Shown here one piece after another: positions 1-64,000 of a stretch of 64,000 bases of DNA. The position numbers were made by a program, and so were the translations under genes. Within the stretch, counting starts at the first letter, position 1. Each line of letters begins with the position of its first letter. The notes beneath the pieces are model-generated. The model saw only the letters and a list, made by a program, of their open reading frames with translations, was not told the DNA's origin and did no database searches. Origin of the DNA: Membranipora membranacea (Eukaryota > Bryozoa > Gymnolaemata > Cheilostomatida > Membraniporidae); the NCBI GenBank assembly GCA_914767715.1, contig OU612070.1, positions 28,570,025-28,634,024 of the forward strand, given 5' to 3'.

Positions 1-3000
1 GAGAATAATGAGATTGTCGAGGAGATGGCCACTGAAGGGCTGACTGGAGATGGAGGATCTGTGGAGGTTCATACAGTCGAGCATGAAGGTAAGATGATAT
101 CGCAATGGAACTCCTTACAATAATGAAGCTATGAATTTAAGAATAATACCAGTTTAACTTACACATATTTGATGTGCCTGGTGCCTGAAGAAACAAGATG
201 GAGATACGAAATTGTATACCAATGTTTAAATCAAATGAAGCTATACGAGCTAGGAGATCGTGCGCAGCATTGAATACCCGACTCCATCCCAAGTTCTGGC
301 ACAAGTTGTCACCTATATATTTAGCTTTTAGCTATAAATGTTACCTAATTGTATTTTCTGTTATCTATACAGGTGTAACATACACAATAGACCCTAATGT
401 TCAGTATAGTACACAACAGGAAGTGATGGAGGAGGATGAAGCTGCGACAGCTTTACAGGCAGCAGCTAATGATGCAGCAGTGACTGGTAAACGTCTGCTC
501 CTCAAGGTATATCCACATAACAGATCAAATTAATATTCTTACTGATGAAGTACTGCCAGGTTGCACTCTGCGCATGCGCACACTTTTGAGGCATTCATTG
601 GTCTCCGCAGCATAGTACCTGAATTGGAGAAAGAATGTAAACCCATAATATGGAAATAATTAGGCATAAGTGGAACTCTGGCTTTGCTAGCTCATAACCT
701 TTAACTCTTGGAGTTGCCTTTCTTGATGGAAGGCAGCGCCATCATCGCTGTGCTATAGAGACTGTCATGAGGCAATTTTGCAGGCAGATTGGCCAGTTTG
801 AGCAGTTGCAAATTGTAACATTATTACCTATATAACATGATGTTTGTAAAATCATTATGGCACTTTCCCATATTTGTGGTTATTATATTGTACGGCAATG
901 CTTGTAGGGATTTGTTCAGGATAAAGATGTTGGTATTTGTCATAATAATTTGTCACATTCAACCTCTTTATTAATCCATTACTATACACTCCTCTAAAAC
1001 GAAAAGAATAACACTAGCCTAAGGGCTCTGATGGCTGCAAGTGCGAGTAAATGGCATTATGTTATCAACGCACAGTGAAATGAGTGTTTGATAAAGTTAG
1101 GTCACCAACTCTCACTTACAACTGTCTGAGCATACAGACTACTATAACTGTCTGAGCATACAGACTACTATAACACCACAGCCTGATGATGAATGAGTGG
1201 TAAGGCTGATTCTGACTTGATATCACTATAGCATGTACATGTCGACTGTTATCACCACTGTGTTAAACACATTATAGGACTGGTTGGTACAGAAGTTAGA
1301 TTGTGAGGAAATGCCAGATATCCTCTCCTGGTATAACAAAGATGAAGGTCTATTTAAGATAAAATGGCTACACAAGGCTACAGACAGCTGGGAGGTGATG
1401 GCTGATGGTGTTCTCTTCAAACAGTGGTGTATCCATACTGGTATGTAAGGTATCCTGTGTTACTATATTAATATGATATGGTCAATGACCAGACTATCAC
1501 AGTTCAATGGTATTACTGGTGATTACCGACACGTATTTGTTATTGTCAAACACCACATGCTGTGACAAATAAAGGGTTGTACATGGTAGCAAATTTTTCC
1601 CACAATTATACCCCATGGAAGCGAGTCTGTTTGAGAATCCATCTCTTTGGCTCATTCCTGAGGATATATCTGTACTAACAATAAAAAGACTTTGTCTTTG
1701 TGATGTGATAATGGATTTTCGGTTCTTTCATAGATTCAATTGGAGGCTGACTATGAATACCTTATGTATATGTTGCTTTAGGTTTCAGTGGCCTGATACA
1801 TGATTCAAATACCTCTTTCTTATCAGTTTTATAATGAAATTCATTCTAACAATCAGGAATTATCTTGTCATACAAAAATGAGAAGAAGACAACTTTACAT
1901 AATAGACTTCAAAGAGTGTTTGGCTAAAAATTGCAATCAACAATTTGGATGCTTTATGCAGCTCCTTCAACTATTAGCTTGACATATTATTATTTACAGG
2001 AAAATATGACCCGAGCAATGAGAACCCGAGAAGATGGAAAGCTAATTTCCGATGTGCTCTGAACAGCCTGCCGGATGTAATCATTGTGCCATCACTGTGT
2101 GTCAGAAAGGGCAAGGATGCCTATAGAGTGTTCAAAATACTACCTGAGAAAATACCGGAAAAAGTCAGAGAAAGTAAGCATGGTGGTTGTGTACTGCTTC
2201 ATGAGGGGTCTTGAAGTGAAATTATTTCTATGTATCAATACTAGTTCATTGTCTTGGTTTAGATTGCTCTTATAGATAGAAGCAACATACATATGCGTGC
2301 ATAAAACTGCACAACACCCTGAGGACAGAAATAAAACATTGTTTGGCTTTCATAAGAAGCTCTTTGCGGAGAGGTCAACAAATTTACCATTATTGGACAG
2401 TAGATTGTAGCATTCTCAAAATGGAGAATTGTTAATGCCTTGTATGGCTTTCAAAAGAGGCATAACCTTGCAAGAGGTTGTTAATTCCTTGTGTGATGTT
2501 TAAAATGGTTTAACCCCAAGAGGTTGTCTATTTGTGTTATCTTTGAAATGGCATAACCCGACTAAGGGGGTTGTCACTTGCATTGCTTACTTGTAATGTG
2601 GTATATTCTTGCGAATGTTTATTTATACCTTATAACTGTATGTAAAAAAGGTGTAATTCTCACCACAACATGTTGACACGTTTTATGTTTTGAAAGTGAT
2701 AAGAGAAAACGAAATGATGCTTTAGTAAGAGACAGCTGTGTACCAACTGAATATATGACTGTGATTCATTGGTGTGCTTTGGTCGTAAATAAACATTGTG
2801 TTCAATATAAACAAACAGGATTGATTGATGAATTAAAAAAAACATTTGGTAGTTACCAATATATATTTTTTGCAGAACAAGAATCATCTCGTAAGAGGCG
2901 CAGGGAGAAGAGAGAAACTTTACTAAAGGCGTACGCCCGTAATCAAGCAGAGATCGGTAACATAGAGCATGCTGAGGCTATAAACAAACAAATTGCATCA

Positions 3001-6000
3001 AATCCCAGTAATATTAAAATACAGCTCAAACGTGGATCTATACAATCTGGTGGTAAAAAACTCAAGTAAGATTTTAATATTGTCTAAATTTTTATCATCA
3101 GGTTTTTTCTTTGCTTTTAGTTGCGCAGTCATTCATGGCATTAAGTTTTGGATTTCAAAAAAGTTTGATGGTTGCTGTATATGCATATTATTCCTTGTCC
3201 AGGATTGTCAGCGTGGTAACTGAAGATGGAATAAGAATCTGTAAAACAGACGCTGGAGCAACTACAAGTACAGGAGGGACGACCACATCGGGAGGGAGCG
3301 GAGGTAAAACTCTACTTAACGGTATGGATGCTCTGTGTACAGCAGCTGCTATGATGGCCGATACACCCGGAGGTGCAGAGAACCAAGAGGGTGGTGACCA
3401 GCAGACCACTGTGATAGAAACGATAACACTGGATAGTAACGGGATATTACAGGCCCAGGGGTCAGGTGATGGCTCCGGTGAGCCAGGAGCCACAGTGGCT
3501 GGTGCTCAGAGATTAGGTAGTGACGGGGATATAGTGACTTATTACCACCCTGTTGGGCCTATACATGTAGTGAATAGAGATGGTAAACAAGTACAGACAA
3601 CTCATGTGTCACAGAGTGCAACTGTAACAACTACCGCTGTTGGTCTGGTGAGTGTGCCTTTGTGCTCATCAGAAATCCTGTTCAAAATTTGAGTCATAAC
3701 AAAGCTATAAATTTACTAGAAAGCTCAGATACATGAAGTTTTATGTGAATCTGTGTCTTACTAAATAGTGTCTTTATACTGTCTGTGAGTATTTATATTT
3801 CGAAAAAAAAGAAACAGCCAGATAAAGATTGGGAGAAATTAGCTATTAAGTTACAATAGCTTTGTTTTCATATGCATCAGACGGTGGAATATTGTTTTAT
3901 CCTGCGCCATTTAACAATACTTACTATAATCTACTTCTATGTTTAGAACTCGCCTGGAAAATCCACCATCTCTGCTACTACCACAACTAGTGCTGGCGCG
4001 GTTATACCAGGAATGACAACTTTGCCTGTGTTCAGGCCACTTAACTCACCTGTAGGGAGGTTACAGCTAGGCAGCCCTACTCTCGCTACTAATAACGCTG
4101 GAAACCTGGTATTGAGTGTCAGACTACCTGCTAATATGTCTCCTGGGCTACCATCCGCAAAAATAATACCACAAGGAGGGGGCAGTAAGTATTCAACATT
4201 ACATTGATGCAAACTTATACACATTAATACCATCACACAGTACAATTGCTACAATGTAATGGTTCAACCTGGAAAGTAATATTACTTAACTTTTAATCTC
4301 AACTAGAGATAGGTGAAACTGCTGAGATTGTTGGTGTCATTGTATCAGAGGTGATGGTATGACAGTGATATTATGCTTTAATCTGCTCTAGATGTATCCA
4401 TACCACAGATTACTGGTCTGCCCCAGGGTGTGTGTTTAACCTCTGGAGCTACGACTACCCTGGCTCAGCAGGCTCCAGCGTATCTCATACCTAAAAACCT
4501 GATACAGCAGCAGATAGCAGCTAGTGCAGGTAATCAGCCTGCCAGAGTGTACACTGTCAAACATGGCAAGAGTCTCGTCGATATAGTGTCATCTTCTCAA
4601 ACATGTAAGTGTTCTCTGTTAATCTCACCTGCACTGTTTATTCACACTGATGATGTAATATACTATTGCATGTATATCTCTGATCAAAAGAGAGTGAACT
4701 AATTCACTTAGCATCACAAGGAATATGGTGTGTCGTTTCGAGTTCAATTTTACTAATTAGGGGCGGGTTCATGTTTGGCACTCTTACTAATTTGACTCTA
4801 ACCATCAGAGATACACATGATAATAGTGTAGTAACGACGTTAGCGTGCTGTTTATTTGTGATAAAGTGGTAATGAAACCAACACTTCTCAGCTTTCAGTA
4901 AAATAAAAAAGACGTTACATAATTATGTATTGTGACTGGAGTTTCTTGAAATGGCATTGAATCTGTATATGAAATTACTCATGTGCATCTTTAGCTGATT
5001 CCCTGTATTTTTTATAATCTCAGCTACGAAGTCCCAGAAGCCCAGTACTGTCGTATCCACTGCTGGTATCACTGAGGAGAGTATAAATGTCGTACCCAGT
5101 GAGAAGAAATCCGCTCCGGCCCTCCTCGATCAACTAGAATACTACAACCTTAAGGTGAGCTACTAAAGTACTATAACCTATCTAAAGCGCTCAAACTGTG
5201 CTGGATAGCTAGAAATAACATTTCATAATGAACCAGCTATAACCTCTAGGTAGTTACCAGATAGGTAGTGCCCAGATGCTGTGGATTGTAGTTTATTTTC
5301 TGACTGTTTATATGCCATTAGTTCTAGTGTTAAATTTTCTCTTTACTTCTTGACCAAACACAAACAAACACACTCCCCGTCTCATGCTTTTCTGTGTAGG
5401 GTCATAAATCATCTTTTTTTTTATCATTGTAGGAAAATATTGGAGCTCTGGATTTTGGAAAAACAGGATTCCAGTTTTGCAAACATTCAGATCTAATTAG
5501 AGTTATCCGACTTTACGATTCGGACAAGCCAAGTGTAGAGGTAAGTGTCATCTCCAAACAATTAAACGGTGCCAGAATGTTTGCCACACATACAACTGGG
5601 CATCACTGCACATGGCAATTAACAATAACCTCTGATTCCAAACACATAATTTTATGTCTTTTCATACATCAGGTTTTCCCACTTGCAGGAACAATTTGAC
5701 TATCTCTGCTAACAATTATAGCTGTGTCTACCTCTTTGCATCCGTCATCCAAATATGCTCTGTTGTTATTATTATTACACATTTTGATATTGAGGTCCCC
5801 ATATAAGTATGTTATAAACAAAAGAAATTAACAACTTGTTGACCTCATATGTGTACAGATATGCCTGTGTAGCTTGCATTTCACTTTTACAACTGCTTCT
5901 GAACTTTCAGATGTCGATATCGATCAATCCTGACTACACCTTCAATGTGGTGATACATAACCGAAACCTGAGTGGGAGTCATGAGCTTGTCAAAAGACAC

Positions 6001-9000
6001 AGGAAAACTATCAAAAATGTGCAGCATTTTGCTCAACTTATTCACAGGTCAGCACCCTGTAGAAGTCCTATTCCTCTTTGAAACTTCTGAAATGTCAGAA
6101 ACTATTTCCCAGTTTAATGCAATAACAGGCTCAAAATATCACTTTGTAACTTCACATCAGGAAACAAATTACTATGCAAAATTTGTAAAGCTCATAATTA
6201 CCTTTATGTTATAAGGCCTGGGAGCCTGATTCACCTAATGCAGGCTAATCACGATATCATTATATTATATCATGATACAAGTTAAAATGTCATTGCAAAT
6301 TCGAGTTGTCTGCCCTTAAGCTGTATAGTTCAATGAGTACACGACTCCGACTTGTTCTGTCAAACCTGGTCTGAGTTTTTATATATATCTATATCTTGTC
6401 ATTAAATGATTATTGTTTAGGTTGAGTGAGTATGTTACATGTATGGGTAACCCAGAGGAGATGGCTCATCAGCAGTACACAGATTACAGCTCATTCATAT
6501 CTGCTTTCCAAGAGCCTGACTTCGGCGCCAAAAACCCCGTTCTGAGGTATTTTACCTGCTTTGCTTCCTTATTTTATTTGCTTGACAATTCATTAGTGAC
6601 AAATTAATTCAAGCTTAACATTGTCCTCCTTATCGTAAAAAGCATCAATAATAAATCCCAAGACTAATTGATCCCTAAACATTGTAAACAGTATTGCTAG
6701 AGTCACTCAGTAATACAACAATCACCCTGTTTTGTAGATATCGATCGACAATAAGGAGTAATGCCTGTCACCTGTTAGTTAAAGCACCTGCTGATATAAC
6801 CGGCTTCACTGAGAATGAGGCTAAGAACCTATTTAGGTGTGATGAGTGTAAGAGAATTCGAACTCAAGTTTTATCTATGAGAGGTGAGCAATTCTCTATA
6901 TGCCTCATTGAGATAGTCGATGCTCATTTTAAGCAGAGCATGCGTTCTTCTGCGTGAAACCTAAAGAATCCAAATTATGGGGATCGTTTGAGAAAATTAT
7001 TCCTTTTGTGTAAGTGTTACAGTTTGCACTGTAAATGTTAAAAAAAAAAACTGTTTATTCACGTAATGTAACCCTAAAATAAGTATTGTCTTGATTCTCT
7101 ATGACGGGCATGTTCTCATCATTTATATGGGATTGAGAGTAAATTTCCAATCATGCTCACTCTTTTAGTTTTTTCATACCACTAGATTTGAGTGGGGATG
7201 TAAAGGATAACTCACATTACTACTGTCTCGGTGTTGCTCTGTGTTGTTGATGTTTGCTTACATAGTATACTTATTCTATTTGCAGGATTGTTCTCGTTGA
7301 TAGATGGCCCCAAAATACCTGACAATGAGCAATCAAGAAAAAAGAGACTGCAACTCCTTAAAGAATGTACCACCAAGGTGAGTTTTCTCACTACAATAAA
7401 TAGATCTACAAACTCATTTCTCCTGTCTGAATAATTTTTATTTGTGTGGACTGTGACTGGATAGAATTTGTTCATGAAAATAATTTTCTACAAAAACTAT
7501 GATATAAAGCTGTGTTTGTATTCACAAGCTGTTATTGGCTGAGGGAAATTAAGAATTCCCATAGACTCAACAATAAACCAGTTTATAAATAAGTCTATGA
7601 GACTTACTCTTACTATATCATCTAACCGGTACAATCTTGAGTACTCTGAAGACCATAATAGCTTATTATCGGAAAACTTATCTATTATTGTCACATAACT
7701 CTCAGTATCGGTACCATTCTATCGCAGGAGGTACTGGCTAACCGAGTTGATTTGCTGGAAACACAGATAAAAAGATACCAGAAACTTTTACCAAGTGGTA
7801 AGCAATGTTTTACAATGAAGGCAACAAATAAGTCTCAAAACAGCAGTAGTTACAGATGGTTATCTGGCGTTGGGTTGAAAAAACAACTTTGAAAAGCTGA
7901 GTGACTCAGGGTCATGCTTTGCTCATGTTGACAGTTACAGTGTGGGCAACTAATATGGAATTATCGGTTGTACAAACCCTTCTCGGCCCAAATCCTAAAA
8001 ATCGAGGAAGGAATTATTGAAATCACGTTTTGATAGCACAATTGTTAGGGAGTACTCAATTACATGATCTATATATGTTTCGACAATTTTCAACTAAAGA
8101 AATGCTTATAATGGACACATTTGGGATTTTTCAGAACTACAAGGACAGTCTGATACCATCACTCTGACCACCGAATCATCAGATCTGGAGCTAACAGAGC
8201 AGACTATAGTCGCTATAAAGGAGACAGATCTACAGACAGCTGATAATACGAGCGAGCTCGTAGCCTCTATCTCTGAGGAGTGCTCTGGTATGTATCTTCA
8301 AAAGATGTCATTTTCCAATCATATTTTCCAATCATATTTTCCAATCATATTTTCTAAATATATTTAGCTGAAAATACTTTATTTCTTGCTTTATTATTAC
8401 ATTACTGTTTGTCACATCCAAGGGATTTTTATTTTAAGCAGCTTGAGCCTCTTTTTATCTGTGAACATGTCTGGAGAGAGAGTAATAAATTAAACAAACA
8501 AACGTTTTCATTAGGTGTCCAGGAGAGGTATACACCCGAGGGTGCTGGGGGCTGGAACAATCAACAATGAAAGCTCCCCCAGTGGGGCTCGAACCCACAA
8601 CTCCTGCGGCACTAATCGCCTGGCAGTGAATAGCAAGCGCGCTAACCGATTGCGCCATCTCACCATCCCCAAAAAAGAATGGGTCGATGGCGCTAATTAG
8701 ATAGCCCGCTATTCACTACTCGGAGTTGTGTTCTCTCATCCCACAGCACATAATAATAATAATAATAATAATAATATTATAAATAAAAACACAACTTGTG
8801 CACAAAGGATAAGAATTCTTAGATTAAGAATAAGTGTTGTTATTTGCGATCGATTGAATGATCTTACACATTGCTGATTGATATAATGTGTTGATTTAAA
8901 AATCTAGGTTTACCTTAGTAAATATATAGGGTAATGATATATTCATGTAGATCAATTATATTGTTCCCCTAATCCCTAATGTAATTTTTCTGGTAAGAAT

Positions 9001-9323
9001 GATGTTCTATCGAAGATTTAATATCCTTGATTCTGAGCTTATACAATTTTATTTGTTACTAACTTACAGAGGGAGATGTACAGAATGTGATACGTGTAGC
9101 TCTATCTGATCAGGCGGAGGGAGGCGAGTCTATAACGAGTCGTCTAGGTGGTGACGCCGGTACTGTGTATCATATAGTCGAGTCTGACGGTACCAGTACA
9201 GCTAACTCTGCTGGTGATATACCAGTCATGATAGTTACTACCACAGGTAACGATAGCCTACAGACCAACACAGAAGGACTGTTAGAGGAATTGAGTCATT
9301 CTGTGTTGGGTGAAGATTCATGA
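1..9323 (+). CDS. IRF-domain transcription factor fused to an uncharacterised C-terminal module (5' partial)
   Basis: The gene encodes a probable nuclear DNA-binding protein; about 953 residues lie in the window and the 5' end is missing. Exons: 1-88, 373-506, 1278-1440, 2000-2173, 2876-3065, 3203-3647, 3948-4184, 4392-4604, 5024-5154, 5433-5540, 5911-6047, 6421-6546, 6738-6883, 7286-7377, 7728-7797, 8135-8287, 9070-9323. Exons 2-4 give an IRF domain with its tryptophans in order (DWL, LSW, KWLH, DSWEV, KQWCIHTG) and the recognition-helix signature RRWKANFRCALNSLPD. Exon 5 is basic (RKRRREKRE), a likely nuclear signal. Exons 6-8 are low-complexity Thr/Gly/Gln-rich, like an activation region. 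Exons 10-15 hold a module with CMGNPEE, RSNACHLLV, RCDECKRIR and a predicted coiled coil; this is not the usual IRF-associated domain. Exon 17 ends in an acidic tail. Junctions are in phase except exon 6 to exon 7. The IRF call is firm; target genes are unknown. Confidence 0.85.
1114..1172. repeat. Tandem duplication of a roughly 28-bp unit
   Basis: AACTGTCTGAGCATACAGAC and the following TACTAT are repeated twice in a row within an intron of the IRF gene. The unit contains a short inverted repeat (GTCTG...CAGAC). No function is seen. Confidence 0.7.
1278..2173 (+). other. IRF DNA-binding domain exons
   Basis: Exons 1278-1440 and 2000-2173 carry most of the IRF winged-helix domain; its first strand (RLLLK) is at the end of the preceding exon. 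The intron falls inside the IHTGKY motif, in phase 1. The Arg-Cys pair of the NFRC motif and the following Asn and Ser, which contact GAAA-type sites in known IRFs, are all present. From this I infer that DNA binding is retained. Confidence 0.9.
5433..7797 (+). other. Cys-containing / coiled-coil module in the IRF-fusion protein
   Basis: Spliced exons 10-15 read as a compact region with the ordered signature C-x-GNP-[DE]-E (exon 12), RSN-x-C-x-LLV then RC-x2-C-x3-R (exon 13), and a charged Leu-rich stretch likely to be a coiled coil (exons 14-15). From memory, this ordered signature occurs in uncharacterised proteins of sponges and cnidarians, some of them linked to transposon-like or THAP proteins. 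I could not search to confirm this. The spaced Cys residues could bind a metal ion. Confidence 0.5.
8519..8776 (-). mobile_element. tRNA-derived SINE copy (with ATA-repeat end)
   Basis: This is one copy of a roughly 225-bp element inserted in the last intron of the IRF gene, followed on the + strand by an (ATA)n run. On the - strand it has a tRNA-like A box (TGGCGCAATCGG, at about 8645-8657) and B box (GGTTCGAGCCC, at about 8585-8596). The ends cannot form an acceptor stem, so it is not a tRNA gene. The part after about 8680 is a degenerate second tRNA-like half in the opposite orientation. Further copies lie at 37746-38692. Confidence 0.75.
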
Positions 9324-11285
9324 ATCATGGATTATAATCCTCGAAGTTGCTTTTTGTTTTTTTTACTGCTATTGTATCTATGTAAATTAAAATCAAATTT
9401 TATCACTTATTGTTGTGTGTGTGCTTTAGGATGCTTATGAGAAATAGATCTTTATTTTTATCAGTTTGTTCATATTGTAAAAGTATTCTTACATGCAATT
9501 CTGGATTGTTCCTTTTCTCTTTGCGGATGAATTCGTCTAACTCCTGCTTCTCTAAGATTTTATGCTCATATAGAGTACATCTTATTTTTGTTACATGTAC
9601 ATTACCAATAAATGTTTTGGACGAGAAGACAACTTTTATGCATTAATTGTAACCTTCATGTTCAATTCAATTGAAGCCTGTCGATTACCAGTGGTCTCAA
9701 CTGAATTCCAGCAATGAACTAAACCTTTAGTTCATTGATTTAGTTGGAGGTTTAGTTCATTGATTCCAGACGGTGGGAAAGCTTTATCAGCTGATGTAAA
9801 ATGCAACCCTTTTTTTCTCATTCCGTTACGAACAAAAGCTTCACAATGATGTGTTTACACTCACTTTGTTTGTAATCAGTTCTACATGGATATATGTGGT
9901 TTTGTCTTGCCTGAATCATTCTCCCTGCCTGCATCCACACTTATAATACAAATTTGCACTGATCATATTAATACAGCAGATCATATGTAGAGTCATCCCC
10001 TCCCTGTGAGTGCATAGGATTTCTAAATTAGTATTCTTATAAGTATCGAGACTTTAGGTCGATCTAAAGTAACTTATAAAATCTCTCACCTATGGTCTGA
10101 GTTCCTAAAATCAGTTTCTGGTGTAACAATATGGCGCTAAGGTCATAAGTTTCCCAAAAAAGTTGACTGGTCCCTTCAGCCACTTTTATATATGACTTGA
10201 TCTGGCCTTAGCTGCCGCAAATAGAGTAAAACCAGACAAGTGAAGGGAATAACTGTTCTATATCATCCATATTCAACAAAAAGGGAATCAAGGTATGTTG
10301 ATGAGCTTTGAGTCTATGCTTGTTTGTTGTATTTATTTTATTAATTACCATCATCACGCTCAAGGTCGGTGAGCCATCAATAGGAACAGCAGTTTCACTT
10401 TACTCTGTTTATATGTTGATAATACAGATATATTTCTGCTGAAGAGGGATGTAGCCTGTCCAATGAGTGTGACTTGTGGGTTTTGTTTTTGTAGGGCCTG
10501 TTAATTAATGAGATGTATGTGTAGTTGAAATTTCCAAACCCGTCCCATGGCATTTCATTCAATTTGTAAAATTTGTATGTTCATTGAATTCATATGTTAT
10601 ATCTTTATATTTAATAATGTGGTATGAGTGAATGCATGATGATGATTAGCTGCCTAGCTAGTGAAGGTGTTTTCAATCTGCTATCTCTTCAAGACAATGA
10701 GACATGATGCCAGCAAGGCAGCAAGAGTCGGTGTATGATTTCTAACAGCGATAGATGACTGCGACTGTGACTATAGTATAAAAATAAGAGTCTACATCTC
10801 AGTCTTTTCCTGCCTGTCAATATAATACAACACCTTTCGAATCAGCTAGACCGCCATAGCTGGGCCTTCAAAAGTTTTTTTAACGAAGCATAGTCTTGAG
10901 GTAGCAGTAACAGTAAAGAAGAGCTGTTAGTTGAAAAGACTGCTCACAGTATCTTTGGCGGTCTTGATTTAGGCCCCTACCTATGACTCCTTAGCTTGCT
11001 AAGAATGTATAATCCATTCAACCTTTCTGACTGTGTAATCAGCTAGCGCCGGCCTTTCCTCCCCCTCCCCACACACAAGTCATACTCAACTCATTGTCTT
11101 GTGTTTCGATTACAGAGTCTTGTCACCAGCAGCTAGATCGCATGGTGGAAGAGTGATAATAGAAGAAGCTGATACACCATAGCTACATACAGGCAGCCAT
11201 CAAGTAATTAATCCGAGGTGTCCACTAGCTTTAAATCAGAATGGTAGAGTAAGCAGCACCTACACGTTTCACTGACCATCTAGCT
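9324..11285. other. Intergenic: IRF-fusion 3' UTR and upstream region of PPP4R3
   Basis: No convincing coding segment. It holds the 3' UTR of the IRF gene, a short direct repeat (TTAGTTCATTGATT, near 9729-9765), and presumably the promoter and 5' UTR of PPP4R3 at its right end. No clear TATA box was found. Confidence 0.5.
9607..9612 (+). terminator. Candidate poly(A) signal of the IRF-fusion gene
   Basis: An AATAAA lies 284 nt after the stop codon, followed by a T-rich stretch. The 3' end itself cannot be seen. Confidence 0.4.
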
Positions 11286-14200
11286 ATGGATTCTACAGCA
11301 GCTGAACCCGCTACTGGAGCGTCCGCTGAGGTATCTCTGCCTCCTAAAAACCCACACCGAAGAGTCAAGGTAAGGTTGGACCTGAGTAGTCAAACAGCAC
11401 TATACATTGTGTCCATACACAAAACTTATGATGAATGCCTTTGGGTTCAGTTTGAACTGTAACTATTCTGCTTACATTTATGACGGTAGGCTGCTACAAA
11501 TATTTTCCTATTAGAAACTGTCATTAATGTGAGTACACCATGATTATTCTCTCTTATACTTACGTCAGGTGTATATGCTGAATGCAGACAGAGCTTGGGA
11601 TGATAAGGGTACAGGACATGTTAGCTGTGCCTATGTGGACCAGCTGCAGGGCATGGCTCTCGTTGTGCGCTCTGAAGATGATGACAGTAAGTGTTAATGA
11701 AACAGCAGCGCAAAATTTGGGGAAGTTATTCACTCCGTTTAATTATGTGATCTGGAAAGATTTTTGATGAGACACCCATGTGTTAGTCAGTAATGTTGTC
11801 CTGGGTTCGCTGGCCAGTTGAGGGTTCTTTTAATGAACTAACATACTCTGGTTTTTCCACTCCGTATGATGAATTATATGTGGGCGATTCATGAGCGCAT
11901 GATTTGCGGTATGTATTTATCCCAACAATTTCAGTGTTCTTGATATGTAGAAACATTATTGCCTCATAAAGTCAACAAATTCACACTTTATTATTGCAGG
12001 ATCTGTGATATTGGAATCAAAAATAGCACCGACCACCGCGTATCAGAAACAACAAGAGACGTTAATATGCTGGTCAGAGAATGATCAGGAGCTCGCTCTC
12101 AGCTTTCAATTAATAGACAGCTGTTCAGAAATATGGGAGAAAATATGTGATGTGAGTAAATCTCTACGTGTAGCTGACTTTCCAGTTATGATCCCATACA
12201 ATCAAGACAATGTTAATGAAGGTCTCCTCTTTTGGTTTGATCGAGACTCTATGTTACCCATCGTGGTAGACAGAACTCACAGAGACGATCGACCAGCAAT
12301 CACGCAAAAATGAAAATGAATAAATTCTCACCCAAACTATGTGGCTAGCCGGTGACTATCTACATGTATATTGTGTCACGTGTAGTTATTATCTTTGAAA
12401 TGTAAATTCAATCTAAGTGTGGCTCATAATTTGTAGATCAATCAATCCCTGAATCATGTTCCAGTTTCTGTCTCAGACGGCATGTTGACATATTTACAGG
12501 TACAAGGTCGTGACCCCGGCGATGTCGGACAGGATGACTCATTACAGGACTCGAGGGAAGAGGATAACACATACGACGATGCCTACCCCGGAGGTTCTCT
12601 CGTAGAGCTGCCTTCTGCCGATCTCGCACACCTAGAGGACATACAGAGTCTGTTTGGAGAGTATACTCTACACGCTGGTGTCGTACAATGGAGGGTGGAT
12701 AAACTGGCCAACAGGTGAGCTGTTCAAGTTATCACCAGCTAAAGTTTTTTTATTGTAGTTATATGTATGTGTAGTTTTTTTTGCATGTATTATGGGGTAG
12801 TACTGACTGGGTATTGTTTATGTAAAGTGTTGAGACAATCTATGGATGGTAAAAAGTGTATTATTGAATCATTGATCTGAAACTTTATAGGCCTATGTCT
12901 GAACTTGGGTCCTGGGGTATGTCATGTCCTTCAACCATGGACACTGCTTAATTGCCTGTAATAACACATCAATACTATAATAACTTGATGGTATAAGAAG
13001 CGGTGTTTGTGTTTCAACGGCAAAATGTGTAATTAATCATGCACGGATACTAGGAAGTTATGGTTAATTCATTGTTATGAGTTGTTTCGATCTAGAGGTC
13101 ATTGGATACCATTTCTATTATACAATCTCTACAAGACACTGCCTGATTGTAACTTTCCTTTTCGCCTGATCACTCCTGTTTTATCACGGTTATCAGTGTG
13201 TTGCTGTCCTTCATAATATACTATTACCGGTTACTGCATGCGTATGGAAAGATGTCGTGTTGTAAATCTGGTGGGTTTTTACTGGTACTTTGAGATGTTT
13301 ACTGCACTTTTCTTCACCGTGTCAGCCGGTGGTACCAGCGGAATTTCACCTGGCAGAAAGAAAGCTTTCCTCTTGAAATTGCTCTTAGTTTTTAATGCGA
13401 TAATACTACTCGGTACTGGAACCTAGCTGCTCAACTCACATTTACTTGTTTATTTGAGACCATCGAACTGTTGCTCAACTGCTTGACCTCGGAGTATATG
13501 GCTAATAAAACCAACCTGGATTACTTTGTCATCTGTGTCTTTAGCAGATTGCCAGTCATGCATTACTATGATGTCATAGGAGTAGTTGTGAGAGTCACAT
13601 AATGGGTCATTTACAGATTTATAAAATAATAATTACTATAAAGTGATAATCATAAAGAAAATAAGTGATCCAATTTCAGTGTAATAGTTAGAGGAATGTA
13701 AATTGTCTTCTATATTTACAGCATAGAGGCGGAGAATTACATACCGAAGCTGTTGGAGATATATACTATGTCAGATGACCTTGAGAATGAAGAGGCACTA
13801 CATCAGCTCTATTCTATATTTAAGACTATCTTCATGTTAAATAGAAACTCTCTGTTTGAAATCATGTTCTCATCGGATAATTTAATGAAAGTTGTTGGTG
13901 TGATGGAGAACGATCCTACTAATAAGACACCAGTAAAGCACAGGGAATTCCTGCAGAATCAGGTAAGGATACAATCAGCAACTAGGACAAGGTACAATAA
14001 ATGACGTGTATTTACCTTAATCCGTGAAGCTTAAATAAGTCTGCATGAGATGTGGTAGTTTAGTTAGAGAATGGTGGGAAGTGTAAATGATTGGGAACTA
14101 CAAAAAATCAATCTACTTGAACGGATCTTCTTGGAAACCTCACTAATCACTAATCCTTGAGAAGTTCTCATTTTTTCGAATACTTCTCTCTGGAAATGGA

Positions 14201-17200
14201 CCTTTATTTGAGCTTGTTGTCACAGCGCATTTTTTACAGTGTCTAGTAGAAGATTTGTTTGTCCACTAAAAGTAATCGACGATAATCCTTCAACCCTTCA
14301 CCGCAGTGATTTATGGTTTGGGAGGATTTGTTCAGGATGAGATTTCACAATACCTAATGGTTTACTTGTGTTTAGTTAGTGAACTAATCTAATTGCATCA
14401 GACTGGTTAAAATCATCAGTAGCAAAGATCATTGTCAGTAGCACACCTTTTCAATGATAGGGACACATCCATGGAGAGAGGATGAAATAAAGTCAAAGTT
14501 AATGTTGCACTATTTACTATTTACTATTATACCACAGTGACCCAATAATGGCACTCCTTTGTAACAGTGGGTGGTTCTTTCCATTGCCTTTCACCGACCA
14601 TCAAGCCACAGTGATATTTTCTCTGTTTTCAGGCAAAGTTTCACCATGTACTACCATTGAGTAATGATGCTCTGTTAGATAAGATACATCAGACATACAG
14701 AGTACAGTATATACAAGATGTTATATTACCGACACCCAGTGTGTTCGACGACAACTTACTCTCAGCACTCAATTCATTCATCTTTTTCAACAAATGTGAG
14801 ATCGTCAAAATGATTCAGGTAAGCGGCCAAGAAGTTATAAAACTGATGTCAACTCGCCTCCTTTAAATGTTCAGTTTAAAAAAAATAGAATTTAGGCTCT
14901 TTGCTGGCACACATAAAATTGTATATACTCAGTATTTAATGTTTGTGGTGGCACTAGTTTGTCACCCCTCTCTTGGTTTTTTTTCATGAGCAGACAATTC
15001 TTCACACTCTTAGAAATCCAATTTAAATGTTTAGTAAACATCGTCATGGTAATGGTAACAGTCACGATACATTCCCATGGTTTGAGAAGTTATACTTGTG
15101 AGATGCTGTGTTGTTGACCCGCTGGTAGGGTTAATACCATTAGTCAAAGAGATATCTGTACACACTCTGACGATCAGAGGTGAAATTATTCCACTGCTTA
15201 TTTTCAAACTGGCTAAATGGTAATCTCCATCAAGGTCATCTGATTACATGCGGTTTAAAAGAGCTTGATTGTGTGGTCCAAGTTTATGTTCGAAATGGAG
15301 TTTTGCCATTTTTCATGTGACTTAATTGGTCGGATCCACTCCCCAATATGTAACATTAGTCATGGTAAAGTTTGTTTTAAGGAGATTGGCATCAGGAAGG
15401 GTGGGTATTGCACCGTCCCTGTTGTCATGTTGTGTCACATTCTATTCTGATGGTGTTTATTACAGGAGAACGAGAGCCTAATGAAGGTATTATTCCAGCA
15501 ACTTACCGATGATGAGACAGATGATAACGCTCGACGTAATCTCGTCAGATTCCTCAAAGAGTTCTGTACATTCTCAGCTACACTGCAGGCCTCGGAGAGA
15601 GATCAATTTTATCAGGTCAGAGTCGGTCACATAATATAATTCAGTCTCAAAAGTTCTGTCAGCCAGCCACAACTTCACTACACTCTTGTATATTGTTTCG
15701 GCATCAATTATCACTGTATCTGATTGTATCACTGTATATGATTGTATCACTGTATATGATCGTATGTTATTGTATGTATGTTTTTTATTGTTTAAATAAT
15801 GATGGATGATAAATGATATACGATGCAAACAATAGGGATATTTGCGATCAGAAGAGGATCTGTCCAGAAATGAGCATATTTTTCTCTTAATCTGGAAATT
15901 CCAGACACACCGAGTAAAGCAATATCGGGATCATGACATACTCATGTCGGTTTGGCGGTACTGAAAGGGTTACACTTCTGAAATTGGGTTTTGATAATCT
16001 CGACTAGAATTTGAGTTTGACTCCGATTTGAGTTATCTGATATTTATAACAGTTTTTCATACTCAAACGGAGATCAATATTTGGTCCTTGATTCTGTTGT
16101 AGATGCTTTCGGAGATGCGACTTCTGGAAGCTATAGAAACATTGTGGAACTTAGAAGATCCTGATATACTATCCACAACCAATGATATCTTCGCCTTCAT
16201 AGTAGAAGCTAACCCCTCATTAGTTAGAGAATTCTGTCTATCTGAAGCTAAACTTGGCCAGGTATGTTCAATCAATCTACTCAATCACTCTGTCAATGTT
16301 GCTTCGACTGTGGTTGTGAAAAACTTTCAAGATCTACATACTTTGTAGTCGTCTTCTTTTTGTATGTCAGCTTCAGGGAGAGGACAACTAATCATATACT
16401 TAACTCTTATTAGCATTGAGAAAAATCCATCGTGGAAAATATGGTTTTGTGCTACAAATGTTGAGCTTCTCAAAGCATACATATATATATATATATATTT
16501 GATTGTACATCTTAACAATATTTCTACAATGCAATGCAACTTTAATGTAGATTTCTCCTTGTGCTCGATAAGTTAGTCTCTTATATTTCTTGTCTCAAAT
16601 TTTTTTGTTTTTATGGGGGATTGCCAACAATTGGTCGTTTGTATCAGTTAGCAATTTATTAATTGCTAAATATTAGTGTTTTAAATGGTTGAATGTTGAT
16701 TATTTTGTTTTACAGGATGACTTGTTGTTGACCAAAGCCATAGAACAAATGCAGTCAGATCCCGATCAGGAGCTAGGAGGCAGTTTGTTACTCTCAGTAA
16801 CCATAAGGCTTCTGATAGACCCTGAAAATATGCTCACCAACGCCCTCAGAACTGAGAAAACAGAGTTCTTAAACTATTTTTACCTTCACTGTATGCCAGC
16901 GTTGATAAGTCCACTCAGAGGCCTAACTGTGGATACTAGGACACTCAAAGGTATGTCGATGTGTTGGTTTTCCTCGAATATCTATTTTATGGTATGATAA
17001 TATGTATCCTTTGGCGCAAGGATGAAAATGGCAGGATTTTGTTTAATTTATTCCCATCTTTAGATGCCTCATATCAGATACTGAGGTCAAAGTAGACGTA
17101 CAAGATAGTCCTAGCTTAGCAAGAATTTTAAATGAAACTGGGTATTACATTCTAAAAAACAATTTCACTATTAAACTTTTTCTTTCAATATTGTTAGTTT

Positions 17201-20200
17201 TTCCAACTTTCATTAAAAGGTCAATGGTCATTAAAATAGGCAACATGCAGGAAGATATATAATCTTATCACATAGTATAATAATATATATGCTATATAAT
17301 ATAATAATATCTAATACTTTATTTTACAGAAGATTACAGTACAGCACAGTTACTTAATCTGACAGTGGAGATGTTAGCTTTCTGTGCAGAACACCACTCC
17401 TATCAATTCAGAGTTCACATGATTAAACACGAACTACTTAGGAAAATACTTTACCTTCTCAAATCAAAACATGCATTTCTAGCCTTGTGTAAGTACTATA
17501 CAACAGTCTGTATTACTCTCTTGTATTCCACTATCGATATATACATTTGTCCCTGCAGTTTTTGTATCTTACCATTATTGTTATTTACTGCATTTTATTC
17601 TTCTGTATAATAGTACCAGAGACTATAGATATATCTATAGTCTCTGATAGTACAGTGAAAAAAAATGACCTAACAAGACATGAAATGTTTTGTTTACACT
17701 ACTTAGTTGTGTTTCCTTGAAAAAATTAAGAGAAGACAACTTGATCATTGTGTCCCTTGTATTTTCCTGATATTTGTTTTTGGCTAAGTTATAATTACAA
17801 GTTTACGTATCCCATATTGTAAAATGAGCTCTAAAAACCAAGCTACTCACCTCCCTGATCATGTTGAGCTAATATGGAGCTTAACGTATTTCATTTGCAA
17901 ATTTGTTATCACATTTGGTAGAGCCTTATATGACCAAGTCACAAAACAATATTGCAATATTACACACTTTTTCCAATTCTTACCTCTAATTTTTGTGTCT
18001 AATTGTTTCTTCTAGGCGCTGTGAGGTTCTTGCGGAGACTTGTCAATCTGAAAGACGACACATATAGCAGACACATAGTTCAGTACGGACTCCTCAAACC
18101 TGTCTGTGATGCCTTCTTGTTAAACGGAGATCGATATAACCTGTTCAACTCTGCTGTCATTGAATTGTTTGAATACATCAGAACGGTAGGTTCAACTTAT
18201 TGCCTGGCTAAGTTCTGGTATCAGTTTTGAGTCATTGGCTCCAATTTTTTTTTAAATTCCTGATCCTTGAAACTTTCGATGCCATAGATAGTCTACAATC
18301 TCTCCTTCAAAATATCGACAACTTCCTGCTGGATATAATTATGGCTCAACAAAGTTACAGTGATTCTCATGTTCTTAATGCACCTTTAGAAGCTGGTAGT
18401 TGAAATGGTTATTTTACTGCAGTTTTATTAGACTTTTACTGCAAGATGTTAATCATTGATAGTAAGGTTTCACTCAATTCTTGCACTGTTTCTTCGAAAA
18501 AGAACTAATATGGTTTACGTGAAAGCGTGTATCAGGGCGGTCTACTCAGATAAACCTCCCATCAATATAAAATGGTAATTAGGGGATCAGAAGATTAAAC
18601 GTTAGTAAGACATTTAGGTTAGGTGAAGATGTTTAGATCAGATTAAGACGATATCTATATGACACCAATTCCATAAGGTAAAAGTGCCACATGGAGAAGA
18701 ATTTAAGTATCCTTTTGGTTTTTGGCCAAAAGCCAACTGGCAATGGAAATAATATAAAAAAGAGTCCACATAAAAATACCCACTGTCACCAAACTTGATG
18801 TGTAATCTTTTCTTATCTGTGCAGATGTTTAAGGGATGTTTTATCACAGAGTTAGGATATATCCTTATTACTCGTTGATGCTATCATATTTTTGAGAATC
18901 TCTAGCTTTGCGTCTAACTAATTTGCTAATACTGAAGGTATTTGAAGATGACTCAATTTGCGAACTTATTGTTTTTGCAGGAATCATTGAAGCTGTTAGC
19001 GACTAACTTTGTTGAGTATCACTATAAGAATGGATTCCAGCATATCAAATATGTGAAAACATTTCAGCAACTAAAGGATCAGTTTGATAACAGGCCCACT
19101 TCTAACACAAGTCTAGCTGCAGCTGATGATGGCGTTGAAGGAATTGACACGTAAGTTCAAGGCCACACCTCACCTATCATAATTAATTATTGTTCATAAC
19201 TCTATAAAAATGCAATACAAGCCACTCACTGGTGCAGAAATCTAAGAGCATATCTAACTGTGAGGCATAGGGCGGTAATCTCCAGCACAAATATCAACAA
19301 GGACCAACCTTAGACCAGCCAAGGTCACTATTAGGTTAAGATCTACAGAAAAGCGGTAATCTCCTCTTTTCTGTGGGCGCATCATAGAGCTTAACCAAAC
19401 AGTGACCTTGACTGGTCTAAGGTTGTTCCTTGTTGATATTACTGCTGGAAAGTACGTGTTGTCACTAGAAGACCCACCCCTGATGGTTTGGTTTGAATAC
19501 GTCCTCTTATATTGTAGATTTTCAGCCATGGCTAGACAGAGGAGATATCGCAGAGACAACTCCTCGTTCGATGAAGAAGAGGAGATGTGGTTTGAGAAGG
19601 AAGATGAGCCGACAGAAGCTGCTAGTGTTGATGCTGCCGGTAATAAAACTCCTCCCTTTGATCACGCCGCGGCTGCCGATGAGGTCGCTATGGAGGATAA
19701 CGTGGCTCCTTGGCTGGCTATGCCCACTAAACCTCTCATCAAAGGTATGACTTTGTGTCAATCTAAAGAGATGATCAATGTACAAAAACCTCATCGAATT
19801 GCACCACAAAACATAAAACAGTAAAATAGCTTTCTACTGCAGGTATGGGCAAAAAAACAGCAGCAAAATTATGTTGGGAGTATCATTATGACCTGACCCA
19901 AAAAGAGATTCTGGGTTTGAAAAGCTAAGTCATGTTCATGTTCATATTATGAGCATATAATAAGCATGTACGACATTACATATGTTCACAGAGTAAGGAT
20001 ATATCCTTACTCTGTGATATGTTTATGGCTCTGCCACTCTCTAACACATATTAATAAAAAGGTTATAACATGATAACAAAGCTAATAAATGGATATGGTT
20101 GGTTATTTGACAGATGATGAAGATGATGATTCTGCATTTGGCAACGGTCCAAAACTACAGAGAGCCATCAGTATAAACCTGAAGTCACTGACGAGCGCTG

Positions 20201-20481
20201 TCGACAGCCCCCCTCCACCAGGAGCGCACACTGTCACCCCCCCTCCACCAGGAGCGCACACTGTCACCCCTCACGGCTCACCTGTATCACCTCTAACTAA
20301 TCTATCTCCAATTGTTAGCTCAAGATCACCCCTCACACCTGCCGCCACAGTAACATCCACCACTGGCATCAGTAAGACATCTCTGCCACTCGTAGATTAT
20401 CCCGATGAAGATTCGGACGAGGACTACTCAGAGACGGACGGCACAACCCCGGCTAAACGAGCTCGCGTCAGCTCAACATGA
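11286..20481 (+). CDS. PPP4R3: Protein phosphatase 4 regulatory subunit 3 (SMEK)
   Basis: This is the regulatory subunit of the PP4 phosphatase complex, which targets the catalytic subunit to nuclear and cytoplasmic substrates. Exons: 11286-11369, 11569-11686, 12000-12151, 12500-12714, 13722-13962, 14633-14818, 15466-15615, 16103-16261, 16716-16950, 17330-17488, 18016-18185, 18981-19150, 19518-19744, 20114-20481; all phases agree, giving 877 aa (vertebrate forms are about 820-850). The N-terminal hundred residues form the PH/EVH1-like domain ([20 protein letters not shown]). The SMK-1 and armadillo-like helical part follows (e.g. NHRNS-type [30 protein letters not shown]). The tail is acidic (DEEEEMW, DDEDDD), Pro/Ser-rich, with a short basic KRARV near the end, a likely nuclear signal. 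The tail also has a tandem internal duplication. The start is the only ATG in phase with exon 2. Confidence 0.95.
17610..17653. mobile_element. 30-bp palindromic miniature element, copy 1, with 7-bp target duplication
   Basis: A perfect 30-bp palindrome occupies 17617-17646; its left half is CAGAGACTATAGATA and the right half is the exact reverse complement. It is flanked on both sides by ATAGTAC (17610-17616 and 17647-17653). It lies in a PPP4R3 intron. Identical palindromes with different 7-bp flanks are at 40996 and 63456. Confidence 0.85.
18845..18877. repeat. Degenerate relative of the CACAGAG palindrome
   Basis: CACAGAGTTAGGATATATCC followed by TTATTACTCGTTG resembles the 30-bp palindrome at 19987 with several mismatches and one insertion. 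No direct flanking repeat is visible, as expected for an old copy. It lies in a PPP4R3 intron. Confidence 0.5.
19283..19446. mobile_element. Foldback (MITE-like) element in a PPP4R3 intron
   Basis: Two arms of about 55 bp are inverted copies of each other with few mismatches: the left (about 19283-19340) contains AATATCAACAAGGACCAACC and the right (about 19389-19446) contains GGTTGTTCCTTGTTGATATT. The spacer holds a smaller hairpin (ACAGAAAAG...CTTTTCTGT). No transposase is encoded. Confidence 0.75.
19980..20023. mobile_element. 30-bp palindrome of a second family with 7-bp target duplication
   Basis: A perfect 30-bp palindrome occupies 19987-20016; its left half is CACAGAGTAAGGATA. It is flanked by ATATGTT on both sides (19980-19986 and 20017-20023). 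It lies in the last PPP4R3 intron. The same termini bound the larger element at 28562-28984. Confidence 0.85.
20206..20267 (+). repeat. In-frame 27-bp duplication in the last PPP4R3 exon
   Basis: The coding sequence for [10 protein letters not shown] is present twice in direct tandem (unit CCCCCTCCACCAGGAGCGCA plus 7 more bases). It lengthens the disordered C-terminal tail by nine residues without disturbing the frame. Confidence 0.85.
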
Positions 20482-23400
20482 ACTATGGGGCCATGAGAGA
20501 TCGCTCTCTGCATATATAATATCTCACCATGAGATTAGTCGGATGATAGTCTTCTCTGACTGATAATCGTTTATATGCCAAAAGCTGCAAAATTGACAGA
20601 TGGATTGGAAAAATGATCGGCTTCATGGTAACCCAAACATTGTCGTTTGTAGCCTGTGTATTTATAGACTGATAGAGCCCTGTGTATATATATGTGAGTG
20701 TTATGATTCATGACTGCCTCTACTGACTATGACCCACAAGCCCACCTCCTCTTTCACTCTATACCGACAACCTGTTTACAGCTGTCACATGGGCCCTCAT
20801 TAGGCTGCCAAGGCAAAGCAATCACGCCATCGAGCTGCAGTACTGTATACATACAGGCTAGGCCACACGATCTATGTACCCCATAATAACTACTAATCCA
20901 TAAATAGGTGTAATTTCAGCTTATGAACGTGTAAATATGTGGTATTGCGTAAGATTGACCATAATTTGTTAGTGAGATTTTATGAGAGGCATAAATTATA
21001 TCTTCATATCATTAAAAATGAGGGTAAAATATTTGGACTTTTTTACGGTATAATAGGTTTAAAGTTCCATCTCAGTAGCATGGCTTAACTCATGTGTACA
21101 ATTCTGTGTCTATTATGTCCACCCTGATGCTACAACTGATACCGTGTTTTTTTTCTAAAATTGTATACATTTCAGGCGACAGTTTCACACAAGAGTATCA
21201 TCAGTTCATTGTTGCCATACCATGCACTCTTTTACACTGTCCATATGTTATTGAAAAGTTATTTTTCAGATTCGTTACGATAATAATCCACTTTTCAACT
21301 TTGTATGAGCTGACACTCTTCGCCCATATATCAGTCATATATCTGCTTATAGTGCAAGTATGCCTGAATCGATTCTGAACGAAGTCTTTGAGTGTCAGTG
21401 TTTTACTATTGTGCTGACCTTTGAAATTTAAAAAACTGTAATGTTATACTAGTTGTAGACATAAAATTGATAAATATGGTAAACAAATAAAAGAAATATG
21501 ATCTCCATAATTGCCGCCACTTCATTACGTAATTATTTTCTTTTGTTGGCAAAGCTAACCCTAGAGGCAGACCTGGGTGACAGATGAATGAACCAAACTT
21601 TTTAGTTTGAGCTGTTGGCTTGTGTAAGGTTTGATGTAAACAAAATTATTACATAATATTCTGCAATCACATTGTACAATTGTTTTCTCGGGCCAAACTA
21701 AAAGCATGGAGAAAGGGGCAGAATTGAGTCGTTTTACTATAATTCATTACCCCACATGACAATGCACTGACCGATGTTGATCAACAATGATAAAATGATC
21801 TCTCTGGCTAGCCTAGGCTTACAACAATGCAACTTACTTGGTAAGTTTTGCCTTGATTATTATTTCAAATATTAATTAATTATATCATGAGCGCTGCCAA
21901 TCATATCGCGTGCCATGTATTTGAAAAGGCCTAGTTGTGGTTGTGGCAATAGTGATAACTTTTTTATCAATAAAAAATACATACACGTCCATCAACCGAT
22001 CATTAGTTGCCATGGTTTTACCTTTGTAATGAGTGTGAGAATCCAATCATGTCAAAATAGACATGCAAGACTGAGTTCCAGAGATAACGCATCATCTCTT
22101 ATGGTACAGACGTCTTACGCCCTCATTTGTGGTAATTTATGGTCATAGATACAGACAGGCTACAGCTGGCTGAGAGGAACTGCAACTAGGCTAAGCTCAC
22201 AACTGCTCACAGTGACACTAGGGTCAACAGATTGTCAACTTCGATCGTGATTTGACCTATTGGGTATTAACAGCTGATGAGAATATTGATGATTGGATCA
22301 CTTGAGGAGCAACTGTAAACAGTTCTTGGTATGTATATCGTCTAGCTGTTTGTGCTTTTAACAAACCTTGCTATATTTGGTAGCATATGTGCTAGAACTG
22401 AGCTTGACGAGCATGCGGATCTATTGCTGCAGGCGGAAACTTACTCAATTTTTGAGTTAATTTGTTCTCTGTATCAATATCTTCTTCATACCATGATAAA
22501 AGTAAACGTGGTTGTTACCATAGGACATAGATTATTTAATAACTCTATGGCTGTGACTAAAAAAAACCATTAAGAATCATGTTTTTTTCCATCAATCACG
22601 TTTAAAAAGTTGCCATGTCTATTTTCATGTTTGTAAGACAAGTAAAAATATTCACGCCTTCCTTCCTCTATTCTTTAGTGTGTTATTACTATTACCACGG
22701 CCAGCATTGATACAGAAAGCTTATATCAGTTTCACAGGGTGCGAACATAAACGCAAACCCATATCCATGGACAGCTGAAGGCCCAAAATTCATTAGTCGT
22801 CATAACCGCACAATTTCTTATACATGTGCTATTTTACAATTCTACATCATCACCATGAGTCATGACATGCAGAGACTTTTCTGAGAAACTCAGCGATTGA
22901 AACAAAAAGCCATAAAAAGCTATGCGTCACCTTTTGGTAAACAAGTTGTCTGTGGCGAGATCATCACAGACTTTTATACTGTAATTAGTTCTCAATATCA
23001 AGGATATTATCGGATAGCTGTGTTTTCACTATGATATCCTATGTGATTGTGTTGATAAACGCAGTATCATTGGATGATGATATATGGTTACTTTGTTTTA
23101 GTATGTGCTGTCTAACAGTTGTTAATGCTGCTGCTAAAGGAATAATTAGGATATTGGAGGTCAGTCTAATAGTACAATAGCTATGTGTGTTTATTTTCAT
23201 TACGTGACTGTCTGTATTACTTTGTTATGAAAACTTGTTTTATGTTTCACAACAACTCTGCCCTAAATCTGACAGCAGGTTTTATATTTTCCATATTGGC
23301 TAACCTTGCGTCTTTTTCATTCCAACTACAGCTTGGTCACACAGAATAAGTCCTTCTTTGATTCGGTATTATTGAACACATGCATTTTGTGTGTATTCCC

Positions 23401-23638
23401 TCGATACTTAATCAATAGTAATTGAGGATGCTCTAATCTTCATGATTCTGATTTTCTACCCTCAGGGCAAAAGAACATCTGATGTTATGCTGTGGCATCC
23501 GATGAGGATGGAATAACATATCGTGTCCTGAGGAACGATCGCATACTTGTGAAAGTGAAAAATATATCTCGGGTATTCAGCGGCCTTTTCATCAGCTGAG
23601 TTGGCTATATTCATCCAGTGGCGATCTGATTGGTCAGG
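20482..23638. other. Intergenic: PPP4R3 3' UTR and upstream region of the sulfotransferase gene
   Basis: No coding exon is supported. An AATAAA at 21486-21491 could end PPP4R3, which would give a long 3' UTR of about 1 kb. A 24-bp imperfect palindrome, CATAGATTATTTAAT through AACTCTATG (22526-22549), resembles the element at 51727 but has no flanking duplication. The rest shows nothing I can name. Confidence 0.4.
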
Positions 23639-26600
23639 ATGAGAGTGAGGCCAGTGAGAATACTCCAGGTGTTTGTCGGAGTTGTCTTGTTCCTCGGTTT
23701 TATGGCCATGTTTAGCAGTGACGAGGGCGATCTCATTATACCTCAAGGAGCAAAGATTTATACAAACCTACGTTCATTTATCACTGAAGATGATGGTGAG
23801 AAGAAATGGGATCCATTTGGACTCGGTCTCTCCTCTGACAATGCCCACCAAGAGAATATAGTCTTCAAGGCAGAGTAAGTTTGCTTTCTTTTTGAAATTT
23901 CTGTGATAACAGTTACCGGTGTGTTTCTCCTTACTTTCTAGTTCACACCATTAGTAGAATGTGATAGCATTAGATTTTTTCAGTGGTTTGGGAAGGTTTT
24001 TGTGCCAAGTAGGTGACTCAATAACGTTTGGACCATGATGCATATTAAAACATGTACTGATCAACCTATCGGTAATAATTACTAACATTGGGACCATAGT
24101 GCATACATACATACATGTGAACATATGAGAATTTGTGGCTCGTACTGAAGAGTTACTCTAAGTCTAACTCCTTGCTGGTATTGAGAACAGTGTTGTGTTG
24201 GGCGTGTGTTACTTTGTTTGTGGTATGAGGGTGCCAGCCTTATACATACATATAAATGTTTATGGTGCCAGCATATGTAACAATTCTCTGCATTACTTGC
24301 CACATGTGCAGTCTGAGAAAACTCTCATACAAAGTTTCGATTTGTTGCCACCCCTTCCCAATCTCACTCTCTCCTTTTAGCATAACATAACATAATATAT
24401 GTATGAGAAACGGGTAAGGGGTAAGGGTAAGAAATAAAATTACAACTTGATGTAAATTTGAAAAGAGCGCTGAGGTGATTCATCAATTACAAGAAGATCA
24501 CCATGGCTCCAGCATGGGTGTGCCCCGGTTGTCAAGAGCCTGTCATCTAGAGACAAAGAGTGTACATGCTCAGCCTTTATTGCCAACTGTATATCATATC
24601 AGCTTTTATACAGAATTATTACATTATTTCAATCGCATCCTTCATACGTATGTCAAATTAGACTGGGTAGAAAGTCTACAATAGTCACTGCGTGCTAATT
24701 AAAGAGTCTGTGTGTTAACTTGTCTTCAGCCAAACACGATCAACCACTCTCTGGACCTTAACGAAACTCTTATCCATCCACCTCACAAAGCCACGTTACT
24801 AGAAAAAAACTGTATTTCAAGGAACTTTAAGAAGTGGGTGGGAGGGGGGGGGGTACCGTTGTCTATGAGATTATGCTATGGCCTGTGACTAATCTGTTTG
24901 GATACGATACTTAAATCTACCACAATTCATTACCCTACTTACTGGATTAACTGGGGGTTTATAGTTCACCGATGAACTGTGATGGAGTTCATTGATTTCA
25001 CAGTTCTCTAATCTCAGGTGCTGGAGTGGTGAATTAACGGTGCGCTGGGCACTTCTCTTGATACGTTCATCTCTAGAAAAGCTTCCAACCACTTGACTTG
25101 CAAAAATTCCCGTTGGCTGCCCAGCGAGAATCTATGCAAGTGGTTGGAAGCTTTTCTAGCGATGATTGTATCAAGCAACAAACAGACACCTCTAAAGACA
25201 GCCTCATGATCAACAAGCTTAGACCTCAGCCGCCCTCTCCCCCAGCCTCCCCCGCCTACACGTACCATACCCTATGGCTGTCAATAAAGATGGTTGTTGT
25301 AAGGCCTGTCTAGACATGATAGGGTTATTATAGTCTAGTCAGGCATACCCTGTCACAGGCTATTTGTTTCTCTTGATTACATCTGTGTTTGCGTTCAGAA
25401 AGGAGGAGCGGTTCAGCCCCAAGCATCAATGGATGTATTAATTTGTATTATCTCTCCCATTCTATCCTGATGTTATATAATATAATATATAATGTAAACT
25501 AAATAACAAACCCCTAGGGGAGAAATTGAGAGGATCTGTTGCATTTTTTATACTAAGTAGGGAAAAGAGATGTGCATGATAAGCTTGAGACTAAAGTGTT
25601 GGTGGTATGGCTTTAGCTCAATTAATAACTTCCAAAATTTTTCTCTGATTTTCTTTATGACATAATGAGAACTGTGGAGAAATCAGTCACTGCTTGAGGG
25701 AAATAAATGCTCTCGATTTGTAAACAAAATTGCCTTGGCGAGTGTCTCATAGACCAAGAGTTTTGACGCAACAACAACTATGATTGGGCCCTCTATATGA
25801 TGAAATTAATTCTGGCAGATGGTTTAACTAAAAAATTTCCAGTAATTATAAATAATAACCCATACTCTCGTACTAGGATGAAAAAGTTTCCTAAAGGTGA
25901 CTCATGAAGACATATCAGTATTTCAGCGTAAAGATAGTGTCATCTTTATTTCTATGTTGTAGTTTCAAATGATAAACACTCTATAGCCACACAAAAAAAA
26001 TCATCAAAGGTCAAGAAAGTGATTATCATTTCCTTCTATGGCCTTCAATTCAATAGCTGCTAATTACAGAATCACATATAAACACATAAACACATGACAT
26101 AAGAGCATTGAGTACTACTTAGTACATACTCAGCAGTAGCTGTTCACTTTTAAAAATTCTCAATAGCTAATTTCATCTCATAAAAAGACAGCCTTAATGT
26201 AACGACTGTGAGTGTGTTGTGTAGTCAGGTGCAGTGCAGTGAAGTTGACTGTATTTTTTTATAACTTCTATGGTTTGTTTGTAATAATGTGCTCAACACA
26301 TCTGATTAGTGACATAAGTTAAACGGTACGGAGGTTATGGTAATCTGATGATTGATGTTTTAGTAAAAAATCCATAACTGATTGGTATCACTTGTTCCAT
26401 CTGATCAGGTTCGGATGGTAGCGAGCCAATACACAAGTTCTGTATCAGATCTCATGTCTGCTACAGCAGAGTGAACTTTGTCCCACGCAGCTCTGAGATA
26501 CATCATTGTTTCAGATTTGCTTCGATTCATTCTGATTTCAGGGTTTGTCAAACAAGTCCTATGACATCAAAATTTTGATTACAATGATACTTGAGTTCTG

Positions 26601-29600
26601 TGGGGCACAGTATCGTGCACACAGGTTAGATCGACTCATAGACATAATATGTGTAAGGCTAAGGCTTTAGTTTGGTTAACCTCAACTTGTCCCTGATTCA
26701 ATACAAAAAAAAGGTACCGAACTTCTCTGTTGCTTGTTATAATAAAGCGTTTTTTTATTTACAGTCAGAACCTGGGTAATGGCTATCGCCCACAGACGTG
26801 TGATCCAGTGCTATCCTTCGGCTTTGTGAAAACTCACAAAGCTGGATCGACAACTCTTATATCGCTTTTTCAGCGATTCGGATACAGACACAATCTCAAG
26901 TTTGCTCTGCCTAGGCGAGGTGAGAGCACTGATCAAATATGATATAATCTGCCAGAATTTTGGCTAGAGCCGATTCTTGACACAAAGCTATATACTGAAA
27001 TTTCTCCACAAATAGCCATACTGTGTAATTTACCACTAATCCATGAATTGATATCAACGGTTGAGAGGTATACCCCATGTGTAGTTTCGAGGTGGATAAT
27101 TAGGGAAAAAGTGGTTGTAAAGCAAGTGTGAGAGGCTATCTCTAGAGCTTGTCCCTACCGATTGTTTATACTTTCACATCAACTAATGCCTTTCCATCAT
27201 GATCTAGAGCCCTGGTGAAACTACAAAAGACACTCCTAAGAGCATGACAACAGCTGGGGTCACGGGTTCATATCATCACTTCTTTTGTTCAGATGCCAGA
27301 AAAAATATAGTGGATTGCATATTTATATAGACAAGCTGTAACACTTATGTAAACAAAGAAATTCCGTGAACAAGGAAGTCTAGACGAGTTTGCTCTATAT
27401 TCACATATACCTCATCTCTTTACAGGTGATGTCTTTGCCGGTTGGCCGTATATTTTGAATCCAGAAAAACATCTTCTCCCTGATAAAGATGATGAGATGA
27501 AGTTTGATGTTCTCGTTAACCATGCTGTATTTAACAAATCTACATTCACGGATATACTGGACAATCCTAAATTTATAGGTAAGTAATTCAAGTGTGGTGG
27601 ACCATTCCACAGTGATGATTATTAGAAGTTGTTGTTATCTTACGTTTGCAGTGTTGTCCTAAGATCTATTCAAAAAATGATCATCGTTCAAAACATCCAG
27701 TCCTCCCCTAGAAAGCTAAATATAGTGGCCATCACAAAAGAATAATATCATGTCCGAAGCATCTCGAGAAAAAGCTTTGTCAAGATCTATATTTGCTAAC
27801 TATAAACCTGTGGAGGCCGGGGCTTCACCCCAGACCCCTCAATACCACTATGTCGATGCTTTATCAGATTATTGCCTCAGCCTCCCCTACCATTTTTTCC
27901 AAACAATACAGCCCTGAGACGTTCGAGTTGTTTTCTTTATTTCTGTTTCGATTTTTCCTTAGGACTAGTTGTGTTTAATCAATGCTAGCCTTCCAACTTT
28001 GACCAATCAGTTTGTATGCTCTCTAAGCTTTCGGTCAAGTTGTCTCCTATATTTAGATTGGCCACTGCAGGCTAGGTCCTATTAACTCCGTTCTTTTCTT
28101 ATTCTCTCAGGAGTTGTAAGGAGTCCACTCACCCACATCAAATCTGTGATGAACTATTTCCAGAAAATGTTAATTCCCGAAGATGAAGTAGGAAAATACT
28201 CGATGATGGAGCGCATTATCAGGTTTGTGGGATAGAATGGTGTTGACTCAATTCAATACTTACATAGCATTGATCTCAAGGTCGAAGTGAATAAATTAAA
28301 GCTTAATTTGTCGAAAATATAAGTACTAAATTTCAATTTGAAGTATTTGATATTTATTGCAGCCTCGCAGTATCATCTCCCCATTTTGAGTCAAGTTGCA
28401 GATCTGGGTAATTGCGAAGGTACTAAATCGGTCATTGGTAATAGCTATAAACATATTAATACTCATTTATATGTTTATGGTATAGTATAAGACCTACATA
28501 AACTGATATAATAGTGTTACTGACTGTATTTTAGTGTATATAGCCAGGCACTGTATTATATCACAGAGTAAGGTTATCCGGGGGGGGGGGGGGGGGGCCG
28601 TCGGACGAGGGGCAAATGTCTGGGGGGCTCAGACTAGCTATCCTACTGTGATTAGTAGGATATCCTCTGTGATATATCTGTGATATATCTGTGATATATC
28701 TGTGATATATCTGTGATATATCTGTGATACTAGGATATCCTCTGTGATATCCTCTGTGATATATCTGTGATACTAGGATATCCTCTGTGATATCCTCTGT
28801 GATATATCTGTGATATATCTGTGATATATCTGTGATATATCTGTGATATATCTGTGATATATCTGTGATATATCTGTGATACTAGGATATCCTCTGTGAT
28901 ATCCTCTGTGATATATCTGTGATACTAGGATATCCTCTGTGATATCCTCTGTGATATATCTGTGATACTAGGATATCCTCTGTGATTATATGGATGAACC
29001 ATTGTATTGATTTATTTATTGGCTATCACTCGAGAGTGAAATTCTGCGAGAAGAACGCCATCTAACATAATATCACAGAGTAAAGATGATAATATGCAAA
29101 AAACAACCTCCGGTATTCTATATCTGTCTAATCTGTCTGCATATCTCAACCAGATACTTCCTTTTGGCACGATTGTGAAATAATCAGGCTTTTAGTATCA
29201 TTCTAGAGTTGTTAGTCTCATTTATATTACTGCTTCAAGTTTATAAACAGCCTGTGACCCACACTGATTCTCCCTGCTGTGACCCACACTGATTCTCACT
29301 TAAAATTGAGATGAGAAGGTATTAAAAAGGTACTATATAGAAACTGAAACCTCGTCACAACCACAAAATTTGAATTTCGTAGGCCACATTTTTTGAGGAG
29401 GAAGTTTTTTTCGAGGTGTAAACTTTGGAATGAAACCAACGTGAATTGATTAGCTAATTTGCTAATTTGAAAAAATCAACAGCTGACAGGTAGCACTCCT
29501 TTTGTTTTAGCTGATAATTTAGTAGCAGCACTGCCTTTTGTTAGCATGTCATACTGTACCATGCAGTCGACTAACGATGAGTTATGCTGAGAGAGATGCT

Positions 29601-32600
29601 GTGATATGATCATTGTATAGTGCTAACTAAAACAGAACAATGAAAAAAATCAACATGTCAGCACCCGCTGCGACTTTTTGTATTACTGAGACCTCCTTGA
29701 ATCGTTATCAAGCATATTTTCCAATGTTTTTGGTACCGTTTTACAGCTACATTCAGATCCAGATCGGATCTCTAGCTTGTCTCGATTTTCTCACAATGAT
29801 GGGATATATGAATTCTATAATATAATATAATATAATATAATATAATACATATTATATTTTTAGATTTGCTGACAACCCAAACTACTACGATGGTATAAAT
29901 GACCGAATGAAAAATACAAAAGATAAAAACTTCCATGTGAGATCAGTCACTAAGAACTTCCAATCTGCTGACTTCGGACTCAATCGGTACGATATGGAGG
30001 ATCCAGAGAAGGTAGGTCTATATGAGCATTAAAGGGGAGAGAACAAAGAATAAACCACCATAACATAACGCCATTAGCCAGCATGTGAATACCTCGCATC
30101 CTCTGAATAATGTGGTGGTGTATCTAATCTATCATAAAGTAGGTATTCAGAACTGAGAGAAAGTATGGCTACAATAAAGAGTAACTCTGATGAACAACAA
30201 AAGGCATACAAAAGGGTAAAGTTTGAACTAGGGTGTTTTATGGCAGAGGCAAAGTCTGACTAATGTGATGATTTTGGCGCGGTACCTGACAATCTGAGTC
30301 TGAAGGTCAGGTTCCGAGCCATAATCATCGCATTAGTCAGAGTTTGTCTCTAACAAAAAACACCCTAGTTCAAACTTTACCCTTTTGTAGGCCTTTTAGA
30401 GAAAGTATGGTTACAGTAATGGTTACGGTGAGCAATAAAAGGCTTTTATTGCTCACCGTAACCATTACTGTAACCATACTTTCTCTCACTTACCTGCTCA
30501 CTTACCTGCTCAATACCTGCTTCACCGACCTACAACTGATCTGAAACGGCAGACTTTTGCCGCAGGCTGAATATGTAGATAGTGAAAGTTTTCTTGCAAG
30601 GAAAAACCTTAGAATTTGAATAAATTAAACATTGAATAAGTAAATGTGGCTAAAAAAAAAACGCTACAAGCTTAGCTATATTCTCAAATTAATTGAATAA
30701 TTAACATACTGATTTTTGAGAATCCAGCTTTTCTTTAAAATTTGAATTACATGAGCTAAAAAGCTTATACCTTCTTGCTGGTTCCCAGAACTGATAAATG
30801 AGCAATTAGATAGTTAATCCTCTTCTAATCTTGTTCTAAACAGCTCATAAAATATCTTGCTATCATATTTGCCATCACAGTAATTCATCTCTGATGTAAG
30901 ATGTCATGTTTTTTTTTTCTCATTATTGCCCTTCTGTCACCACAGATACTGCTAAAATGTGGCCACACCAGGTTTCTCTTATTTCGAAAGCTTCAAATCA
31001 TCCAATAATGATGCACTTTCTTACAAGTGAGAAATCCTTCCCTCCCTCATTTCTTGATTGTGGGTTTCTATTGCTCAACATTGCCATGGCCCTATCTCTT
31101 AACAACAAGTGTATATAATCTAAGGGATTAGATATGCTCTATCACAAACTTAACTTGGCCTGGATACTGTTAAGACAAAACTGGCCTAACCTCTCCTCTT
31201 TACACCCCTTACACTCCTGACCTAATCTCCCCCTTACGCTCCTTCTTATACCAGGTAACAGAGTTTATGGAGGACCTAAAACAGTCATTCCCCCTTCTGC
31301 TGGTGATGGAGTATATGCATGAGAGTTTGTTATTACTGAAGAGAAAGTGGTGCTGGGAGCTCAATGACATTCTCTTCCTGCAGAAAAACGTCTTCAAATA
31401 TCAAAGTGAGTTGAGTGTTGGCTTAATAGTAAAGGAAGACTTCAAGGCTTTCCTCAAAACAAACCTCAATCAAATCGATTCAAGAACTGTTTGTTGTTAA
31501 GTTCTGCTCATCAAGTTAAGGGAACGCAGTCCAGTTTCTCACCCTTATTGACATGGGATCTAAAAAGTGACCATATCTTTGTACTTATCTTGCATAACTT
31601 GATAGTGTCTCAATTCACGATGCTCAAATCAGTAGCATTGTAGCTCATTGGCTTCATTGATTCAAGATACACAAGGAGTCATGCCAATGAGTCTTTCCCA
31701 TAACTAGACAAGAGGATCTAATCTGAACTCTGTTTATTTTAAGATAAAGCAGACCCTATCCCACCACAAACGGCCGCCAAATTGCTGAAATGGTCAAGTG
31801 CTGATGTGATTCTGTACGACTATGCCAACAAGACATTGTGGTCAGAAATAGCCAAGGAGAAAGACTTCCAGAGTGAACTGGCACATTATAAAACAGTCAA
31901 TAATCTGGTGGGAGCCTTCTGTAAATCAAACGTCTATATACTCAGAGTAAGTATTTATACCAGGCCCGTAGTTCTAGGGGAGGCAGGGAGGCACTGCCTC
32001 CCTTAGAAAGCTAAATACAGTGTTCTAAGAACACTATAATTTAATAATCCATATTTGAATAAGCTCCCATGCGATTTCGATTTGCTTATCATATGCCTCA
32101 AATTGCTCGGGAAGGCGCTGACTGGTGATGTTTCTGACTCGCCACAAACTTTTGCCTCCCCTACCATTTTTTTCTTCTAAACTACGACCCTGTACACCCT
32201 TACTTCACTGAATCCTCACTAATGTCCAGATAAAGCAAGACAAAAGTCAGGAGCAGACAACTTGGAAATCCCATTGTTGATGTGGTTTACTTCTTGTATC
32301 GGATTTTGCATTTTCAGTGTACTGGACACAAATTTTCAAATAATAAGCAAAAATTAGTAGTTACGAGAAAGAAATTGTTATCTGTCATGCTTGTTATCTG
32401 TTCATTTGTCATCAGATGGTACAACATTTGATAGGGACTAACTTAATTAGAAACAGACTATTTAGCTTAATTGAATAAAGTTTATTCCATCATCCCTGAT
32501 TCCATATCTGATTCTTAATTCTTGTTAAACTTGGAGTTGCTCCTACATATTTTCATATATCTACAAAGCTGCCCATCCCTTTACGCAAGTACTTCATATC

Positions 32601-33051
32601 AATCGAAGCAAACTGAGACTGACAATGATATCCATCTTTTTTTAATTTGTAGGCCAATTTTAATCCGCGATTCCAGATGCCACCATTAGAAATCGCTGCA
32701 TCACAATGGAATGAACCTCTGACTCTGGACCTTGATAGCTGCAAAGATCTAATGCGCTTTGAGATGGCATTCACTCGTCTTTTACAAATAAAGCAAAGGC
32801 CAGATATATATGAGCCGGGCTACTATTTCAAAACTGCTGACGGAATTCTAAAGAATCCCAAAAACAGCCCTCCTCCACCAAAAGCAGGCAAACCAGGGCA
32901 GCCTCAAGCTGTAAATACTGAGGAGCATATTAGAGCAAAATTAGCTGCTGCTCAGCATAACCACCAACAGCAACAGAGACAACAACAACAGCCACAACAG
33001 GCTGCTGCTAAATCTAAAACTAGCACAAGCACAACAGATAAACACGCGTAA
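23639..33051 (+). CDS. Galactose-3-O-sulfotransferase-like enzyme
   Basis: The product is a probable Golgi type II membrane enzyme that moves sulfate from PAPS to the 3-OH of galactose on glycolipids or glycoproteins. Exons: 23639-23874, 26765-26919, 27426-27578, 28111-28222, 29864-30011, 31255-31405, 31744-31946, 32653-33051; all phases agree, giving 518 aa. A signal anchor spans about residues 8-25 (ILQVFVGVVLFLGFMAMF) after a basic start. The PAPS 5'-phosphosulfate loop is KTHKAGSTT (about 101-109). The 3'-phosphate site is VVRSPLTHIKS (about 183-193). The LKFALPRRG and FAGWPY segments also match the Gal3ST family. The tail of about 65 residues is Pro-, Gln- and Ala-rich and is not part of the family fold. 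I chose ATG 23639 because the hydrophobic anchor follows directly. The exact acceptor (galactosylceramide or glycan) cannot be told from sequence. Confidence 0.88.
25057..25175. mobile_element. Foldback element in sulfotransferase intron 1
   Basis: The left arm (about 25057-25094) has CTTGATACGTTCATC, then TCTAGAAAAGCTTCCAACCA; the right arm (about 25137-25175) is its near-exact reverse complement, ending GATTGTATCAAG. The spacer is about 42 bp. No coding capacity. Confidence 0.7.
27690..27915. repeat. Diverged copy of the 230-bp MITE seen at 31961 and 49341
   Basis: Two patches match the better copies: CCTCCCCTAGAAAGCTAAAT near the left end and GCCTCCCCTACCATTTTTTC near the right end. The termini are degraded (CAGCCCTGA remains at the right). 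It lies in an intron of the sulfotransferase gene. Confidence 0.5.
28555..28991. mobile_element. 423-bp element with CACAGAG termini, tandem-repeat core and 7-bp target duplication
   Basis: The element spans 28562-28984. It begins CACAGAGTAAGG and ends in CTCTGTG, the same termini as the 30-bp palindrome at 19987. ATTATAT lies directly outside both ends (28555-28561 and 28985-28991). The interior has a long G run, then a GTCGGACGAGGGGCAAATGT motif, then many tandem copies of 11-bp (TGTGATATATC) and longer (CTAGGATATCC) units. No open reading frame. It lies in a sulfotransferase intron. Confidence 0.75.
29816..29850. repeat. (TATAA)n microsatellite
   Basis: About six copies of TATAA lie just upstream of the exon-5 acceptor of the sulfotransferase gene (exon begins at 29864). 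Confidence 0.8.
30198..30397. mobile_element. About 200-bp foldback element
   Basis: Almost the whole segment is one inverted repeat: the left end reads CAAAAGGGTAAAGTTTGAAC and the right end reads GTTCAAACTTTACCCTTTTG. The inner arms also match (TCTGACTAATGTGATGAT against its complement), leaving a loop of only a few dozen bases. It lies in a sulfotransferase intron and directly abuts the hairpin at 30398. Confidence 0.75.
30398..30486. repeat. Perfect 44-bp-arm hairpin
   Basis: Bases 30398-30441 are exactly complementary in reverse to 30443-30486, with a single G between them. The arms begin AGAGAAAGTATGGTTACAGT. There is no flanking duplication. Such a perfect, nearly loopless hairpin is either very young or an assembly or sequencing foldback artefact. 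Confidence 0.85.
31961..32192. mobile_element. About 232-bp MITE with CAGG(G/C)CCGTAG termini
   Basis: The left end is CAGGCCCGTAG and the right end CTACGACCCTG, so there are terminal inverted repeats of about 11 bp. It lies 14 bp inside the intron after exon 7 of the sulfotransferase gene. The flanks TATAC / TACAC nearly match as a 5-bp duplication. It shares long patches with the copy at 49341-49568. Non-autonomous. Confidence 0.75.
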
Positions 33052-34015
33052 ATGGGTTCGCTGTTATTTCCTGTTTCACAGGCAGCAATCTCAGTCTGTA
33101 TTTAATTTGTCTTGTTCTGCGATTTATTCAAAAAACAAAAATTTTTGGTGCCAAGACTTCACTAGGATATTGTTGTATAAGTCGTATTTATAATTCTGAG
33201 AGGAGAATAATACAATTGTTCTCATCACCTCCTCTCTAGCACCAAGCTTATCACGAGCTGCTCATATTGAACGTTCGCACATGGAATATGTGTCATTTAT
33301 TTTATTACATCATTACAAATGGTATGGCTGCAAAAGAAAATATTATTGGCAATTCAAATAATTTTGATTGTGTTTTATTGACTTAGACAGAGACTTTATT
33401 AGGTATATAAAATGGTGATAGTAGGGTACACCACTCTCCGGAACTGCACGTCTCAAAGCATCTAGTACATTTAACCATTCCAGCAACTGACAGTGAGTCA
33501 GTGAATTCCGACTACAATCCAATCGAGGCAGTGGAGAAGTTCTAATATTTATATATCTTATACTTTCTCACAGCACACGCCACACGATTGTCGACACCAT
33601 TGACATCAAAATCCATGTCTATGGTCGACACGATATTGTGAAAATTGTGCCTTCCATGTTCTTGCCTTCTTTTTGAAAATATTGTTCAGAATAAAATATG
33701 TAACACTGCCTCTTTTATTAAGTGACAATCCTTGCCTCAGAGTAGAACAAATTGTTTGTTACGGTTATATTGATAAGGCTCAGATCAAGCTCAAAATCAA
33801 GAGAGTGCGGTCCACTAGGTCCAGTAGGTTCACTAGGTCCACTAGGTCAATAACAAATTGAGCTTACATGTTTATGAAATCTTAATTACTGCTGTATATA
33901 TCAGGGGTTATTCAGGAAATGTTGTACCCCAATTTTTTGATAATCATGGAAGTAACTAGTCGAGTCTAGACTCTTGCCCCCGTCCGACGCCCCCCCCCCC
34001 CCCCGGAGGTAAGAT
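33052..34015. other. Sulfotransferase 3' region with a C-run repeat
   Basis: A possible poly(A) signal AATAAA is at 33690-33695. Near 33806-33850 a 9-10-bp unit (CCACTAGGT / CCAGTAGGT) is repeated about four times. At about 33955-34012 there is a run of C followed by GGAGG; read on the - strand, the G run is followed by CGTCGGACGGGGGCAA, the same motif as in the element at 28562. No coding segment. Confidence 0.45.
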
Positions 34016-36850
34016 AAAACTGACAATTTCTTAAGATCGTAATTACTGCTGTAAATTGACATGAATATATTGATATATGAATTTATATCAGTGCTGCTGT
34101 ATATACAGTGATACCTCTGATGTTGTCTGATATGGATTCCAAAGTCTAATGTTTAATATCTCATATATAATAGTCAACATATTGTTTGCTATTTTCCAGT
34201 GGCAAATTTTAACGATTGGGGGTATGTGATGATTATGAAGTATTGGTCAAGCTATAATGAATTCATTCACTAACACGATGCAGAAGATTATGTTAGAACT
34301 TTTCATATATAGCTATGACCAACATGCTTTAATCATAGATTAGCCAGAGGTATATGACTAGAAAAAAAACGAAACTTCAGGTTGAATGTTTCTAGTTATT
34401 TAATAAATTTGTGCACAAAACATATTGATATTACACAGCATGGAGAGAATTAAGCCTACCATAATAACCAGACATCTGAGAAAAGAATTCTACTTGGTTT
34501 TAAATTTGTGGACTCTGTCATTACAAAAGGTTCTTTTTCGATCTAATTTCTTCAATTAATTAAGATACACGGCATCACATTCTATCATCAGGGGGTTACT
34601 CTCCAAAAGGTCAAGTTTTGTAAATTTTATGATTTGCTATTTTTCTCTTGAATTTTGTATTGATGAGTTCTTGCTAAGCACACAAAGCAACACCAACCAG
34701 CACTATACTATTCGTCATATTTTGAGGCGTGTAGGGTGTAACCTGTTACAATTATTCCATTGTATATAGTCTCTCATCGTCCCTCATTTCCAAAGATTCC
34801 GTGTTGAAGGAGGGGTGCTAGAGCAACCCTTCTGCAACCACACAGCCCTTTTTTGAAGAGTGATTTTCTTGATGGTTATGTTACACATTGTCTCCCCTTG
34901 TTTTGTGACAAGGCAGCTTCACATATCGTTCTACTCCCTACCTCAAGGAGTAAAAGAGGAAATAGCTGTGTTCATTTCTAGCTTACATTTACAGATCACT
35001 CTTTATTATATATTATATATAGTCCATCACCTTATAATATGCAGCCATAACAACAATGATGTTCAATATTTCATTTTCTTGAAGAAAAACAGCATTAAAA
35101 TTCACATACTGATAGCTTAACCATCAGTGCTAACAATGCTATAAAGAAAGTGAGCTGTTGTACAAGGTGGACAAATGCGATTACCCTAGTGCCCTCACAA
35201 GCCCAATTTTTGTTCGATGGTAGGGCTAGATTGTAAAGCTTCTGAGTAGCAGGGCAATGGATTTGCTCTGGTCTTGTTTTGTCAGTGTCTGATAACAGTT
35301 GGTACCATGCAGGGCGGGCGTAGCGATTACAGACTTAATATTAGCTACAAAGAGAGTTAATAGGCCATAGCTATCCATGCTCATGTGTTTCAGATATAAG
35401 CATTGGAAGCATCTAGATATTATGTTGTCGACATGATCACTGAAAGTCAGGGTGTTGTCTACACAGCCAGCCCTTAAAAGCTTCGTTCGGGATGGCGATC
35501 GCCGCGGCTGTAGTTCGGGATGGCGATCGCCGCTGCCGTAGAAGCCTCTGCTCAGAGTTAAGAGCTAAGATATTTGGTCAACGCTGGTGACTATAAATGG
35601 GGGGGGGGGATCGTGACTATATACGGGGGGATTGTGACTGTATACGGGGGGGGGGGGGGATTGTGAATTTTACTAAGACGCTACAGCTAACTAGCTTTGT
35701 CACAGGGCCTCCAAACAAATGAAGAGGCTGAATGACTACAGCTAACAAGCTACATTTATAACCCATTAATTAATTATCGCAGCTCATGATTAGAAAAACA
35801 TCATCATTTTTATCCATGGAATGATAATTGAAATTGTAATTAGGGATAATCTTGAGTGGAATGTAATATTGGCACCAGTTTATACTCAAAAGTTTTTTTC
35901 ATGTCTTTGGATTATAGGATTGTCGCAATATTCTGAAAGCAATCCTAGACTACTGTGTTTGTCAAATAGTAACTTACAAAGACATCTTTATACCTGATTC
36001 AAAACTTGTGCCATGTTTGTTATGTGTGCCTTTTGTACTGGGCATTAGCATTCCCAATACAAAACACAGAAAGAATCACATCATATCAAAATACACAGCA
36101 CATTTCTTTCCTTCTGTATACTTGCAACAATTTGCTCAATGTGTCATCTTTTGCAAGCAAAGCAGTTTCAAATCAGTTACTGAGACCTGAAACTTTAAAA
36201 CACAAATATATTCTACAATTTTATAAAATCATTTAATTGCTAAAATGTCTGACTATGGTGTTTGAGTAGACTACATTATTTAAAGATTGGTGAAGGTCCC
36301 CAAACTGCATCAAGCCCTAGCATCATGATTATTTTGTACCCTATATTTTTAATGGCTCGCACTGCTATCCCTCCAAAAATCGATGCTCAGCTGGTTTCAC
36401 CACTGTCTCTACTCTAATGTCAGCACAAACATTTAGACTAGTCTTATTGTTGATATCCCATAAATTTGAAGGGCTTGATGGTGTTACACCTGTGGTTTAA
36501 CTACCTCACCATAACTTTTTACTTAATCTGAGTTATTCTGATCTCATTTTTCCGTCTAGCTGGTTTGTGATTTGTCACCAAGCATAGGAATGTGGGATAT
36601 TTGTGTATAAGAATAACAGGATGACTACCGCGCTTAATAGTCTGAATCTAGTTACATTACAGACCTAATGGCGCATAGCGCTAAATCTATGTTATTTTGA
36701 TACTGCATGGTGTTTCTAAATTTATGCCCATTGAGGTAACGTAACATAGATTGCTTGTCATATCTTGTGTGTTGTTTTCCTTTATATTGATACAGCCCTA
36801 TACATCCTAGCTATCAATTGATTGAATTCTATAGCATTTTGGGATGACAA
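34016..36850. other. Gene-poor stretch
   Basis: No exon is supported; the open frames are AT-rich, short and without homology that I recognise. It holds a 30-bp direct duplication around TTCGGGATGGCGATCGCCGC (about 35488-35547) and imperfect tandem units with G runs (about 35590-35665). Confidence 0.5.
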
Positions 36851-36853
36851 CTC

Positions 36854-37640
36854 TTACAAACTAAACTTTGTTCTCGCGAACAAAATCTGTAGTGGGTGTT
36901 CTAAATAATCTGACCTGAACTTGTCTTTCTTTCGCATATATTGTAATTGTTCGTTACTGAGGACGCTAATGATGTTCCGCAGCTCTCTGTTAATGACACT
37001 ACATGCTCGCAGGAAGTTGTTCACCTGCGTGGCTATCTGGGTGATAATGTTTTCGAGGTTTGCTACTATTTGGTTTGACTTCTGACACACCACACGATTT
37101 GGTGTCCAAAATCTCACTCGGCGTGACTTCTGGATTACTATTCGGTTTGACGTCTAAATTCTCACTGTTCTGAATGACAGTCTTGATGCTACTGATTCAC
37201 GCTCTAACTGCTGCATATACTTGGTACTTAATGCTGCACCGATGATGATATCTGTTTCACTTTGATGATATCTGTATGAATGTCATCGGCTTTTTGGCAG
37301 CAATCGCTGCTGCATACCCTTAACGTTGGCGCCAATGAAGGAGGCGTGACTCAGCTTTGGTAGGCAGTTTCACTTTGATGATATCTGTATGAATGTCATT
37401 GGCTTTGGTTGAGATATGTAGTTATCTCTGTTGACTATATTATTAGGTGTGATGGTAGCAGTCATGTGATGAACAGTGTCTATTAGTGGTTTGAGATGGC
37501 ATTAGGTATGTCAATATTGAAGTTGGTTGAGATTTGAAGGTGTTTCTCTGGATTATAGTATTAGGTGTGATGGTAACAGTCAGGTGATGAATAGTATCTA
37601 GTAGTGATTAGAAACGGTATGCCGTAGGATAGTCATGTAA
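36854..37640 (-). pseudogene. Decayed coding-like tract with internal repeats, family unknown
   Basis: On the - strand, several overlapping frames carry protein-like sequence broken by stops and frame changes. Two diverged copies read LIDTVHHMTATITPNNIV and LDTIHHLTVTITPNTII, with matching DNA units about 118 bp apart. The final part is open for 87 codons (36854-37117) and looks helical (ENIITQIATQVNNFLRAC). Another frame gives KPNSNPEVTPSEILDTKS. DNA units with TTTGATGATATCTGTATGAA also repeat (about 37255 and 37368). I do not recognise the protein. It could be an old gene or a mobile-element relic. Confidence 0.35.
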
Positions 37641-37745
37641 TATTGTCATCATTGTAATCTTAAATCGTGCTGAAGTTTGGTCATTATAGATCAAAGGAAA
37701 AAAGAAGGGGGGGGGGTAAAGCATTATAAAACCCTAAACCATATG

Positions 37746-38692
37746 GGAGAGGTATACACCCGAGGGTGCTGGGGGCTGGAACAATCAACAATGAAAGCTC
37801 CCCCAGTGGGACTCGAACCCACAACTCCTGCGGCACTAATCGCCTGGCAGTGAATAGCAAGCGCGCTAACCGATTGCGCCATCTCACCATCCCCAAAAAA
37901 GAATGGGTTGATGGCGCTAATTAGATAGCCCGCTATTCACTACTCGGAGTTGTGTTCTCTCATCCCACAGCACATTCCAATCCACCATTGCCACCCTATG
38001 AAACACAGCGTACGTGTTAGGGTTATTGGCCTTACATGGCCCATTGCTGGGACCCCTTGTAGTAGGTTTAGCTGTCTTTCCAGCTTGTCAGCATGTCTTT
38101 CCATGCTGTCACATGTCTTTCCATGAGTCAGTCAGTAGACAAGTACACAGGAGAGGTATACACCCGAGGGTGCTGGGGGCTGGAACAATCAACAATGAAA
38201 GCTCCCCCAGTGGGACTCGAACCCACAACTCCTGCGGCACTAATCGCCTGGCAGTGAATAGCAAGCGCGCTAACCGATTGCGCCATCTCACCATCCCCAA
38301 AAAAGAATGGGTTGATGGCGCTAATTAGATAGCCCGCTATTCACTACTCGGAGTTGTGTTCTCTCATCCCACAGCACATTCCAATCCACCATTGCCACCC
38401 TATGAAACACAGCGTACGTGTTAGGGTTATTGGCCTTACATGGCCCATTGCTGGGACCCCTTGTAGTAGGTTTAGCTGTCTTTCCAGCTTGTCAGCATGT
38501 CTTTCCATGCTGTCACATGTCTTTCCATGAGTCAGTCAGTAGACAAGTACACAGGAGAGGTATACACCCGAGGGTGCTGGGGGCTGGAACAATCAACAAT
38601 GAAAGCTCCCCCAGTGGGACTCGAACCCACAACTCCTGCGGCACTAATCGCCTGGCAGTGAATAGCAAGCGCGCTAACCGATTGCGCCATCT
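37746..38692 (-). mobile_element. Tandem array of a 404-bp unit containing the tRNA-derived SINE
   Basis: Two full 404-bp units (37746-38149 and 38150-38553) are followed by a 139-bp truncated third (38554-38692). Each full unit is a roughly 230-bp SINE plus a roughly 175-bp spacer (containing GTCTTTCCATGCTGTCACAT). The units look essentially identical, so the duplication is recent or maintained. Each SINE has a - strand A box (TGGCGCAATCGG) and B box (GGTTCGAGTCC). On the + strand, a degenerate second half (ATGGCGCTAATTAGATAGCC) mirrors the first but lacks the anticodon part. Confidence 0.85.
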
Positions 38693-38699
38693 TATAATG

Positions 38700-39482
38700 A
38701 GTCGATTCTAAAAAAATGATAATGCTGTCAACCAGGGTTAATTTATAAAATAAAATAAAATCACCATAAAATGCTGCTTTCAACTTAAAATTATATTTAA
38801 TGTTAGGTTGTTTATCATGCTGCGCGTACATAAACCAAGGTTAGTTTTATAACAAAATTCCCAACACCTTGAAGATATGAAATAATTAAATCATCCTTAT
38901 TCGTGGTGAAATTGGATGACGGATATTTCTATATAGGCATGCAGGACCACTTATAGCAACTCAACAATACTTGGCAACACCGGCTAATCCCATAGAAATA
39001 CTTAATGTAATCGCAAAATGTTTCCTCCCCTCGTTGTCCAAAATGAGGCAAAATCTTGTGTGGGCTATGATCAATTCTCTGTCAGCTGGGATGGAAATTT
39101 AATGCAAAGGCAAAAATACAACATCTAATCTCCCTGACATAGCTATGAAATTTCCACTGTTGATATCAGTACAGAAGTACTAACTACCTGACTATGAAAT
39201 TCTTTAGTCTGTTGGTAAGCTTTAATAAGAAATTATAGTCAAAGTAATTATGGTTGTATGATGAAATGTGGTGATATAATAAATCATGGTAGAAGCTTAT
39301 CCCTGGGTACATCATAATACTTTTCATACTCTCTTCATAAACCTATTAACTTAAATAGATGAGGTGTCCATCTGCTTGATTGGTTAACACACCACTGCCA
39401 CCAAGCTCAAAGTCAGGTCAGGTCAAAACATATACTTATAATTAGTAACATTTTAAAGATCAGATAGTGATAGTGAGTAGAA
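38700..39482. other. Upstream region of the SLC18B1-like gene
   Basis: No coding segment or clear core promoter motif is seen. The sequence is AT-rich and single-copy as far as can be judged within this window. Confidence 0.4.
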
Positions 39483-39582
39483 CAAGTTGGTTCCCTCTGT
39501 GGTTGCGGAGGGATATTGCAAATTTTTGGTATCAAAACCAAACATTTGCAATATACCTCCGCCACCACAGAGGGAACAAACT
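39483..39582. mobile_element. Foldback MITE 115 bp upstream of the transporter start
   Basis: The left arm is CAAGTTGGTTCCCTCTGTGG onward and the right arm CCACAGAGGGAACAAACTGAC; both continue inward through CGGAGG and ATTGCAAAT, with a loop of about 20 bp. Related single ends occur near 40410-40450 (CGCCACCTCAGAGGGAACAA) and 49908-49935 (GAGGTGGCGGAGTGATATTG), so the family is present several times. Confidence 0.7.
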
Positions 39583-39695
39583 GACAATACATCAACTAAA
39601 ATATTTCAGTTCTTATATATATTTCATTGATCAAGGATTTGAACAAAAAGGAAAATCAATTAATGATCTTCTGATTACTCCAGAGTCATCTAATA

Positions 39696-41574
39696 ATGGG
39701 AAATGCAGACAATGAAAGGCAACAGCTGATATGCCAAGATAAAGCTGTTGATGACACAGACAGTCTCGATAATAAGGTAAAAACCGGAACTATAATAATG
39801 TTGTTGGGTGTCCAGTTTTTGATGACGTGTGTGGATTACATGCCAGTACCGTTCTTGCCGAAGGAAGGTGGCATCAGAGGACTGAATGAGATACAAATGG
39901 GTATCATAATCGGATCTTATGAACTGGCTAAGACACTGGTTTCTCCTTTCTGTGATAAAATAGTAAGTATGATGTAATTACATAAATATGTGCATGTACA
40001 GTGATATGATATCCCATATCAAGCTACTTCTGGATTGTACTAATCATTTGTCGACTGTAGGACAATAGCGATAACTAAATCATAGCTTGATTCTGCAGTG
40101 AACTATGCAATAGAACAAAAAAATTGTCATATATAGAGATGAAAGACCAGCACGGAGGTAAATTAGTGAAAATTTAATCTGTTTATGTTCATCATCTTTT
40201 CCTAATTTTTATGAATGCGGACTTCCACATAAAACGACTACAAAAAACTTCAAGTGCGATGATTCGATTCATATAACAAATTTTCTTCATATTGTAGCGC
40301 AACCATTCACTAAATTTAGATATGTCAAAACTAGAACAGGAGTTTTCCTTCTGCGGATGCAGAGGAAAATTTAAAAAGCTGAATTTCATGGCGCCACAAT
40401 TTCTGACTTTTGCAATAAGCACTTCGCCACCTCAGAGGGAACAAACTTCTATGTCAATGCAGTTTTTCTTCATACAAATAGGATTTTACCTCAAGTAGAT
40501 TTACAACAAATTGGTCTGTGTCCTTCAAGGCATTTTACTCAGGTCTAACGAGAACAAGCTGTAAAGTAACGAAATTTATTAACATTTGTGTTATAGCCAA
40601 ATTTAGACGGAATGGGTTCAGAGACTGTTCTATTTTTTTATTAGGTTGTTACTCTCTTTTTTAAGTAGATCGGTGCTATGGAGATCTTTCTTGTTATAGA
40701 CAATATGCATTCACAACAACATTCTACTAGACCAATGCATGTTTTTTTCAAAGCAGATTTTCTGAATCGCCCATAATCATAATCACTATTTTATTTCACA
40801 TTTTATTCTTAGGCCAAAAATCTATATAACGCAGCAAGGAAGATTGTAAAAAATTCGCCAATTAGTGTCGGCACTAGACTAGATGAATTGACAAATCCCT
40901 TCGGTCAGGACCCATTAACACCTGGTCAGATACTGAGGAATTTTCCTAAGTATAAGGGATGATTTATTATTAATGTGTTAGTGGTGTGTTATAACCAGAG
41001 ACTATAGATATATCTATAGTCTCTGTTATAACTACATGTATGCCTGTAAAATAAGTTGACTCAGCATTTCCCATGCTCAGAAAATAATAAGTCAACTCTA
41101 AAAGTCGCTCTAAACTATTGGACAAGATGACTATTTGACCAAAGTGGCCCGATGGCTAAATTGAGTCGCTTTTGACCAGAGTCGGCACGCTATAGGCCAG
41201 TTATCGCCCCATGGAAACTAACTAATTGTTAGCTAACGGTGGGTCGCGGTATGGTGATCAAGGTGTTACCTGTGATATAGAGAAAAATCAACTGTCATGA
41301 CATACATCCAAAAAATGAAGAGTACTGCAACAGAGTCTCAATTAGGAGGCACTAACTGCAGAAAGCCCATGAGCGGCAAGGGCAAAGATAACTAACTAGA
41401 AAAGACATCATTATGTCTCTAAATGTTGAACCTTTCAGTAATGCAGTTTTGATGAAAAACATCACTGATTTACTGATTTCCTGTTACCCTTCATTAGACA
41501 ATAATAATCAAGTAAACATCATTATTTCCTTGCGATGCCACCAAATCTAAGTCCACTGTCCTCTGATATTTAAC

Positions 41575-41608
<34 letters not shown>

Positions 41609-44600
41609 TCATAATACAATAAGTGTACTTCAGTCTCCAGCTAATCATGCCATGGTCACTAAACCTTAAAGAAACTAATGGTATATTTCACTTCCCCCTA
41701 GACTGGATTGGCATGTGTATACATATAAAGTGTCAAAGATAATAAATGCCTGAAAATCGACTTATTGGCACTGCTTTATATATCATTTTACTTTATTCTT
41801 ATACTTCCAGATAGCGAAGTATACAGCCCGGCGAGCGCTTGTAGGCGGTGCTACAGTATGTGGAGTATGTAGCATATGCTTTGGGTAAGGCTTGAATTAT
41901 CTTGTTTAAGTATGAGCAACATAAAACCCCTGATATAACTGCAATTCAACATTGTCACTGCAGTTTTTAAAAATAATAACCCCATTTTCATCGAAAATAA
42001 TTGGCGCAAGCAGCTCTACCAAAGCAATAACCGATCTGAATATAGACATATCATAGAGCATTAGAAAGCTGCCAAACTACAAACACGAATACCCGAGTAA
42101 AAGCTTGATTTGATGATTATGCGTCATTTAAACTGGCTTGGCTAGGCTAGTGCAGAATTCCGTAGGCATTCCCGTGCGCACCATGGTTTATAAAAGAGGC
42201 TTCTCATGTGAGAACTTTCAAAAAAAGTTTTGCACGGTTGTTTGGATATCATTTTTGCCATTATGCAAAAATAACACAAAATGTGACTGCTCTAAATAGC
42301 CAATAGTGCCCTTAATAGCCAATGGTGATAGTGTTATAATATTTCCAATGCTCTAATTTAGTGTGAATATCATTTGAAGACTACTCTAAAGGAAAATCAT
42401 AAATCACTGTTGCCATGTAGATTTTATGCTTGAGCTGAGTTGTTATCACTTGGCTTGCCCTCGAGATATGCATCCATTCCCATGTATTGAGATCCAGCAG
42501 AAACTACTAAAACCCGGTCCTCTTTAGACAAAGTCTTTGATGCTAACCACTCGGCCATGCCATGCCATGCCAGCTCGCTGTACTTCGAAGAGCTCCACAC
42601 GAACTGAACATTCGAGCACAGCGCTAACTGGGAGGTATTCCCATTGATCGAACAGCCTCAAAATTCGCTCAGGTCGACCCATGGAACTACAGTAAATAAC
42701 TTTAGCCATAAGCCCAATGCTTTCCAATGGTAAATGATGTCTTGGTATTTGGCTCCGTCATTGACCCATATTTACAGCTCATAACATGATATATATATAC
42801 TTTATTATTGCCGATTCAAGTCAATGACCAATTGAAGGGTTTATCTTACTACAGACATATAAACCCATGATTAATTGTTTTGTCAGATTTTGGCATTGTC
42901 CTTAGTCAGCTGTTCAATACCGCTGCTAAGTGTAACTAAGTGCAATTGTATAGCAAGGTGTATATTTTCACCATCAGATGAATTTGACAGATATCATCTT
43001 TCTTTTATTAGTCATCTTTTCGACTGTTGAATCAGTTATTTACCCAATATATTATATACATAACTATATATATATATTACATAAAAGTATATTTCAGCAT
43101 GACAGGTTATACTAGAGGTTGGGTGATGTTCTCCCTTACTATTGCCTTAAGGATGATCTCAGGAGCTTGTGCAGCTCTCAGCAATGTCTCTACAGCGAGC
43201 ATAGTACTCAAATCAAAGAGTTACAACATCACCAAATTATTTGTAAGCTGACTTTATCTCAAGAGAATACTCTTTTCAACCATAAATTCTACCAAACTTT
43301 GATTGTGACCTATTGGTTAAGGTCGTATTATCTGATCCCCCCCAAGACACTCATCCCCCCCCGCCCCAGGGCTACCCGGTGATCATAAGGTCTTTATTAA
43401 TGTAGAAGGTTCACTTCAGTGCTGATTGGCTGTTTCAGTCAACAAAAGCAGTTTTTTAGGTAAAATTGAACTCTTTCTCTTTCATACATTATTTCATTAA
43501 GTTCCTGTATGAAAGTTATGGTTTTAGAATGGCATGTTTAATAATTTCTCCATGTCTATAACTATTGCATTACGGTACCCCACTGTATGTTTCTCAGGAA
43601 AGCCCCTTCAATTGAGATCGTGTTACTGAAATTTAATGACACAAACTCGCAGGAGCTCATCACTCTACACATATGGAACAAAAGGCCTCTCTTGGTGCAA
43701 TGATTCAGGGTGGTGGGGAAAATTAAAAGTGCCCTACTAATAACCTATGGTGCGATTGATGCCTGGCCATTCATTTATTCTCCCTGATCCTCGTCTCTAA
43801 TCTTCTCCATTACCATAGTGATGATTTATGCTGAAGTAACTTGGAGGTCGATGTAATTATAGCTTTGTTGTCAGGGCTGAAAATGTTTGTTTGAAAAACA
43901 CTTATATAAGCAAAATACAGCAGATCATGTGATATTGATGGCCGTGGCAAAAAATAAAGTGAGCGAGTCACGTTAATCACTGTAAATAATTTTGTCTTTT
44001 TTGTTGTTTTGCAGGGCTGGCTTGATATGTCCATAGTTCTTGGATTTGCTGGTGGGTATTTTGTTGGTGGTATTTTTTACAAGGTGAGGCACGCTGTGCT
44101 GTTTAGAGCACTCTATAGTGTCCTGACTGATGTGAATTTGTTGGAGCAGAATGCCCTCAGCTATCCCATAACCATTGGTATATATATCAGTGGTGCTAAC
44201 TAATTCAAGTCAATTAACTTTGCTGATTTTTTGTAGATTTAAGTGTTTTGTTTATTGTTTTAATGATAGTATAATATGTTACAGTATGGTAGACTCCATA
44301 TATGTAGTGCAAAAAAAACCTTAACACCATCCAAGCGCCAAAATATTATTGGCCCAAATCCTATCATTTTATAGTTACTTTGTCAAAACATTCTAAACAA
44401 CTACCATGACCAGTAAGACCACACCATATCCTAATCGTACCTCGTACCCAGAAGATGTTAGCCCAAACACAAGACCACACCATATCCTAATCGTACCTTG
44501 TACCCAGAAGATGTTAGTTAGCCCAAACACAAGACCACACCATATCCTAATCGTACCTTGTACCCAGAAGATGTTAGTTAGCCCAAACAAAACCACTTAA

Positions 44601-46053
44601 TTAACTTGTCTAATAACCTTCTTAATACCAACACCTATGAGTAGTCCTGTTAGTTTTACACCTATGAGTAGTCCTGTTAGTTTTACACCTATGAGTAGTC
44701 CTCTTATTTTTATTCCTTTATAACTCTTGTGTATAGAGAATCATCCTCCCATATTGGAGATAGGACTATTTCCATAAATGCAGAAATTAATATATACTGA
44801 ATATTATTTTGAAACAGAAATTGTGTTTTATAACATAATACTTTCAAGAATAGCTTACAGGCTGAAAATTAGATACTATCTTTTCTTCGCTGGTTGAAAT
44901 TTAGGCAAAAGCTTAGTTGTACTAGTAGAGATATCTTTAATTCCCTGGCTCTCCTTGCCTTGTAGTTTTTAGGGTTTGAGATGACATTTGTCGCTGTTGG
45001 GATCACCATACTCCTATCAGCCTTCTTACTGTGGATAGTAACACCAGACATCTGTGAGTTATCCCCACTCTTTCCACAAATTGTTTTTTTATAACTTTAT
45101 TTTTTAGCACATTTGTGTGACACGCCATGATTGGGATAGTTAGGGAAAATTAATTTTTTTAAAAGATGGCTATCAGTTTTTTTTCACTTTCTGCTTGAAG
45201 CAACAGAGCACTCGAATGCAGTCTCGAGACCTTAAACTGATATTTTCAAAGATTGACCAGATTCATTCTTTTCACATTAAGAATTCATGTATATACTCAC
45301 AGCAAAAGTTGCCTTATGATGCCTGACCAAGGCTTTATAATAGCTGTTAATACTTGTACTTTTTCCCTTTGCTGTATGTTTGATGTTAATTGAAGCTACA
45401 CCGAACGAATGACTCATTTTTTAACATTGGTGAATTGACAAGATGGAGGTTAGATTTAATTGTATTATCCCATTTTTTGAACAAAATAAGCGATTGAAGC
45501 AAAAAGTAATCATGAGGTTTACTATACGTTTGTAACTAAAGAAAATTTAATATAACTTGACACACACAAACATATAGAAAATGACATGAACAAAAACATA
45601 CAAGGGTAGGGTAGTACTAGTACATACTACATAGTAGGTAGGATCAGGGAGAGATATGAATAGGATGGTAAGATAGGTAGGTAGTAATGGTAGGATAATG
45701 AAAGTTGGTAGCATAAATTTTAGGTGTCTATTAATAAAGAGATAAATGTGAACTGAAGATTCAAAATTAGAAGCCACCTCCTTTCACATAGACTTACTCA
45801 GTTTTTTACAAATGGGCCTATAATTTTATCAAATACAAAGTTACTGTTAACGTGTATTATATTATTATATTGCATTATATATTATATTATTTCATGTTTG
45901 GTTATAAGGCGAGGATGGTGAGGGTGAGAGTTATTTTGACATGTTAAGATTGCCGGGTGTACTGATGATGTTCTGTGTATGTATGGTAGAAGAGATGTGT
46001 GTTATAGCATCCCTGACAATGCTTAGCCTCTGGCTCACACAGACGGTGGGTGC

Positions 46054-46097
<44 letters not shown>

Positions 46098-46112
46098 CCT
46101 CCCTCCCTCCCT

Positions 46113-46166
<54 letters not shown>

Positions 46167-49100
46167 ATCTATAGTTGAGAACAACTTGACGGGGCTAATA
46201 GCTAGGCTTGTGACATGGCTAGCTATTAGCATCTTTACCTACATTCAGATCCCTCAGTCTTTTTGTAGCTTGTGAAATCTTTTATCTCTAGTATCTCTCG
46301 TGATTGTTTATTTGTTTGAATAATTTTTTCATATGACATTTCGACATTACAAATTTCTGATCAATCATCCGTATATGTGTATATACGAGGCAGCTGAACC
46401 AAATTGTAGTTCAGTTGTTTATATTGCAGTATAATATTGAAGTAGCTAACATCGGATTTATCTACGCTGTCTGGCCAGCTACCTATGTCCTGTTTACGCC
46501 CCTCTCTGTCTGGGTCACAGAAAAGGTAAGTCAGTGTCATTACCTAATTATTGCATTGTATGCCAAAACCCAAATGACATGGAGCCTAGACTATTATCAT
46601 GAGCATCTCTGATCGTTAGAATCAATTTAGTATGAGTACCTAAAATGTGCCACCCCTAATAAGTAAAACGGTATTTGGGTCGTCACACAAAATTTCTTTT
46701 GATGGTACTCATGCTAAGTGATTTAATTCACTCTCGATCAGAGACATACATGCAATAGTATATCATGTGAGCAGTGTAGGTCAAAACCATAAATATAAAA
46801 AAGGAGTTTTTATACCATGGTCAAAACACATTGAGCGGTTGTAACTTCAGAGGTTCGCAGTTTTACACAACGACACCATTATGTACATGTAAGCTGACAG
46901 AAGCCCCGACAGCATATCCTCAGCGATATGATCAGTGGTTGCAACCTTGGTGTATAGAGAGGATTGCATGACAACAACACATCACATACTCAGCTGTTTT
47001 CGTGAGGATTAATCTCAATCGATCAGTTATAAAAAAACTGTTTGAGGATCAGCTCAGATTGCAACTAAACGGCTTTCAGGGAGTTAAGATCATTAGATTG
47101 CAGATGAGCCATGTTATAACTTGTCAGGACATGCGATGCTATACAATGGAATGGGAATTTGGGTTTATAACTATGGCTATTATTTTTATATGGGGGGTTT
47201 CTCAATTAAAAGCAGCCAAAATCGCAATCTGATCGCTCACCCAGTCAGTGAGTGAGACCTGCTATAAGGCCTCGCTCACAAGTCGCACACACATTGATGG
47301 AAACATATACATTCTGAGTGAGCGATTTGGGAATGAATTTGTCTCATTGATAGACCAAGTGAGCAATAATTTTGAGTGATGTGATCGTGATAATTTGCTT
47401 TAGTAAAACATCGCTCATTCTAATTGAAAGACCCCCCTGACCTCCCACCCTCCCTGCCCTGACTAACTGCTTTATTGCCTTTTTCTCACAGGGATTTGTC
47501 TGCTCCACAGTGATGATAAGTTTGCTTTGTTTGGCGTCCGTCTATTTCTTCTTGTGTCCGTCGCCGCTCCTCTTGGAGATTTTTCCTCACTATAACCAGT
47601 AAGTACACAATGTATCTGATTATGCGCCATAAGCCATCTACATTACAGTTATTGTATCCTAATTAGGCCGTAGTCATAAATATCCAACCAGATGTATTGA
47701 TTGAAGGCGTTCCCATTATTCTCTGATTTTCCTGCCAGTACACACAGCATTGATTAAATTGGAGAAAAGACCATGGTACAGAGCCTGTCTTACAATCTGA
47801 ATGCTAGAGATACAAACGTTCTATGCTGATCTAGAGTTTAAACAAAATCATAGTCATATTCAGAAATATTTGAAGTTGTCTTCCATCTGATTTTTAGTAG
47901 ACAACCCTCAGTGTTGCGATAATATTACATGTATGTGGAATAAATTTTTTCCACTCATTTGATAAAAATATGGTATAATGATTTATGATCATTGATACAC
48001 CACCTTATTAGAACTGACTTAGGTGACCTGCTTGTGTCGCAAGTAGCACCTTGCTTACATTCAAGCCTTCCTAGTACAATGCTTTTATTTTGCAGACCGT
48101 TGTGGTTGGTGATCGTGTTATTGGCTATTTTAGGCATTGTGATAGCATTCCTACTAACCCCACTATTTCAATCTGCGCTGAACATCGCTGTGTAAGTATT
48201 TCGATTCTGTACTTTTATTCAATCATGCTAACGTACCACTACCATTGAAAGGAAGTGCCCGACTAAAATCTCTATCTTAAAGCTTAAGGCCAATGTTGGG
48301 CTGAAGCATCTTGGGTTTTCCCAGTTAAAGAAGTCACGTCATGATGGGCTATGTTGCGTTATGATAACTAAGTGAACAATTAAAAACGTTAAATCATGCC
48401 AACTCTGACCTAGATTACCTAGCTAAGCAGAGCAAACAAATTCAGGAATCCAACCAGAAGAGAACCATTTTTTTCTAAAACTAATCATTTTGTGTATGAT
48501 TTCTAACCTTTAGTTTAAACGGCTATGAGGAGGATAACATGCACACATTTGCCAAGCTCTGCGGAATCTTCATCTCTGGACTTAGCTTTGGTTCCATGCT
48601 TGGACCACCATTGTCAGGAGCTATTACCCAAACTCAGGGCTACCCATGGCTGCTAACCATCCTCGCTATTGAGTGCCTTCTGACGGTGGGTTCACATTTC
48701 CCTTTTTCTCTATGCAGACATGTGTAACTATAAACTCAATTCTTCTTCCCGCTGCTCTGATTGGATTGTTGTTATTTCATGGTCCAAGTTTCAAGTTGTT
48801 CTTGCTCAATAGAATCTCCATGTGCAATGAAAACAGTTAGAGGAGTATTTTGTATTTGACAATCAGTATGGCTGCAGATATCGATTCACTGTTGGGTCCC
48901 AATCTCAAGTTTGTTGGGGTATGGGATCTTTATTTAAGTCAAGCCTTGCCATTCTTTCCCCTTTGGTGCCTAGAGCAGTACAAGATGTTAACTGCTTAAT
49001 CAAATCAGTATAAAATGTATCCAAATTAAATAATATTTTTTTCGCTATGAACCAATTAAACCGGATTTTATTCGGTTCCAGCGGTTGTTAATACACCCCC

Positions 49101-49326
49101 ACATGATAGAATCCCCTCAAGACCCCTACATGATAGAATACCCTCAACACCCCCACATGATAGAATACCCTCAACCCAAGGAGTTGTAGACAACTCCTTG
49201 CTCAACCGCACCTCTTATTTTACCCCCAAATCACTTGTGGCTTGTTTTATTTTGTAGTTTATTGTCTTCACCACATACCTTATTTACATGCAAGCAGCAG
49301 GTAGGCAGTTAGTGAAGAGACAATGA
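39696..49326 (+). CDS. SLC18B1: SLC18B1-like MFS transporter
   Basis: The product is a 12-helix major facilitator membrane protein; the vertebrate relative SLC18B1 is a vesicular polyamine transporter. Exons: 39696-39962, 41811-41884, 43098-43242, 44015-44083, 44966-45053, 45909-46045, 46430-46525, 47492-47598, 48096-48191, 48514-48685, 49258-49326; all phases agree, giving 439 aa. Recognisable segments are helix 1 (TIIMLLGVQFLMTCVDYMPVP), FLPKEGG and GIIIGSYELAKTLVSPF, the FGMTGY-to-ALSNVSTAS region, GFAGGYFVGGIFYKFLGFE (conserved Gly-rich helix 5), a central acidic loop (CEDGEGESYFDML), and NGYEEDNMHTFAK...GSMLGPPLSGAI near the end. The short C-terminus ends LVKRQ. Orthology to SLC18B1 rather than another SLC18-like carrier is likely but not proven. 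The transported substrate is inferred only from the family. Confidence 0.82.
40813..40962 (+). CDS. Candidate unassigned terminal exon (49 codons) in transporter intron 1
   Basis: An open frame begins directly at a good 3' splice site (TTTATTCTTAG, whose TAG would itself be an in-frame stop) and ends at TGA. It reads AKNLYNAARKIVKNSPISV, then GTRLDELTNPFGQDPLTPGQ, then ILRNFPKYKG. The composition is protein-like and charged. The phase (0) fits the end of transporter exon 1, so it could be an alternative last exon giving a truncated product, or a relic of another gene. I do not recognise the sequence. Confidence 0.35.
   Translation, partial: AKNLYNAARKIVKNSPISVGTRLDELTNPFGQDPLTPGQILRNFPKYKG
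40989..41032. mobile_element. 30-bp palindromic miniature element, copy 2, with 7-bp target duplication
   Basis: 40996-41025 is identical to the palindromes at 17617 and 63456 (left half CAGAGACTATAGATA). TTATAAC lies on both sides (40989-40995 and 41026-41032). It is inside transporter intron 1, 26 bp after the candidate exon. Confidence 0.85.
41577..41605. repeat. (TA)n microsatellite
   Basis: About 14 TA dinucleotides lie in transporter intron 1. Confidence 0.9.
44405..44590. repeat. Minisatellite of about 57-61-bp units, three copies
   Basis: The unit starts ACCACACCATATCCTAATCG and ends GCCCAAACACAAG; copies 2 and 3 are identical and copy 1 lacks a GTTA. It lies in a transporter intron and creates spurious open frames on both strands. 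Confidence 0.85.
44627..44712. repeat. 27-bp tandem repeat, three copies
   Basis: The unit is ACACCTATGAGTAGTCCTGT followed by TAGTTTT. It lies just downstream of the 44405 minisatellite in the same intron. Confidence 0.8.
46053..46164. repeat. (CT)n/(CCCT)n microsatellite next to a splice donor
   Basis: A CT run interrupted by CCCT units starts about 8 bp after the donor of transporter exon 6 (exon ends 46045). A pyrimidine-rich tract of this length so close to a donor could affect splicing. The long Ser-Leu open frame here is an artefact of the repeat. Confidence 0.9.
49080..49170. repeat. 28-bp minisatellite, three copies
   Basis: The unit is CACCCCCACATGATAGAATA followed by CCCTCAA, with small changes between copies. 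It lies in the last intron of the transporter gene. Confidence 0.8.
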
Positions 49327-49335
49327 CCCTGATAC

Positions 49336-49573
49336 TTATACAGGGCCGTAGTTCGAGGTGAGGCCGAGAGGCACTGCCTCCCCTAGAAATCTAAATACAG
49401 TGGCCTAAAAACACTAGAATTGAATAATCCATGTCGGAATCAGGTCCTCTGGAACTTCCATTTGCTTATTATATGACTTAAATTGCTCGGGGAGGAGGTT
49501 ACTGGTGATGCTTTGGACACGCCTCAGACTTTTACCTCCCCTACCATCTCTTCTAATCTACGGCCCTGTTATA
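49336..49573. mobile_element. About 228-bp MITE with CAGGGCCGTAG termini and a 5-bp flanking repeat
   Basis: The element spans 49341-49568, from CAGGGCCGTAG to CTACGGCCCTG (perfect 11-bp inverted ends), flanked by TTATA on both sides. It begins 14 bp after the transporter stop codon, so it must lie in the 3' UTR. CAGGG-type ends recall hAT elements, but those usually give 8-bp duplications, so the class is left open. Confidence 0.8.
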
Positions 49574-50060
49574 GCACCAGTACGGGTTCTTTAACAGCCT
49601 CTCATGATAGGCACCTACTTGGATCTCAGAGTGACACTTATTAGTAACTTTTATAAAATCTTACACACATATGACCTTATTTAATCCCTTATGCGTAGTT
49701 CAAATGTGTGGGTTTGTATTGATATGGTATTAGCAAGTCTTCTTTAATTAATTCTTACCAATCCTTTTTGAGTTATGATCGTTCCGACCAGGATATCCTT
49801 CTGAATCTATTTCACTTATAGTGTTGACCAGCACTGTTAACCTTTCTATATGATGTTGTATCTGTGATTGACTCTTAATCTCTTGACCTGGTACCACCCA
49901 CTACAATGAGGTGGCGGAGTGATATTGCAAAAGTTCCCAACCTTTTTTTAGCATTTGAAACTCAACTGCAACAATCAGAATGTTACTCAATATAAATTTT
50001 GCATATTAGTAACCTTTATAATAAATAATTCAATTCACTTAATTTTCTCATCCAAAAGAG
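49574..50060. other. Convergent 3' region between transporter and lectin
   Basis: The two genes converge here. The only named item is a partial copy (about 49908-49940) of the CAGAGGGAAC foldback family. No exon is seen. Confidence 0.4.
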
Positions 50061-50072
50061 TTTATTTATTCA
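50061..50072 (-). terminator. Poly(A) signal overlapping the lectin stop codon
   Basis: On the - strand the end reads TTTGAATAAATAAACTC. The TGA stop shares its last base with the first of two overlapping AATAAA hexamers. The lectin mRNA would then have almost no 3' UTR. Confidence 0.6.
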
Positions 50073-52031
50073 AATTGGCTTTTCACAAATAAAAGCTCTT
50101 TTCTCCATACAAGGAGCATCATGCCACAGGAATCCGGCTCTCTCCTCAGCCATGAACACACAACCCTGGTTAGGGTTGTTCTCTGGTTGGTTACAGGCCC
50201 AGTCAGACTCTGTGAGAGGTAGCGGTCTCTTCTGATATTCTACCCAGAACCAATCCTTGTTCACTCGCCTGGCTCCAATCCAAAGTACACTTCCAAGCTC
50301 TTCAAAAAAAACCAGGTGTAACAGTGTAAAAATGTATAATAATAATAAAAATGGTGAGGAGGTTTGGAGGGTTTGGAGGTTTGAAATTGGTCTCATCTGT
50401 GTCGCGTATAATTGTGGCGCTCTGAACAACAATAGAGAAGGAGAGATGGCGAGATGGAGCAACCAATTGGTTAGTGGCTTAGTGCTCTTATTATTAACTG
50501 CCAGATTGGGTTAGAGTTTCATTTGGGGAGCTTTCATGATGGATTGTTCCAGCTCTCAGCATCCTAGAGTGCCAATTAGTTTAAGTGCGCAGACGGCTGC
50601 AATCCAAGTCAGTGGCATTACATTATCAAATTAAGTGTTTGATAATGTAATGTAGAGTGAATCTATCTCCTGTTTCCATTTTAGGAATGACCTCTTCAAG
50701 CGTTCAACCTCCCGGCTAATGAGCCTACCAGAAAATGTTGATCAACAGTGGTTTAGGGCTTGTTCTCTCGGGTTGTTCTTTACTCACAAAATAAAAACCA
50801 CAACTAAATTTCTTGACTGACCAGGCTTCCCGCGTCTCAATGTTTTCATGACGTTGATCTCCTCTCTTGTTCGGTACATGGCGAGGTTTCCTCCCGACAT
50901 GACACACACCTGCTGGGCTCCATACCAGGTTTGTGGTTGAGTCTCAAACTTGTAACACTTGTTGAGTGAAGTCTCCACCCATCCCTCATCGCATGCTGCG
51001 TCTTCAATGTGTACATAAATAATATCTATATTATACCATAGCTACACAGGTTTTACATCCTAGGTTGAAGCATAACCTTAACTCATGTAGCAGTTACCCG
51101 AGATTAAAGCCTTTTGTTATACCTGCGAAGGATACCTTTTTCTTCATCTTGATTGGATTTTTTTTTCTTGACGACAGATTTTGAAAAACATTTCAATCAG
51201 TTCAGTTGTGCCATCAAAATTTTAAAAAAATGACTAACTGCAATATGCGACTAGTAAGCTTGGAAACAAAAAGACTTAAATCATGGATGAAACACCAACC
51301 TAAAGGTATTCTAATATCATGACCTGACAAACTTTGGACTTCAATCATTGATGTCATCAAGATCTGTTCAAAGCCTTCAGCTTCTGCTAACCCGTTAATA
51401 ATCGGCCACTGGCTCTCGGTTGGTCCCACAAATTAAACCCGCTAATCAGTCTATTAACTCAGACAACGGCAGAGTAGTGGGCTTATTTACCTGGTAAGAC
51501 TATTTATAACACCAACAACAACCATTGATAAGACATCTCACCCTGAGATACAATCTCTCTGCTCCGAAGCGACAGTGTCGAAAAATTGTGCAATTTACAT
51601 ATTGCCTATAGAAGTTTACGTTTTATAAGTGCGGTTGACTTTTCAGTTTGAGAACTCAAGCATAATTGGATTAATCCAAACAGGACAGTGCAAAGATACC
51701 CAACCTGGGAACTGATTAGTTGCACACATAGAGTCTATAATAACTCTATGGTTGCACATGCCCAAAGTGCCTACATTTTGCACCACAGAGGAGCTCTTTT
51801 TGACGAGCTATCTTTTATTGAAGAGGCCTTGCTGCTGAGGAATTGACTCGCATCATTTAAAAGAGGAGATGATAAAAACCAACTAGACTTGTAATAAACT
51901 AACATTATTGAGCCTCATAATTAAATTTTCAAAGATTTTGGAATTGACTCTTTTTAACTTGATAAGTAAGCCAGCTTACCTGCTTTCCATATCACAAAGA
52001 ACAAAAGGGTAGATACAATAATGAACTTCAT
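50070..52031 (-). CDS. Secreted single-domain C-type lectin
   Basis: The product is a predicted secreted sugar-binding protein of 153 aa. Exons in transcript order: 52031-51980, 51001-50822, 50299-50070; both introns are phase 1. Exon 1 is a signal peptide (MKFIIVSTLLFFVIWKA). The lectin fold follows: DEGWVETSLNKCYKF, QTWYGAQQVCVMSGGNLA, WIGARRVNKDWFW, then NQPENNPNQGC, WHDAPC and RAFICEKPI. The cysteines expected for the long-form fold are present (ACDEG, KCYKF, QQVC, ACNQ, NQGC, APC, FIC). The calcium-site motifs are unusual: PEN where EPN or QPD is typical, and W-H-D for WND. Calcium-dependent sugar binding is therefore possible but not assured. Confidence 0.85.
50615..50653. repeat. Hairpin in the lectin intron
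   Basis: CATTACATTATCAAA and TTTGATAATGTAATG are exact reverse complements around an 8-9-bp loop (TTAAGTG). There is no flanking duplication. Confidence 0.7.
51719..51758. mobile_element. 24-bp imperfect palindrome with 8-bp target duplication
   Basis: 51727-51750 runs from CATAGAGT to ACTCTATG with 8 bp between the arms. GTTGCACA lies on both sides (51719-51726 and 51751-51758). It is in lectin intron 1. It resembles 22526-22549 and, in its CA...AGAG/CTCT...TG ends, the 30-bp palindromes. Confidence 0.7.
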
Positions 52032-52671
52032 CGCTGGGTCTTCTCTGGCAGCCAAATATTACTGTGATGGTGTGTATACAGAAGTTATCAGCACAGAAGC
52101 TGTATCAGTGAATAACTGGTAACTGATCATTGTATCAAGTTGATACAATATGGGAATAAACATCTTGCTCGAGCCGTTCATTCGCCATTGCGATAAAATT
52201 GAAATAGTTAATGCTATCCTTGCCTGTTTTCAGTTAAATTCATCATGTATAAAGTAAGGCAAAAGAGGCAAGAACACCCCTCCTTTGAATCGTATTTGAT
52301 AAGCATAGATCGAGGAAGGCAGGCAACTCCGTGTACAAGTTTGAGTTAAAAGTCAACTGGCGGAATTAATCAAGAATATAGTTTTGCTAAATTCAGCAAG
52401 TACATCTCTACATTGTTGGAAGATGTTTTTGGAGTTGGTAGTAGTAATACGTGTGCCACTTTAAAATAATATACTAGTATACTTTTATTTGGGTGTTATG
52501 TACTAATATTCATAAGTCCATGTTCCAGGCCTGATTTCATAGAATAGTAAAATATGTCACAAAAATTCAAATCTATATTTTAAAGATTAATAAAAATAAT
52601 CAATAAGAGAATAATAAAAAATAGCTTTATAAAATAAGCAGCTCGTGAAAAAAAGTGTGTGTATTAAAATG

Positions 52672-53267
52672 TTAAATATGACTACGAGCTAATCTTTGAG
52701 GCTTAGTCTGCTGAGAATAAATCTCGTCATCTTCACTATTAAAGTCAGCGGCTGTCTCAATCTTGTTCTCTGCTGCTCTCGCCACCACTAATATATCCTC
52801 AAGATTGCCCTTAGATATAGTCTTTGGCAGCTCATTCTCTTTTTTACAGTTCTTGCAACAAGCACACTTCTTATAACTGTAATAGCATATCAACACGAAA
52901 ACTACAGCCAAGAAGAAACATGTTGCAAAGACAGCAGATACAGCTTCGGTCATGCTCAAATCAAAATAAATAGGATGTGGGGTTACTGGGACATCATTAT
53001 GTAGGGTTGTGTGCACTGCTTGTGTGATTTGACCATCTGTCACTTCAAGGTTGGCAAACTTGTTTATATTATCGTCGGATTGTAATGCTGTTGCGACTCT
53101 AGGATCAGCAGCAGCCTTTGTAGTGAAGCTGATTATCGTCTTCAGCGATTGTTGTGTAGTGGACTGGATGAGAGTTGAGACATCCAATACTGGCAGCTTT
53201 ACCGCGGGCAGTTGGTTAAGAAGATCTCCCATGTTGTCTGACTTTTTGTGGTCCTGCTTGGCCAAAT
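52672..53267 (-). CDS. Orphan single-pass membrane protein
   Basis: I do not recognise this protein. From the ATG at 53232-53230 it has 186 aa: a roughly 95-residue N-terminal part without cysteines, one membrane helix at about residues 97-119 (AVSAVFATCFFLAVVFVLIC), then KKCACCKNCKK, which could be palmitoylated, and a roughly 55-residue acidic tail with EIYSQQ. No signal peptide precedes the helix; the helix may act as a signal anchor with the N-terminus outside. A 3' splice site (TTTTTATAG) lies at 53268, so the exon includes about 35 nt of 5' UTR or upstream coding sequence. A possible upstream exon (about 53508-53542) ends in a good donor; it has no ATG in frame. A poly(A) signal candidate is at 52484-52489. 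Confidence 0.65.
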
Positions 53268-53600
53268 CTATAAAAAAGAAAAAGTATTGAATGAGACATG
53301 CATAATACAATTCAGTTTGAAATAAAAGTAGAAAAAAAGTTGAAATGATAATTTGTTCAACTACAAAACAGAGTAGAAAGTCCAATGTAAAGCAAGCATT
53401 CTTTGTTTGTAAAGCATTATACAAACACTTGAACATCATTATCAAAATTTTATTTTCCTGTATCTAAAACCCCCAAATAATCGCAAAAATCAACTTCTAA
53501 CCCTTACCGTTTATAAAAGCAGAAGATAGCTCTGTATCTTGCTAAATTATGCTCAGCTCTGAAATGAAGTCCTTCTGCTACGAGTACTGCTGGATCACTG

Positions 53601-53695
53601 ATTGGTTCAGTTGGAATCTGATCTTTATAAACGTTTGCCTCATCACCCGTTCATTGGTCCGTAACGTCCTGGTGGGCAGCTGGGTATCCGCCAAT
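53601..53695 (-). promoter_or_regulatory. Cluster of three CCAAT boxes
   Basis: ATTGG at 53601-53605 and 53653-53657, and CCAAT at 53691-53695, lie just upstream of the probable first exon of the orphan membrane protein gene. Clustered CCAAT boxes are typical NF-Y sites in promoters. The 72-codon open frame here on the + strand is probably chance. Confidence 0.4.
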
Positions 53696-56324
53696 GAACT
53701 CATCAATAATCGTATTGAGACATCGGTGAACCAAAATGATGTCAGAGGAAGCAAAACCACACTTTAAAAAGTCTGATCATTCAAAGTTTGGTTAATTTTT
53801 CTCAGATAGGCTGTTAAATACAGCCTGAGTAATTTAGACATGCTACGAAGCTCACCTATGATTAGTTAGTCATAGGAAACAGCTTGTCAATTTGTGGGTT
53901 TGTCATCCGCTGGTAATTAAAGGATCAGGAACAGTACAACTCGTCAATCAGTCATCAGGGGGTCCTGTGTACAGCTGACCTTACACAAGTTAGAACCACT
54001 CCTGACATGTAAGGTTTAAAAGGGCAAGGAAAACGGTAATTGTTGCATATTGAATGCTGCTGAATATGGATGTCTTTTTTTCAATACTTCAAGTTGATAC
54101 CATTCCAAATATAACAGAAGCCACAACGGAGCAAATTAACTCACTCAGACGAAACTTATAAAGAGGTTTTTGGTTTAAAAATAGGAGATTTCCTCTTTCC
54201 TTTATATAAGCAGCAAACTAAGGGGTCTTCCTTGCTTTTTAAATGCATAAAGAGTAAACATTAAATAAAAGTGACCATTTTTAGGGGATTAGACCATATT
54301 AGTCCACTGCTCTCAATCTGAATAAGAGACCAGAGGCGATCAGTTCCCAAATGTCGTTGAACCAACATTATTTATGACATTTTATGTTGATCTCGGTCTT
54401 CTCTAATAATAATAAAAATCTCTTACCATCAAATTGTGATGGTCAGAGGCGGAATTAGAGCAGGAAGAGTTTATTGACATATCACTTTGGGGAAAAATTT
54501 ATATAAATACAGTTACTGCTGATGCTATTTTTGTATGACATCCTGATAGTAATTCAGCAGATCACTTTCAATTTGCATAATAAATAAAGTCTTTTCCTCT
54601 AATCTTGCTTTGTATTGTGAAAAAGGAACAACGTTCTCTTCTCCGTAAACACACCAAAGCTTTCCTTGTATGCAAATTAGAAGATTCATGACGTCAGATA
54701 TTTTGCGCTACAGAATGGTTTTAATCAAATGCCAAACATAATTCAAAAGAAAAATTTTAATTGTTTAGAAAGATAGATGATTTCTTGGTTTATTCAGTGC
54801 ACTTTTTTGACCTTGCCTTAAGGCGCCCATTAAATTATGTACTTACCTATCCAATTTGTTATCAGATTTTACCTATCGATTTGTCATAAAGAAAACTTAA
54901 ATTAGTTTAAGCAGCCTGGGACTAGTCAGAGGATAAATCAATAACCAAAAGAAGGATACAACTTGGCTTAAAGAGGTCGCCCTGTCGCTAACCACCGGAA
55001 CACAAAACCAAAAACACCTACCAAGATAATCAGCCATTTGCACCAGGTAGACACATTAAGCTAATCCTGACATAGAAAAATATCCGACTTGAAAACCAAA
55101 ACTAAGGTGTATTCAAAGGTAACACTGGTTTATTGCAAGCAGATTTGCATATTATTACAGTATAATGATTAGAACACTGAAATCGCTAAGTTATTTTGAG
55201 TAATTTGCAAGGCATGGGCACACATTTTGAGACCTAGAGCTTGTTCGTTTGCTATACAGATACATCGGTGTTGTTTATATGTTCAAATTTCCTTGCTTTT
55301 GGTGTTGATTTCAATGAAGAAGGAATCCTTTATAACCTTACACCCATAGCTCAATCTTAAAATAGACATTGTGCTTACAAGGAAAGTGGTCCTTGAGATA
55401 AGATACATCATAGAATGGAACATGAACATATTGATCAGGAAGATATGATGATGTAAGCAAACCAAAGCTTGTCAACAGGAAAGTGATCAGGAACTCGGAG
55501 GAAGATCACTAAAGAAATGATTTTGCCTGCGTGGCGACTGTCCAAATCACCCTGTGTGTTCCTATTATCACTGCAATAAAACTCAGTAGTGCTCAGAAGA
55601 AATTTCCATAACAACAAACAACAAAAAGTAAGGGCTATTTACTCTGTGGTAACAATGAGCATTTCCATGCAGCTCTCAGAGATTAAACAGATAAACACCA
55701 TGATTTAGCAAAATACTTTAACTTGCAATTGCATCGCTTGTTGAACCAAAGAGTCAAGTTCAACAAATCAGGATCTTTTTTGGAACTCGTATCTTTTGAA
55801 CTTGGTGGAGGAAATGTGTGACCGTGTGCGAGGAGTCAATGATAAGAGTGTGACAATTAAGTGATAGGAAAGTCTAACCGGCGGGAGGGGGGGGGGACAG
55901 GGTAGAGTAGTGTAGGGTGTTATTGCGTTGAGGAAACAGAAGTGCCAATCTGTCTAACCTGATAAAAATAACCTCATAAAAATAGCAGATAAAATACCAA
56001 GCCCATCACTATGCTGCAAACCATAACATGATAAAACAATACATCTGATGAAAATGTCATTCGATTTGCTGGGTCATATATATTTTTCATCATGGACAAT
56101 ATCAGATTGACAGGAGATGAAATCACAGTGCAATAGATAAGAGTAAGACATATTTCACATATTTGAGATATCTATATTTAAAAAAAACCCGGGAAAATGT
56201 GAATTTACAGGATGGCAGATTTAGGATCAGAATATATGCCGGTTGTCAGATTTTCTAAATATAACCAATTTCATTATCTGCTGAGTAATATTATGAATGC
56301 TGAGGTAAACTGAACAGCAAAGTA
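53696..56324. other. Intergenic between orphan membrane gene and MORN2
   Basis: No exon on either strand is supported. The DNA is AT-rich with a G run near 55884 and no repeat that I could pair with another copy in the window. Confidence 0.45.
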
Positions 56325-58435
<2,111 letters not shown>

Positions 58436-58915
58436 AGTAGCAATTGATTATTAAGTCCCAGATCCCAGACAAAGGCAACAGAATAGGCTGTATCTCTAAT
58501 TTTTGTGCAGGCTAGGCTTTGCAATGTATTCTAATACACAGCTGGACTTTTTTATGAGCTATTTAGGAAATGTTAACAATTTTCCTCAATATTGTAGCTG
58601 ATCAATTTTACTGAAAATTGTACACTTTTTTTTTCATATATTTCAATGACCTTAATTACTAGTTACTATGGAACCCAAGGTTCAAAGGGCGGGGCCATCT
58701 GAATATCTATGATCTAATTGGCTAAATTTTACATAAATGGGAGGGGTCTTAATACTTTGATTAAAGGAGACATAGTTTTGCTGTACTAGTTCCGGCTAAA
58801 ATTATTGTCAGCAATTAAAAACAAAAAAGTTCTCCACATTTTTTTCATTCACCAAAGGAAAACTTCATCTTATTTAACTAGCTTTGACTGATACTCAATA
58901 GGTATTGATTAAAAG
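58436..58915. promoter_or_regulatory. Bidirectional promoter of MORN2 (-) and POLR2I (+)
   Basis: The two start codons are 480 bp apart, head to head. Near the centre are a GC box (GGGCGGGGCC, 58687-58696) and a CCAAT box in reverse (ATTGG, 58717-58721). No TATA box lies at a fitting distance from either gene, as is common for shared housekeeping promoters. Confidence 0.55.
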
Positions 58916-61107
<2,192 letters not shown>

Positions 61108-61181
61108 ATATAAGAGTGCTTCAGCTACAGCGCTCCACTCAACGGGACAATTATGTACATATGTAAATCTTATACTTTTGC

Positions 61182-61187
61182 AATAAA
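61182..61187 (+). terminator. Poly(A) signal of POLR2I
   Basis: An AATAAA lies 75 nt after the stop codon, followed by a T-rich stretch, giving a short 3' UTR. Confidence 0.75.
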
Positions 61188-63070
61188 TAATTTTTAATTT
61201 TTGCCAGTTAGGATGATGCCTATATTAAATCAGAAATGATTTGGGCTTTTCCTGAATGATTATTTGATAGATGAACGCTCATGTCACTTTCGAACATCAA
61301 GAGTTCTCTAGGTCTTCGTCATGGTATCAAGCAAAGTGATGCTGTCTGTGTAAAAATAAACAGTGTTGTGTTGTCTACCCCTGTTTTGCAATGGTAAGAC
61401 AACTCCCAATATCTTAGTCAAATATTGAAATGAGCCTCATAAATTTTGGTAATACAATTGATTAACTTAGACAACAAGCCTAGAGTAATTCTATAGGTAG
61501 TTATGTACAAACTATTGTATAGTTTTGTCAGTTTTCAGATTTAAGCGAATCAATCGCTTTCACAATTTACTTGGCATTTCTCCAACGAATGTGGCATACA
61601 CTATCCCCACTGCTCTCACAGATCTCGCAGTGCTAATTTCTGAGGCAATATTATCAGAACCAATAAACAACAGTCATGACTTATATCAATGAATTGAATG
61701 TTTTCTTACCCTTTATTATTCTCTATGCTTTCTGTGAGTTGATGTATTGAGTTGATGAATACAGGGCTTTTTATTGGGTCAGCCCAAACAAAATATTCAT
61801 AAGGAAGAGAGTTGCTAACACTGTCATATAAGTGTTTGATAAAAAATGAATAGCGTCACCAGCAGGGCGGGCAATGCACAGGCAAAATACTACATCGGCG
61901 CCATGTATTATTCATCATGCCTCGAGATTGTATTGTTGAAATCGGTAGTAGCATTATGGTTATTTAGGTAATAAAGTTTGTATTGTCATAAAGACAATGG
62001 CATGTGTGACCCGCAAACTTCAAAAAATAACATATTCATGAAAATTTCTAAGGGTACAAAAAATCACAGCAGACAATGGCTGTGTGCTTCATTATTTACC
62101 TTATAAATAGATGAGGGAAAGTTTGATAAACAATTACTTGGAGCCAAATAAAAACCTTGATTCCCAAAATTCCTGCAAAGTTTCTCAGGCACCCCTTAAA
62201 TGAGGTCAGATCCTGTCTCCGTGATAAGTTTCTCAGAATAAGAAATTAACCTTTCGAGTGAAGTATTTGCAAAACACCACATAATATGAGATTTTCTTCT
62301 TCTCTAAAAAAGTTAGAATGAATATGTTGCTGATATCTTTTTCCAGATTATAATGACGAAAGTCGGTGCTAGCTGTCTTACATCATCAAGGGCAAGGTAC
62401 CAGGAGCTGGGTATATGTGTTCAGGTACAATGGAGGTGGCACTGCTCTGTGTATCATACTCAAAAACTGGTGAAATATAAACAGATTACCTCGCAGGGGG
62501 GGGGGGGCAAAATTCTGGGGGGCTCAGACTAGGGGTAGGGTGACAGTATAGATAAGCCTAATTCACTCAGCTGATTCTGTAGCTTTCAAGTAGTTGGCGC
62601 TCTGCAGGTTTCAAAATCCCTGTCATTAATCATAAGTTGAGGGTGCAGTTTTGTGCAAAATTAATTTGGACACATGTTCGTGCTGATTGCTGTTTTTATT
62701 TACAGTTTCGTCAGGACCGCTAATTACCATAATGCATGACCTCTTACACGACCTTGAGTCTTTGTGTTTGTGAAGTCAGATTTAAGGAGTTATAACATTG
62801 TCAATATCTCAAGAATCGGCAACCTTATAATAACCATTGTATCAAATTAATTCGAGGGGAAACCTTTTTGTCTTTGCGCTCTGAAGGTGATATTCATTGT
62901 TTTGGCGCATGATCTGAAGATTCTCATTGAAGGGTTCAGGTGTCCTCAAGTATCTAATAGGTTGTTTGTATTTATCTTTTGTCCTCGGAGCTCTTTGGTT
63001 AAAAACCACTAAGTTATGATCGTTGAATCAAAGCGAAACTACGCCCAAAAAACAGAAGTGAAAGCGCTTT
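61188..63070. other. Upstream region of the SIX gene
   Basis: No exon is supported. At 62494-62535 there is a G run followed by CAAAATTCTGGGGGGCTCAG, which matches the G-rich part of the element at 28562 (GCAAATGTCTGGGGGGCTCA). The remaining roughly 1.8 kb may hold SIX control elements, but none can be named. Confidence 0.45.
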
Positions 63071-63076
63071 GGCGTA

Positions 63077-63084
63077 TATATAAA
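63077..63084 (+). promoter_or_regulatory. Candidate TATA box of the SIX gene
   Basis: TATATAAA lies 144 bp before the ATG in a GC-richer setting (GCGCTTTGGCG upstream). This would give a 5' UTR of about 115-120 nt. Confidence 0.45.
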
Positions 63085-63227
63085 CAATTGTATTACTGAG
63101 AGAGGTTCATGTTTTATTTCATACGGTAACGTGTAACACGCTCTCGAGTCTTTCTAGTTTACCTCCGTGTGATTTTACCTGAGAGTCGTAGAGAAGAACA
63201 CAGACCATCGTACATATATCTCACAAG

Positions 63228-63920
63228 ATGCCTTTATCGACAGACAGCTGTAGTGAGGACAGTAATATCGGCAGTCCAGTGCTGAAGAGTCCCAAATTAG
63301 AAGGTAGGTGGTCAAATCTCACACTTAGATGAGGAACATTTATCTATTGATAACATTATAAAGCCTTTCATATATATACTCTTCCATATATATACTCTCC
63401 CATATATATACTCTTCCATATATATCCCTTTTATGTTCAGATAATAAATTGGTACCAGAGACTATAGATATATCTATAGTCTCTGTTGGTACCACAAGTA
63501 TAACTCTAATTTGTCTTCTGAAACACAGAATACCATGATTGTTGAGCTTTTGATGTTTTCACATGGGCGTCGGTCTCGCTGTGATAACCAAGTTAGATGG
63601 TTACAGCATAGTTTCGTGAAAAGTTAAAAGTACAGAAATAGAAAGCAATTATTTATTATTTTTTTGTGCTGTTATATAGACAACAGGAACCATAGAAGTT
63701 TGGCTTATCGATTCAGTCTATCTATGTTTTGTTTTTAGACCCAGCAGGGAGAGTGCCTCAGGATGGAGAGTCTATATGTTTCTCACCAGAACAGATAGCC
63801 TGTGTTTGTGAAGCATTACAACAGTCAGGGGATGTGGAGAGGTTGTCCCGATTTTTGTGGTCACTTCCACCCAGTGAACTTCTCAGAAGCAACGAGTCTG
63901 TGCTCAAAGCAAGAGCTGTG
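63228..63920 (+). CDS. SIX-class homeobox transcription factor (3' partial)
   Basis: Exons 63228-63303 and 63739-63920 give the first 86 residues; the homeodomain lies beyond the window. The first exon is Ser-rich. The second begins the SIX protein-interaction domain: [40 protein letters not shown]. It shares features with both SIX1/2 and SIX4/5, so the subclass is not assigned. SIX proteins act with EYA and other partners in developmental control. Both splice sites (G|GTAGGT and TTTTTAG; then GTG|GTGAGT) are good, and the second intron cuts the SIX domain. ATG 63228 is the only start in frame with the second exon. Confidence 0.93.
63364..63428. repeat. 18-bp tandem repeat in SIX intron 1
   Basis: About three and a half copies of CATATATATACTCTTC (with CTCTCC variants). 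Confidence 0.85.
63449..63492. mobile_element. 30-bp palindromic miniature element, copy 3, with 7-bp target duplication
   Basis: 63456-63485 is identical to the palindromes at 17617 and 40996. TTGGTAC lies on both sides (63449-63455 and 63486-63492). It is in SIX intron 1. Confidence 0.85.
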
Positions 63921-64000
63921 GTGAGTTATCCTTTCTTGTCCGCAAAATATTATTATTTATCATCACTGTCGTTAATAGATGTCTACTCAACTATACCTCA

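Follow-up and report, generated by a model that had tools for sequence, protein, structure and literature searches.

Palindromes and 7-bp duplications in the window

The window analysed here, a stretch of 64,000 nt from the Membranipora membranacea genome (contig OU612070.1), contains two PP4R3 exon pieces (17308-17607 and 18003-18227) that match neighbouring parts of PF04802, as well as a SIX-domain exon piece that matches SIX1_SD. A perfect palindrome of 30 bp, CAGAGACTATAGATATATCTATAGTCTCTG, is found here in three exact copies, at 17617-17646, 40996-41025 and 63456-63485. Each copy is bordered by a 7-mer of its own (ATAGTAC, TTATAAC and TTGGTAC, respectively) that is duplicated exactly on the two sides, differs from site to site and extends no further than 7 bp; together with these flanks the three features occupy 17610-17653, 40989-41032 and 63449-63492. 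The window scan agrees with the preliminary description, which had reported the same palindrome at three loci with separate exact 7-bp repeats, and the duplications bear out its proposal that transposition took place at each site. Its placement of all three copies in introns could be established for the first one only, which lies between the PP4R3 exon pieces; the third lies 5′ of the SIX-domain piece. A homology search with one exon of the window yielded two proteins, neither of which carries a name. When up to three mismatches were allowed no further match to the 30-mer was detected in the window, and 100 shuffles gave a mean of 0.00 matches, ruling out a chance origin of the three palindromes.

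A search of the 339-Mb genome (18 contigs) returned 150 exact copies of the 30-mer, with none in the reversed control. Flanks were read for 47 of the 150, namely 44 on contigs 1-3 and the three in the window; two of these (L074 and L084) represent a single duplicated locus. An exact 7-bp repeat was present at 42/47 sites, six of seven bases matched at four and four of seven at one, and at no site was the repeat longer than 7 bp; random re-pairing of the flanks produced 1.8% exact matches. The most frequent bases at the 42 exact sites, with strands pooled, give the target motif TGTAGTnnnACTACA, in which several positions reach only 50-60%. The number of copies in the window, 3 of 150 in 64 kb, exceeds the 0.028 expected under uniform spread, although the window was chosen for them. 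The three copies are spaced about 23 kb apart and local hopping is possible; tests for clustering along contig 1 (P 0.09) and contig 2 (P 0.52) fell short of significance. The exact 30-mer was not found in viral contigs.

Apart from AT runs, the perfect palindromes in the window with arms of at least 9 nt are the three 30-mers and a fourth 30-bp palindrome, CACAGAGTAAGGATA followed by TATCCTTACTCTGTG, at 19987-20016 (19980-20023 with its target-site duplication (TSD), ATATGTT). We assign the first three to family 1 and the fourth to family 2, and refer to the arrangement of TSD, left arm, join, right arm and TSD as a scar. A wider scan added a 24-bp scar of family 4, CAAGGAGTTGTAGACAACTCCTTG, at 49177-49200 (49170-49207 with TSD CTCAACC) and a 51-bp scar of family 3 at 9712-9762 (9705-9769 with TSD ATTCCAG), whose 15-bp inverted ends, CAATGAACTAAACCT, enclose a filler in which part of the end occurs again. 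All six start with CA, end with TG and are flanked by 7-bp repeats; the three beyond the 30-mers of family 1, like the two less certain features below, are absent from the preliminary description. Once rows starting in a tandem repeat at 28600-29020 had been dropped, the wider scan retained 17 rows in the window, with repeats of 7 bp in six, 6 bp in one, 5 bp in four and 4 bp in six; ten Markov shuffles gave eight rows, with repeats of 4 or 5 bp and none of 6 bp or more. A scan for 7-bp repeats with looser ends found seven cases in the window, where 50 shuffles averaged 0.52 and never exceeded 2, and when all 16 terminal dinucleotides were tried in the window under the stricter test, only CA gave 7-bp cases.

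Two further features, which came up with the looser ends, are assigned with less certainty. A probable scar at 51719-51758 consists of 24 bp, CATAGAGTCTATAATAACTCTATG, at 51727-51750 flanked by an 8-bp repeat, GTTGCACA. A possible insertion at 28555-28991, taken from the loose scan with its chance expectation of 0.52, comprises 423 bp (28562-28984) with family-2-like ends, CACAGAG, and the TSD ATTATAT; its interior is made up of a run of G and 11-bp tandem repeats, which resemble the end of the element. It is possibly a relic element or a scar with a long filler, and in the latter case could be a scar with runaway filler, that is, the birthplace of a tandem repeat.

Other repeats were also noted in the window. 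A decayed relative of the family-2 scar, beginning CACAGAGTTAGGATATATCCTTA, lies at 18845-18874 and has no recognisable TSD. A 228-bp repeat at 49341-49568 has CAGGGCCGTAG as its inverted ends and TTATA as a 5-bp repeat; it is 82% like a copy at 31961-32172 over 212 bp, and the two probably belong to a different transposon family. Two adjoining long hairpins occupy 30199-30486 (arms of 99 nt at 87% and 44 nt at 100%), and tandem repeats at a 404-bp spacing occupy 37744-38692, with one more copy at 8520.

A P-type transposon with the same ends

The preliminary description had taken the 30-mer to be the transposed unit itself, two inverted ends with no interior, and had proposed a search for a transposase-bearing element with the same termini. 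We found that half of the palindrome, CAGAGACTATAGATA, matches the genome at 431 places (225+206; control 0) where the next base is not T. Continuation of the half into other sequence is thus frequent, whereas it should be rare for a unit of 30 bp alone. For the longer sequence CAGAGACTATAGATATA, again with any base but T next, the count is 338 (170+168; control 0), which includes paired ends with TSDs at a distance of about 1.25 kb, as well as one pair 4523 bp apart. The latter element (L065) has perfect 32-bp terminal inverted repeats (TIRs) starting CAGAGACTATAGATATAG and an exact TSD, GTTAGAC.

Separate open pieces within L065 match, above the cut-off, the THAP domain PF05485 (9.6e-10), the N-terminal TNP-like RNaseH domain PF21787 (two pieces, 7.6e-22 and 4.6e-11) and the C-terminal RNaseH domain PF21789 (1.7e-9). 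The element encloses two of at least 134 genome matches to the P-transposase domain PF21787, as obtained in a profile search in which 150 of 211 candidates were scored (control genomes, 0/14). The four L065 pieces compared, which may lack a region because of introns, gave no hit to the P GTP-binding domain. A 1.26-kb copy with an exact TSD (L042) aligns to both ends of L065, at 82% over 294 bp and 84% over 422 bp, and copies of about 0.5-1.25 kb constitute MITE-like members of families 1 and 2. The combination of THAP and TNP-like RNaseH domains, inverted ends starting with CA and a TSD of 7-8 bp is that of the P superfamily. Taken together, the TIRs and TSD of L065, its transposase pieces and the L042 alignment identify family 1, at the level of sequence, as a P-superfamily transposon. 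Elements of the hAT superfamily also have CA/TG ends, with an 8-bp TSD; the 7-bp TSD and the P-type transposase rule out this assignment.

Among the closest known systems is Galileo, a member of the P superfamily that likewise combines a 7-bp TSD (consensus GTANTAC), a palindromic target and a P-superfamily transposase, as far as the available part of PMC4168063 describes. It differs in its TIRs, which are unusually long according to a separate abstract. The motif TGTAGTnnnACTACA also resembles the AGT/ACT halves of the P and 1360 targets given there. The word "footprint" does not occur in that paper on Galileo and 1360. THAP9-type P elements of zebrafish share the P-type transposase and a short TIR but differ in their 8-bp TSD (PMC7776569, in part); no value for their stagger was found in the portion of that paper available, and the THAP9 paper PMC8230255 contains none of the stagger terms searched for.

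The inverted ends, TSDs and many copies of the 30-mer are features of MITEs, and a 30-bp "nano-MITE" of two 15-bp inverted ends, moved in trans and spread by copying, would account for 150 identical copies and for exact 7-bp TSDs at 42 of 47 sites. However, the 30-mer has no interior, full elements of ~1.25 to 4.5 kb with the same ends exist, and TSDs also flank those scars of this family that are joined differently (24 bp, 32 bp and repetitive inserts). Different joins at like sites, together with the long elements, speak indirectly against a repeated unit that itself transposes. Moreover, a synapse would have little space to form between two transposase-bound ends separated by only 30 bp, and the frequencies of the joins track annealing strength in two families (below). 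We therefore consider it very unlikely that the 30-mer was itself the moved unit, and favour the alternative that it remains where a P-superfamily element has left.

Arm lengths and joins of the scars

In Drosophila, P transposase cleaves the 5′ strand at a point 17 bp within the element (PMC7776569), and P excision leaves a 17-nt 3′ tail on each chromosome end (PMC2895639), according to the parts of these papers available. We compared the arms of the scars with the parent ends in three samples, and found that the sampled termini are mostly scars rather than elements. The first sample comprised 50 loci chosen by 15 nt of the end plus a 16th base other than T, with L128 counted on both strands and L121 left out as a duplicate of L120; it contained three full-element ends and 47 scar rows. 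Here the left arm matched the parent ends for 17 nt in 37 of 47 rows, for 15 nt in five, 16 nt in three and 18 nt in two. The opposite arms, which except in L128 were not selected by the pattern, measured 3-18 nt in the 40 rows with a right side.

The second sample (50 loci; 11 full ends and 39 scars) was drawn with a pattern that forces at least 17 nt. Left arms of 17 nt were seen in three rows, 18 in 21, 19 in 14 and 22 in one; the 18th base, G, is ambiguous in that what is left of the right arm in the most frequent join starts with it as well, and the 19-nt arms lie mostly within short AT-rich repeats. The family-2 sample of 26 loci, in which L153 and L068 are one place, contained 12 full ends and 13 scars, and arms of 17, 18 and 19 nt were found in five, six and two of the scar rows, respectively. 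A right side was called where an element-like end was accompanied by a TSD matching at five or more of seven bases. On this basis it went unrecognised in 7/47, 6/39 and 9/13 scar rows of the first, second and family-2 samples, and where it was recognised the TSD was exact in 25/40, 26/33 and 2/4. Two of the end variants used in matching arms are known from scars alone; the left-arm counts were unchanged when only the two variants seen on full elements were used. Right arms that read CAGAGACTATGG belong to a subfamily for which no full element was seen.

The scars accordingly have TSDs on both sides and TIR remnants of up to about 17 nt, as in excision footprints, with exceptions of 18-22 nt. 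Similar products could in principle arise if the palindromes were internal deletions of the transposon formed in templated gap repair rather than joins of 17-nt tails: incomplete synthesis followed by end joining has been described after P excision (PMC2895639, in part), and shorter, internally different copies are present in this genome. End points generated in this way should, however, scatter through the 32-bp TIR and beyond, whereas the arms pile up at 17 nt, and a single arm of 20-32 nt (22 nt, in a tandem repeat) was seen among 99 scar rows. Abortive gap repair is thus an extremely improbable source of the palindromes, and the pile-up, in combination with the known Drosophila P mechanism, points instead to excision with a 17-nt stagger.

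When joins of two CAGAGACTATAGATATA tails were enumerated, TATA on TATA was the longest annealing that entails no loss of tail, and its product is exactly the 30-mer. Lower-ranked joins include the 24-mer (17+7, through an internal TATA), which is found at 60 places in the genome. On contig 1, a pattern of tail, gap of 0-12 and 13-nt arm gave 44 family-1 cases: 20 30-mers (annealing overlap of 4 bp), eight 32-mers (overlap of 2 bp), no blunt 34-mer and 16 others. The latter include AT-centred palindromes of 36 bp (two) and 40 bp (one), which outnumber the blunt 34-mer and need added bases. One family-1 34-mer was present among the matches listed on contig 2. For family 2, whose own 17-nt tail yields its own 30-mer by the same route in the enumeration, the same gapped pattern had 420+418 matches, and the first 52 listed comprised 37 30-mers, ten 32-mers, one 34-mer and four others. 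Counts for both families were made by eye, with a pattern that is blind to shorter joins such as 28- or 24-mers.

In L050, L149 and L034 (near 1501) the filler contains repeated TATAGTC, with several head-to-tail copies in L034 and L149, a smaller-scale parallel to the filler at 28562-28984. Judged by eye, the repeated copies resemble the templated inserts that Chan et al. describe (PMC2895639, in the part available). The junctions consist of microhomology joins (30-, 32- and 24-mers) and repetitive inserts, the templating of which was assessed by eye.

By sequence comparison, family 2 behaves like family 1, and family 4 partly so. No transposase was tied to the ends of family 2 or family 3, and for family 2 a comparison by eye of the first 100 listed ends showed no PF21787 match between them. 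Family-4 tails (CAAGGAGTTGTAGACCT) have no self-complementary end; the 15-mer of this family has 161 genome matches versus seven in the reversed control. TSDs matching at five or more of seven bases were present at 19 of 21 family-4 loci, nine of which (L178-L186) had been picked for having both ends close together. Four loci are 34 bp long (L072, L178, L180 and L181), and L178 and L181 are perfect 17+17 palindromes. The 24-mer at 49177 in the window is among the enumerated joins of 17-nt family-4 tails and is repeated in L190 with a different TSD.

Candidate parents of family 4 were rejected. The predicted form, CAAGGAGTTGTAGACAA plus a base other than C, was found at one place, which is itself a scar; ...GACCT is the more frequent tail. 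One family-4 terminus has a P transposase near it, and the presumed other end is a scar with a differing TSD, in two copies with shared flanks. This candidate pair, C5:29289913/29292632, was discarded since its right end is the scar, and C2:32194159/32198148 is its duplicate.

Scars can themselves be insertion targets. At L123 (106-136) a family-1 scar is nested in a family-2-like scar with flanks GTAAGGA and GTATGGA, and GTAAGGA occurs once per strand in the family-2 30-mer. When 102 joined-flank probes were compared with the sampled loci, no clean empty copy of a paralogous site was obtained.

Excision and repair as the probable source of identical palindromes

We propose that each palindrome is very probably an excision footprint of a P-superfamily transposon, closed by microhomology joining, as judged from the sequences and by analogy with Drosophila P. 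An element of the family represented by the 4523-bp transposase-bearing copy and the ~1.25-kb copies inserted and duplicated 7 bp, a step that the termini, TSDs and transposase pieces show. Upon excision, a strand would be cut 17 nt inside each TIR, leaving 17-nt 3′ tails, CAGAGACTATAGATATA, on both chromosome ends. These tails, identical on opposite strands, would then anneal at their last four bases, TATA, followed by filling and ligation to give a perfect palindrome of 13+4+13 = 30 bp between the two TSD copies. The arithmetic matches the 30-mer exactly; the joining itself was probably mediated by microhomology, perhaps by a pathway of the Pol theta type. Alternative joins of the same tails would produce the 24-bp, 32-bp and longer related scars. 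A circle junction is ruled out, as it is the inner ends that meet in the palindrome rather than the outer ones.

Under this model the identity of the 150 loci would stem mainly from repeated parallel repair, with the same two tails joined at the same TATA each time and not from copying. Neither of the explanations put forward in the preliminary description, recent spread or constraint on the sequence, is needed. In particular, a functional palindrome that is bound by a protein, as in an enhancer or insulator, and is held identical by selection would fit exactly identical copies, one of which lies in a PP4R3 intron and another near a SIX gene. Since the site-specific 7-bp duplications, the variant joins and the parent transposon explain these facts without selection, we assign this reading a negligible probability and retain excision and repair as the source of the palindromes.

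Scars of this kind are already known: the excision footprints of Drosophila P are a direct precedent. In Table 1 of Chan et al. 2010, as represented in the available part of PMC2895639, 68 sequenced junctions of fly P excision include 14 joined at (AT) and five at (TA), both of which form palindromes between TSDs, and a long-microhomology join that also occurs 14 times. Enumeration of joins for the Drosophila tails ranked first the 32- and 30-bp palindromes, which are the joins at five and 14 of the 68 junctions; in the rows compared, these two perfect palindromes make up 19 of 27 short-microhomology junctions (PMC2895639, in part). The bryozoan scars resemble those junctions in layout: between the two TSDs, two TIR remnants of at most 17 nt meet at a microhomology or are joined through inserted bases. 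The fly system differs in its 8-bp TSDs, its single engineered element, the use of Rad51-mutant flies and the equally common long-microhomology class (PMC2895639, in part), whereas the present scars are natural, have 7-bp TSDs and derive from several families.

What is added here is a natural record, comprising hundreds of scars of more than one family, with 7-bp TSDs, in a genome other than that of Drosophila; a 17-nt stagger can be deduced from this record. The Drosophila P element is the only one for which we know of a description of a 17-nt staggered cut. Among the titles and abstracts listed in literature searches that cover few subscription journals, none reports palindromic scars of natural origin in other organisms, a result that falls short of proving that they are undescribed.

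Of particular interest is that such a record, natural and from outside Drosophila, implies conservation of the 17-nt stagger. It is probable that this stagger is an old property of the P superfamily, that the genome preserves hundreds of natural excisions whose junctions read out microhomology repair (perhaps of the Pol theta type), and that the 150 identical 30-mers reflect convergent repair and not descent. Palindromes without an interior but flanked by TSDs look like an impossible transposon, and repeat finders could count them as a copied MITE family; identical short repeats need not have common descent. Scars of this type may serve as a fingerprint of the transposase, in which arm length reports the stagger, TSD length the target cut and the mix of joins the repair pathway. 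The stagger of other P-type transposases could then be read from sequence alone, which makes the generality of the 17-nt stagger in the superfamily directly testable.
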